From Candidatus Dormiibacterota bacterium (GTDB taxonomy: Bacteria; Patescibacteriota; Saccharimonadia; UBA4664; DATLOE01), in the NCBI GenBank assembly GCA_035536395.1, contig DATLOE010000003.1:1-35712 (forward strand): 35,712 nucleotides of DNA, in the 5' to 3' direction. The translations under genes and the position numbers were made by a program. This document shows positions 1 through 35,712 of the stretch, piece after piece. Under the pieces are notes generated by a model. It was not told where the DNA came from. It made no database searches and was given only the letters and a program-made list of their open reading frames with translations. Numbering within the stretch: position 1 is the stretch's first letter; each line of letters opens with the position of its first letter.

Positions 1-345
1 GCTGCCAAACCAGCTCTTACCCCAGGCATAAACAGCTATAACGGCAGCTACACCAATAATTGCGGGGGCTATACGGAGCGCAAGAATGCTGTTGCCCAAG
101 AGTCCGACAAATATAGCCTGCAAATAGAAGAACAGCGCCTCTCTCGGTCCGTTCGTATCATAAAGCGGTCTAAAATCTAGATTATCGAACATCCTGAAGA
201 CATCCAGTCCATTAGCCGCTTCATCTGGATGCAGTCCTGGAGGTAATGAATCAAGCTGCCAGAAGCGCAGGAATATGGCTATTAAAATAATAAGGACAAG
301 CGCTGTGCGGTGACGGTCTATAAATAATAAGCGCAGCTTCTTCAT
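1..345 (-). CDS. GT39/PMT-type membrane glycosyltransferase, N-terminal part (3' end outside window)
   Basis: My own translation gives 115 codons from the ATG at 345 with no stop before the window edge. The N-terminus has a basic start (MKKLRLLFIDRHR), a membrane segment at about residues 15-28, then LRFWQLDSLPPGLHPDEA. That loop, with an acidic pair (DE) just after the first membrane helix, is the signature of GT39/ArnT/PMT-like transferases, which move sugars from polyprenyl-phosphate donors onto exported acceptors at the outer face of the membrane. More hydrophobic segments follow at about residues 70-85 and 92-108. The gene starts 2 nt after the gtrA stop, so the two probably form an envelope-glycan unit. 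Donor and acceptor cannot be told. The family call is firm; the rest of the protein is not visible. Confidence 0.85.
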   Translation of the reverse strand, partial: MKKLRLLFIDRHRTALVLIILIAIFLRFWQLDSLPPGLHPDEAANGLDVFRMFDNLDFRPLYDTNGPREALFFYLQAIFVGLLGNSILALRIAPAIIGVAAVIAVYAWGKSWFGS

Positions 346-347
346 TC

Positions 348-830
348 TTAACTCTTAAAAGCCCAAAATTTGTAGAGTAGAAAGTTCCAGCTCATGCTGG
401 CTATAGTGGCGAGCCCAAAGGCGACGGTTTTAATTACAAAAGCTTGAGTAATGACTGCTGGCAGCAGGGCTGTTACGCCCAGGCTAGCCGCAATCAGGTA
501 AAACAACTGGCCAATATCGGGGAAAACACTTGAGAAGAACTGCACCAGACCCAACTGAATAATAAAGACGCCCACTAGGGTTGAAACCATAAAGCGAGCG
601 AACTGCTGCCCGGCATGCTTATTGCCGGATTTAAATACCCAAGTTTTATTAAAGTAAAAACTATTAGCCATAGCTAGAGCTCCAGATACCAGCTTGGCTG
701 TCCATACCCTGTCGAGTGGTATAGAGAATAGCTTAGTCAGCCCTATAAAGACCACATAATCGATGACTGTATTGAGCACACCAATCAGCCCGAAACGACC
801 GACTTGAGCACCTGTTTTCTGTTTTGCCAT
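348..830 (-). CDS. GtrA-family membrane protein
   Basis: About 160 residues with four hydrophobic segments and the GtrA-family pattern: RFGLIGVLNTVIDYVVF near the N-terminus, SFYFNKTWVFK after the second helix and WNFLLYKFWAF at the C-terminus. GtrA-like proteins are thought to flip or deliver polyprenyl-linked sugars across the cytoplasmic membrane. I chose the ATG at 830 because AGGA lies 6 nt upstream (AGGAAACGCT then ATG); an in-frame ATG at 851 adds seven residues but has no ribosome binding site. It is 2 nt upstream of the GT39-like gene, which fits a lipid-linked sugar supply for that enzyme. The substrate is unknown. Confidence 0.88.
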   Translation of the reverse strand: MAKQKTGAQVGRFGLIGVLNTVIDYVVFIGLTKLFSIPLDRVWTAKLVSGALAMANSFYFNKTWVFKSGNKHAGQQFARFMVSTLVGVFIIQLGLVQFFSSVFPDIGQLFYLIAASLGVTALLPAVITQAFVIKTVAFGLATIASMSWNFLLYKFWAFKS

Positions 831-878
831 AGCGTTTCCTGACTCAAGCATAACCGCTACAAATATCTTTTGTAAAGC

Positions 879-2240
879 TTAAACTGCCGGTGCAACATGT
901 ACACGGTCGATATCTCGGAAGATCAGCTGCTCTGGCTGGAAGTAGAGTTCAGCATCGCCAGTGGGGCCGTTACGGTGTTTTCTAATCAGAATGTTAGCAA
1001 TTCCCGGCTGTTGAGAATCTTTATTGTAGTAGTCCTCCCGGTAAATAAACATCACCACGTCAGCATCTTGCTCAATAGAGCCTGATTCACGCAGGTCAGA
1101 CAGCTGCGGTATCTGCGGGCTACGCTGCTCTACCGAGCGCGACAGCTGGCTGAGTGCAATTACCGGTACATTTAATTCACGGGCCAAGCCTTTTAGGCCA
1201 CGAGAAATTTCAGATATCTCCTGTACCCTGTTTTCCTGTGAGTGGCTCCGGCCGCTCATTAGTTGCAAGTAGTCGACCACTATCAGCCCCAGGTCATGCT
1301 CACTCTGCAGGCGCCTGGCCTTGGTGCGCATTTCCATAACATTGGTTAGCGAAGAGTCGTCTATGAAGAAAGGCGCATCTGAAAGGATCGCCATGGCATC
1401 ATTAATTTTGGGGAAGTCACTGTCTTCAAGCCGGCCGTTACGCAGCTTCCAGGAATCAATGCCAGATTCAGCAGCCAGCAAGCGATCGATCAGTTGCTCT
1501 TTACTCATCTCGAGAGAAAACAAGCCGACTGGAATCCCTTGCTTTACAGCTACCTGCTGGGCAATATTAAGCGCCAGGGTTGTTTTGCCCATACTTGGCC
1601 GTGCAGCCAGAATGATTAAATCTGATTTCTGCAGACCGGCCAGGTGCCTGTCTAGCGCTTTAAAGCCGGTGGGGATACCTCTTAAGGTATTTTTATCTTT
1701 ATGTAGCTCGTCGATGCGGTCGAATGATTCAGCAAGTACCTCGCTAATTGGAATAAAGTTTTGCTTTAAATGTTTTTGTGAAACCTGAAAAAGCGTCTGC
1801 TCGGCTTTATCCAGCAAGCCGTCAAGCGGTTGGTCTTCTTTGTAGCCAAGTCCCGTAATGCTGGCAGCAGCGTTAATTAAGCGCCGCAGTGTGGCCTTAT
1901 GGGCCACTATATTCGCGTAATGCACTACATGGGCTGCAGTTGGAACAGAATCAATCAGGCTGGTCAGGTAGGCTGCGCCACCAATACGCTCCAGCTCTTT
2001 GGCCTCCTCGAGCTTGTTAGAGAGTGTTAAGAGATCAAGCGGTTGCCGGCCTTCATATAAATCAGTAATAGCGCTGAATACGAGCGCGTGTTTGTCTACG
2101 TAAAAATCATCGGCTGTGATTATATCGGCTATTTTGATAATCGCCTCTTTATCTACCAGCAAAGAGCCTAGCAGGCTGGTTTCGGCCTCTATGTTCTGCG
2201 GCGGTACTTTTGAAGGCATTTTAGAGCTTTGGTTAGTCAT
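879..2240 (-). CDS. dnaB: Replicative DNA helicase DnaB
   Basis: 453 residues, close to the usual DnaB length, with no intein. The N-terminal domain (about 14-120) begins with NIEAETSLLGSLL, the DnaB/DnaG-binding type. The RecA-like C-terminal domain has Walker A ARPSMGKTT (213-221), Walker B VVDYLQLM (321-328) and the SQLSR motif (364-368). It is the hexameric helicase that unwinds DNA at the fork. The ATG lies inside the last codons of dnaX (8 nt overlap), with GAGAGG 6 nt upstream, so the two replisome genes are probably translationally coupled. dnaX-dnaB adjacency is uncommon; dnaX usually lies beside a recR-type gene. Confidence 0.97.
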   Translation of the reverse strand: MTNQSSKMPSKVPPQNIEAETSLLGSLLVDKEAIIKIADIITADDFYVDKHALVFSAITDLYEGRQPLDLLTLSNKLEEAKELERIGGAAYLTSLIDSVPTAAHVVHYANIVAHKATLRRLINAAASITGLGYKEDQPLDGLLDKAEQTLFQVSQKHLKQNFIPISEVLAESFDRIDELHKDKNTLRGIPTGFKALDRHLAGLQKSDLIILAARPSMGKTTLALNIAQQVAVKQGIPVGLFSLEMSKEQLIDRLLAAESGIDSWKLRNGRLEDSDFPKINDAMAILSDAPFFIDDSSLTNVMEMRTKARRLQSEHDLGLIVVDYLQLMSGRSHSQENRVQEISEISRGLKGLARELNVPVIALSQLSRSVEQRSPQIPQLSDLRESGSIEQDADVVMFIYREDYYNKDSQQPGIANILIRKHRNGPTGDAELYFQPEQLIFRDIDRVHVAPAV

Positions 2241-3675
2241 GGGCCACCTCTCCCCCTAAAATCTCCAGAGCCGAGGCTACTAACTCATTGGATTGATCGG
2301 TTTGAGCAACACGCGGAGATGCCTCTACCTGAACTTGTACAAGAAGCTTGCGGCCATAAACCCTGGCTAGGGCAGTCTCTATAATCAGCATGTTTTTCTG
2401 CTCTTTCAGGCGGTCACGGTGGAACCCGAATCTACAGCCTAGAATCACATTATTATTGTCGAACGTAACAGTGCAGGAAGATCCCAGTAGGGCGTATAGC
2501 GAATTATTGCGCTGTTTAATTTGAGCTAGAGCCTTCATCCACAAATCTTTATCCTCTACCTGCTGCTTCGGCAGCGCTTGCGGCTTGGCTGCCTCCGGCT
2601 TGGGCACTGCTGGCGGCTGCGGCTTGGCAGTAGCTGGGTGCGCCTGAGGTGTAACAAATGTTGTTTCACCCAGGGCCAGCCTGACTACAGCTGCTTCTAG
2701 CGCCAGATCCGGAAGCGGCTGGCGGCTAGCGATGATTAGGGCTTCAAACAGCTTGACGTATTCACTAAGGCTGGCCTCTGGCGGATTTACCGATAAAGCC
2801 TTACGAATAGCTTCACGACAGAAGCGCATAAGCTGTAAAGTTAGCTGCTGGGGCTGAGCGCCTTGGCTTAGGCAGTCGTCGATTAGAGCCAAGGCCTTGG
2901 CTGGCTGGCGCGCAAGTACAGCGCCTACTATACCTTCAATTAAGTCCTGACTGCTCCAGCCAAGCATACGGCGGATAGTTTCGTAATCGATCTGGTTGCC
3001 CGTCCCAGCTGCCAGTTGATCTAGCAGGCTAATTGCATCCCTGAAGCCCCCATTTGAAGCTTCGGCCAGAAGTGCAGCTGCATTTTTATCCAGTCCTATC
3101 TCTTCTCTTTTGGCGATATATAGAAGCTGTTTAACCATATCGGTAACCGTTATAGGCTGGAACTGGAACCGCTGTGTGCGCGATATGATGGTATCAGGCA
3201 GCTTGTGAGACTCAGTGGTAGCCAGAATGAATATCGCGTGCGAAGGGGGCTCCTCTATGGTTTTAAGAAGCGCATTAAAGGCCTCGGTAGTCAGCATATG
3301 GACTTCATCTATGATGTATACCTTATACTTCCCCATGGCCGGCGCCAGACCGATTTTCTCTCGCAAGCTTCTAGCGTCATCGATTCCGCGATGGCTAGCA
3401 GCATCTATCTCTATTATATCGAGGTGAGTGGAGCCAGCCAGGCAGTTTTGGCATTTCTTACAAGGAGCCTCTCCCGTACCGGTGCAGTTGACGCTTTTAG
3501 CCAGCACTCTGGCAACAGTTGTTTTACCTACCCCCCTGGGGCCAGTAAAAAGATAGGCATGGCTCACTCGGCCGGCATTAACGGCACCCTTGAGGGCGGT
3601 AATAATATGATCCTGTCCTATTACCCCCTTGAAGTCATCGCTTCGGTATTTTCTGTATAAGGCTATCTCGCTCAA
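2233..3675 (-). CDS. dnaX: DNA polymerase III subunit gamma/tau (clamp loader)
   Basis: 480 residues starting LYRKYRSDDF, the standard DnaX opening. Walker A GPRGVGKT (45-52), a zinc module (Cys64, 72, 75, 78), Walker B IIDEVHML (121-128) and an SRTQRF motif carrying the arginine finger (165-170; the usual Cys of SRC is Thr). Domain III follows, then a Pro/Ala/Lys linker at about 335-370 and a short C-terminal domain. It is shorter than E. coli tau, so tau-specific functions may be reduced. The start is TTG at 3675 with a weak GGTG upstream; the homologous N-terminus leaves little choice. The ATPase motor loads the sliding clamp with delta and delta' (holB is also in this window). Confidence 0.95.
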   Translation of the reverse strand: MSEIALYRKYRSDDFKGVIGQDHIITALKGAVNAGRVSHAYLFTGPRGVGKTTVARVLAKSVNCTGTGEAPCKKCQNCLAGSTHLDIIEIDAASHRGIDDARSLREKIGLAPAMGKYKVYIIDEVHMLTTEAFNALLKTIEEPPSHAIFILATTESHKLPDTIISRTQRFQFQPITVTDMVKQLLYIAKREEIGLDKNAAALLAEASNGGFRDAISLLDQLAAGTGNQIDYETIRRMLGWSSQDLIEGIVGAVLARQPAKALALIDDCLSQGAQPQQLTLQLMRFCREAIRKALSVNPPEASLSEYVKLFEALIIASRQPLPDLALEAAVVRLALGETTFVTPQAHPATAKPQPPAVPKPEAAKPQALPKQQVEDKDLWMKALAQIKQRNNSLYALLGSSCTVTFDNNNVILGCRFGFHRDRLKEQKNMLIIETALARVYGRKLLVQVQVEASPRVAQTDQSNELVASALEILGGEVAHD

Positions 3676-3703
3676 ATCACCACAAGCATTACTATTAAGA
3701 CCC

Positions 3704-3709
3704 AGTATA
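3704..3709 (-). promoter_or_regulatory. Candidate -10 box for dnaX
   Basis: The minus strand reads TATACT 28 nt upstream of the dnaX start, the only good -10-like hexamer in this 130-nt gap. No good -35 lies 16-18 nt further upstream, so the site is only suggestive. Two direct TGTGCAAAAA repeats lie about 45 nt upstream of it. Confidence 0.35.
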
Positions 3710-3752
3710 GCTTTTTGAGCGTCTAGCTACTAGAGGGCAAAATGACGAATAA

Positions 3753-3774
3753 TGTGCAAAAAACTGTGCAAAAA
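3753..3774. repeat. Tandem direct repeat upstream of dnaX
   Basis: TGTGCAAAAA occurs at 3753-3762 and 3765-3774, 12 nt apart (about one helical turn). The minus strand reads TTTTTGCACA twice, one mismatch from the DnaA-box form TTATNCACA over the last nine bases. A regulatory or DnaA-binding role for the dnaX-dnaB operon is inference. Confidence 0.45.
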
Positions 3775-3805
3775 GCAGTAAATGGCAAAATAATGTAATT
3801 TTAGG

Positions 3806-4318
3806 CTAAGCGATGACGGCTTCTATAGCCGCCCATTCAGCATCACCATCATCTGGAATAACGACTGTTACCTGATCTCCCGGCTGGGCTTTATAGTAGC
3901 TGACGCTGGCAAAAAGCACCTTGTAGTCCTTGCCCTGGGCCTCGACGTAGTACTGGCCATCTTTCAGATTCAGGGTACCTATTAGTTTACGGCGCTCTGC
4001 CGGAGATATTTGCTTGTACAAAAAGGTGCCGTCCTCTTGGATGGTCAGCTTTAAGGTGTCATTCTGAACTAGCTTCGATTTAGAGGCATAATTAGCCGGT
4101 ACTGGATATAGCTTACCGTCTGGGCCTATCATATTCTGCCCATCAAAGACACCTTCTATGATTTTACCCCCACTGGGCAAATCTGGGCTGGCTGGAGTGA
4201 CAGTCTTTTCGTCACCCACCAAGCCAACCAGCAACTCTTTAGCGCCAGCCAGATTAGCTTCAGCTGTTTCAATCAGTTTTTTGAGCGTTTTTAGTTGTTT
4301 ATCGGCTAAATCTGCCAC
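3806..4318 (-). CDS. Protein of unknown function downstream of rplL
   Basis: 170 residues, family not recognised. The first 35 residues form a charged amphipathic, probably coiled helix (LADKQLKTLKKLIETAEANL). A Pro/Ser/Gly linker follows (about 42-52), then a beta-rich domain with GPDGKLYPVPANYASKSKLV and a C-terminus ending in a VTVVIPDDGDAEWAAIEAV-like stretch. There is no signal peptide or membrane segment, so it is probably cytosolic. The start is GTG with AAGGA 7 nt upstream. It follows the L10-L7/L12 unit, though a weak promoter lies in the gap between. The helical N-terminus hints at a protein partner, but nothing in the sequence assigns a function. Confidence 0.75.
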   Translation of the reverse strand: MADLADKQLKTLKKLIETAEANLAGAKELLVGLVGDEKTVTPASPDLPSGGKIIEGVFDGQNMIGPDGKLYPVPANYASKSKLVQNDTLKLTIQEDGTFLYKQISPAERRKLIGTLNLKDGQYYVEAQGKDYKVLFASVSYYKAQPGDQVTVVIPDDGDAEWAAIEAVIA

Positions 4319-4353
4319 ACCATTTTCCTTTTGTTTTGGTATTACCGTAATTA

Positions 4354-4382
4354 ACTACATTCAAACACACTTACAGTGTAAA
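4354..4382 (-). promoter_or_regulatory. Weak promoter candidate before the unknown 170-aa gene
   Basis: The minus strand reads TTTACA (4377-4382), a 17-nt spacer, then TGTAGT (4354-4359). The -35 is good but the -10 matches only 4 of 6. It would give the downstream gene expression independent of rplL. Confidence 0.35.
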
Positions 4383-4425
4383 GTAAAAACTTTTTACAGA
4401 TTGAGCCAGATTGTCTCTACGGGTC

Positions 4426-4905
4426 TTACTGTAGTTCGACGGTAGCGCCAGCTTCTTCCAGCTTCTTCTTAGCCTCTTCAGCCTCAGCCTTGGGTGCGTT
4501 TTCCTTAACTGCCTTAGGAGCACCGTCAACGATGGCCTTACTCTCAGCCAGGCCAAGCCCGGTTACTTCACGTACGGCCTTAATGACGTTAATCTTCTGA
4601 TCTCCGGCGGCGCTCAGCATAACAGTATAGGCGCTCTTTTCTTCAGCGGCTTCTTCACCGCCACCAGCTGCAGGAGCAGCAGCCACAGCTGCAGGAGCAG
4701 CAGCGGAAACACCATAGTGGTCCTCTAGAACTTTTACCAGCTCACTAAGCTCGAGAACGCTTAGTTTATCGATTTGGCCTACAAGGTCTTTGAATTTAGC
4801 AGGAATTTCCATTTTTTCTTCTTTTTCTTCCCTTGCCTCAGTCTTAGTCTCTGCCTTTTCTTCTTTCGCTTCTTCTTTATTCTCTTCTTTTACTTCTTCA
4901 GCCAT
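4426..4905 (-). CDS. rplL: 50S ribosomal protein L7/L12 with charged N-terminal extension
   Basis: 159 residues; the normal length is about 120-130. The canonical fold is present: N-terminal dimerisation helices ([20 protein letters not shown]), an Ala/Gly hinge ([16 protein letters not shown]) and the globular domain ([20 protein letters not shown]) that recruits elongation factors. About 30 residues almost entirely Glu, Lys, Ala and Thr precede the normal N-terminus. I start at the ATG at 4905, where AAGGAG lies 5 nt upstream; a TTG at 4920 would lie inside that ribosome binding site. Second gene of the L10 unit, 15 nt after rplJ. The extension is seen directly; its role is unknown. Confidence 0.96.
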
Positions 4906-4920
4906 AATGACTCCTTTCAA

Positions 4921-5451
4921 TTATTCCTTACTATTTTTAATTGCGTCCAGCACTGTGACTATTCCGCGTACGTTGCCGCCCATAACCCCTACTAGCCCGC
5001 TCATTGGTGCTGTAAAAGTTCCTACCAGCTTGGCTAGAAGCTCTTCCTTGGTTGGCAGTGTAGCCAAAGCCTTAACCTCCTCGGCCGAGAGCAGCTTGCC
5101 GTCAGCTGTAATGGCGCCGACGATATCGAGCGCTTTATGTTGAGCGGCGTACTGAAACACTACCCGGGCCGGGGCGATTTCATCATCGGCCGATACGGCT
5201 AGTGCCATGGGGCCGGTAAATGAACTTGGATCTATATGCGCCATTGCCGGCGTGTCTTTAACGGCAATACGCAGCAGGGTGTTCTTGGTTACCCTGTAGC
5301 TAATGCCTTCTTCACGCAGCGTGTCTCTTAGCTCGTTAATCTCAGCTACGCTTAAGCCGCGGTAATCAGTAAGTACCGCTAGCTTCAGCTGGCTTAAATC
5401 CTGCTTGAGCTGCTCTACATTCTGCTGTTTGACTTCCTTGGTTTTGGCCAT
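4921..5451 (-). CDS. rplJ: 50S ribosomal protein L10
   Basis: 176 residues, a normal length. The N-terminal domain that binds 23S rRNA (LAVLTDYRGLSVAEINELR, YRVTKNTLLRIAV) is followed by the C-terminal helix to which L7/L12 dimers dock. It is the base of the stalk. AAGGA lies 7 nt before the ATG. A clear L10 leader RNA precedes the gene, so L10 (with L7/L12) probably represses its own synthesis as in other bacteria. Unlike in most genomes, rplA does not lie directly upstream; a nucleotide-metabolism block separates them. Confidence 0.97.
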   Translation of the reverse strand: MAKTKEVKQQNVEQLKQDLSQLKLAVLTDYRGLSVAEINELRDTLREEGISYRVTKNTLLRIAVKDTPAMAHIDPSSFTGPMALAVSADDEIAPARVVFQYAAQHKALDIVGAITADGKLLSAEEVKALATLPTKEELLAKLVGTFTAPMSGLVGVMGGNVRGIVTVLDAIKNSKE

Positions 5452-5470
5452 AAAAAAATCCTTGGGTGTA

Positions 5471-5547
5471 CCAAAGACATGAGTGCGCCGGAAGTGGCGT
5501 TTTACCTCGGGAGCGGATTAAGCCCTGAAGGCTGCTCCTGTCTTTGG
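5471..5547 (-). promoter_or_regulatory. L10 leader (ribosomal protein autoregulatory RNA)
   Basis: The minus-strand RNA is closed by a perfect 9-bp stem, CCAAAGACA (5539-5547) with TGTCTTTGG (5471-5479). Inside is an arm GGAGC-AGCC-TTCA-GGGCT followed by TAATCC, GCTCC and CGAGG. The GGAGC/GCTCC pairing, the TTAATCC bulge and CGAGG after the stem match the conserved L10 leader consensus (Rfam L10_leader family, from memory). It lies between the promoter and rplJ and should bind L10-L7/L12 to repress the operon. Confidence 0.85.
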
Positions 5548-5558
5548 TGAACTAAAGT

Positions 5559-5587
5559 ATAATAGCGATTTTACTCCCTGGTGTCAA
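5559..5587 (-). promoter_or_regulatory. Promoter of the L10 leader-rplJ-rplL unit
   Basis: The minus strand reads TTGACA (5582-5587), a 17-nt spacer, then TATTAT (5559-5564). The -35 is perfect and the -10 matches 5 of 6. The predicted start lies just before the L10 leader. Confidence 0.85.
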
Positions 5588-5591
5588 CGGT

Positions 5592-5620
5592 TTTACAGAT
5601 ACAAACGCAAATGCTATTAT
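5592..5620 (+). promoter_or_regulatory. Promoter of the thyA operon
   Basis: TTTACA (5592-5597), a 17-nt spacer, then TATTAT (5615-5620), about 46 nt before the thyA ATG. Its -35 is only 4 bp from the -35 of the divergent rplJ promoter, so two polymerases would be hard to seat at the same time. Confidence 0.8.
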
Positions 5621-5666
5621 CCAGGCAGCTTTGTGAGCGAGTGATCCCTACAACTTGAGAGGTAAA

Positions 5667-6575
5667 ATGCCTGAATATCTTCCGTACTCAGAAAGACACC
5701 CCTGTATTCAGTACCAAGACCTACTTCGAAGCATCATTAGAGATGGAGAGAAGGTAGCAACCAAGCAAGGGCCGGCTGCCTACTCCAGAATCGGTGTACA
5801 GATGCGCTTTAACCTGGCTCATGGATTTCCGATAATCGTCCAGCGCGACATGAGTAAGTTCTGGCGCAGTGGCATCGGTGAGCTGTGCGCGTTCATAAAT
5901 GGTGCACGCACCCTAAGCGAGCTTGCGCAGTTCGGCTGCAAGTGGTGGGGGCCTTGGGCCACAGAAGACAAATGTCGTTCGCGCGGTCTGGAAGCCGGCG
6001 ATCTTGGCCCCGGTTCATACGGACATGCCTTTAGACATTTCACAACTTCAGATGATCCGAATGAGGAAGGTTTTGACCAGTTCGGCCATTTGATACGCAA
6101 GCTCCGTGATTTGCCCGAGGATAGGACGGCCCTGGTAAGCCCCTGGGTGCCGCCGTTCAACCATCGTGAATATGGCATTAAGTCCCGTAATACGATCGCC
6201 CCATGTCATGGCTGGATTCAGGCTCGTGTTATGAATGGCAATCTGCACCTCCATATGAAGCAGCGTTCAGGCGATACGCCGGTTGGCGTGCCTTCTAATA
6301 TGGTGCAGTATGCCGCTCTGGGCCTCATGATCGAGCATCTGACGGGCTACAAGTTCACGGAGTATGTGCACTACATTGTGGATGCGCATATTTATGAGGA
6401 CCAAGAAGAACATGCACGTGAGATGATGGTGCGATGGCCAAAACGTCTGCCAGCGGTGGTTCTGAATGAAGCTGGCCAAGCCGTAAGTGACATTCATGAT
6501 TTCCGGGCAGAACATTTTGATCTGTACGATTACGATCCTCATCCGGAAATTTCGGGCATACCGGTGTCGGTATGA
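5667..6575 (+). CDS. thyA: Thymidylate synthase (divergent ThyA)
   Basis: 302 residues; makes dTMP from dUMP using methylene-tetrahydrofolate. The catalytic cysteine is in IAPCHGWIQ. DLGPGSYG matches the DLGPVYG folate loop, QRSGD the QRSCD motif (Cys changed to Gly, Asp kept), VPSNMVQYA holds the Asn that selects uracil, and DAHIY is intact. The phosphate-binding RTGT loop near the N-terminus is not recognisable (YSRIGVQ instead), and TTKK is replaced by VQRD. The conserved Asn favours dUMP over dCMP. I start at the ATG at 5667 (GAGAGG 4 nt upstream) rather than a TTG 12 nt earlier. First gene of an operon; overlaps folA by ATGA. Confidence 0.92.
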   Translation: MPEYLPYSERHPCIQYQDLLRSIIRDGEKVATKQGPAAYSRIGVQMRFNLAHGFPIIVQRDMSKFWRSGIGELCAFINGARTLSELAQFGCKWWGPWATEDKCRSRGLEAGDLGPGSYGHAFRHFTTSDDPNEEGFDQFGHLIRKLRDLPEDRTALVSPWVPPFNHREYGIKSRNTIAPCHGWIQARVMNGNLHLHMKQRSGDTPVGVPSNMVQYAALGLMIEHLTGYKFTEYVHYIVDAHIYEDQEEHAREMMVRWPKRLPAVVLNEAGQAVSDIHDFRAEHFDLYDYDPHPEISGIPVSV

Positions 6576-7060
6576 GCGTGGTACTGGTAGTGGCTCACAG
6601 TCTAAACCGAGTTATCGGTAATAAGGGGCAAATTCCCTGGCACATCCCTGCAGACCTAAGGAGGTTTAAGGAGATGACAATGGGTCACACGGTCGTTATG
6701 GGCCGTAAGACCTATGAGTCGCTCCCAGACAGGTTTAGGCCATTGCCGGGAAGAATCAATGTAGTTGCTACCCGCAACCCTGACTACCAGGCAGAAGGCT
6801 GTATTGTCATTCATGACCTTCCTGCTATGCTGAAATCTGCCAGCTTGGAGTCTGCCATATATGTGATCGGTGGATCTGAAATATATGCAGACTCCCTTGC
6901 ACTGGCTACCAGTGTAGAACTGACTCTGGTGGAGATAACCTGCGAAGGAGATGCAGTTTTCCCAGAACTGGATCATCAATGGCGGTGCACGTACCAAGGT
7001 CCGCATCAAGAAGATAACGACATCTGCTTTAGCTATGTAAGGTTCGAAAGGAAGTCATGA
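6572..7060 (+). CDS. folA: Dihydrofolate reductase
   Basis: 162 residues, the usual length. NRVIGNKGQIPWHIPADLRR contains the Met20-loop region and the active-site Asp (Asp28 by my count); MGRKTYESLP and VIGGSEIYA are the NADPH-binding motifs. It regenerates tetrahydrofolate from the dihydrofolate released by ThyA, so the coupling to thyA is functional as well as genetic. It overlaps thyA by 4 nt (ATGA) and the next gene in the same way, so all three are probably translated from one message. Confidence 0.97.
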   Translation: MSVVLVVAHSLNRVIGNKGQIPWHIPADLRRFKEMTMGHTVVMGRKTYESLPDRFRPLPGRINVVATRNPDYQAEGCIVIHDLPAMLKSASLESAIYVIGGSEIYADSLALATSVELTLVEITCEGDAVFPELDHQWRCTYQGPHQEDNDICFSYVRFERKS

Positions 7061-7509
7061 GTCTCTACAACGTCGAGGCTGCGCGCACTCCCGAGCAGCT
7101 CGAGAAAATGAGGCAGCTGGAGGATGAGGGTATCTGTGTATTCTGCTTGGAATATTTTGCTCAGTATCACACAGAGCCAATCTGTATGGATGGTCAATAT
7201 TGGTACGTTACCAAGAACGACTATCCATACCAGGGAGCCTTGGTGCATCTGCTAATTGTAGCCAAAGAGCATGTGACGGCTATTACAGAAATGCCGACGG
7301 AAGCCGGCAGTGAGCTGTTCGCCATGCTGGCAACGCTCAGGCAAGCGCATCAAGCTTCAAGCGAAGCGATTGTGGCAAGAAGCGGCGATATGAGGTTTAA
7401 TGCCGGCAGCGTGGAACATTTACATATTCATTATGTGATTGGTAACCCCGCCTTGGCTGAGAGCTCCCCTGTACGGTTCAAGCTCAGCTCAGCTCCGAAG
7501 AATAATTAA
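7057..7509 (+). CDS. HIT-family (histidine triad) protein
   Basis: 150 residues. The histidine triad HLHIHYV (121-127) is the catalytic signature of HIT nucleotide hydrolases and transferases, which attack the alpha-phosphate of a nucleotide. A CVFC pair (27-30) could bind zinc, as in some HIT branches. ALVHLLIVAKEHV corresponds to the usual strand before the second helix. AAGGA lies 4 nt before the ATG, which overlaps the folA stop. It is the last gene before a terminator. Its place beside thyA-folA suggests nucleotide salvage or clean-up, but the substrate is not determined. Confidence 0.9.
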   Translation: MSLYNVEAARTPEQLEKMRQLEDEGICVFCLEYFAQYHTEPICMDGQYWYVTKNDYPYQGALVHLLIVAKEHVTAITEMPTEAGSELFAMLATLRQAHQASSEAIVARSGDMRFNAGSVEHLHIHYVIGNPALAESSPVRFKLSSAPKNN

Positions 7510-7537
7510 CCCCCCGACCTAAAAAAGTCGGGGGGTT
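7508..7537. terminator. Shared bidirectional terminator
   Basis: An 11-bp GC-rich stem (7508-7518 with 7527-7537) around an 8-nt loop separates two convergent genes. The plus strand ends in TTTAACTTT and the minus strand in TTAATTATT. The right arm reaches the stop codon of the minus-strand gene. Confidence 0.8.
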
Positions 7538-8379
7538 TAACTTTGCAAATCTACCCGGATTATCTCTACACCTTGCTGATCCAAGACATCTTGGCCATCT
7601 AGCACAGCGTAGCCCTCCGAGTAGTACAGCCTGCTAATGCCGCTGTAGGCTACCTGCTTGGCACATGGGGGGCAAGGGAAATCTGTAACGTACATTTCCG
7701 CGCCTTCCAGGGATACTCCCAGCCTGGCAGCCTCGGCAACAATCCTAGCCTCGACATGGATTACCGTCGAAAGCTCGAGGTGTACTCCTTGGTAAAAGTT
7801 GCCCCTCGGGTCGCCATTGGCATATGGGGTATGCTGCGAAGGTACATGATCGTTCCTGGCACTCAGCAGCACCTTACCATCTTTTACTGCTAGTCCGCCG
7901 ACATGGCGCCACCAGTCCGAGCTGCCTTTTGCAAGCTCCTTGGCCTGGGCCATGAACTGCTTGTCTAGCTCACTGACGGGTATGGCCCTATGCGGCTGGA
8001 CCTCATTCAGGGCAACAGTATTACGGCGATCCCAGCGCAGGAATACAGTGTCGTACATGATGTGGCAGCGCTGAAAGTACTTCTCGGCAACCATCCGGCT
8101 GATGTCCTCATCTGGGAGTACTAACCTTGGATTCCCCATCGCTAGCTGTGAGGCTCCCATGGAATCCAGAATTTCGACTGAGTCGCATATGCCAAGTGCA
8201 TTAATAGCAAATGCCATATCAATAGCTCGTAAGGCCCTGATCTCTTTTTCGATTGGCCTATATCCAGCTGTCAGCTCCGGGCCAATCAAAAGGAGTCTGC
8301 CTCCGTATGCATGGCGCTTAATAAAACTAACATAGCCGCTATGCAGCACCGGGATATAGGCGACCGCCAACTGGCTCAT
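7537..8379 (-). CDS. Nucleotidyltransferase-like domain fused to a dCMP/cytidine deaminase domain
   Basis: 280 residues in two parts. The C-terminal half (about 150-280) is a zinc deaminase of the dCMP deaminase type: HVEA (His208, Glu210), PCPPC (Cys236, Cys239), then AKQVAYSGISRLYY, as in ComEB-like enzymes that make dUMP. The N-terminal part (1-130) reads like a HIGH-superfamily nucleotidyltransferase, VAYIPVLHSGYVSFIKR followed by a LLLIGPEL strand, but HxGH is HSGY, so it may be inactive or bind a ligand. It overlaps the RfaE2-like gene by ATGA. dUMP would feed the nearby thyA. The deaminase call is firm; the N-terminal domain and the exact substrate are inference. Confidence 0.82.
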   Translation of the reverse strand: MSQLAVAYIPVLHSGYVSFIKRHAYGGRLLLIGPELTAGYRPIEKEIRALRAIDMAFAINALGICDSVEILDSMGASQLAMGNPRLVLPDEDISRMVAEKYFQRCHIMYDTVFLRWDRRNTVALNEVQPHRAIPVSELDKQFMAQAKELAKGSSDWWRHVGGLAVKDGKVLLSARNDHVPSQHTPYANGDPRGNFYQGVHLELSTVIHVEARIVAEAARLGVSLEGAEMYVTDFPCPPCAKQVAYSGISRLYYSEGYAVLDGQDVLDQQGVEIIRVDLQS

Positions 8380-8966
8380 CGTTTGCCCCTGGCAATGTCG
8401 TCGATCAGCTGTGGCAGTATTTCCGCTAGTTGCGGGCCGAGCTTTTCGCCCAGATGCATAAACATCTGCCGAATCCGCTCACTGGTTGTAGTAGTAGACT
8501 GGCGCTCCATCACGGCTATTTCACCGCAGAACTTCTTCAGCGCTTTCATTTCTCCCGGCTTGTAGCCATGATCATTTGATAGCACCAAAACATCCGGCTG
8601 GACAGTACTGATCAGAGACCAGCGCTCGTCGTCAGCACCTTTCACATAAAGGATATCCACTGGTCTCTGGTAGGCCAGTGTTTCCAGTCGCTCGTCTTGC
8701 GGGACCATCGGCCTGTCTGGGCCTTTACGCCGGCGAATTTTTTCGTCGCCGTCTACCCCTACAATCAGAACATCGCCCATGTTTTTCGCGAGCTCCAGAT
8801 ACTTCAAGTGCCCGAGGTGGATCAGATCGAAAGAGCCGGAGGTCAAAACAATCTTTAGTCCGATGCCTTTCAGATGCTCCACCAGCTGACATAAATCTCC
8901 TAGCTCGGTAATGTAGCGATCACTAAAGTTCGCCTCATCACCGAAGATACCGCTGGTGATTGCCAT
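8376..8966 (-). CDS. RfaE2/TagD-like nucleotidyltransferase
   Basis: 196 residues. TSGSFDLIHLGHLKYLELA carries the HxGH nucleotidyltransferase motif (50-53), GDVLIVGVDGDEKIRRRKG follows as in the RfaE C-terminal domain and glycerol-3-phosphate cytidylyltransferases, and STTTTSERIR near residues 157-166 resembles the ISTTxIIERI motif. It should join a nucleotide (ADP or CDP) to a phosphorylated substrate. The ATG at 8966 has AGGAG 5 nt upstream; a TTG 24 nt earlier lacks a site. It overlaps the deaminase fusion by 4 nt. The substrate is unknown; no heptose pathway genes are seen. Confidence 0.85.
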   Translation of the reverse strand: MAITSGIFGDEANFSDRYITELGDLCQLVEHLKGIGLKIVLTSGSFDLIHLGHLKYLELAKNMGDVLIVGVDGDEKIRRRKGPDRPMVPQDERLETLAYQRPVDILYVKGADDERWSLISTVQPDVLVLSNDHGYKPGEMKALKKFCGEIAVMERQSTTTTSERIRQMFMHLGEKLGPQLAEILPQLIDDIARGKR

Positions 8967-9031
8967 CCCTGCTCCTAGAGTAGATTTCAAGGTAAGGTAA
9001 GCCGTCTCACCTCACCGACTTTACAGGGTGG

Positions 9032-9061
9032 ATATTACCATAGCGGGTTTAGGTTGGGCAA
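9032..9061 (-). promoter_or_regulatory. Promoter candidate of the nucleotidyltransferase-deaminase pair
   Basis: The minus strand reads TTGCCC (9056-9061), an 18-nt spacer, then TAATAT (9032-9037), starting directly after the rplA stop. It would separate this pair from the secE-nusG-rplKA unit. Confidence 0.5.
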
Positions 9062-10138
9062 TTAGGTATTACGCGGGTTAGAATCGGCTATGGCCTTTTG
9101 AGCATCCAGTTTTATACCCGGGCCCATAGAAGTAGTTAGCGATATCGCCTTAATATATGAACCTTTAGTGCTCGATGGTTTGGCTTTTAGGATGCCATTC
9201 ACGACCTCTTTGATGTTTGCCAGTAGATCTTCCTCCTTAAAGCTTACCTTGCCGACAGGCGCGTGAACAATAGATTGCTTATCAACCCTAAACTCGATCT
9301 TGCCGGCCTTGGCCTGTAAGACGGCGCTTTCTATATTAGTCGTTACGGTACCGCTTTTCGGGTTCGGCATAAGGTTTCGCGGGCCTAGCACCTTGGCTAC
9401 CTTTCCTAACTTCGGCATCATATCGGGTGTGGCAATCAAAACGTCGAAGTCGAGCTTACCCTTTTCTATTTGCTCCAGTAAATCGCCATCACTTATAATA
9501 TCGGCTTCGGCTTTCTTGGCCTCAGCGTGTTTATTAGCTGTAGCAAGTACCGCTACGCGAGCCTGCTTACCGGTTCCGGCTGGCAGCACTACGCTAGCCC
9601 GTACCATTTGGTCGGCCTGCTTAGGGTCAACACCCAGATTAACATGCAGCTCCACTGTGGCATCAAATTTGACTTTTGAAGTCTTCTTGGCCAGCTCAAC
9701 TGCCTCACTCAGGTCGTACTGCTTAGTTTTGTCAATTAGCTCACTAACTGCCAGATAGTTCTTGCCGTGACGGTTTTTGGGGTTTGGCTTGTGCTCTGGC
9801 TTCTTTACAGCTGGCTTTGGCTCGGTTTCAATATTTTCCTTGCGGTCTGCTTCATCATCAGCCTCCCTGACCGACTTCGCTGAGCGCTTACCGGCCTTGG
9901 CCGCAGGCTTTTTAGGCTCTTTCCCCGGCTTGTCCTCCGCTTGCTCTTCCTCTATTTTTTCATCCTCATCCTCGTTGCGCAAAATATGCTCACCCGTAAC
10001 ATCTGTTGTGTCCTTAGGTGTCGGCAGTGCCGATGCATCTATATCTTCGGAGCCGGATTCTAGATCTAGTACTTCTTCCCGCTCGAAGGCTTCAGCTTCT
10101 AGTTCTTGTTTCTTTTCACTTTTATCTTGTTTAGCCAT
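9062..10138 (-). CDS. rplA: 50S ribosomal protein L1 with long acidic N-terminal extension
   Basis: 358 residues, against about 230 normally. Standard L1 begins near residue 123 (RHGKNYLAVSELIDKTKQYD) and is complete, including LIATPDMMPKLGKVAKVLGP and NLMPNPKSGTV, which bind 23S rRNA at the L1 stalk. The first 120 residues are a low-complexity chain, first strongly acidic (Glu/Asp, about 15-70), then mixed Lys/Pro/Ala, with no recognisable domain; probably disordered. AGGAGG lies 4 nt before the ATG, so the extension is translated. It follows rplK. L7/L12, the protein of the other stalk, also has a charged extension. Confidence 0.96.
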   Translation of the reverse strand: MAKQDKSEKKQELEAEAFEREEVLDLESGSEDIDASALPTPKDTTDVTGEHILRNEDEDEKIEEEQAEDKPGKEPKKPAAKAGKRSAKSVREADDEADRKENIETEPKPAVKKPEHKPNPKNRHGKNYLAVSELIDKTKQYDLSEAVELAKKTSKVKFDATVELHVNLGVDPKQADQMVRASVVLPAGTGKQARVAVLATANKHAEAKKAEADIISDGDLLEQIEKGKLDFDVLIATPDMMPKLGKVAKVLGPRNLMPNPKSGTVTTNIESAVLQAKAGKIEFRVDKQSIVHAPVGKVSFKEEDLLANIKEVVNGILKAKPSSTKGSYIKAISLTTSMGPGIKLDAQKAIADSNPRNT

Positions 10139-10199
10139 TTATCCTCCTGTGGTACAAGCCCCTTCGACTTCTCTCAGGGTCCCACTGTCATATTAGTTA

Positions 10200-10631
10200 T
10201 TAATCGTCTACCGTTACTCCCATGCTTCGGGCCGTCCCGGCAATAATCTTGGCGGCGGCGGCAGGATCATTGGCACTCAAGTTGGGCATTTTCTGAGCAG
10301 CAATATCAGCTACCTGTTGGCGAGTTAGGTTGGCTACCTTTTCTTTGTGTGGTACCCCTGAGCCCTTTTCTATTCCCGCAGCTTTACGGATTAAATCGGC
10401 TGCCGGGGGTGTTTTTGTAACGAAAGTAAAGCTCTTGTCCTCAAACACGGTAACCTCCACTGGAACGATTTGGTCGCCTAGGTCCCGTGTCTGCTCATTG
10501 AAGGCATTAATGAAATCCATCATGTTCAGGCCATGCTGACCTAGGACCGACCCAACTGGAGGCGCCGGAGTGGCCTTACCGGCCGGTACCCGGATTTTGA
10601 TTTTAGCTGTAACTTTTTTTGTAGGCTTCAT
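10200..10631 (-). CDS. rplK: 50S ribosomal protein L11
   Basis: 143 residues, normal length. [19 protein letters not shown] is the Pro-rich N-terminal domain at the GTPase-associated centre; the C-terminal part that binds 23S rRNA ends with GTARSMGV. Its ATG overlaps the nusG stop by one base (TAATG), so the two are probably coupled. It is followed by rplA after a 61-nt gap containing a CTTCGAC...CTCAGG-like segment. Confidence 0.97.
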
Positions 10632-11170
10632 TAGATTTTCTTTACCTGCAGGCTGTCTAGCTCTACCGGGGTTTCGCGGCCGAACATGTTTACCAGCACC
10701 TTAATTTTACCTTTATGTTCATCAATCTCATTTACAGAACCATCAAAGCCCTTAAACGGCCCGTCGATTATGTTTACAGGCTCGCCAATAGTGAAATCGA
10801 TCTTGTATTTTGGCTCCTCTACTCCCATTCGCTTCTGTATCTGCCGCACCTCATCTTCTGGAATCGGTGTCGGTGTGATACCGCTACCCACAAAGCCAGT
10901 AACATTCGGTGTGTTACGTACTACAAACCAAGAATCTTCGGTTACGATCATCTGTACAAGGACATATCCGGGGAATATACGGCGCTCTACAATCCGCCGG
11001 CGTCCGTTTTTAATCTCTATCTGATTCTCCTTGGGCACGATCACATCAAAAATCTTATCTTCGTATCCGAGGGAAACAATCCTCTGGCGCAGGTTTTCTG
11101 CCACCCGGTCTTCATATCCGGAGTAGGTGTGGATTACATACCAATGTTTTTGCTCTGTAGCTTTTGTCAT
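10631..11170 (-). CDS. nusG: Transcription termination/antitermination factor NusG
   Basis: 179 residues: an NGN domain starting [18 protein letters not shown] with [12 protein letters not shown], and a C-terminal KOW domain ([20 protein letters not shown]). It binds RNA polymerase to modulate pausing and couples to Rho or S10. It lies 8 nt after secE in the classic secE-nusG-rplK order. No strong Shine-Dalgarno lies at the usual distance; GGGAGA is about 12 nt away, so translation may depend on secE. Confidence 0.97.
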
Positions 11171-11178
11171 TGCAGCAG

Positions 11179-11370
11179 CTATCTCCCTTTTAGTAATACA
11201 GTCTGAGCGAGTTGAGCTAATAGATAGTCAATCGCGCCCAGGAAAAAAGCCATGACCAGGGAGAAAATAATGACTACCACTGTCAGCCTGAGGGCTGTAC
11301 GCCTGGTTGGCCAAACGACTTTTAGCAGTTCGGCTTTGGAATCCCTTATATAGGCCAGTAGTCGCTTCAT
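11179..11370 (-). CDS. secE: Preprotein translocase subunit SecE
   Basis: 63 residues, a minimal single-helix SecE. An amphipathic basic segment (YIRDSKAELLKVVWPTRR) with the conserved VxWPT motif precedes one membrane helix (about 29-49). It clamps SecY, which is encoded further along this window. AAGGG lies 4 nt before the ATG. A promoter and a small hairpin lie directly upstream. Confidence 0.95.
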   Translation of the reverse strand: MKRLLAYIRDSKAELLKVVWPTRRTALRLTVVVIIFSLVMAFFLGAIDYLLAQLAQTVLLKGR

Positions 11371-11390
11371 GTATCCCTTTTAAAGCAATT

Positions 11391-11410
11391 TTAAAAAGCC
11401 TCTCGGCTTC
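11391..11410 (-). terminator. Small terminator-like hairpin before secE
   Basis: The minus strand reads AAGCC-GAGA-GGCTT followed by TTT. It may end transcription of the upstream zinc-ribbon gene. It lies only a few bases past the predicted secE start point, so it could instead be a 5'-end stem on the secE message. Confidence 0.5.
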
Positions 11411-11419
11411 TTCTGTAAT

Positions 11420-11447
11420 TGTATATCTATAATGAGTCTTTCGTCAA
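11420..11447 (-). promoter_or_regulatory. Promoter candidate for secE-nusG-rplKA
   Basis: The minus strand reads TTGACG (11442-11447), a 16-nt spacer, then TATACA (11420-11425). The -35 overlaps the stop codon of the upstream gene. Confidence 0.6.
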
Positions 11448-12655
11448 GGTTTGGTCTTGGATACACGACCGGTTAAAAGCTTGAGCCGTAAGTGGGGCAT
11501 AAACTGGGGTGCTAGCCGTCGGTAGCGCTTAAGCCAAAGTGCAATCTCAACCTCTAGAAAACCAAGTACGGCTATAAATATAGCTGTTGCCACTCCGCCG
11601 GCAATAATACTAGCTGCAATCTCAGCTGGCTGACCTAAAGATACAAGGTAGCTGCCGGCTACAAGAGCTACTGCGGCTGCCAGGATGATAACTCTCATAA
11701 TGACGGTTTCAAAACCTGAGAGCAGCATGGCCGCACCTTCGCGCCAATACATCCGCCAGGCTAGCTGAAGGGCCCGGCTCGATGAGAAGCCCCCGATAAC
11801 GACTGCCGGAATGGCTATATGTCTTGTGACATACAAGCCGATTACAGCCCAGGACGTAAGAGCATTTGTTATTAGCAGAAAGGCTATTTTATAGTTTGTA
11901 TCCAACGGTATCAATTTGGCTATCTCAAAGAAGCCATAGCCAGATAGGGCTAGAAACAATAAGGCCATAATTGAAGTCAGGTTGATGTTTATTACATCCA
12001 TAAAGCTGGCCCGGGCAGCCATCCACCATTGGCTTCTCGGCAGCGGGCGGCCGTTACCAGCAGCTGCCTTGCCATACAGCAAGGCACATTCGGTTAATAC
12101 GAATGTGATAAATACCATTACTAGAGCAGCTGCGGCGGCGTAGAGAATAATGTCGCTATCGAACTTCAGCCAGACAGCGGCTCCGATTACTGCCCCCGTT
12201 GGGACTGCGACTCCTAAGGCAGTTTTTACGGCTACTAGTAGGCTACGGGTGGAGGGGGTCTCAAAAACCGGCTTCTTAGATGGGCCGGGCGTAGGCTTTG
12301 ATGCTATTTTTGCTGCCGGTTTATAGGCAGTTTCCTTTGGTTTTTTAGCATTTGCTACTGGAGTGGCAGCAGGCTTTGTCGGAGCCGTAGGCAGAGTATC
12401 AGTAGAAATCGGTTCAGCTGCGAAGTGTTTAATGGAAATATCTCCTACCGGTTTACTGGCGGGCTTATTAAGCGCTACCGGTGCCGATGTTTTGGCTGGG
12501 CTAACATCTTGCATGATTCTGGGCCTGGCGGTGGGTGCAGCTACGACCTTTGCGGTTTTAGAAGCCGACTCACCAAGCTTATGCCCGCAGTTAATACAAA
12601 ACTGCTGGCCTTGAATACCGACAATGTCATTTGATCCGCAACTTGGGCATACCAT
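11444..12655 (-). CDS. Zinc-ribbon membrane protein of unknown function
   Basis: 403 residues. The N-terminus is a zinc ribbon with CPSC (3-6) and CINC (20-23). A low-complexity Ala/Pro/Lys/Thr linker (about 30-135) follows, then a membrane domain with about six hydrophobic segments (near 140-163, 168-195, 224-248, 255-288, 308-340, 345-374) and a basic C-terminal tail. No enzyme motif was recognised. Zinc ribbon plus disordered linker plus membrane domain is a common layout of uncharacterised Gram-positive and CPR proteins. There is no Shine-Dalgarno; a TTAAAT hexamer ends 6 nt before the ATG, so the message may be leaderless. Confidence 0.8.
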   Translation of the reverse strand: MVCPSCGSNDIVGIQGQQFCINCGHKLGESASKTAKVVAAPTARPRIMQDVSPAKTSAPVALNKPASKPVGDISIKHFAAEPISTDTLPTAPTKPAATPVANAKKPKETAYKPAAKIASKPTPGPSKKPVFETPSTRSLLVAVKTALGVAVPTGAVIGAAVWLKFDSDIILYAAAAALVMVFITFVLTECALLYGKAAAGNGRPLPRSQWWMAARASFMDVININLTSIMALLFLALSGYGFFEIAKLIPLDTNYKIAFLLITNALTSWAVIGLYVTRHIAIPAVVIGGFSSSRALQLAWRMYWREGAAMLLSGFETVIMRVIILAAAVALVAGSYLVSLGQPAEIAASIIAGGVATAIFIAVLGFLEVEIALWLKRYRRLAPQFMPHLRLKLLTGRVSKTKP

Positions 12656-12661
12656 AGTGAT

Positions 12662-12690
12662 ATTTAACCATTATTGAACCATAAGCACAA
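12662..12690 (-). promoter_or_regulatory. Promoter candidate (possibly leaderless) of the zinc-ribbon gene
   Basis: The minus strand reads TTGTGC (12685-12690), a 17-nt spacer, then TTAAAT (12662-12667). Six bases later comes the ATG, which puts the expected transcription start on the start codon. Confidence 0.5.
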
Positions 12691-12731
12691 TTAGCACATA
12701 CATTGCATAACACTGGCGCCAAATTAAGACT

Positions 12732-14750
12732 TTACGGCCCTACCCTTCTCGGTGTAATACGTAACCAGCGGTGCTGCACAGTTGAGTTAGCCGCTATCCC
12801 AGTCCGGTATTTCGAAGTTACGGTTACAGCGCTAAGACCAGTGTGTAACTTTTCCCTGGAAAGGGAGGCTTGGACCCGTTCGAACTGAGATTCGGTGTTC
12901 GTTATCCAGATTGAATCAGCATCGGTTGCGGGGGTTGCTCCGATTTGATAGCTCATAAAGGTAGAATGCCAACTTACGTTATTGGCCAGCATGTTAGAGC
13001 CGTGAGAAATAATGTAATCTCCGGCCAAGGGCAGGGTTATGGACGGCCCCACCGTAGCCAAATCGTGATAGGCGGTGCCATTATTATTTTCGGCAGTATC
13101 TATTTGACTCATCAGGTCTCCGCCCCCCATAAACTCCCACTTATGCGCACTAGCCGACCCCGCCCGATATCTCAGATGCCAGTAAACACCATTAGTGGCA
13201 TCGGCTTGGTAGGTTACTTCATCGCCATCGCTGGGGCTAGAGGGTAGCGTAGTAACCACAGGCGCAGACACGGCACTCCAGGCTCCGTCCACACAAACCT
13301 TACCTTGCTTGGTAGAAGAGTTGTAGTACACGGCTCCGCTAGTGCAGGTCGGGTCCCCGGCCGTGTTCTTTGTACCCAGCACCAGCAGTACTGGTGTGGC
13401 TGAGGCTGCGCCTAGGGTGATCTTTAGGCCGGAAGTATCTACCGTAAAGATAGCAGCCGAAGAGGCGTTTTGGACTTGGAAGGCGGTGGTGGAGTCTGTA
13501 GCTGTTTTAACCAAGAAGTCGTCATCCGTCTTCAGTTGATTAGCTGCCCCTCTGTACAAATTAACGTCACGTCCTGACCCAAATAATATTCCATTAGCTT
13601 CGTTGGTGAATGTCCCACCAGCTCCAAGCCATAGCGCCGCATTGTCAGCACCATCAATCCTAATACCAGCATCGAAACTAGAGCCGGCTATCTGGTTGTC
13701 TATCCTAATTCCATAATTGTTTAAGATATTTCCGCCGCCAGATGGATTCTGAATGTGAATACCCCTCGCCTGCGTAACAGTTCCCGTTGTCTTGTCCGAT
13801 CCTACTAAAACCTTAATGCCGTTCATTTCGGTAACGTTGCCACTTTCAGTAAAATCATCATCATTGAAAGCCAGAATATCTAAGCCGTTTAGAAATTGGA
13901 CTGTTCCTGTTCCATAATGCGTAGCTTTCGCATAAACACCATCCATTTTGTGAACATTGCCGGTAGTCGAATTATTTTCTGTAGTAACTTCACCCATGAC
14001 CCCTATGGCATCAACATCTTGTGTCTCCATATCTTGTGTTGAAACAATCCTAATTTTCCCGATGACGCCTCTTAGATCCATGGGAGCAGTTAATGCCGCC
14101 GAGGGCGTATAGGTAACACGGAAATGTCCGCCATATATATTAGAACCTGAGGTCTTTGTGAATAGTTCATGCCCATCAACAACAGCATCATAATTGCTGG
14201 TACTTGGATATTCACTAGTGGATCCGAATACCCCCTTACCATTTGCAGTAACATCACCAATAACATTGAAACGATTATTAACTGTATCGATTCTAACAAC
14301 TGCAATTCCCGCCGCATTCTGCACCTGAAAAGCTGTAGTGGAGTTAGTATTATTCTTAAACGCCTGATTATTACCAGTGAAAGTCTGTGAGTTTCGGTCA
14401 AGTAACGCTACATTGACTGAAAGCTGAGAATCATTAATGCTGCCACTAGGGCCTTCGGGCCCGGTTGCTCCAGTTGCACCAGTAGCTCCGCCGGAGCCTT
14501 GGAGACCCTGTGAACCAGTGGCTCCTGTTGAGCCTTGCAGGCCCCGGGCTCCCTGAGGGCCGATGGAGCCATTTGCACCAGTGAGGCCGGTCAGACCAGG
14601 GGACCCGGTGGGGCCTGGGGATCCTTGAATACCGGCCTCACCCCTTTCACCGGGGTAGACTAGGTGCTGGTCGGCCAAAAAACCAGAGGTAGCGCCAATT
14701 ATAGTGGTGATTACAGACAGAACTGCGAGTTTGCTAAAAGTAAGCTTCAC
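12732..14750 (-). CDS. Membrane-anchored collagen-like surface protein
   Basis: About 672 residues. A basic N-terminus and hydrophobic helix (about 8-27) form a signal anchor. Then come 23 uninterrupted Gly-X-Y triplets (DNA about 14445-14651), rich in GAT, GLT and GSP, able to form a collagen triple helix. The long remainder is Asn/Thr/Gly/Asp-rich, beta-type, with two [10 protein letters not shown] repeats, resembling phage-fibre and CPR surface proteins, and a [18 protein letters not shown] loop that could be disulfide-bonded. It probably works outside the cell, perhaps in host attachment (inference). I prefer GTG at 14750 (GGGAG 9 nt upstream); TTG at 14756 lies very close to that site. 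Confidence 0.85.
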
Positions 14751-14803
14751 AGGCAATAGCTCCCACCAGAAAAATACGCGGATGTATACTCCAACATAAT
14801 CCC

Positions 14804-14832
14804 ATTATATTGCTTATGCTGATCTGATGCAA
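14804..14832 (-). promoter_or_regulatory. Promoter of the collagen-like gene
   Basis: The minus strand reads TTGCAT (14827-14832), a 17-nt spacer, then a perfect TATAAT (14804-14809), about 54 nt before the gene. The gene can therefore be expressed apart from aspS. Confidence 0.8.
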
Positions 14833-14838
14833 CAGGGC

Positions 14839-15195
14839 TTATATGTGGTGCAGACGTCTGGCTGTAATGTATAAACCGACCAGCACCAGTGGGATTAGCA
14901 GTATCCAATATTCTGGAGTTTCATCGGCTGGGGCATCAGATGAGGATTCCACCTCACCCTGCATATATATCTTAATTTGCTCACCTGAGGCCGGGCTTTG
15001 CAGAGCCTCACTTCCTGCGGTTTGCTGGGCACCTGGTGCATTCTGGCTGGCCTGTAGACTGCTTGGTGCTGGCTGCAGGGTTGCTGCTTGCACCGACCCC
15101 TGTCCCCCACTAGCATTTGCAGCCTGTAGGTTATCCTGGGCAGAAACAGTGGCCGGCAGGGCTAGAAGGCCGATTATAATAACGATTCTGCGCAC
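14839..15195 (-). CDS. Small secreted protein with C-terminal membrane anchor
   Basis: 118 residues. A clear signal peptide (MRRIVIIIGLLALPATVSAQ, cleavage probably after the first Ala-Gln region), a Gln/Ala/Ser-rich disordered middle, and a C-terminal membrane helix (YWILLIPLVLVGLYIT) with a short basic tail. This is a typical extracellular stalk held in the membrane. No known family. Its GTG overlaps the aspS stop (TAGTG), so it is cotranscribed with aspS, and the collagen-like gene follows under its own promoter. Confidence 0.8.
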   Translation of the reverse strand: MRRIVIIIGLLALPATVSAQDNLQAANASGGQGSVQAATLQPAPSSLQASQNAPGAQQTAGSEALQSPASGEQIKIYMQGEVESSSDAPADETPEYWILLIPLVLVGLYITARRLHHI

Positions 15196-16598
15196 TAGTT
15201 GCCTTTGTCTTTTTTGGGCGGCTTTACTTCTATATGGGCTTCTGTCAGATGATCACGGGTAATAGGCGCCGGGGAGCCTGTGAGCGGATCGCGCCCGTCG
15301 CCCGTCTTCGGAAATGCAATAACCTCCCTAATGTTTGGCTCGCCTGCCAGAATCATTAGTAAACGATCAAATCCATAAGCTATCCCGCCATGAGGGGGTG
15401 CTCCATATTCAAAAGCTGCAAGCATGTGGCCAAACCTCTCTGTGGCTTGCTCTTCCGTCAAACCCCAGGCTTTAAACAGCTTGCTTTGCAGATCGGCCTG
15501 GTGGATTCTAATAGATCCGCCGGCAATCTCTTCCCCGTTCAGAACGAGATCATAAGCCAGGGCTTTAACGCTGGAAGGATCAGTATCTAGTTTCGGTATA
15601 TCCTGCGGTTGAGGTGAGGTAAATGGGTGGTGAGCCGGATTTAAATTGCCGGTTGCCTGATCGCGTTCAAACATTGGAAAATCAACCACCCAGGCAAATG
15701 CTAGCTCTTCTGCGTCTTGCGGGTCTTTGCGCAGGTCAGGGCGGTCAGTCTTATGCTTTTTTATAGCCTCATCATAGCTTAAGCGCGGGAAAGGAGCAGA
15801 ACTGATTTTTTTATCTGGGGCAATGGCTTTTACAATATTCCGCATCATATCCTCGTTCAGCTGCAAAATAGCCTCTTGATCAGCAAAAGCCAGCTCAATA
15901 TCAATCTGGGTAAATTCCGGCTGGCGGTCGCCACGCTGGTCTTCGTCTCGCAGGCATTTAGCGATCTGATAATACCTACCAATACCACCGACCATCAGCA
16001 GCTGTTTAAACTGCTGGGGCGATTGCGGCAGCACATAAAACTCACCGGGGTGCAGCCTGGAGGGCACTAAAAACTCACGCGCTCCCTCGGGCGTTCCTTT
16101 TGTAAGCAATGGCGTATCGACCTCTATAAAACCAGAGCCATCCAGGTAGGCCCGTACCGTCTTCATTAGATTGTGCCGGAGCTTAATATTCTTTATCATG
16201 CGCTCGGTTCTTAGATCCAGGTACCGATGCTTAAGCCTTAGCTCCTCATTAATACCTCTTGTGTCCTTACGGACCTCAAAGGGCAGCTCAAGACTAGGGC
16301 TTATGACCTCTACCTGGCTTACATCTAATTCAACAGTACCCGTGGCAAGCTTGGCATTAATATATTGCTGGCTACGGTTCTGCACCTTACCAGTAGCTTC
16401 TATGACATACTCATTGGCTAATTTCGGAAGCTTATCGGGCTGTGTAGTAACTAACTGCAGAATGCCAGTGTGGTCCCTCAGCTCTACAAAGGCAATTTGG
16501 CCGAGATCGCGCACATTATGCACCCATCCTTTTACGGTAACGGTTTGGCCAACATGACTCAAACTCTCTATCGCGATGATAACGCTCGACTTACTCAT
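15195..16598 (-). CDS. aspS: Aspartyl-tRNA synthetase lacking the GAD insert, probably non-discriminating
   Basis: 467 residues, against about 590 for bacterial AspRS. The class II core is bacterial: RYLDLRTERM, GTPEGAREFLVPSRL, FYVLPQSPQQFKQLLM, RDEDQRGDRQPEFTQIDIE (motif 2) and AYGFDRLLMIL (motif 3). The GAD insert (about 130 residues) is missing: DRPDLRKDPQDAEE runs almost straight into FAWVVDFPMFE. The N-terminal anticodon-binding domain reads KGWVHNVRDLGQIAFVELRD, closer to archaeal or non-discriminating AspRS, so it may also charge tRNA-Asn for GatCAB (inference). GAGGA lies about 4 nt before the ATG. Confidence 0.95.
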   Translation of the reverse strand: MSKSSVIIAIESLSHVGQTVTVKGWVHNVRDLGQIAFVELRDHTGILQLVTTQPDKLPKLANEYVIEATGKVQNRSQQYINAKLATGTVELDVSQVEVISPSLELPFEVRKDTRGINEELRLKHRYLDLRTERMIKNIKLRHNLMKTVRAYLDGSGFIEVDTPLLTKGTPEGAREFLVPSRLHPGEFYVLPQSPQQFKQLLMVGGIGRYYQIAKCLRDEDQRGDRQPEFTQIDIELAFADQEAILQLNEDMMRNIVKAIAPDKKISSAPFPRLSYDEAIKKHKTDRPDLRKDPQDAEELAFAWVVDFPMFERDQATGNLNPAHHPFTSPQPQDIPKLDTDPSSVKALAYDLVLNGEEIAGGSIRIHQADLQSKLFKAWGLTEEQATERFGHMLAAFEYGAPPHGGIAYGFDRLLMILAGEPNIREVIAFPKTGDGRDPLTGSPAPITRDHLTEAHIEVKPPKKDKGN

Positions 16599-16654
16599 AA
16601 TTCCTCATAGTTCAAAGCATACCCAAAACGGCTGGCAATTGCGAGAGTCCCCGT

Positions 16655-17836
16655 TCACAGTTTACTCCTACGACAAATGAGGCATGATTCTTGCATGTGA
16701 CTGCCTTGTGTCCAGGTTTTGATGGCTAACCGGAGCGGTAGTAGCCCGATGTACAAATGTAAATCGGCTAAGCGCCGAATTACCCAACCGGGCCGGCCAA
16801 ACAGCTGCCCACCCTTAAACTGCACTCCGCACCACTCGATGCCTACCGGGACAGCGCCAATCGGAGCCAGCGGACGATAATCAGGTACCGGCTTGCCCGA
16901 GAGCTGAAGCTTAAGGCTGCGGGCTACGAACTCGCCATCGTAAATTGCGGTTTGAGCCCAGCCCGAATATTGAGTGGCAGCACTGTCACCTATGACATAA
17001 ATATTCTGGGCAGCGGCGAGAGAAGCACTAACGGCCACTTTGCCATGCTCAAACTGAAATAGGCTTCCCTGCGCAGCGTAGAAGGGATGATTGCTAACCC
17101 CGGCAGTCCATATAACTGTGTGTGTTTTAATACTCCCCTCGGGCAGCTGCAGCTTACCGGCGCTTTCGCCCTTAACAGCCGTACTGGTGTATATCTTTAC
17201 CCCCAGCTTTTTCAGGCGGGCGGTAATCCGAGCCGAAAAAGAAGCATGCATGCCCGGTAGTATCCTTGGGGCCGCCTCCACAAGATTAACCGCAAAGGGC
17301 TTGGTAATATGATGGTTTCTCCTGATGCGGCGCAGGTAGCCTACAAGCTCGGCTGCTAGCTCTACGCCGGTAGGGCCGGCTCCTACCACAACATAATGCA
17401 GGTCAGGCTTGTTCGAACTCAGCTCCTTGTGCAGGTGCTCCTTGAGGCTTAGAGCCGCTTCTATATGCTTAACACCATAGGAGAATCTGTCTAGCCCTTG
17501 GATACCGAAGTATTCAGTTACTGAGCCCAGTGCCAATATTAATTCGTCGTATGCATACTTGGCGCCAGATTCACAAACTAACTGCTTGCTCTTTACATCT
17601 ATCGTCTGGGCAGTATCTTTTACTAGGCTAATATTTTGCCGGCGCCCGAAAATCCGCTTGAGTGGTATTAGCACCTCAAGTGGTGATCGGCCGGTTGAAG
17701 TACGATACAGAGCGGCATGGTATTCGAAGTGGCTGCGATCACTGATTAAAGTAATGTGAAACCTCGGATCGCGCGCCAGACTGCTGGCGGCTTTGATACC
17801 GGCAAAACCACCCCCTACAATTACAACTTGCCTCAC
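16655..17836 (-). CDS. Type II NADH dehydrogenase-like FAD oxidoreductase
   Basis: 393 residues, typical of NDH-2. The FAD-binding Rossmann motif VVIVGGGFAGIKAA is at the N-terminus, the NADH-binding motif VVVGAGPTGVELAAEL at about 145-160, IWTAGVSNHP and NIYVIGDSAA carry the second FAD contact, and a C-terminal part with hydrophobic stretches probably sits on the membrane. It would oxidise NADH and pass electrons to a quinone or another acceptor without pumping protons. A CLIC pair lies six residues before the end. The GTG start overlaps the upstream stop by 4 nt (GTGA). No other respiratory gene is visible, so the electron acceptor is open. Confidence 0.88.
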   Translation of the reverse strand: MRQVVIVGGGFAGIKAASSLARDPRFHITLISDRSHFEYHAALYRTSTGRSPLEVLIPLKRIFGRRQNISLVKDTAQTIDVKSKQLVCESGAKYAYDELILALGSVTEYFGIQGLDRFSYGVKHIEAALSLKEHLHKELSSNKPDLHYVVVGAGPTGVELAAELVGYLRRIRRNHHITKPFAVNLVEAAPRILPGMHASFSARITARLKKLGVKIYTSTAVKGESAGKLQLPEGSIKTHTVIWTAGVSNHPFYAAQGSLFQFEHGKVAVSASLAAAQNIYVIGDSAATQYSGWAQTAIYDGEFVARSLKLQLSGKPVPDYRPLAPIGAVPVGIEWCGVQFKGGQLFGRPGWVIRRLADLHLYIGLLPLRLAIKTWTQGSHMQESCLICRRSKL

Positions 17837-18399
17837 ACCCAGCCTTTAAGTTTGTAATAGATCATTGCCAGGGGCTCCTTGCCGCGCCACTCCCCTAAAC
17901 TTCTGGTCCACTTTTGGCTAGATGAGAGATCGAACTCCACCCCGCCGCGCAGTTCACTCGTTACAATCGGCTTAATTCCAAGCTTTTGGCAGACTGCAAC
18001 CACCCTCGGTATATGATAGGGATGCGCTAGAATTACTGCACTCTTCCACTTGTGACGGTCCATGATCTGTTTGGCTTGATCTGCCACCTCTCTTGTGTCC
18101 AGATATCCCATTATTTTGCGGCTAGCATAGACCCGAAAAATCTTGCGGGGATCATTGCAGTCAGGAGCCTCCATGTCGCAGTAGGCCTCAGCAATTTCGA
18201 TTTGAAATATTTTAGGCAATTTGCCATATCGGCGCATGGCGATACTAGCCAGATCTTGATTGCTAAGCCCAGGCTTTGCCTGCTTGCGCTTGCCTCGATA
18301 GCCAAAAGCAAATCCTATGACGCAATCGGCATACTCGGGATTTCCATACACAGTGTAGCGGCCGGTCCATGACTGGATTATGCTTTTTGCCAAACTCAT
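17833..18399 (-). CDS. YdcF/DUF218-like protein
   Basis: 188 residues from the ATG at 18399. The pattern CVIGFAFGYRG..., MRRYGKLPKIFQIEIAEAYC, then a KSAVILAHPYHIPRVVAVC segment matches the SanA/YdcF (DUF218) layout, in which a VTspxH-type motif precedes a helix carrying the last active-site-like residues. There is no signal peptide or clear membrane helix. The function of the family is poorly defined (envelope integrity in SanA/ElyC). A TTG at 18435 with AAGGG upstream would add 12 residues, but the same bases form a -35-like TTGACC with CATACT ending 6 nt before the ATG. It overlaps the NDH-2-like gene by 4 nt. Confidence 0.65.
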   Translation of the reverse strand: MSLAKSIIQSWTGRYTVYGNPEYADCVIGFAFGYRGKRKQAKPGLSNQDLASIAMRRYGKLPKIFQIEIAEAYCDMEAPDCNDPRKIFRVYASRKIMGYLDTREVADQAKQIMDRHKWKSAVILAHPYHIPRVVAVCQKLGIKPIVTSELRGGVEFDLSSSQKWTRSLGEWRGKEPLAMIYYKLKGWV

Positions 18400-18405
18400 A
18401 GCCCT

Positions 18406-18435
18406 AGTATGCCTTACTGGATTTGCTCCGGTCAA
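18406..18435 (-). promoter_or_regulatory. Promoter candidate (possibly leaderless) of the DUF218-like gene
   Basis: The minus strand reads TTGACC (18430-18435), an 18-nt spacer, then CATACT (18406-18411), 6 nt before the ATG. If it is used, the gene starts at that ATG rather than the upstream TTG. Confidence 0.45.
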
Positions 18436-18472
18436 GATAACCCTTATGCTTTTTGACGAAACTGCAAATTGA

Positions 18473-18500
18473 AAGGCCTCCTCAAAATCGAGGAGGCCTT
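18473..18500 (-). terminator. Intrinsic terminator after the rpmG/tRNA unit
   Basis: A perfect 11-bp stem (18473-18483 with 18490-18500) has a 6-nt loop; on the minus strand it is followed by TCAATTTG. The stop codon of the small basic ORF starts in the loop. Confidence 0.75.
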
Positions 18501-18598
18501 GGCCTTTGCTTATGACGGCTTGGCTGAATCTTGCGCTGTTTGTTGCACTTTTTCTTACGCCTGCGCGTCAAAATGGAAAATATGTCTTGTAGGTTCAT
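18482..18598 (-). CDS. Possible 38-residue highly basic protein
   Basis: A short ORF read directly from the sequence: MNLQDIFSILTRRRKKKCNK and then a tail rich in Arg, Lys, Gln and Pro ending RPRPPRF. About 17 of 38 residues are Arg, Lys or His, like small ribosomal or nucleic-acid-binding proteins. AGGAGG lies 12 nt before the ATG, somewhat far. Its TGA falls at the terminator loop, as happens for real last genes of operons. It lies after tRNA-Trp and rpmG. It may be a genuine small gene or chance; I recognise no family. Confidence 0.4.
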   Translation of the reverse strand: MNLQDIFSILTRRRKKKCNKQRKIQPSRHKQRPRPPRF

Positions 18599-18687
18599 TT
18601 TGCAACCCAACCTCCTGTTTCTTCTTTTTGTAAAACAAAATGGTCTTGCCAGAATGAAACTTTGCAGTAAACAATCAGTAATTTGTA

Positions 18688-18764
18688 TGGCAGGGGTGGC
18701 AGGAATTGAACCCGCGGCCTTCGGTTTTGGAGACCGACGCTCTAGCCAACTGAGCTACACCCCT
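18688..18764 (-). tRNA. trnW: tRNA-Trp(CCA)
   Basis: Acceptor AGGGGTG pairs with CACCCCT, discriminator G, CCA encoded. The anticodon loop CTCCAAA gives anticodon CCA, which reads UGG. T-arm GCGGG-TTCAATT-CCTGC is intact. A 7-bp hairpin (18770-18786) lies just upstream. tRNA-Trp normally lies next to secE; here about 7 kb separates them. Confidence 0.96.
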
Positions 18765-18803
18765 ATGCAGACCTGCCTTGCAGGTCAAAGATATTGTAGC
18801 AGT

Positions 18804-18965
18804 TTATTTGCTCTCTTTGTGCTGGGTATTCTTACCGCAGTGCTTGCAAAACTTATTCAGCAGCAGGCGATCGGTAGTGTTTTTGGGATTTTTACTGGTC
18901 GTGTAATTGCGGTTGTGGCACTCGGGGCACTCCAGTGCAATAAACGGCCGATTGCGTTTAGGCAT
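18804..18965 (-). CDS. rpmG: 50S ribosomal protein L33
   Basis: 53 residues, normal length: [20 protein letters not shown] with zinc-binding CPEC and CKHC pairs (the zinc-containing form) and [19 protein letters not shown] lies 5 nt before the ATG. It lies between tRNA-Thr(GGU) and tRNA-Trp, a conserved arrangement in many bacteria. Open frame continues upstream across the tRNA genes, but that part is not coding. Confidence 0.95.
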
Positions 18966-18982
18966 TATATCTCCTTGCTTTA

Positions 18983-19057
<75 letters not shown>

Positions 19058-19069
19058 GCATAATTAAAA

Positions 19070-19155
19070 TGGTGCCGGGTGAGAGATTTGAACTCCCGAA
19101 GGCATACGCCAGCTGATTTACAGTCAGCCCCCGTTGACCACTTGGGTAACCCGGC
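19070..19155 (-). tRNA. trnY: tRNA-Tyr(GUA)
   Basis: Acceptor GCCGGGT with ACCCGGC, discriminator A, CCA encoded. The anticodon loop CTGTAAA gives GUA. A long variable arm, as expected of bacterial tRNA-Tyr, makes it 86 nt. Confidence 0.96.
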
Positions 19156-19209
19156 ACATCAGTATGCTATTTAAGCTTACGATATTGGTTCATATTGTAC
19201 AAAATGAAC

Positions 19210-19285
19210 TGGAGCCGATGGAGGGACTCGAACCCACAACCTGCTGTTTACAAAACAGCTGCTCTAGCCGTTGAGCTACATCGGC
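19210..19285 (-). tRNA. trnT: tRNA-Thr(UGU)
   Basis: Acceptor GCCGATG with CATCGGC, discriminator T, CCA encoded. Anticodon stem GCTGT/ACAGC encloses TTTGTAA, anticodon UGU for ACA and related codons. First of the Thr-Tyr-Thr cluster. Confidence 0.96.
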
Positions 19286-19293
19286 ATATTCGC

Positions 19294-19318
19294 TAAAAAC
19301 GAATTTTGCCCGTTTTTA
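19294..19318 (-). terminator. Weak hairpin between the TPR gene and the tRNA cluster
   Basis: An 8-bp AT-rich stem TAAAAACG/CGTTTTTA with a 9-nt loop. It could end the holB-TPR transcript, but the T-run is inside the stem, so support is limited. Confidence 0.35.
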
Positions 19319-19338
19319 ACCTGAAAAGAATACCATTA

Positions 19339-20010
19339 TCAGCTGGCCTTTTCAACCTTAATGGCCTTCGCTTTTGGAAGCACTTTAGCACGAGGATGCT
19401 TGGCACTGAGGGTATGTAGTTTCTCCTGCACTTCACGCAATTCGTCTAAGCGGCCATGATTGCGCAAGGCTGCCGCCAGAGCCTTTAGCACCCGACCGGT
19501 GTCGTCTAGCTCGGAAGCCTGGCGTAATGCATCAAGCGTTTTTTCGGTATTACCCATTTTCTCATGAGCCTTGGCTAAAGCCAGGTAGCGCTGCAAAGCC
19601 GGCTCAAACATATTGGCTTTTTCGAAAGCAGCAATGGCTTTTACGAAATTACGGTTCTCATAGTAGCCCAACCCCAGGTTATAATAAGTAGCCCCGCTTG
19701 GCTGAAGCCTAGCCGCTATCTGAAAACACTCAATAGCATCAGCATAATTTTTTACGGCAGAATATAACAGACCGAGGTGAGTGTATGTCGGCACATGCTT
19801 GTGATCAAGCTTTAAAATCTGCAAAAATATCTTCTCGGCCACAAAGAATTTTTTATCTTGCTTTAGGCGCTGGGCATACTGGCTAAGTTCTTCAATCTTG
19901 TTCTTGGTGGCAACAGCTGGGTTGCGTCTATCCATCCTCAGCATGGGAGCCCCACCAAGGGCCGTGTAGACGATGTAGGCTGCCAATGCCAGGAAAAGAT
20001 ACGTCAGCAT
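19339..20010 (-). CDS. Membrane-anchored TPR protein
   Basis: 223 residues. An N-terminal membrane helix (about 3-20) is followed by about four tetratricopeptide repeats (near 39-72, 73-106, 107-138, 139-172), with motifs such as PTYTHLGLLYSAVKNYADAI and YYNLGLGYYENRNFVKAIAA, and a Lys/Ala-rich tail. TPRs are protein-binding scaffolds; no partner is indicated. Its ATG lies inside the end of holB (7 nt overlap), so the two are cotranslated. Function unknown. Confidence 0.85.
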   Translation of the reverse strand: MLTYLFLALAAYIVYTALGGAPMLRMDRRNPAVATKNKIEELSQYAQRLKQDKKFFVAEKIFLQILKLDHKHVPTYTHLGLLYSAVKNYADAIECFQIAARLQPSGATYYNLGLGYYENRNFVKAIAAFEKANMFEPALQRYLALAKAHEKMGNTEKTLDALRQASELDDTGRVLKALAAALRNHGRLDELREVQEKLHTLSAKHPRAKVLPKAKAIKVEKAS

Positions 20011-20897
20011 GAAAGTTCCACCGCCAGGGCCTCCAGAGCCGCCCGTGGCTGCACATTAGCCCGAAGTCTTTTAATAAACGACTCAACCGCCTCTAAATCA
20101 GCCGCAGATTCCTGGCTTGGCTGCTGTCTAATGCGAATTTTGGCCTTGGTTACGAGTAAACTTGCCAGCTCAATATGCACCGGCAGTTTTTGATTGGCCA
20201 TATCAGCTGCAATAATTAAGCGCTCATGAAGAGCTGCAGTCAGTAATGAGGTTGCAGATTCTTCAAGCTTAATCCTCCGATCTAAGGCCTTAGAATCTGT
20301 AATATATGTGCTAGCTAGACCAACACTGGCGCCGGCCAGGGCGGCTATAGTTCCAGCTTTGTTTTGGTCTAGAGCGTGTGTTTTTATCAGCCACTCTTGC
20401 AGCTTAACTGCTTCAATCGGCGGAATGTATATTACCCGGCAACGAGATATGACTGTAGGCAGTAAGCGGCTTTTATTATCTGAAGTTAAAATCATTAATG
20501 TGCCCGGTGGTGGTTCCTCAAGAGTTTTTAATAAGGCATTTTGAGCCGGTAGGGTCATAAGCTCAGCGCCTCTTATTATTACAGCCCGGTGGTTAAACTG
20601 GCGGTATTTAGCCAGCGCCAGCTGTCTCTGTAGCCCTTGGATAGCCTCTATGCCAATCTTCCCTTTCTCATCAGGAGAGAGAGTAATGATATCCGGGTGT
20701 GCTCCGGCAGCAGCCAGCTTACAGCTGGGGCAGCTACCCTCCCCGCGGCAACGGCAATTAAGCTCTTTGGCGATAGCTAGTGAGGCAGTATATTTGCCGA
20801 TGCCTGCCTGCCCATGGAGCAAGACAGAGCCACCAGGATGGGCCAGCACAGCCTGCAACTGCTTAGCAGCAGATGGGTGTAAGAGCAGATTCTTCAT
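20004..20897 (-). CDS. holB: DNA polymerase III delta' subunit-like clamp loader ATPase
   Basis: 297 residues. The AAA+ fold shows HGQAGIGKYTASLAIAKEL (the last Walker A Ser/Thr is Tyr36), a zinc module (Cys48/50/56/59), AELMTLPAQNALLKTLEEPP as the Walker B/sensor region, and SRCR with the arginine finger. Delta' is the stator of the clamp loader and need not bind ATP, which fits the altered P-loop. It works with DnaX, encoded near the left end of the window. No Shine-Dalgarno; TATAAT ends 6 nt before the ATG. Confidence 0.9.
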   Translation of the reverse strand: MKNLLLHPSAAKQLQAVLAHPGGSVLLHGQAGIGKYTASLAIAKELNCRCRGEGSCPSCKLAAAGAHPDIITLSPDEKGKIGIEAIQGLQRQLALAKYRQFNHRAVIIRGAELMTLPAQNALLKTLEEPPPGTLMILTSDNKSRLLPTVISRCRVIYIPPIEAVKLQEWLIKTHALDQNKAGTIAALAGASVGLASTYITDSKALDRRIKLEESATSLLTAALHERLIIAADMANQKLPVHIELASLLVTKAKIRIRQQPSQESAADLEAVESFIKRLRANVQPRAALEALAVELSC

Positions 20898-20903
20898 GAT
20901 GCA

Positions 20904-20909
20904 ATTATA
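20904..20909 (-). promoter_or_regulatory. -10 box of holB, possibly giving a leaderless message
   Basis: A perfect TATAAT on the minus strand, 6 nt before the ATG and at the very end of the rluD-family gene. The -35 is weak (TCTCAA at 17 nt). Confidence 0.5.
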
Positions 20910-21801
20910 CCCTAGGCTGCAACTGCTTGAGATAATCCGCTAAATCAGCAGTGAGGGTGCTCTGAACTGAAATTTGCTTACCACCGTAACCAGTGAAGTT
21001 CAGTGAGCTTGCGTGAAGAAATTGCCGGCTGAGCTTGGGTAGTTTGCCAGGTCGGCCATAAAGTTTGTCGCCCACAACAGGATGGCCAATGTGCGCAAGA
21101 TGCACTCTGATCTGGTGCGTACGTCCTGTAGCTGGCTCGAGCTCAACCAGGCTAGCGGCCGGCAACTGACGGATTACCCGATACTTTGTAGCTGACTCAC
21201 GCCCGCCGGGTATTACGGCTCTTTTTACCGGACGCTGGCGACTGCGACCTATGGGCAGTTTGATTATGGCCTCCTCGGGGATTACACGGCCTTCGACTAG
21301 CGCAGTATATGTCTTTTTTACGAGTCTTTTGGCAAAAAGTTCCTGCAAGTATGTTTTGGCAGCCATGTGCTTGGCAATAATAAGCAGCCCTGAGGTGTCC
21401 TTATCTAAGCGATGCACGATTCCTGGCCGGCTGCGGTCAGGATCATCCCGGTTAATAGTAGTCGCGAAGTCGGCCACTGTTGCTGCATTGCGGCCTGTTT
21501 CAGGGTTATGCACGTTCAGGCCTGCCGGTTTATCGACTATTACCATATCACTATCTTCATACAGAACCTTTAGCTTAGGCGCCTTTAGTTTTGGCTCGGG
21601 TGAATCTGCAATAATCTCGATTACCTCTCCTCCAGTTGTTATATGGCTGGCTTTTGCCGGTTCCAGGCCAAGCATCACACGATCTTCCTTTAGCAGCTTT
21701 AACACGGCGCTACGGGTGATAGGCAGGTGGCCAGCCAGAACAACATCGAGCCGCTTGCCGGCATCTTCTGGTCCCAGTTTAAATTTCTTTTCTATACTCA
21801 T
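20905..21801 (-). CDS. RluD-family 23S rRNA pseudouridine synthase
   Basis: About 298 residues. An N-terminal S4 RNA-binding domain (KRLDVVLAGHLPITRSAVLK) is followed by the catalytic domain with GIVHRLDKDTSGLLI, where the Asp is the nucleophile, and ATGRTHQIRVHLAHIGHPV. It converts uridines to pseudouridine in rRNA, as RluD does at helix 69; the exact target cannot be read from sequence. I chose the ATG at 21801; a TTG at 21828 would add nine residues. Neither has a good ribosome binding site. It precedes holB on the same strand. Confidence 0.93.
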   Translation of the reverse strand: MSIEKKFKLGPEDAGKRLDVVLAGHLPITRSAVLKLLKEDRVMLGLEPAKASHITTGGEVIEIIADSPEPKLKAPKLKVLYEDSDMVIVDKPAGLNVHNPETGRNAATVADFATTINRDDPDRSRPGIVHRLDKDTSGLLIIAKHMAAKTYLQELFAKRLVKKTYTALVEGRVIPEEAIIKLPIGRSRQRPVKRAVIPGGRESATKYRVIRQLPAASLVELEPATGRTHQIRVHLAHIGHPVVGDKLYGRPGKLPKLSRQFLHASSLNFTGYGGKQISVQSTLTADLADYLKQLQPRV

Positions 21802-21917
21802 AGGCTTAATGAGATTAGTACAATTCAAGGAAAAATTGAAGCCCGGAGTGAGGCATAGACGTACTACGGTTAACGAGGACTGGATATTTTGACGCCAAAG
21901 TGTGCAATATCGTAAGC

Positions 21918-22907
21918 CTAACGGATTAATTCTGAGGCCTTGGTGAGGTCGCCCTTTGCGCCCAATATCACCAAACGATCTCCCGGGTAAATCATTTCCC
22001 TACCGGTCGGCCGCACCTTACTGCTGCCATCTGCTCCGTTAATAGCTATTACTGTGGCGCCAATGTCTCCCTCGGCCAGTTTTTTGCCTAAATGATGCCC
22101 AGCTAGTGGAGACTCCTCGCTCACAATCATCTCCTCTACCTCTAGATCATGAGAGGAGCCGGAACTGCTAACGATATCCATATAGTCAACCACATTCGGC
22201 CTGAGCGCCATGGAGGCCATATGGTATCCGCCGATTTGATATGGCAAGGCAACCTTATCGGCTCCGGCGTGTTTCAATTTAAGTTCATTTTCCTGCCGGT
22301 TAGCACGAGCCACAATGTAGAGCTCGGGGTTGAGCGATCTGGCCGCTAGCGTTACCAACAAGTTAGCCGGATCTTCCCCTAGGCTCGCCACCAGGCCTGC
22401 TGCCCGCTTAACGCCGGCTTCTACCAGCACCTCTTCAGAGGTGCTGTCGGCCTGCACGGCAATATAGCCCAAGGCAAGGGCATCATCGACTTTAGATTTG
22501 TCTCTGTCCAGAGCTACAAACGGTACGCCCTCAGTTGCCATTTCCCTGGCCACCTGACTGCCGACCCGCCCCAAACCGCAGACTATGTAGTGATTTTTCA
22601 TTTTATTAATCTTTACCTGCAACCGTTTTTTGTGAACAGTGTCACTTACACCCATGATATATTCCGCAAACCACTTAAGCAAATAGCCTATTAGGGCGAA
22701 GCTGCTCAGTATCAAGAATATGTTCAAAGCCCTGGCTAGGGGGTGGTGAAGCTCGGCGTATCCGAAATGCCGCAGCATAACAAGCAGCGACTGGTAGAGG
22801 GCATCGCCAGTCGAAAGCCCTTCAGTCGCGCTGAACCCGGCTGTTCCAATAGCCAATAAACTAATAAACAGCAGTATGACTACTACTGGGCGTTTATGAG
22901 TACTCAC
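21918..22907 (-). CDS. Two-helix potassium-channel-like protein with RCK (TrkA-N/TrkA-C) domain
   Basis: 329 residues. Helix 1 (about 8-24), a pore loop, helix 2 (about 59-80), then a TrkA-N Rossmann domain (HYIVCGLGRVGSQVA, Gly111-Gly116) and a TrkA-C domain at about 255-329. This matches MthK-type channels that ligand binding to RCK opens. The selectivity filter, usually TVGYGD, reads HFGYAE (47-52), so potassium selectivity is doubtful. It has a GTG start without Shine-Dalgarno; TAAAAT ends 6 nt upstream. The product is a membrane protein, perhaps an ion channel or a receptor-like relative. Confidence 0.85.
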   Translation of the reverse strand: MSTHKRPVVVILLFISLLAIGTAGFSATEGLSTGDALYQSLLVMLRHFGYAELHHPLARALNIFLILSSFALIGYLLKWFAEYIMGVSDTVHKKRLQVKINKMKNHYIVCGLGRVGSQVAREMATEGVPFVALDRDKSKVDDALALGYIAVQADSTSEEVLVEAGVKRAAGLVASLGEDPANLLVTLAARSLNPELYIVARANRQENELKLKHAGADKVALPYQIGGYHMASMALRPNVVDYMDIVSSSGSSHDLEVEEMIVSEESPLAGHHLGKKLAEGDIGATVIAINGADGSSKVRPTGREMIYPGDRLVILGAKGDLTKASELIR

Positions 22908-22913
22908 ACTGTT

Positions 22914-22919
22914 ATTTTA
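22914..22919 (-). promoter_or_regulatory. -10-like box of the RCK gene, possibly leaderless
   Basis: The minus strand reads TAAAAT (TATAAAAT in context), 6 nt before the GTG. No good -35 is visible. Confidence 0.4.
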
Positions 22920-22956
22920 TAACGGTAACGCTTATTTTGCCATATCGACCCGTATA

Positions 22957-22985
22957 TTGACACATTACACTTCTTATGTTAATAT
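22957..22985 (+). promoter_or_regulatory. Strong plus-strand promoter with no downstream gene
   Basis: Perfect TTGACA (22957-22962), a 17-nt spacer, then TAATAT (22980-22985). Expected start near 22992. It points into a gap where the only following gene is on the other strand. Confidence 0.75.
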
Positions 22986-22991
22986 ATCACC

Positions 22992-23124
22992 TGTTGTTGG
23001 TAAGGAATATTAAAAAATAGCGGTTTGGCAGCGGTAATAAGCACTTATGTTATGAGGATTTACTACCGGGGCCAATACAGGCCCGCCTATGAAAAGGAGG
23101 GCTTGGTGGCCGCTCACCCTTTTT
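22992..23124 (+). ncRNA. Candidate structured small RNA
   Basis: It follows a consensus promoter and ends at a run of T (23120-23124), with a second terminator at 23139-23165. Predicted helices are a long imperfect hairpin CGGTA...TACCG (23032-23068) with inner stem CTTAT-GTT-ATGAG; GGGCC-AATACA-GGCCC (23069-23084); and GGTG-GCCGCT-CACC (23105-23118) flanked by AAAAGG-AGGG/CCCTTTTT. AGCGG at 23019 could instead pair with CCGCT at 23110. The first ATGs give either two codons or a frame that runs through the terminator into rpsI antisense. I recognise no known RNA family. Boundaries are approximate. Confidence 0.55.
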
Positions 23125-23138
23125 ATATCTGTTCCAGT

Positions 23139-23165
23139 AAAAAACCGCCTTTACGGCGGTTTTTC
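23139..23165. terminator. Terminator of the ribosomal cluster after rpsI, working in both directions
   Basis: A 10-bp stem AAAAACCGCC/GGCGGTTTTT (23140-23149 with 23155-23164) with a 5-nt loop. It starts right after the rpsI stop and also suits plus-strand transcripts of the candidate RNA. Confidence 0.88.
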
Positions 23166-23591
23166 TTATCGTTTAGAGAATTGCGGGGCTTTACGGGCCC
23201 GTTTTAGGCCAGGCTTCTTGCGCTCTTTCTCACGCGGATCACGCGAGAGATAGCCGGCTTTCTTAAGCGTGCCTCTAAGATCTTCATTCAGCTCGGTAAG
23301 TGCCCGGGTAATAGCTAAGCGGGCGGCCTCGGCCTGGCCGTGCTTGCCGCCTCCCTCTACACGCAGGCTAACCTCAAACTTCTTGTCGTAGCCAGCTAGA
23401 ACAATAGGCTGGTTCAAAAGATGAATTAAAGTAGCATTATTAAAGTAGCTCTCTGCCGGTGCATCGTTAACGAAAATCTCCCCTTTACCAGGGTATAATC
23501 GTGCGGTGGCTATGGCCTCTTTGCGACGGCCTAAACCGTAATGGTATTTGCCTTTAGCTTTGGTGGTGTTTTGCTCAGTGTTTTCAGCCAT
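23166..23591 (-). CDS. rpsI: 30S ribosomal protein S9
   Basis: 141 residues: YGLGRRKEAIATARLYPGKG at the start, VEGGGKHGQAEAARLAI in the middle, and the C-terminal tail ending KAPQFSKR, which reaches the P-site tRNA. A short charged N-terminal lead (about 15 residues) is ordinary variation. It overlaps rplM by 8 nt and is the last gene of the long ribosomal transcript, directly followed by a terminator. Confidence 0.98.
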   Translation of the reverse strand: MAENTEQNTTKAKGKYHYGLGRRKEAIATARLYPGKGEIFVNDAPAESYFNNATLIHLLNQPIVLAGYDKKFEVSLRVEGGGKHGQAEAARLAITRALTELNEDLRGTLKKAGYLSRDPREKERKKPGLKRARKAPQFSKR

Positions 23592-24024
23592 TAGTTACTC
23601 CTTGAATCGGTTTAGGTGATTGGGGTGCGTGGGGGTGGTCGGCGGCCGGGTAAACCTTGAGTCGCTTCATGCGCTGATCCTGCAGCTTATTGTGCGGCAG
23701 CATACCGCGCACGGCTGATTCTATAGCTCGCTCAGGATGCTTAGATAATAGCTCCTCTAGGGAAATCTCTTTTATACCACCTGGGTAGCCTGAGTGACGG
23801 TAGTACTTCTTATCTGTTAGCTTATTGCCGGTCACCTTCACCTGAGCCGCATTAATAACCACCACGTGATCGCCGCAGTCGATATGGGCAGTATATATCG
23901 GCTTATTCTTACCAGTTAGATGAGAGGCAATCAGAGTAGCTATTCGGCCCAATGTCTGCCCCGCAGCATCTACAATATACCAATCACGTTGTACGTCTGT
24001 TGGTTTAGCAGAGTAAGTCTTCAC
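23584..24024 (-). CDS. rplM: 50S ribosomal protein L13
   Basis: 146 residues, normal length: DWYIVDAAGQTLGRIATLIA, GDHVVVINAAQVKVTGNK and RHSGYPGGIKE are the conserved L13 blocks that contact 23S rRNA early in assembly. The L13-S9 pair follows L17 directly here, fused into the alpha operon. It overlaps rplQ by 4 nt (ATGA) and rpsI by 8 nt. Confidence 0.98.
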   Translation of the reverse strand: MKTYSAKPTDVQRDWYIVDAAGQTLGRIATLIASHLTGKNKPIYTAHIDCGDHVVVINAAQVKVTGNKLTDKKYYRHSGYPGGIKEISLEELLSKHPERAIESAVRGMLPHNKLQDQRMKRLKVYPAADHPHAPQSPKPIQGVTNG

Positions 24025-24515
24025 TTTTTAGCCTCAGGTTTAGTTTTTGCCTTTGGTTTGTCTGCTGCTTTAGCCTTAACCTGGGTTTTGGCTGCAGCGG
24101 GCTTTTTGACCTTAGAGTCAGCCTCAGGCTTTTTCTCAGCTTTCTCGGCCGGATTTGCTAGCTCGGTTAGACTAACAACAGCCATAGGGGCATTGTCGCC
24201 TCTGCGGTTCTCGATTTTTACAATCCGGGTGTAGCCGCCCTTACGATCCTTAAAGCGGGGTGCAATCTCCTCTACCAGTTTTTGAGCTGCCTTATCTGTT
24301 AGAAGGAAGGCCCTTATCTGGCGCTTATTATGCAGGTCGCCCTGCTTGGCCTTGGTAACCATTCTCTCGAAGTAAGGGGCGATGGTCTTGGCCTTCGTTA
24401 AAGTAGTGGTAATCTGCTCATGCACAACCAAAGAAGTCACCTGCCCGCGGATTAAAGCCTTCCGCGGACCTTGTTCTAATGACAGCTTAGACTCCTTGTG
24501 GCCGTGATGGTGCAT
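24021..24515 (-). CDS. rplQ: 50S ribosomal protein L17 with basic C-terminal tail
   Basis: 164 residues, against about 120-130 typically. The N-terminal core (KESKLSLEQGPRKALIRGQV, RGDNAPMAVVSL) is complete. The last 35-40 residues are a Lys/Ala/Pro tail (KKPAAAKTQVKAKAADKPKA), probably disordered. It overlaps rpoA by one base (TAATG), the classic rpoA-rplQ order. Confidence 0.97.
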   Translation of the reverse strand: MHHHGHKESKLSLEQGPRKALIRGQVTSLVVHEQITTTLTKAKTIAPYFERMVTKAKQGDLHNKRQIRAFLLTDKAAQKLVEEIAPRFKDRKGGYTRIVKIENRRGDNAPMAVVSLTELANPAEKAEKKPEADSKVKKPAAAKTQVKAKAADKPKAKTKPEAKK

Positions 24516-25444
24516 TAGATTACCTCTTCCTCCTTGGCAAATCCTAATTCTGCTATTTTGTCATTAACTTCATCGTAAGCCTTGGCACCAAAACCCTTAA
24601 GGTTTTTAATCTCGCCGTCGCTTAGGCGCAGTAGATCCTTCATGGTCCTGATATCGTTATTCAAAAGTGCATTAGTGGTGCGGGGAGAGAGATTGATCTC
24701 TTCTATCATAATCTTTGCAGCATTGGCATCTTGGCTCTCATCTGCTCCTGCTGTTTGTTTGGTTGCGGGAACGCCATGGCCGGCTACAACCGAAAAGTGA
24801 GTAACTAAGATATCAGCCGCCTGAGTAATAGCCTCTTGCGGAGAAATCGAACCATCGGTTTCTATATCCATCACTAGCCGATCGAGATCAGTCATCTGCC
24901 CAACACGAGTGTTCTCGACGTTATAACGCACACGGCGCACAGGACTGTAGAGCGCGTCAACCGCGATCATCCCGACTTCCAGCTTTTCATCGCTGCGATC
25001 TTCGACCGGCACATAGCCCCGGCCCTTTTCTAGCTTAATCTCCATACCGACCTTGCCCTTGGCGTCATCTACGGTGCCAATAATCTGATCGGGGTTAACG
25101 ATCTCGACATCGGCATTGGCCTTAATATCGCCAGCCTTAATTTGGCCTTTTCCGTTTTTGGTCAAAACCAAAAACTGCGGTTCATCGCTGTATACCTTGA
25201 AGCGAATCTTCTTTAAGTTGAGAATAATCTCAACCACGTCTTCTTTGACGCCTTTAATAGTTGAAAACTCATGCGATACGTTGTCGATCTTAACGGCCGT
25301 AATAGCGGCTCCGCCTAAGCTCGAAAGAATAACACGGCGCAGTGAGTTGCCTAAAGTCATACCGTACCCTGAATGCAGCGGCTCGATGGCAAAAGTAGAC
25401 TTATTGCCGTCCTCCTTTACTACTTTCAGTTCTGGCAGATGCAT
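24515..25444 (-). CDS. rpoA: RNA polymerase alpha subunit
   Basis: About 309 residues. The N-terminal domain has the dimer/assembly motifs (FAIEPLHSGYGMTLGNSLRR, VALYSPVRRVRY-like block), followed by a linker and the C-terminal domain (INLSPRTTNALLNNDIRTMK and LKGFGAKAYDEV), which contacts UP elements and activators. I start at the ATG at 25444 (AGAAGG 11 nt upstream) because an in-frame GTG at 25456 lies inside that site. It lies about 110 nt after rpsD; that gap has no ORF and no convincing promoter. Confidence 0.97.
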   Translation of the reverse strand: MHLPELKVVKEDGNKSTFAIEPLHSGYGMTLGNSLRRVILSSLGGAAITAVKIDNVSHEFSTIKGVKEDVVEIILNLKKIRFKVYSDEPQFLVLTKNGKGQIKAGDIKANADVEIVNPDQIIGTVDDAKGKVGMEIKLEKGRGYVPVEDRSDEKLEVGMIAVDALYSPVRRVRYNVENTRVGQMTDLDRLVMDIETDGSISPQEAITQAADILVTHFSVVAGHGVPATKQTAGADESQDANAAKIMIEEINLSPRTTNALLNNDIRTMKDLLRLSDGEIKNLKGFGAKAYDEVNDKIAELGFAKEEEVI

Positions 25445-25557
25445 TTCGTATAACACCTTCTAATTCCTTTCGTCATTATTTAAATTCGCAGACATAAAGC
25501 TGTCTAAGCTAGTACAGTTCGGGATAAAAAGTGAAATGTACAACATAGACGTCTCCA

Positions 25558-26175
25558 TTACCTTGAGTAAAACTCAATAATTAATTGCTCATTAATCTCC
25601 TCAGTAATATCCTCGCGCTGTGGCAAGCCGGTTACCTTGGCCTTCAAGTTTTTACTGTCTGAACTCAGCCAACTACTGACCGCTTGGCCGGATACCAGCG
25701 TCTGCTTCAAGGTGGCAAAGTAAGAGTTCGCTGCGCTCTTGGGGCGAATAGTCAGTTCGTCACCCGCGCTTAAGCGGATTGAAGGAATATCTACTCGCTT
25801 ACCATTCAAGAGGATATGCCCATGAGTCACAAGCTGCCGGGCAGCCTGGCGCGAAATCGCCCAGTTAAGCCGGTATACAGCATTATCCAGTCGCAGCTCA
25901 AGCGCCTGCAAGAGGTTATCGCCAGCCACGCCTGGGCGCCTCTCGGATTCGGCTACCAGTTTACGGAACTGCTTCTCGAGCAGGCCGTACATTCTCTTAA
26001 CTTTCTGTTTTTCACGAAGCTGAACGGCATATTGGCTTAGCTTTGCGCGAATACCTGACATACCATGCTGCCCTGGTCCATAGTTGCGCTTAGTCATACC
26101 TTTAATCGCCTTAGGATGCAGGGCTGTCTTTTCGCGCCGGGAACGCTTTACGATTGGTGCTAGATCCCTAGCCAT
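25558..26175 (-). CDS. rpsD: 30S ribosomal protein S4
   Basis: 205 residues, normal length. The N-terminus ([16 protein letters not shown]) lacks the cysteine cluster of zinc-type S4. The S4 RNA-binding domain (RLDNAVYRLNWAISRQAARQ, LVTHGHILLNGKRVDIPS) is intact. S4 nucleates 30S assembly and in other bacteria can regulate the alpha operon. It overlaps rpsK by one base (TAATG). Confidence 0.98.
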   Translation of the reverse strand: MARDLAPIVKRSRREKTALHPKAIKGMTKRNYGPGQHGMSGIRAKLSQYAVQLREKQKVKRMYGLLEKQFRKLVAESERRPGVAGDNLLQALELRLDNAVYRLNWAISRQAARQLVTHGHILLNGKRVDIPSIRLSAGDELTIRPKSAANSYFATLKQTLVSGQAVSSWLSSDSKNLKAKVTGLPQREDITEEINEQLIIEFYSR

Positions 26176-26570
26176 TACACGCGCCTCGCTTTCCGGGGGC
26201 GACAGCCATTATGCGCAATACCGGTTACATCTTTAATACTGCTGACAGCAATGCCGGCCGATTGGATAGAGCGCACAGCCGATTCGCGACCGCTTCCGAC
26301 TCCACGCACAAATACATCTACTTTTGTCATACCTAGGTCTTTAGCGATTGCAGCTGCCTTTTCTCCGGCCATTTGGGCGGCATAGGGTGTAGATTTACGC
26401 GAACCCCTGAAGCCAGCACCGCCGGCACTAGCCCAGGTGAGCAAATTACCTTTTTCGTCAGTAATAGAAATAATAGTGTTGTTAAAGGTGGCCTGAACAT
26501 GAACCTGTCCAACCGGTACGTTGCGCTTGACCTTTCGGCGTCTGGTTTTAGTTGTGCTGGAATTTGCCAT
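26175..26570 (-). CDS. rpsK: 30S ribosomal protein S11
   Basis: 131 residues, normal length: [56 protein letters not shown] and the C-terminal [12 protein letters not shown], all hallmarks of S11, which sits at the platform near the E site. The gene is 11 nt after rpsM and overlaps rpsD. Confidence 0.98.
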
Positions 26571-26581
26571 AAATAAATCCT

Positions 26582-26968
26582 TTAAGTCTTAGCCGTAGCT
26601 TTTTTACGGCCACTGCCCATAGTAATCTTTCGGCCGCGCTTAGTGCGGGCATTGGTCTTAGTGCGCTGCCCCCTAACCGGCAGATTATTCTTGTGCCTGA
26701 GACCGCGGTAAGTGCTGACTTCTTTCAAGCGCTTAATAGCCAATGTAACGCTTCGCTGCAGGTCGCCTTCTACCGTATAATCACGCTCAATCTGTTCTCT
26801 GATCTTAGCTATGTCAGATTCGGCTAAATCCTTTACTCTGGTATCTGGGTTAATCCCGGCTGCCTTTAGGATTTTACGGCTGCTAGTCAGCCCTATTCCG
26901 TGAATATAGGTTAGGGCTATCTCTACTCGCTTATCATTTGGAATGTTTACACCGGTTATACGCGCCAT
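26582..26968 (-). CDS. rpsM: 30S ribosomal protein S13
   Basis: 128 residues: [20 protein letters not shown], the helix-two-turn-helix [14 protein letters not shown], and a basic tail ([20 protein letters not shown]). It lies in the 30S head, contacting the P-site tRNA and bridges to the large subunit. Its ATG overlaps the rpmJ stop by one base (TAATG). Confidence 0.98.
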
Positions 26969-27081
26969 TATCCCTGCCTCTGCTTATGCTTAGGGTTGTC
27001 GCAAATAACATATACAACGCCCTCACGGCGGACGATTTTGCATTTGGAACAGATTTTTTTAGCGCTGGCGCGAACTTTCAC
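26968..27081 (-). CDS. rpmJ: 50S ribosomal protein L36
   Basis: 37 residues, read directly: [20 protein letters not shown], then [15 protein letters not shown]. The CxxC...C...H zinc-binding set is complete. GTG start with GAGG 6 nt upstream. It lies between infA and rpsM, the normal place, and overlaps rpsM by one base. Confidence 0.95.
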
Positions 27082-27092
27082 TGCTTGCCTCG

Positions 27093-27314
27093 TTATTTAT
27101 GCCGGTAAGTTATGCGCCCCTTAGTAAGATCATAAGGGGTCATTTCCAGAGTAACTTTGTCACCAGGAAGTATTTTGATGTAATGCATGCGCATTTTACC
27201 CGAAATGTGGGCTAAAACAACGTGACCGTTCTCGAGCTCCACTTTGAACATTGCATTGGGGAGTGTCTCCAGAACGGTTCCGGTTAATTCAATTACTTCC
27301 TTTGTATCTGACAT
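27093..27314 (-). CDS. infA: Translation initiation factor IF-1
   Basis: 73 residues, the standard length, an OB-fold protein: [40 protein letters not shown] and [11 protein letters not shown]. It binds the 30S A site during initiation. It has its own promoter in the 66-nt gap after secY. The adenylate kinase and methionine aminopeptidase genes that often lie between secY and infA are absent. Confidence 0.98.
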
Positions 27315-27334
27315 AACTTGAGCTACAGCTTGTT

Positions 27335-27363
27335 ATTATAGGGATTTTTATTACTTCTGTAAA
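27335..27363 (-). promoter_or_regulatory. Internal promoter upstream of infA
   Basis: The minus strand reads TTTACA (27358-27363), a 17-nt spacer, then a perfect TATAAT (27335-27340), 20 nt before the infA ATG. It would let infA to rpsI be expressed separately from the S10-spc part. Confidence 0.8.
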
Positions 27364-27380
27364 GGAGTTTTTGCTTCTGG

Positions 27381-28694
27381 CTAGTATTTATCATAAGAAA
27401 TAGATATTACACGCGATTCGAGCTGCTTCATTGTCTCTATCGCAACTGTAACCACAATCAAGAGACCGGTGCCACCAATGGTTAAGATTTGGGTATGAGT
27501 AAAGCTTTCGACTATAAACGGCAATACTGCTATTAGCCCCAAGCTAATCGAGCCGAACAGAGTCAGGCGGTTCACTACATTCTGCAGATAGCTGGCTGTT
27601 TCGCGCCCGGGACGAATACCTGGTATAAAGCCGCCCTGCTTCTGCATGTTTTCGGAGATATCCTTGGGGTTGAAGATAATCGAAGTGTAAAAATAGGTAA
27701 AGGCCACGACGAGCACGAAATAGCTGACGGCATAACCGGCGCTGGCTGGCGCAAAAAAGGTAGTCATCCAGTTGGCAAAATCTGCCACCCAATCAGTTTT
27801 AACGTTGCGCAGCAGCTGGCCGATAAAGGCCGGTATGGAAAGGAAGGCCAGAGCGAAGATGATCGGTATAACACCGGCTGTAATCAAGCGGATTGGCAAA
27901 TAGGTATCTACTCCCGATAAAATACGACTGCCGCGCACTTTCCGGGCATAGGAAACCGGTATTGAACGCTGGCCTTCGTTTAGCAGTACAAGAACATATA
28001 TTACGACTAGAGCCAGGGCACCAATCAGGATCAGCTGGAGTATCTTCCCGCTGTCGTTGGCTACCAGGTTCAAATACTGACCTGCGCTAGTGGGCAGAGC
28101 CGCGATAATTCCGGCAAATATAATGAGCGAAATGCCATTACCAATACCGCGTTCCGATATGAGCTCACCCAGCCACATGAGCAGCATGGTGCCGGCCGTC
28201 ATGGTAGTGATCATTAGGAACCACTGGAAAAGAGAAGGATGCCCAATCAGATCGGTCTGGGCAATCTGCTGGGACATCTGCTGGATTAAAAGCACCATAC
28301 CGATAGACTGCAGGATAGCCAGCGGCAGGGTAAAAAGCCTGGTATACTGACTGATCTTGCGCCTGCCGGCATCGCCTTCTTTACTCAGCGATTCCAGATG
28401 GGGCACTACTTTAGTCATTAGCTGAATAATAATCGAGGCATTAATGTACGGACCCAGGCCCATCATTACAATCGAAAAGTTAGTAAGCGCTCCACCAGAG
28501 AATAAATCGGCAAAACCGAGTAACTGACTAGAGCCGAACAGGCGGGTTAAGAAGGCCGCCAGAGCCGCATTATCGGGAACCGGCACCGGTATGTAGGAAA
28601 GAATTCTAAAAAGAATCAGCAACCCTAGGATTACAAGGATACGGTTGCGCAGCTGCGGGGATTTGTAGCCTTGTTTCAGGGTCGCAAGGTTCAC
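27381..28694 (-). CDS. secY: Preprotein translocase subunit SecY
   Basis: 437 residues with ten membrane segments, the usual SecY size. Conserved regions include FRILSYIPVPVP (TM1), LFSGGALTNFSIVMMGLGPY (plug and TM2), RGIGNGISLIIFAG and PGRETASYLQNVVNRLT near the C-terminus. It forms the protein-conducting channel with SecE, encoded elsewhere in this window. The GTG overlaps the rplO stop by 4 nt (GTGA). Confidence 0.98.
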   Translation of the reverse strand: MNLATLKQGYKSPQLRNRILVILGLLILFRILSYIPVPVPDNAALAAFLTRLFGSSQLLGFADLFSGGALTNFSIVMMGLGPYINASIIIQLMTKVVPHLESLSKEGDAGRRKISQYTRLFTLPLAILQSIGMVLLIQQMSQQIAQTDLIGHPSLFQWFLMITTMTAGTMLLMWLGELISERGIGNGISLIIFAGIIAALPTSAGQYLNLVANDSGKILQLILIGALALVVIYVLVLLNEGQRSIPVSYARKVRGSRILSGVDTYLPIRLITAGVIPIIFALAFLSIPAFIGQLLRNVKTDWVADFANWMTTFFAPASAGYAVSYFVLVVAFTYFYTSIIFNPKDISENMQKQGGFIPGIRPGRETASYLQNVVNRLTLFGSISLGLIAVLPFIVESFTHTQILTIGGTGLLIVVTVAIETMKQLESRVISISYDKY

Positions 28695-29167
28695 TTCTGA
28701 GCTTTCTCCTTGGCTACATGCCTTCTGGGTATAGGTACCGCCTCAAAACTGCCGCCGGCACTAGCAATAGCCTCCTGGGCCGATTTGGTAGCAGCTTGCA
28801 GTTTAATAGCTAATTTCTTTTCTAGACTGCCTGTACCGAGTATTTTTACAGGACGGAACCTGTTTTTAATAATACCGGCTTCAGCCAAAGTTTCGTTAGT
28901 TACAGCGCCGGCGCTTAGGCCATTCAAGCGCTCCAGGCTAATGCACGTGTAATTAATCTTATTAATCGGCGTAAATCCACGCTTCTTGGGAAGTCTTTTA
29001 GCCAGGGGGTTCTGACCGCCCTCGAAACCAAGGCGCACGCCGCCACCAGCACGGGAATTCTGACCTTTGGTACCGCGACCGGCAGTCTTACCCTGACCGG
29101 CTGCAATACCGCGGCCGATCCGCTTCTTATTATTCTTAGATGTAACTTGTAGTTGATGAACCTTCAT
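28691..29167 (-). CDS. rplO: 50S ribosomal protein L15
   Basis: 158 residues: the Gly-rich N-terminus (KKRIGRGIAAGQGKTAGRGT, KGQNSRAGGGVRLGFEGGQN) and PLAKRLPKKRGFT are diagnostic; the C-terminal globular domain follows. It starts 2 nt after rpsE, so there is no room for rpmD (L30), which normally lies here. It overlaps secY. Confidence 0.98.
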   Translation of the reverse strand: MKVHQLQVTSKNNKKRIGRGIAAGQGKTAGRGTKGQNSRAGGGVRLGFEGGQNPLAKRLPKKRGFTPINKINYTCISLERLNGLSAGAVTNETLAEAGIIKNRFRPVKILGTGSLEKKLAIKLQAATKSAQEAIASAGGSFEAVPIPRRHVAKEKAQK

Positions 29168-29169
29168 AG

Positions 29170-29697
29170 CTATACCTTTACCTTTGCGGGTTTTGCCTTT
29201 GCGGCAGGTTTTTCTTCCTTTGCTGCCGGATTGGGCCCCGCACCCGCTTTAGCACGCAGCTGCGAGAGGGCCATTATTGTAGCGTAGGCGTTATTGAGCT
29301 TATTGGTCGAGCCAAACGATTTAGTCAGCAGGTTGTGAATACCGGCTACCTCAACGACATTACGAACCGCACCACCAGCGATCACCCCTGTACCATCTGA
29401 GGCCGGCTTTAGTAGAATCTGCGCGCCAGAAAAGCGCACGCTAACTTCGTGGGGGATACTCCCCTTCTCTGTAATTGGTACAACGATCATATTCCGCTTA
29501 GCGCGCGAAACGGCCTTGGCAATAGAAGTCATTACCTCAGAGCCCTTGCCAATTCCTACCCCTACTCGTCCCTTGCCGTCGCCTATTACGACCGTGGCCC
29601 GGAAGCGGAATCTGCGCCCGCCTTTAACCACCCGCGCTACCCGGTCTATAGCAATCACTTTTTCATCGAACTCTTTTGGCTGGTGTGTAATAGCCAT
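29170..29697 (-). CDS. rpsE: 30S ribosomal protein S5
   Basis: 175 residues: RVARVVKGGRRFRFRATVVI and GVGIGKGSEVMTSIAKAVSR form the dsRBD-like domain; HEVSVRFSGAQILLKPASDG and GAVRNVVEVAGIHNLLTKSF form the second domain. The last 20 or so residues are a Lys/Ala/Pro tail. S5 is important for fidelity and mRNA unwinding at the entry site. It is one of several proteins here with low-complexity tails. Confidence 0.98.
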   Translation of the reverse strand: MAITHQPKEFDEKVIAIDRVARVVKGGRRFRFRATVVIGDGKGRVGVGIGKGSEVMTSIAKAVSRAKRNMIVVPITEKGSIPHEVSVRFSGAQILLKPASDGTGVIAGGAVRNVVEVAGIHNLLTKSFGSTNKLNNAYATIMALSQLRAKAGAGPNPAAKEEKPAAKAKPAKVKV

Positions 29698-30045
29698 TTA
29701 AAACTCCAATCCTTCTTTACGGGCGGCTTCAGCCAGCGCGTGCAGGCGCCCATGATACAACTTTGAACCGCGATCAAAGATAACTTTCTTAATTTTATGT
29801 TTTTTGGCCTGGACGGCGATTTGCGTACCGACCCAGGCTGCTTTTTCTGTCATAGTGCCCTTAGCCTCAGACTTCACTGTGGTGGCGTGAGCCAGCGTCT
29901 TACCCGCATCATCATTGATTAACTGGGCGGTTATGTGCCTGGCTGTCACCCTGGCTGCAAGTCTTGGCCGCTCGGCAGTGCCGGCAACCTTGGCTCGAAC
30001 GCGCCTGGCGCGGCTAGCTGCTTGTAGTTTAAGTAGTTTACTCAT
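29698..30045 (-). CDS. rplR: 50S ribosomal protein L18
   Basis: 115 residues, the normal length. RRVRAKVAGTAERPRLAARV is the start of the 5S rRNA-binding core and ends with VIFDRGSKLYHGRLHALAEA followed by ARKEGLEF, the standard L18 C-terminus. It binds 5S rRNA together with L5. The rpsE ATG abuts its stop. Confidence 0.98.
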   Translation of the reverse strand: MSKLLKLQAASRARRVRAKVAGTAERPRLAARVTARHITAQLINDDAGKTLAHATTVKSEAKGTMTEKAAWVGTQIAVQAKKHKIKKVIFDRGSKLYHGRLHALAEAARKEGLEF

Positions 30046-30047
30046 AA

Positions 30048-30587
30048 TTAACCTTTCGCCGCCGTTTTGCCGGCCTTGCGCCTAATGCGCTCTTCGGCAT
30101 ATTTAATGCCCTTGCCCTTATACGGCTCCGGCTTTCTTAGAGAGCGAATATTGGCAGCTACCTGGCCGACCATCTGCTTATCGGCGCCGCTAATAGTTAG
30201 AACGTTCTTCTCCACCTTTGCCTCTATGCCCTTGGGCAGTGCAAATACGATCGGGTGCGAGAAACCCAGCGAGAGATTAATGGTCTGACCACTTACATTG
30301 GCCCGGTAGCCGACACCGTTAATCTCTAGCTTGCGTTCATAGCCGCGGCTTACACCGATCACAATATTTGCGATCAAAGTCCGCGCCAGTCCATATAGGC
30401 GAATCGTTTCGGCACTCTCGTGCTTTTTGGCAACTGTTAGCTTGCCGTCAGTCTGCTCGACTTTAATGCCAGGCAGAATAGGTGCTTCAAGCTCACCCTT
30501 TGGCCCTTTAGCAAGCACACGGCTAGCCTCCAGGGTAACAGTGACTCCGGCTGGAATTTCTATTGGTTGTCGGCCGATTCTACTCAT
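30048..30587 (-). CDS. rplF: 50S ribosomal protein L6
   Basis: 179 residues, two similar L6 domains: MSRIGRQPIEIPAGVTV, KGPKGELEAPILPGI, then GVGYRANVSGQTINLSLGFS and the conserved RKPEPYKGKGIKYAEERIRR. It lies near the factor-binding site of the large subunit. The start is 1 nt after the rpsH stop. Confidence 0.98.
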   Translation of the reverse strand: MSRIGRQPIEIPAGVTVTLEASRVLAKGPKGELEAPILPGIKVEQTDGKLTVAKKHESAETIRLYGLARTLIANIVIGVSRGYERKLEINGVGYRANVSGQTINLSLGFSHPIVFALPKGIEAKVEKNVLTISGADKQMVGQVAANIRSLRKPEPYKGKGIKYAEERIRRKAGKTAAKG

Positions 30588-30588
30588 G

Positions 30589-30981
30589 TCACCATACCTT
30601 ACAGATTAATTCACCGCCCAGGCCTTTTTTCCTAGCATCTCTGCCGCTCATAACTCCGTTTGAGGTTGAAACTATTACCATTCCCCTGCCGCCAAGAACT
30701 AATGGAATGTCCTGGCTCGAGGCGTACACCCTACGACCGGGCTTAGAAACGCGAGCCAAGCTTGAAATAACCGGCTGGTCGGCATCAGCCTTAAGGCTAA
30801 TAATGAGCATCTTAAAGCCCGCCTCTTTGCCTTCTACCTTGAAGCCGGCAATAAAACCGTTTTCTTTCAGTATACCGGCAATGGCCTCTTTCATTTTGGA
30901 ATGCGGAACTACCACGGTTTCTTTGGAAACCGCCAGTCCGTTACGAATTCTAGTTAACATATCTGCAATTGGGTCGCTCAT
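30589..30981 (-). CDS. rpsH: 30S ribosomal protein S8
   Basis: 130 residues: SDPIADMLTRIRNGLAVSKE at the N-terminus, LKADADQPVISSLARVSKPG in the middle, and GMVIVSTSNGVMSGRDARKK followed by GGELICKVW at the C-terminus. S8 binds 16S helix 21 and in E. coli represses the spc operon. I prefer the second of two adjacent ATGs because AGGAGG lies 4 nt before it and only 1 nt before the first. Confidence 0.98.
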   Translation of the reverse strand: MSDPIADMLTRIRNGLAVSKETVVVPHSKMKEAIAGILKENGFIAGFKVEGKEAGFKMLIISLKADADQPVISSLARVSKPGRRVYASSQDIPLVLGGRGMVIVSTSNGVMSGRDARKKGLGGELICKVW

Positions 30982-30990
30982 CATTCCTCC

Positions 30991-31176
30991 TTACCAGCTA
31001 GCCTTTCTCACGCCAGGTATCTGCCCACGGCTGGCGTGTTCCCTAAAGCAGATCCGGCACATACCGAACTTACGAATATAACTTCCGCTCCGCCCGCATA
31101 GCTTGCAGCGGTTGTGCTGCCGAGTAGAAAATTTCGGCTTGCGGCCGGCTTTAAGTACCAATGCTAATCTTGCCAT
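30991..31176 (-). CDS. rpsN: 30S ribosomal protein S14, zinc type
   Basis: 61 residues, the short zinc-binding form: [20 protein letters not shown] has the two CxxC pairs, followed by [18 protein letters not shown]. It lies in the 30S head. It overlaps the rplE stop by one base (TGATG) and is read together with it. Confidence 0.98.
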
Positions 31177-31724
31177 CAGCTGATCCTCCTAAAGGGAAAT
31201 CCCATTAATTCCAGTAGCCTTTTACTCTCCTCAGGAGAACGGGCCGAAGTAATTATATTAATCTGCAGGCCGTGACTGTTAGACGCGTCTTCGAACGAAA
31301 TCTCTGGAAATATCTGCTGCTCAGTCACACCAACGCTGTAATTACCCTGCTTATCAAATGCCTTAACCGAAACTCCTCTGAAGTCGCGGATACGCGGCAG
31401 AGCCACAGATATTAGTCGGTATAGTAAATGATACATTCTATCTCCGCGTAAGGTGACCTTGGCACCAATTTTACTCTCTTCACGCAGCTTGAAGCCGGCA
31501 ATACTGTGCCTGGCGGCAGTAGTAACGGGCTTTTGGCCGGTAATAGTTGTAAGGGTTGCCAGTACAGCCTCAAGCTGTTTGGAGTCGTTAGCGGCTCGGC
31601 CCACCCCAGAGTTCACAACTACCTTTTCTACCTTTGGTACCTGGTGCACGTTCACGCCCAACTCTTTCTGCAGAGTCGGTTTGATTTCTTTACTATATTT
31701 TTCTTGTAAACGATTCTTCATCAT
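31176..31724 (-). CDS. rplE: 50S ribosomal protein L5
   Basis: 182 residues: [60 protein letters not shown] and the C-terminal [20 protein letters not shown]. It binds 5S rRNA and touches the P-site tRNA. Two ATGs start the gene (31724 and 31721); the first overlaps the rplX stop (TAATG). Confidence 0.98.
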
Positions 31725-32047
31725 TATTCCTTAGATTTCTTAACTTTTGGGCGTCTAGTAGGCTTAAAGTAGCGTTCTTTAACTCCCTTTACCTCTTTGT
31801 ATCCTACGCGCGAAGGCTGGCCAGTAGCCGGATCGATAACCATGAGCTTACTGATATCGATTGGCCGATTGATCTCTAAAATGCCGCCGCGGGGGTTTTT
31901 GTTCGAAGGCTTGGTGTGCCGCTTGGCAACATTTATCTTATCTACCACCACTTTGCCCTCTTTTGGGAGAACAGCTGTAATCTCGCCTGTCTTACCCTTA
32001 TCTTTACCGGCTATAACCAGCACCTTATCTTTCAGTTTCAGCTTCAT
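31724..32047 (-). CDS. rplX: 50S ribosomal protein L24
   Basis: 107 residues with a KOW motif: [20 protein letters not shown] and [20 protein letters not shown], followed by [20 protein letters not shown]. It starts large-subunit assembly at the tunnel exit. It overlaps rplN by ATGA and rplE by one base. Confidence 0.98.
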
Positions 32048-32412
32048 AGAACCTCCGGTGCTAGGGATATGATCTTCATATAACCTCTGTCACGCAGTTC
32101 ACGGGCGATCGGGCCAAATACACGGGTAGAGCGGGGCTGACCATTCTTGTCTATAATCACAGCCGCGTTGTCGTCAAAGCGTACAGAAGAGCCGTCGGGG
32201 CGCTTGGTGGGCTGGGTAGTTCTGACCACCACTGCCTGCACTACCTCCTTCTTCTTTACATTGCCGGCTGGCAGAGCCACCTTAACTGTAGCCGTAATGA
32301 TATCTCCCACTCGGGCGTACCGGCGCCTTGAACCGCCCAGCACTTTAATGCAGAGAATCTCGCGTGCACCGCTGTTGTCGGCTACTTTCAATCTAGACTC
32401 AGCCTGAATCAC
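32044..32412 (-). CDS. rplN: 50S ribosomal protein L14
   Basis: 122 residues, exactly the standard length: [40 protein letters not shown] and [20 protein letters not shown]. It sits at the interface with S12/h14. GTG start overlapping the rpsQ stop by 4 nt. Confidence 0.98.
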
Positions 32413-32660
32413 GCTGCCACCTCGCTAGCTGTAATCTTACGGGTCACGACCCAATGCTTGTGCTTACTGATAGGCCTGGACTCTTCAATCTCTACCTTGT
32501 CGCCCACTTTGTAAGCATTCTCAGCGTCATGGGCCTTGAAGTTACTGTTTACGGTGTACTTCTTACGGTAGATTGGATGCTCTTTGACCCGCTCAACAGT
32601 TACGACTACTGTCTTATCCATTTTGTCGGAAGATACTATTCCAATTAATTTTCTAGCCAT
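32409..32660 (-). CDS. rpsQ: 30S ribosomal protein S17
   Basis: 83 residues, OB-fold: [40 protein letters not shown] and [21 protein letters not shown]17 binds 16S rRNA early in assembly. Its start overlaps rpmC by 8 nt and its end overlaps rplN by 4 nt, so the coupling in this part of the operon is tight. Confidence 0.98.
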
Positions 32661-32865
32661 TTGATTCCTCCAGTTTGCTCATCTCCCTTGCACGCCGCTC
32701 CGTCTGAATGCGAGCAGCCAGTTTTTTTACAGCCAGAATCTGCTTAACATTACCGACCTTCTGGGTCTTCATGTCGATTGCCAGCTTAGCCAACTTCTGC
32801 CGCTGTTCGTGAAGCAAGGTTATTAGCTCCTTATCGGTCTTAGTTTTAATTTCCTGATATTTCAT
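32653..32865 (-). CDS. rpmC: 50S ribosomal protein L29
   Basis: 70 residues, a two-helix protein: [20 protein letters not shown] then [20 protein letters not shown]. It lies next to L23 at the tunnel exit. I start at the ATG at 32865, whose first base overlaps the rplP stop (TGATG); a TTG three bases earlier is not needed. Confidence 0.97.
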
Positions 32866-33290
32866 CAACTGTTCTCCCCTGGCGTGTGGCGAATGACAAA
32901 TTTGGTCTTAATAGGCAGCTTGCCGGCAGCCAGACGCATAGCTTCTCTGGCCACTTCCTCCTGGACACCCTCCATTTCGAACAGGATTCGTCCGGGCCGA
33001 ACTCTAGCTACATAGCGGTCTAGCGAGCCCTTGCCCCCACCCATGCCGACCTCAGCCGGCTTTTTGGTAACGGGCAGATCGGGAAAGATACGGATCCAGA
33101 TTTTACCGCCACGGCGAATGTAGCGGGTCATTGCCCGTCTGGCAGCCTCAATCTGGCGCGAGGTAATGCGCTCGGTGCCATCGGCCTTCAAGCCATACTG
33201 GCCGAAGCTCAAAGTGTTGCCTCGGGGGGAGAGGCCGGTAATGCGCCCCTTGTGTGCCTTTCGGTATTTGGTTTTCTTAGGCATTAACAT
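32865..33290 (-). CDS. rplP: 50S ribosomal protein L16
   Basis: 141 residues: [60 protein letters not shown] and a [20 protein letters not shown] block, all typical of L16, which binds the A-site tRNA elbow region. GGAG lies 8 nt before the ATG at 33290, inside the rpsC tail; a second ATG two codons later is less well placed. Confidence 0.97.
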
Positions 33291-33293
33291 GGC

Positions 33294-33989
33294 TTAAGCT
33301 CCGGCTCCTTGGTTATTATTGTTATTCTTATCGATATTCTTGTCGGTGTGCTTATCAATATGTTTATTGCCCTTATATATCCAGACCTTTACGCCCAGTA
33401 CACCATATGTGGTGTAGGCCTCGACGTGAGCGTAATCGATGTCGGCCCGGAGCGTATGCAGAGGAATGGAACCGCGGGCTACCATTTCGCGGCGGCTCAT
33501 CTCGGCTCCGTTCAGCCGACCGGCCACGCCGATTTTAACGCCTTTGGCGCCCGACTTCATGGTGTTCTCGGCAGTCATTTTCATTGCCCGGCGGAACGAA
33601 ATACGCCGCTCCAGCTGGCTAGCTACATTAGCTGCTACCAGGGTGGCATTAAGTTCCGGCTTTTTAATCTCTTCCACGCTAACCTTTACCGGCGCGCTAG
33701 CAATTTTAACCAATACGTTCTTCAGCTCTTCGGCTCCTGAGCCGCCGCGGCCTATAACTACGCCTGGTTTTGCAGTGTGCACAGTAACTGTAATGAGGTT
33801 CGGCGAGCGTTCGATATCTATGCGGTCTACACCTGCCCGTCGGCCGAGTTTCTTCATGGCCGCCCGGCGCAGCTTAACGTCTTGCACTACAAAGAGGGCA
33901 TATTCACGCGTGCCACCGGCAAACCACTTAGACTGCCAGTCTTTATCGATCGGCAGGCGCAGGCTGCGGGGGTTAATTTTCTGACCCAT
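33294..33989 (-). CDS. rpsC: 30S ribosomal protein S3
   Basis: 231 residues. MGQKINPRSLRLPIDKDWQS, the KH domain PGVVIGRGGSGAEELKNVLV, and the C-terminal domain with GRLNGAEMSRREMVARGSIP and YTTYGVLGVKVWIYKG. It forms the mRNA entry helicase region. The last 25 residues are an imperfect repeat of HIDK, HTDK and NIDK, then NNNNN, a low-complexity tail not expected in S3. The rplP ribosome binding site lies in the DNA of this tail. It follows rplV with a one-base overlap (TAATG). Confidence 0.97.
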   Translation of the reverse strand: MGQKINPRSLRLPIDKDWQSKWFAGGTREYALFVVQDVKLRRAAMKKLGRRAGVDRIDIERSPNLITVTVHTAKPGVVIGRGGSGAEELKNVLVKIASAPVKVSVEEIKKPELNATLVAANVASQLERRISFRRAMKMTAENTMKSGAKGVKIGVAGRLNGAEMSRREMVARGSIPLHTLRADIDYAHVEAYTTYGVLGVKVWIYKGNKHIDKHTDKNIDKNNNNNQGAGA

Positions 33990-34399
33990 TACTTGGCCTC
34001 CTTTGCGGCTGGCTTAGAGGCCTTAGCTTCTGTTTTTGCACTGGCTGCAGCCGGTTTAACTGTTTTGGGCTGCTCAGAAAGAATGATTGTAATGTGGCTC
34101 GAGCGATGTTTGATGGGAGCAGCCGAGCCCTTAGCACGTGGGCGAAAGCGCTTAAGTGTCCTGGACGGTCCAACCAGCACAGATGCGACCTGTAAGTCTT
34201 TAGCGTTCAAGTTGTAATTGTTCTCAGCGTTGGCAATAGCTGAACCCAGCACCTTACCCATGGGCGTTGCTGCACCCTTGGGAGTTTGCTGCAAGAGGTT
34301 TAGAGCCTCCCGCGCCCCCCGGCCGCGGATGAGGCCCGCTACCAAGCCGACTTTACGACTAGAAGTACCAATGAATTTTGCGGTAGCACGAACGTTCAT
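33989..34399 (-). CDS. rplV: 50S ribosomal protein L22
   Basis: 136 residues, against about 110. The core (FIGTSSRKVGLVAGLIRGRG, ALNLLQQTPKGAATPMGKVL, SAIANAENNYNLNAKDLQVA) and the beta-hairpin that lines the exit tunnel (RTLKRFRPRAKGSAAPIKHR) are complete. A C-terminal Ala/Lys-rich tail of about 25 residues is added. It overlaps rpsS by one base. Confidence 0.97.
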   Translation of the reverse strand: MNVRATAKFIGTSSRKVGLVAGLIRGRGAREALNLLQQTPKGAATPMGKVLGSAIANAENNYNLNAKDLQVASVLVGPSRTLKRFRPRAKGSAAPIKHRSSHITIILSEQPKTVKPAAASAKTEAKASKPAAKEAK

Positions 34400-34671
34400 T
34401 ATTTGCCCTTCGCTAACTTACCGCCATGCCCGCGGAATTTACGTGTAGGTGCGAATTCACCCAGCTTATGGCCGACCATGTTCTCTGAAACATAAACAGG
34501 GATGTGGATTTTGCCATTGTGCACGGCAAAGGTATGCCCAACCATTTCGGGGGCAATAGTACTGGCTCTGGCCCATGTCTTAATGACGGTTTTATCGTTC
34601 GCGCCTAGCTTGGCTACTTTCTTCATTAGCTTCTCATCGACATATGGGCCTTTTTTGAGTGAACGGCTCAT
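34399..34671 (-). CDS. rpsS: 30S ribosomal protein S19
   Basis: 90 residues: [39 protein letters not shown] and the C-terminal [20 protein letters not shown]. It is in the 30S head with S13 near the A site. It overlaps rplB by one base (TAATG). Confidence 0.98.
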
Positions 34672-35504
34672 TACTTTCTCCTACCCTGTTTACGGTTACG
34701 AACAATCATTCTATCAGTTAATTTGCGTCGGCGGGTTTTTAACCCTAGTGCCGGCTTGCCCCAGGGGGTCTGCGGAGACGGCAGACCGATGTCGGTACCG
34801 CCCTCACCACCACCATGGGCGTGATCTACCGGGTTCATGGCTTTACCTCGTACAGTAGGCCGCCAACCCATCCTGCGTCTGCGTCCGGCGCTGCCATATT
34901 TAATGTTCTGGTGGCCTTCATTACCCACGGTGCCGATGGTCGCCATACAGTTTTGGTTAATGAGGCGCACTTCGCCGCTAGGCAGCCGTACCTGGCAAAA
35001 CTCACCTTCTTTGGCTGCTAGCTGAGCCTTGGTACCGGCACTTCGCACTAATTGCCCGCCCTTACCCAGTACTAGTTCGATGTTATAAATCTGTGTACCT
35101 ACGGGAATATTCTTTAACGGCAGGCGGTTAGAGGTTGTAATCTCCACATCCAGACCGCTAGCAATTTTCTGGCCAACCTTCATGCCGCTGCCAGCTAGTA
35201 CGTAAGCCTTTTTGCCGCTCTCTAGCTCTACCAGGGCAATTCTAGCCGTACGGTTCGGATCGTATTCGATGGCAATAATTTTGCCCTTGAGGCCGGCGGC
35301 CTTAAAATCAACCAAACGGTAGAAGCGCTTTGCGCCGCCGCCGCGATGACGGGTGGTAATACGCCCCTGGTTATTGCGGCCTGAGCCGGTTTTTTTAGCA
35401 ACCAGTAGTGATTTTTCGGGCTTTTTCTTGGTAATTGTGCTGGTATCAGCCGCTACCATACCGCGCCTAGCCGGGGTGGTCGGTTTGTACAGTTTCAGTG
35501 CCAT
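34671..35504 (-). CDS. rplB: 50S ribosomal protein L2
   Basis: 277 residues, the normal length. [39 protein letters not shown] and the conserved [20 protein letters not shown] near the peptidyl transferase centre, whose His is needed for activity, are all present; the tail [17 protein letters not shown] is standard. It overlaps rplW by one base (TAATG). Confidence 0.98.
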
Positions 35505-35712
35505 TACTTGGCTCCCTCGAATAGTTTAATGCTCTGGCCCTTTTTGACTGTAATCATAGCTTTTTTTAAGTCTTTTCGGCGTCCGGCGTTCTTGCCATAG
35601 CGCTTTGAGCTTGGCTTGCCCTTAATTATCGCCATATTTACAGCTTCCACCTCTACCTGAAAGGCTTCCTTAACGGCTTTGGCTACTTCGATTTTGTTAG
35701 CGGTCATGGGCA
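35504..35712 (-). CDS. rplW: 50S ribosomal protein L23, N-terminus cut by the window edge
   Basis: The visible 69 codons read TANKIEVAKAVKEAFQVEVE, VNMAIIKGKPSSKRYGKNAG and KAMITVKKGQSIKLFEGAK, the C-terminal two-thirds of L23. A normal L23 has about 95-100 residues, and its first beta strand with the TEKS region lies beyond the edge. The ATG at 35707 is therefore internal, not the start. L23 docks trigger factor and SRP at the tunnel exit. Confidence 0.93.
   Translation of the reverse strand, partial: PMTANKIEVAKAVKEAFQVEVEAVNMAIIKGKPSSKRYGKNAGRRKDLKKAMITVKKGQSIKLFEGAK

Follow-up and report, generated by a model that had tools for sequence, protein, structure and literature searches.

Why are five genes for nucleotide enzymes placed between the ribosomal protein genes rplA and rplJ, and what would a nucleotidyltransferase and a HIT-domain protein do beside a thymidylate synthase? 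The synthesis of dTMP is essential, and is regarded as solved textbook chemistry. We analysed this locus in a 35,712-nucleotide stretch of DNA from a Candidatus Dormiibacterota bacterium (GCA_035536395.1 DATLOE010000003.1:1-35712), hereafter called the window, and in its relatives. The five genes very probably form a dTMP-synthesis unit, and our best reading is that they constitute an alternative thymidylate-synthesis module, located in the rplA–rplJ interval, where thymidylate genes usually lie.

Organization of the locus

The slot is bordered by rplJ (L10; 4921..5451, minus strand) and rplA (L1; 9062..10138, minus strand), and the gap between the rplJ start at 5451 and the rplA end at 9062 is 3,610 bp. 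On the plus strand, it contains the genes of ThyA (5667..6575), the dihydrofolate reductase FolA (DHFR; 6572..7060) and the HIT-domain protein (HIT; 7057..7509), with an overlap of 4 bp at each junction. These are convergent with the minus-strand genes of a two-domain deaminase (DEAM; 7537..8379) and a nucleotidyltransferase (NT; 8376..8966), and a terminator common to both units (7508..7537) forms a 13-pair stem with a T-run on both strands. The preliminary description, which reported about 3.6 kb with a thyA-folA-HIT unit facing a nucleotidyltransferase/deaminase pair across one terminator, was thus correct, as all five ORFs are present. Each was identified by a Pfam profile: PF00303 for ThyA (4e-61), PF00186 for DHFR (5e-50; 169.8 bits against a cut-off of 25), PF01230 for HIT (2e-5), PF00383 for DEAM (1.5e-12) and PF01467 for NT (8e-14; 52.5 bits against a cut-off of 21). 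For NT, the ATG start at 8966 agrees with the homologues, and a TTG start at 8990 is possible.

NT and DEAM are read in the same direction as rplA. At the other border, back-to-back promoter-like sites (5559..5620), detected solely by a consensus scan, comprise TTGACA-17-TATTAT on the minus strand for rplJL and TTTACA-17-TATTAT on the plus strand for thyA. The L10 autoregulatory leader of rplJL is retained (5443..5565, minus strand; RF00557, 50.7 bits). With this leader and the divergent promoter-like sites, the ribosomal genes remain under control of their own.

The rplA–rplJ interval as a thymidylate slot

Is this placement peculiar to the window genome? In Saccharimonadia, the rplA–rplJ interval is an ancient, class-wide thymidylate slot. 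It holds ThyA-DHFR-DCD-Tmk in eight genomes and DCD-Tmk in eight others. The window and 14 relatives carry the present module there, six genomes carry a second module, and four have either SHMT by itself or nothing recognisable. In addition, 62 of the 111 Tmk-bearing genomes have Tmk upstream of rplJ, at a distance of at most 9 kb. The split ribosomal operon therefore follows a class-wide habit, rather than an insertion peculiar to the window genome. The separation of rplKA from rplJL, which had been singled out as an oddity, is normal in this class, and the term “island” used for the gap is misleading.

The second module consists of APH kinase-NT-HIT-DEAM-ThyA, with DHFR. Its APH kinase has no match in the PDB. 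In two relatives, NT carries an N-terminal extension of about 280–315 residues, in which homology to this APH kinase was not detected.

Co-occurrence and spread of the module

In order to define the gene set, we searched 147 genomes, mostly of the same class, with NT, DEAM, HIT and ThyA as queries. All four queries have their matches close together in one set of 14 relatives, with NT and DEAM facing HIT, DHFR and ThyA (NT>DEAM> facing <HIT<DHFR<ThyA) in nearly all of them. The rplA/rplJ slot holds the set in 14/14 of these Saccharimonadia loci; both rplA and rplJ flank it in 11, and one flank is present in the three at a contig end. A wider search with a DEAM alignment against 85,000 species genomes matched 254 relatives and gave 80 loci, distributed over Patescibacteria (Moranbacteria, Pacebacteria, Parcubacteria, Uhrbacteria, WWE3 and others) and Actinobacteria (Conexibacter, Solirubrobacterales and Phycicoccus). 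Among these loci, DEAM is accompanied by NT in 80/80, HIT in 77/80, ThyA in 76/80, DHFR in 64/80 and SHMT in 25/80; the 80-locus tallies leave out the window itself, one having been subtracted from each tally that included it. The preliminary description had named rare co-occurrence of the five genes as evidence against its view. This objection clearly fails, as the genes are present together in dozens of genera, mostly in the same convergent layout. The actinobacterial loci contain the same gene set but in divergent or all-one-direction arrangements, indicating that the content of the module is conserved and its layout is not.

As judged from these gene neighbourhoods, NT, DEAM, HIT and ThyA form a core that stays linked from Patescibacteria into Actinobacteria, together with DHFR and often SHMT. 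The distances of NT, DEAM, HIT and ThyA co-vary (Mantel rho 0.32–0.54, with 0/200 permutations as high). The DHFR distances do not co-vary with those of the other module genes, as if DHFR were freely exchanged. In 32 of the 80 loci, nusG-rplK(-rplA) immediately precedes the module, and rplK lies downstream in one more. Its spread is patchy (full-length DEAM in 21/380 Patescibacteria genomes), and the window module most resembles actinobacterial modules (NT up to 69%, ThyA 66%); module exchange between lineages is likely. The ORF lengths in Conexibacter pointed to NT-DEAM fusions, but these proved to be artefacts of reading stop-to-stop frames in GC-rich DNA.

The dUMP-phosphate pocket of ThyA

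How does the module ThyA differ from the canonical enzyme? We audited the residues of 88 module sequences in E. coli numbering, with a reference identical to PDB 1aob. Glu58, Trp80, Tyr94, Cys146, Ser167, Asp169 and Asn177 are invariant in 88/88, and Arg166, His207 and Tyr209 are nearly invariant. In contrast, the full set of the four arginines that bind the dUMP phosphate (Arg21, Arg126′, Arg127′ and Arg166; PMC6005164, Table 2) is not kept: Arg127′ is lost in 86 of the 88 sequences, with Thr in its place in 83, and Arg21 is lost in 76. In the window ThyA, which is the sole ThyA of its genome, Arg21 is replaced by Lys and Arg127′ by Thr, with the catalytic residues intact. Moreover, Lys48 is Arg in all 88 sequences, and residues 126–146, forming the catalytic loop, span 28 residues rather than 21 in 80/88; the loop of the window ThyA is seven residues longer than that of E. 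coli.

The canonical non-module ThyA proteins keep all four arginines (23/23 checked), and a third ThyA clade keeps those at 126′, 127′ and 166 in 12 sequences. In the second-module ThyA, Arg127′ is lost in 13/13 and position 126′ is Lys, a count that leaves out two sequences with all four arginines from canonical DCD-type loci. The first- and second-module ThyA proteins form separate clades. Since the AU test does not reject a shared origin of the two (p 0.24), Arg127′ may have been lost in a single event, and independent loss in the two clades is not established. A Vibrio thymidylate synthase naturally without Arg127′ tolerates this, with a raised Km (PMC6005164).

The deaminase, nucleotidyltransferase and HIT protein

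Both profile and fold identify the C-terminal domain of DEAM as a dCMP deaminase, with the motifs HVE and PCPPC. The zinc-catalytic residues of HxE and PCxxC (H208, E210, C236 and C239) are invariant, and the predicted structure (AF2 pLDDT 93) matches the T4 and S. mutans dCMP deaminases in Foldseek. The G(Y/W)N(A/G) motif, the allosteric dCTP/dTTP site of dCMP deaminase (PMC12088426), occurs in 0/91 DEAM sequences. In the NCBIfam model of anti-phage dCTP deaminase, NF041025, DEAM scores 48.9 bits against a cut-off of 400. A longer phosphate tail has precedent, since the deaminase-fold enzymes of PBCV-1 and XP-12, as well as CDADC1, accept dCDP or dCTP (PMC12088426).

The N-terminal domain of DEAM (about residues 1–130) is confidently predicted to adopt an alpha/beta fold, and Y8, P10, H13, G15, Y16, R48, P89 and the FLRWD stretch at 113–117 are invariant or nearly so. 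It has no match in Pfam or among the PDB sequences. The preliminary description had counted two nucleotidyltransferase domains, which is only half supported: NT is the one clear domain, and the DEAM N-terminal domain aligns with NT at an hhalign probability of only 2%, although its predicted fold is alpha/beta. Homology of this domain to the N-terminal domain of the second-module deaminase, which is similar in size, or to HIT was not detected either.

NT has the motifs HxGH and TTTTxxxR, and its HxGH and (S/T)TS motifs are conserved in almost every one of the 14 relatives aligned. Its nearest PDB profiles are ethanolamine-phosphate cytidylyltransferase and RfaE-like proteins, and its nearest solved relatives act on phospho-alcohols. 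The HIT protein has CxxC and HxHxH on a HIT fold (AF2 pLDDT 94); some relatives have Gln in place of the third His of HxHxH. The matches of the HIT protein to Hint, Fhit, Ap4A phosphorylase and GalT are all weak. In several relatives HIT and DHFR form one ORF, which ties HIT to the dTMP cycle. DHFR is also fused to ThyA in one relative.

Tmk, DCD and the neighbouring pathway genes

Does the module replace other steps of the pathway? Among the 15 Saccharimonadia module genomes, Tmk exceeds the family cut-off in only one, where it adjoins the module. As the genomes are drafts, single absences mean little, but the trend across all 15 carries more weight. The other ThyA-bearing Saccharimonadia genomes have Tmk in 55/56 (Fisher p 9e-13, uncorrected for kinship), and the second-module genomes in 2/9. 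Saccharimonadia with neither ThyA nor the module also often lack Tmk. A dUTPase or DCD above the cut-off is present in three of the 15 module genomes and in none of the other 12; in Saccharimonadia, the dUTPase comparison (3/15 versus 61/132, p 0.06) is suggestive.

Outside Saccharimonadia, Tmk occurs in 10/16 module genomes, often a few kilobases from the module, so that Tmk absence as a phylum-wide mark of the module is unsupported (10/16 versus 30/42, p 0.54). The idea that a missing dUTPase marks the module generally is likewise contradicted there, where dUTPase neighbours the module. Among the recurrent neighbours are dUTPase (31/80 loci) and Tmk (16–18/80), and the SHMT and FolD genes also lie near the module in relatives. 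With Tmk and dUTPase near the module, free dUMP and dTMP probably exist in its bearers outside Saccharimonadia. The complete dTMP route seen in the preliminary description finds support in the intact catalytic residues and in these linked SHMT, dUTPase and Tmk genes. A salvage module, also proposed there, is not specifically supported, as ribonucleotide reductase is present (13/15 Saccharimonadia module genomes). Its other suggestion, an unusual nucleotide, is plausible for an intermediate, considering the altered ThyA phosphate pocket and the absent Tmk.

A proposed model of conversion on a conjugate

What, then, would NT and HIT do? A nucleotidyltransferase and a HIT enzyme are opposite halves of one cycle, in which a nucleoside-diphosphate bond is made and broken. 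We propose, with a probability of about 0.38, that NT forms, and HIT cleaves, a nucleotide conjugate that carries the deamination and probably the methylation. This would be the simplest joint explanation of NT and HIT placed around a deaminase with an additional domain and a ThyA with a re-shaped pocket. What the sequences show is the composition of the module, its residues and what it replaces; the following chemical steps are all inferred.

NT would attach a phosphorylated handle X to a (deoxy)cytidine nucleotide (dCTP + X-P → dCDP-X + PPi) or, alternatively, produce AppdC from ATP and dCMP. The conjugate would be held by the additional N-terminal domain of DEAM and deaminated to the dU conjugate, which ThyA, with its re-shaped phosphate pocket, would methylate with methylene-THF; DHFR and SHMT would regenerate the methylene-THF. 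Finally, HIT would split the dT conjugate, either hydrolytically into dTMP and X-P or phosphorolytically into dTDP and X-P, with X-P being returned. In the second module, the APH-family kinase may be the source of X-P. Phosphorolysis by HIT would explain the Saccharimonadia module genomes without Tmk and DCD.

A more far-reaching form, which we consider doubtful, is that deamination and methylation both occur on a nucleotide 5′-diphosphate conjugate, and that HIT, as a (pyro)phosphorylase, frees dTDP or dTTP, bypassing free dUMP, free dTMP and Tmk. If true, this would be a third dTTP logic beside the DCD/DUT–ThyA–Tmk and DCTD–ThyA–Tmk routes, and would account for dTTP in some tiny Patescibacteria without thymidylate kinase.

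Several observations were counted against conversion on a conjugate: the loss of Arg127′ in Vibrio, its possible single loss in the module clades, Tmk and dUTPase near the module outside Saccharimonadia, the frequent absence of Tmk from Saccharimonadia without ThyA or the module, and a DEAM N-terminal domain without a sequence match to nucleotidyltransferases.

Alternative explanations

The genes may instead serve ordinary dTMP synthesis, a possible reading that we regard with some reserve. Here free dCMP would be converted to dUMP by DEAM and to dTMP by ThyA, with DHFR recycling the folate, ThyA having drifted, and NT and HIT being co-regulated with another role. That role could concern a cofactor, a signalling nucleotide or a housekeeping nucleotide. 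The intact catalytic residues of all the enzymes, the many relatives with dUTPase, Tmk, SHMT and FolD genes close to the module and the Vibrio precedent for the Arg127′ loss (PMC6005164) agree with ordinary synthesis. However, NT and HIT accompany DEAM too tightly for unrelated partners, HIT is fused to DHFR, and Tmk is absent from the Saccharimonadia module genomes; the nearly constant replacement of Arg127′ by Thr, with a conserved seven-residue loop insertion, is not drift. It is unlikely that NT and HIT form a two-step dCTP pyrophosphatase (dCTP + X-P → dCDP-X → dCMP + X-P), providing free dCMP to DEAM, with ThyA then acting on free dUMP. This scheme places a dCMP-type deaminase downstream of NT and HIT and agrees with both the co-located Tmk outside Saccharimonadia and the absence of DCD where Saccharimonadia carry the module, but it leaves unexplained the altered ThyA pocket, the additional DEAM domain and the grouping of HIT with ThyA-DHFR rather than NT-DEAM.

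Could the end product be a modified nucleotide rather than dTTP, such as a dT-diphosphate conjugate destined for a surface polymer or modified DNA? NT is nearest to makers of CDP-alcohols or ADP-heptose, and several genomes have a glycosyltransferase gene beside the second module; none was conspicuous among the genes that recur near the first module (80 loci). Since the sole ThyA of the window genome is that of the module, and the module replaces ordinary dTMP genes in the same slot, we consider this end product quite improbable. A recently acquired mobile or anti-phage island is very improbable: its patchy spread and its closeness to actinobacterial modules would suit such an island, but the rplA–rplJ gap has no mobility genes, the same slot is used across classes, only one viral contig carries the NT-DEAM pair, and the anti-phage matches amount to a 66-residue stretch of a deaminase model, the sole match in PADLOC, and a score far below the NF041025 cut-off.

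Significance and comparison with known systems

Every enzyme is from a known superfamily, and the cluster itself is without a description in the open-licence literature searched; the main text of Meheust 2019 does not mention the module genes. NT and HIT are always added, the ThyA pocket is re-shaped, and DCD and Tmk are replaced in Saccharimonadia, which suggests a different route to dTMP. Its presence in the isolates Conexibacter sp. CPCC 206217, Conexibacter sp. CPCC 205762 and Phycicoccus flavus opens the module to biochemistry and genetics.

How does the module compare with known systems? NT has HxGH and (S/T)TS..R in common with RfaE/HldE domain II and with the ethanolamine-phosphate and glycerol-3-phosphate cytidylyltransferases, but it scores 102 bits against the RfaE family cut-off of 181.5, and its gene partners differ from theirs. 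DEAM shares the HxE and PCxxC zinc site with DCTD, ComEB and phage T4 Cd, and its profile and fold matches are the dCMP deaminases of T4, S. mutans and S-TIM5; unlike these, it has an additional conserved N-terminal domain, and the allosteric motif is absent in 91/91. The HxHxH motif and fold of HIT are those of Hint, Fhit, the Ap4A phosphorylase Rv2613c and GalT, although no solved HIT enzyme is close (about 20% identity).

The module ThyA resembles the E. coli-type ThyA with DHFR and the protist bifunctional DHFR-TS in its fold, in its catalytic Cys, Glu, Asn, His and Tyr, and in the coupled DHFR, often with SHMT. It differs from the E. coli type in the loss of two of the four dUMP-phosphate arginines, the Lys48-to-Arg replacement and the seven-residue catalytic-loop insertion. 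Finally, the DCD-ThyA-DHFR-Tmk cluster of other Saccharimonadia occupies the same rplA–rplJ slot and covers the same pathway segment as the module, but it uses an unrelated deaminase, DCD, includes Tmk, and has neither NT nor HIT.

A second module in the rplA–rplJ slot, and other loci

The rplA–rplJ slot of L130, L131, L135, L136, and L138 (genomes G071, G116, G141, G093, and G115, respectively) houses a second thymidylate module, in which the genes for an APH-family kinase, a nucleotidyltransferase (NT), a HIT-domain protein, a deaminase, and thymidylate synthase (ThyA) are co-oriented and flanked on one side by a DHFR gene. The N-domain of this deaminase differs from that of the two-domain deaminase (DEAM) of the first module. 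In several of these loci, ThyA is adjoined by a convergent gene of ~390 codons, which in L136 encodes a GT4 glycosyltransferase.

Two module genomes encode an NT with an additional N-terminal domain of 280–315 residues (L123, 6779–8227; L126, 7496–9022), which had no Pfam match. An NT–DEAM pair is borne by a 158-kb viral contig of a putative large virus (L275, IMGVR_UViG_3300037483_001116), with neither HIT nor ThyA within 6 kb. In the window, 12732–14756 (minus strand) encodes a 674-residue protein with a collagen-like Gly-X-Y stretch close to its N-terminus.

ThyA diversity and absence

A third, very divergent ThyA clade (L255–L266; Saccharimonadia genera g24 and g41) shares about 26% identity with the ThyA of the window and differs in its N-terminal loop. 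No thymidylate kinase (Tmk) exceeded the cut-off in nine Saccharimonadia genomes lacking ThyA and the module (G001, G006, G011, G017, G018, G025, G029, G033, and G034); the same holds for G003 (84% complete).

In G134, the slot contains a ThyA-like gene (L232, about 7842–8648), neighbored by DCD-like, deaminase-like, and Tmk genes. Its product has VPCP at the active Cys, and carries Arg127→His and the dCMP-hydroxymethylase-like change Asn177→Asp (E. coli numbering). This protein may produce a modified cytosine nucleotide.

Follow-up and report, generated by a model that had tools for sequence, protein, structure and literature searches.

What, if anything, does the plus strand encode in the gap downstream of rpsI in this reduced, 642-kb Saccharimonadia genome? 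In the window (the whole stretch of 35,712 nucleotides that was analysed), positions 22908–23165 form a gap of 258 nt flanked by the minus-strand ORFs 21918–22907 and 23166–23591. The initial annotation had proposed a small RNA gene there, behind a consensus promoter, and was right that all the neighbours lie on the minus strand. The genome (G000) is the single representative of its family in our comparison, which comprised 10 other genomes of the order and 382 further genomes of the class; its nearest matches judged by rpsI have ~70% identical proteins and belong to other families of the same order. The features discussed below are as follows.

21918–22907, minus: TrkA-domain K+ channel-like gene, the divergent neighbour (TrkA_N, Pfam E 1.5e-32)
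22957–22985, plus: sigma-70 type promoter, TTGACA-17-TAATAT, with the TG of an extended -10; predicted transcription start ~22992
22992–23138, plus: candidate small RNA; codon score not gene-like
23019–23114, plus: three-way junction, the best predicted fold
23019–24/23109–14, plus: P1, AGCGGU/GCCGCU, predicted closing stem of the junction
23025–23075, plus: P2, long imperfect hairpin, predicted arm of the junction
23078–23105, plus: P3, GC-rich hairpin, predicted arm of the junction
23093–23100, plus: AAAGGAGG, perfect Shine-Dalgarno (SD)-like octamer, partly paired in P3
23105–23124, plus: possible first terminator, GGTGGCCGCTCACC-CTTTTT, competing with P1
23140–23164, both strands: bidirectional intrinsic terminator with a 10-bp stem, common to the rpsI operon
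23166–23591, minus: rpsI (ribosomal protein uS9), the convergent neighbour

A consensus promoter on the plus strand

The promoter is present as first described, with TTGACA starting at 22957 and TAATAT ending at 22985, and it has a TG before the -10 besides. The promoter at 22957 is probably real, because sequences with at most two mismatches to TTGACA-16/18-TGn-TAnnnT occur 10 times in the genome, as compared with 0.42 ± 0.86 times in dinucleotide shuffles, a 24-fold enrichment. A looser count over a 2.5-kb stretch gave 3 sites where 2.6 were expected by chance. Comparable consensus promoters are found in this genome upstream of the genes for RNase P, rRNA, tRNA, ribosomal proteins and small membrane proteins.

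In relatives, the same motif is associated largely with translated genes. Positions 22955–22985 are identical at 28 of 31 bases to a promoter in G009 (E 1.7e-5), which has an SD-led ORF downstream, and a promoter in G010 is also close. SD-led ORFs, of which several are short, follow the motif in five relatives (G001, G003, G007, G009 and G010), and it drives protein genes in most of the relatives in which it was found; a small ORF also lies behind such a promoter in the genome itself (C3:83453). Because of this association, we keep a decayed small gene as a reading: the promoter would drive, or once have driven, a short ORF, and the transcript would be an mRNA or what is left of one. The codon evidence that bears on this is given below.

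On the opposite strand, the promoter of the TrkA-like gene (22914–22943) stands head to head with the plus-strand promoter, with merely 13 bp between the divergent -35 regions. Such proximity, and a terminator common to the convergent units, would suit a purely cis-acting role, in which transcription tunes the TrkA-like and rpsI neighbours and the RNA itself is irrelevant. A structured RNA would then be unneeded, however, and relatives keep both neighbours without the unit; we regard such a role as quite improbable.

Three further observations concern promoters and leaders. The TrkA-like gene seems to be leaderless, as a TATAAT-like box lies immediately 5′ of its GTG start (22907–22943) and is kept in L104, L105 and L108. 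A ribosomal protein L10 leader (RF00557, 50.7 bits) lies on the minus strand at window positions 5443–5565, with a consensus promoter at 5587. Behind the plus-strand promoter at C6:72338 (L188), a long near-perfect palindrome, AACAGTGGGACAGATCCGG...CCGGAATTGTCCTACTGTT, lies between the consensus promoter and the SD AAAGGAG; it is possibly a structured leader.

The predicted transcript and its ends

The predicted length of the RNA ranges from ~133 nt, if it ends at the T-run at 23120–23124, to ~175 nt, if it extends to the end of the second terminator. Three nested or sequential hairpins had been described within it. Two of these, at 23069–23084 and 23105–23118, are predicted hardly ever to form in the finished RNA, with a probability close to 0; the ensemble instead strongly favours a single three-way junction, with pair probabilities mostly of 0.8–1.0. 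The 23105–23118 hairpin could act during termination. Folding of 22992–23138, the transcript without its last terminator, gave z −2.35 (p 0.015), a modest stability, while its ensemble diversity was below that of 96% of shuffles. The fold would not be remarkable by itself, because 5–8% of 147-nt windows match its z (5.5% at z ≤ −2.5, 8.2% at z ≤ −2.0). A 100-nt core, the ends of which were chosen from the fold, has z −4.25, at the level of 0.6% of 100-nt windows. Promoter and terminator bracket the structured stretch.

Both elements proposed to end the transcript, the T-run at 23120–23124 and the bidirectional terminator, are present, the latter as a perfect 10-bp inverted repeat (23140–23149/23155–23164). 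Judging from the sequences of relatives, this terminator is no evidence of a plus-strand gene, because at three loci (L112, L114 and L118) a bidirectional terminator follows rpsI where the RNA gene is absent.

Elsewhere in the genome, the minus strand of C20 holds a second non-coding RNA candidate (L207, 7521–7782): an extended TTGACA-17-TATATT promoter is followed by ~260 nt in which long stems are predicted (MFE −99 kcal/mol) and by a terminator, with no SD-led ORF of at least 40 codons and no Rfam match in the stretch.

Coding potential

It had been stated that no ATG in the gap opens a plausible ORF with a ribosome binding site. The perfect SD-like octamer AAAGGAGG was overlooked in that statement: 5 nt past it, a GTG at 23106 begins a stretch of 33 codons that reaches 23207. 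This GTG frame, however, crosses the terminator, and its codon score is not that of a coding gene. The frame is open over 23025–23207, without a stop codon before the terminator, and it continues into the antisense of rpsI. Its codon score, 0.025 bits/codon, corresponds to the 5th percentile for true genes, and 32% of off-frame open stretches score at least as high. A Pfam search of the frame gave no match; this result, the codon score and the tblastn controls, all negative or at chance level, speak against a coding gene.

That the stretch is coding appears unlikely, because the frame crosses the terminator, has no Pfam match and a poor codon score, and resembles CTP synthase only at the level of shuffles. 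This resemblance is a weak stretch, YRPAxxKxGLV...HPF, that is like the C-terminus of CTP synthase; among 150 shuffled sequences, 11 have some match of equal quality. The stretch, the perfect SD with a GTG 5 nt downstream and the use of the motif in relatives all speak for a very small or remnant protein gene. Set against the missing stop codon, the codon score and the shuffles, they leave that origin doubtful, though still to be reckoned with.

An extra stretch after rpsI

The initial annotation had made its claim depend on conservation in close relatives, and here that claim is weakened. A covariance model built from the single sequence, a blunt tool that could miss diverged relatives, found in the 11 genomes of the order itself alone plus a chance-level match (E 2.2), in 393 genomes of the class itself alone, with no homolog in the 392 others; a scan of all of G003 gave no convincing match. 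DNA searches of the genus, family and order revealed no homolog of the candidate RNA, nor did searches of plasmids and phages or exact patterns in IMG/VR. The nearest genome is related at the level of the order only and is too distant to decide the matter; as far as can be tested, the candidate RNA appears lineage-specific.

In four relatives (G001, G003, G004 and G035), rpsI adjoins the same TrkA-like gene across a gap of only ~40–50 nt. The ~200 nt that comprise promoter, RNA and terminator are therefore either extra in this genome or lost in all four. No convincing flanking repeats, as footprints of an insertion, were found around the extra stretch. These data bear on a further reading, that of an insertion without function, in which a genuine promoter sits idle in spacer DNA and the terminator is that of rpsI only. 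The absence of conservation wherever it was searched for, the relatives with a bidirectional terminator after rpsI and no RNA gene, and the only modestly unusual fold are all consistent with it. Nevertheless, a consensus extended promoter would rarely be kept by chance in a reduced genome of 642 kb, and the fold from promoter to terminator is better defined than 96% of shuffles, so we hold an idle insertion to be unlikely.

In one relative (G007; L021, the same region as L106), a promoter and a small ORF follow rpsI with the same hairpin, TCTCCGCAGGACCCTGCCCTGCGGAGA, on either side. This insert is another accessory cassette at the post-rpsI place.

Housekeeping RNAs are elsewhere or not detected

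An Rfam search of the stretch, which had been called for, returned no family at gathering score, the weaker matches being driven by the terminator. The earlier remark had been that no 6S, SRP, tmRNA or RNase P motif was recognizable there, and none of these families matches the candidate. RNase P and tmRNA are encoded on C6 and the rRNAs on C17; tmRNA and RNase P RNA were rejected as identities for the candidate, with no Rfam match there and both genes on C6.

The Rfam 6S model has matches in five genomes of the order, in four of which the match appears to lie on the wrong strand, as judged by conserved promoters and the orientation in L135. In the four loci concerned (RF00013 matches in L131–L134), the true gene would be the reverse complement, with conserved -35 and -10 elements at 17-nt spacing, as in L135. 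A new model, made from these five 6S RNAs of the order in corrected orientation, found 6S RNA in 9 of the 11 order genomes, this one included (C6:42225–42376, plus strand; L150 1501–1652; E 5e-16), ~650 nt before RNase P. The 6S RNAs that the Rfam model had missed, in G000, G001, G003 and G004 (L150; L147, L148 and L149), have E values of 5e-16 to 2e-18 with the new model. The candidate scores <4 bits with it and was rejected as 6S, the genome's own 6S RNA lying elsewhere.

SRP RNA (RF00169) was not found in any of the 11 order genomes, its core pattern occurring at control level only. Nor was a convincing SRP54 domain (PF00448) found in these genomes, while 14 of 14 control genomes were positive; the best partial match had 22.8 bits against a cut-off of 22.7 and covered 38 of 196 positions. 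With neither SRP RNA nor SRP54 detected, the order seems to have lost the SRP pathway (Ffh/FtsY); Parcubacteria, too, have been reported to lack it (PMC4508563). Since the order seems to lack the pathway, the candidate is presumably not the missing SRP RNA, and it was rejected as such, having neither an Rfam match nor the AGCAGC/GNRA core. A divergent copy of 6S or SRP RNA might have been suspected, as the length and layout resemble those of the order's 6S and SRP RNA was found nowhere in the genome. Given the genome's own 6S RNA, which refutes the former, and the absence of SRP54 from 11 of 11 order genomes save for marginal partial matches, we consider the chance of such a copy negligible.

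The initial annotation had left the choice between a regulatory and a housekeeping RNA. The housekeeping part does not hold: apart from SRP RNA, all housekeeping RNAs lie at other loci of the genome, neither SRP RNA nor a convincing SRP54/FtsY was detected across the order, and searches of the order and class turned up no homolog of the candidate, with none at the syntenic place in relatives either. The candidate small RNA stands, as a plus-strand unit without a convincing ORF; that an unannotated transcription unit of this kind exists is well supported.

A proposed lineage-specific small RNA gene

We conclude that the locus is, with a probability of roughly one half (0.52), a small RNA gene complete in itself and specific to its lineage, with a probably regulatory role, as predicted from its sequence. 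The promoter is well supported, and a folded, probably non-coding RNA is moderately supported by the predictions. RNA polymerase with the main sigma factor would start at ~22992, the RNA of 133–175 nt would fold into the three-way junction, and transcription would stop at the T-run at 23120–23124 or at the bidirectional terminator; the RNA would not be translated. Its function is probably regulatory, we infer, and the likeliest use would be that of a trans-acting RNA pairing with mRNAs through its unpaired tails, either the A-rich 5′ tail (22992–23018) or the C/U-rich 3′ tail CACCCUUUUU (23115–23124). Such pairing could cover purine-rich ribosome-binding sites. Against a small RNA gene stand the lack of a homolog, and with it of covariation, in the genomes and sequence sets searched, the modest stability of the fold, the perfect internal SD and the use of the motif in relatives mostly to drive protein genes.

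In target prediction, the best duplex that the 3′ tail formed with any of 641 start regions had −39.7 kcal/mol, which 1 of 300 shuffles reached. The target is G-rich, lies inside a coding region and pairs through several G-U pairs, and it was also the best partner of 37 of the 300 shuffles; we take it as a weak lead.

Most likely, the candidate is a small RNA of an ordinary kind, specific to its lineage, rather than a new housekeeping RNA. It is improbable that it represents the first example of a novel class of structured RNAs restricted to this family-level Saccharimonadia lineage; such a class might comprise, for example, a regulator of translation or host interaction, with AAAGGAGG as an anti-Shine-Dalgarno-binding element in a hairpin of the three-way junction. 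If transcribed, the candidate would be a small RNA ready for testing in a reduced genome; as an orphan, it serves mainly as a marker for metatranscriptomes and new genomes of the same family. A search of the open-access literature, limited in extent, found no work on regulatory RNA in Saccharibacteria.

Comparison with known systems

The small SRP RNA of bacteria (RF00169) is, like the candidate, small and structured, and it is the sole housekeeping RNA that was not located in the genome; the candidate, however, lacks its AGCAGC/GNRA core, and the order seems to lack an SRP54 partner. With 6S RNA (RF00013) the candidate shares a similar length, a closing stem, a long imperfect hairpin and a short hairpin on the 3′ side, but neither sequence nor model similarity, and 6S RNA is encoded elsewhere. 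The promoter-plus-small-ORF units of related Saccharimonadia have nearly the same promoter (L142 and L143) or the same post-rpsI location (L106, in G007); they carry an SD, an ATG and an ORF, whereas the candidate unit does not. With the orphan intergenic small RNA genes of bacteria, it has in common a consensus promoter of its own, no convincing ORF, a structured body, one or more terminators and an intergenic place; it differs from them as a predicted RNA with no more than a weak lead to a target, found in a single one of the genomes searched.
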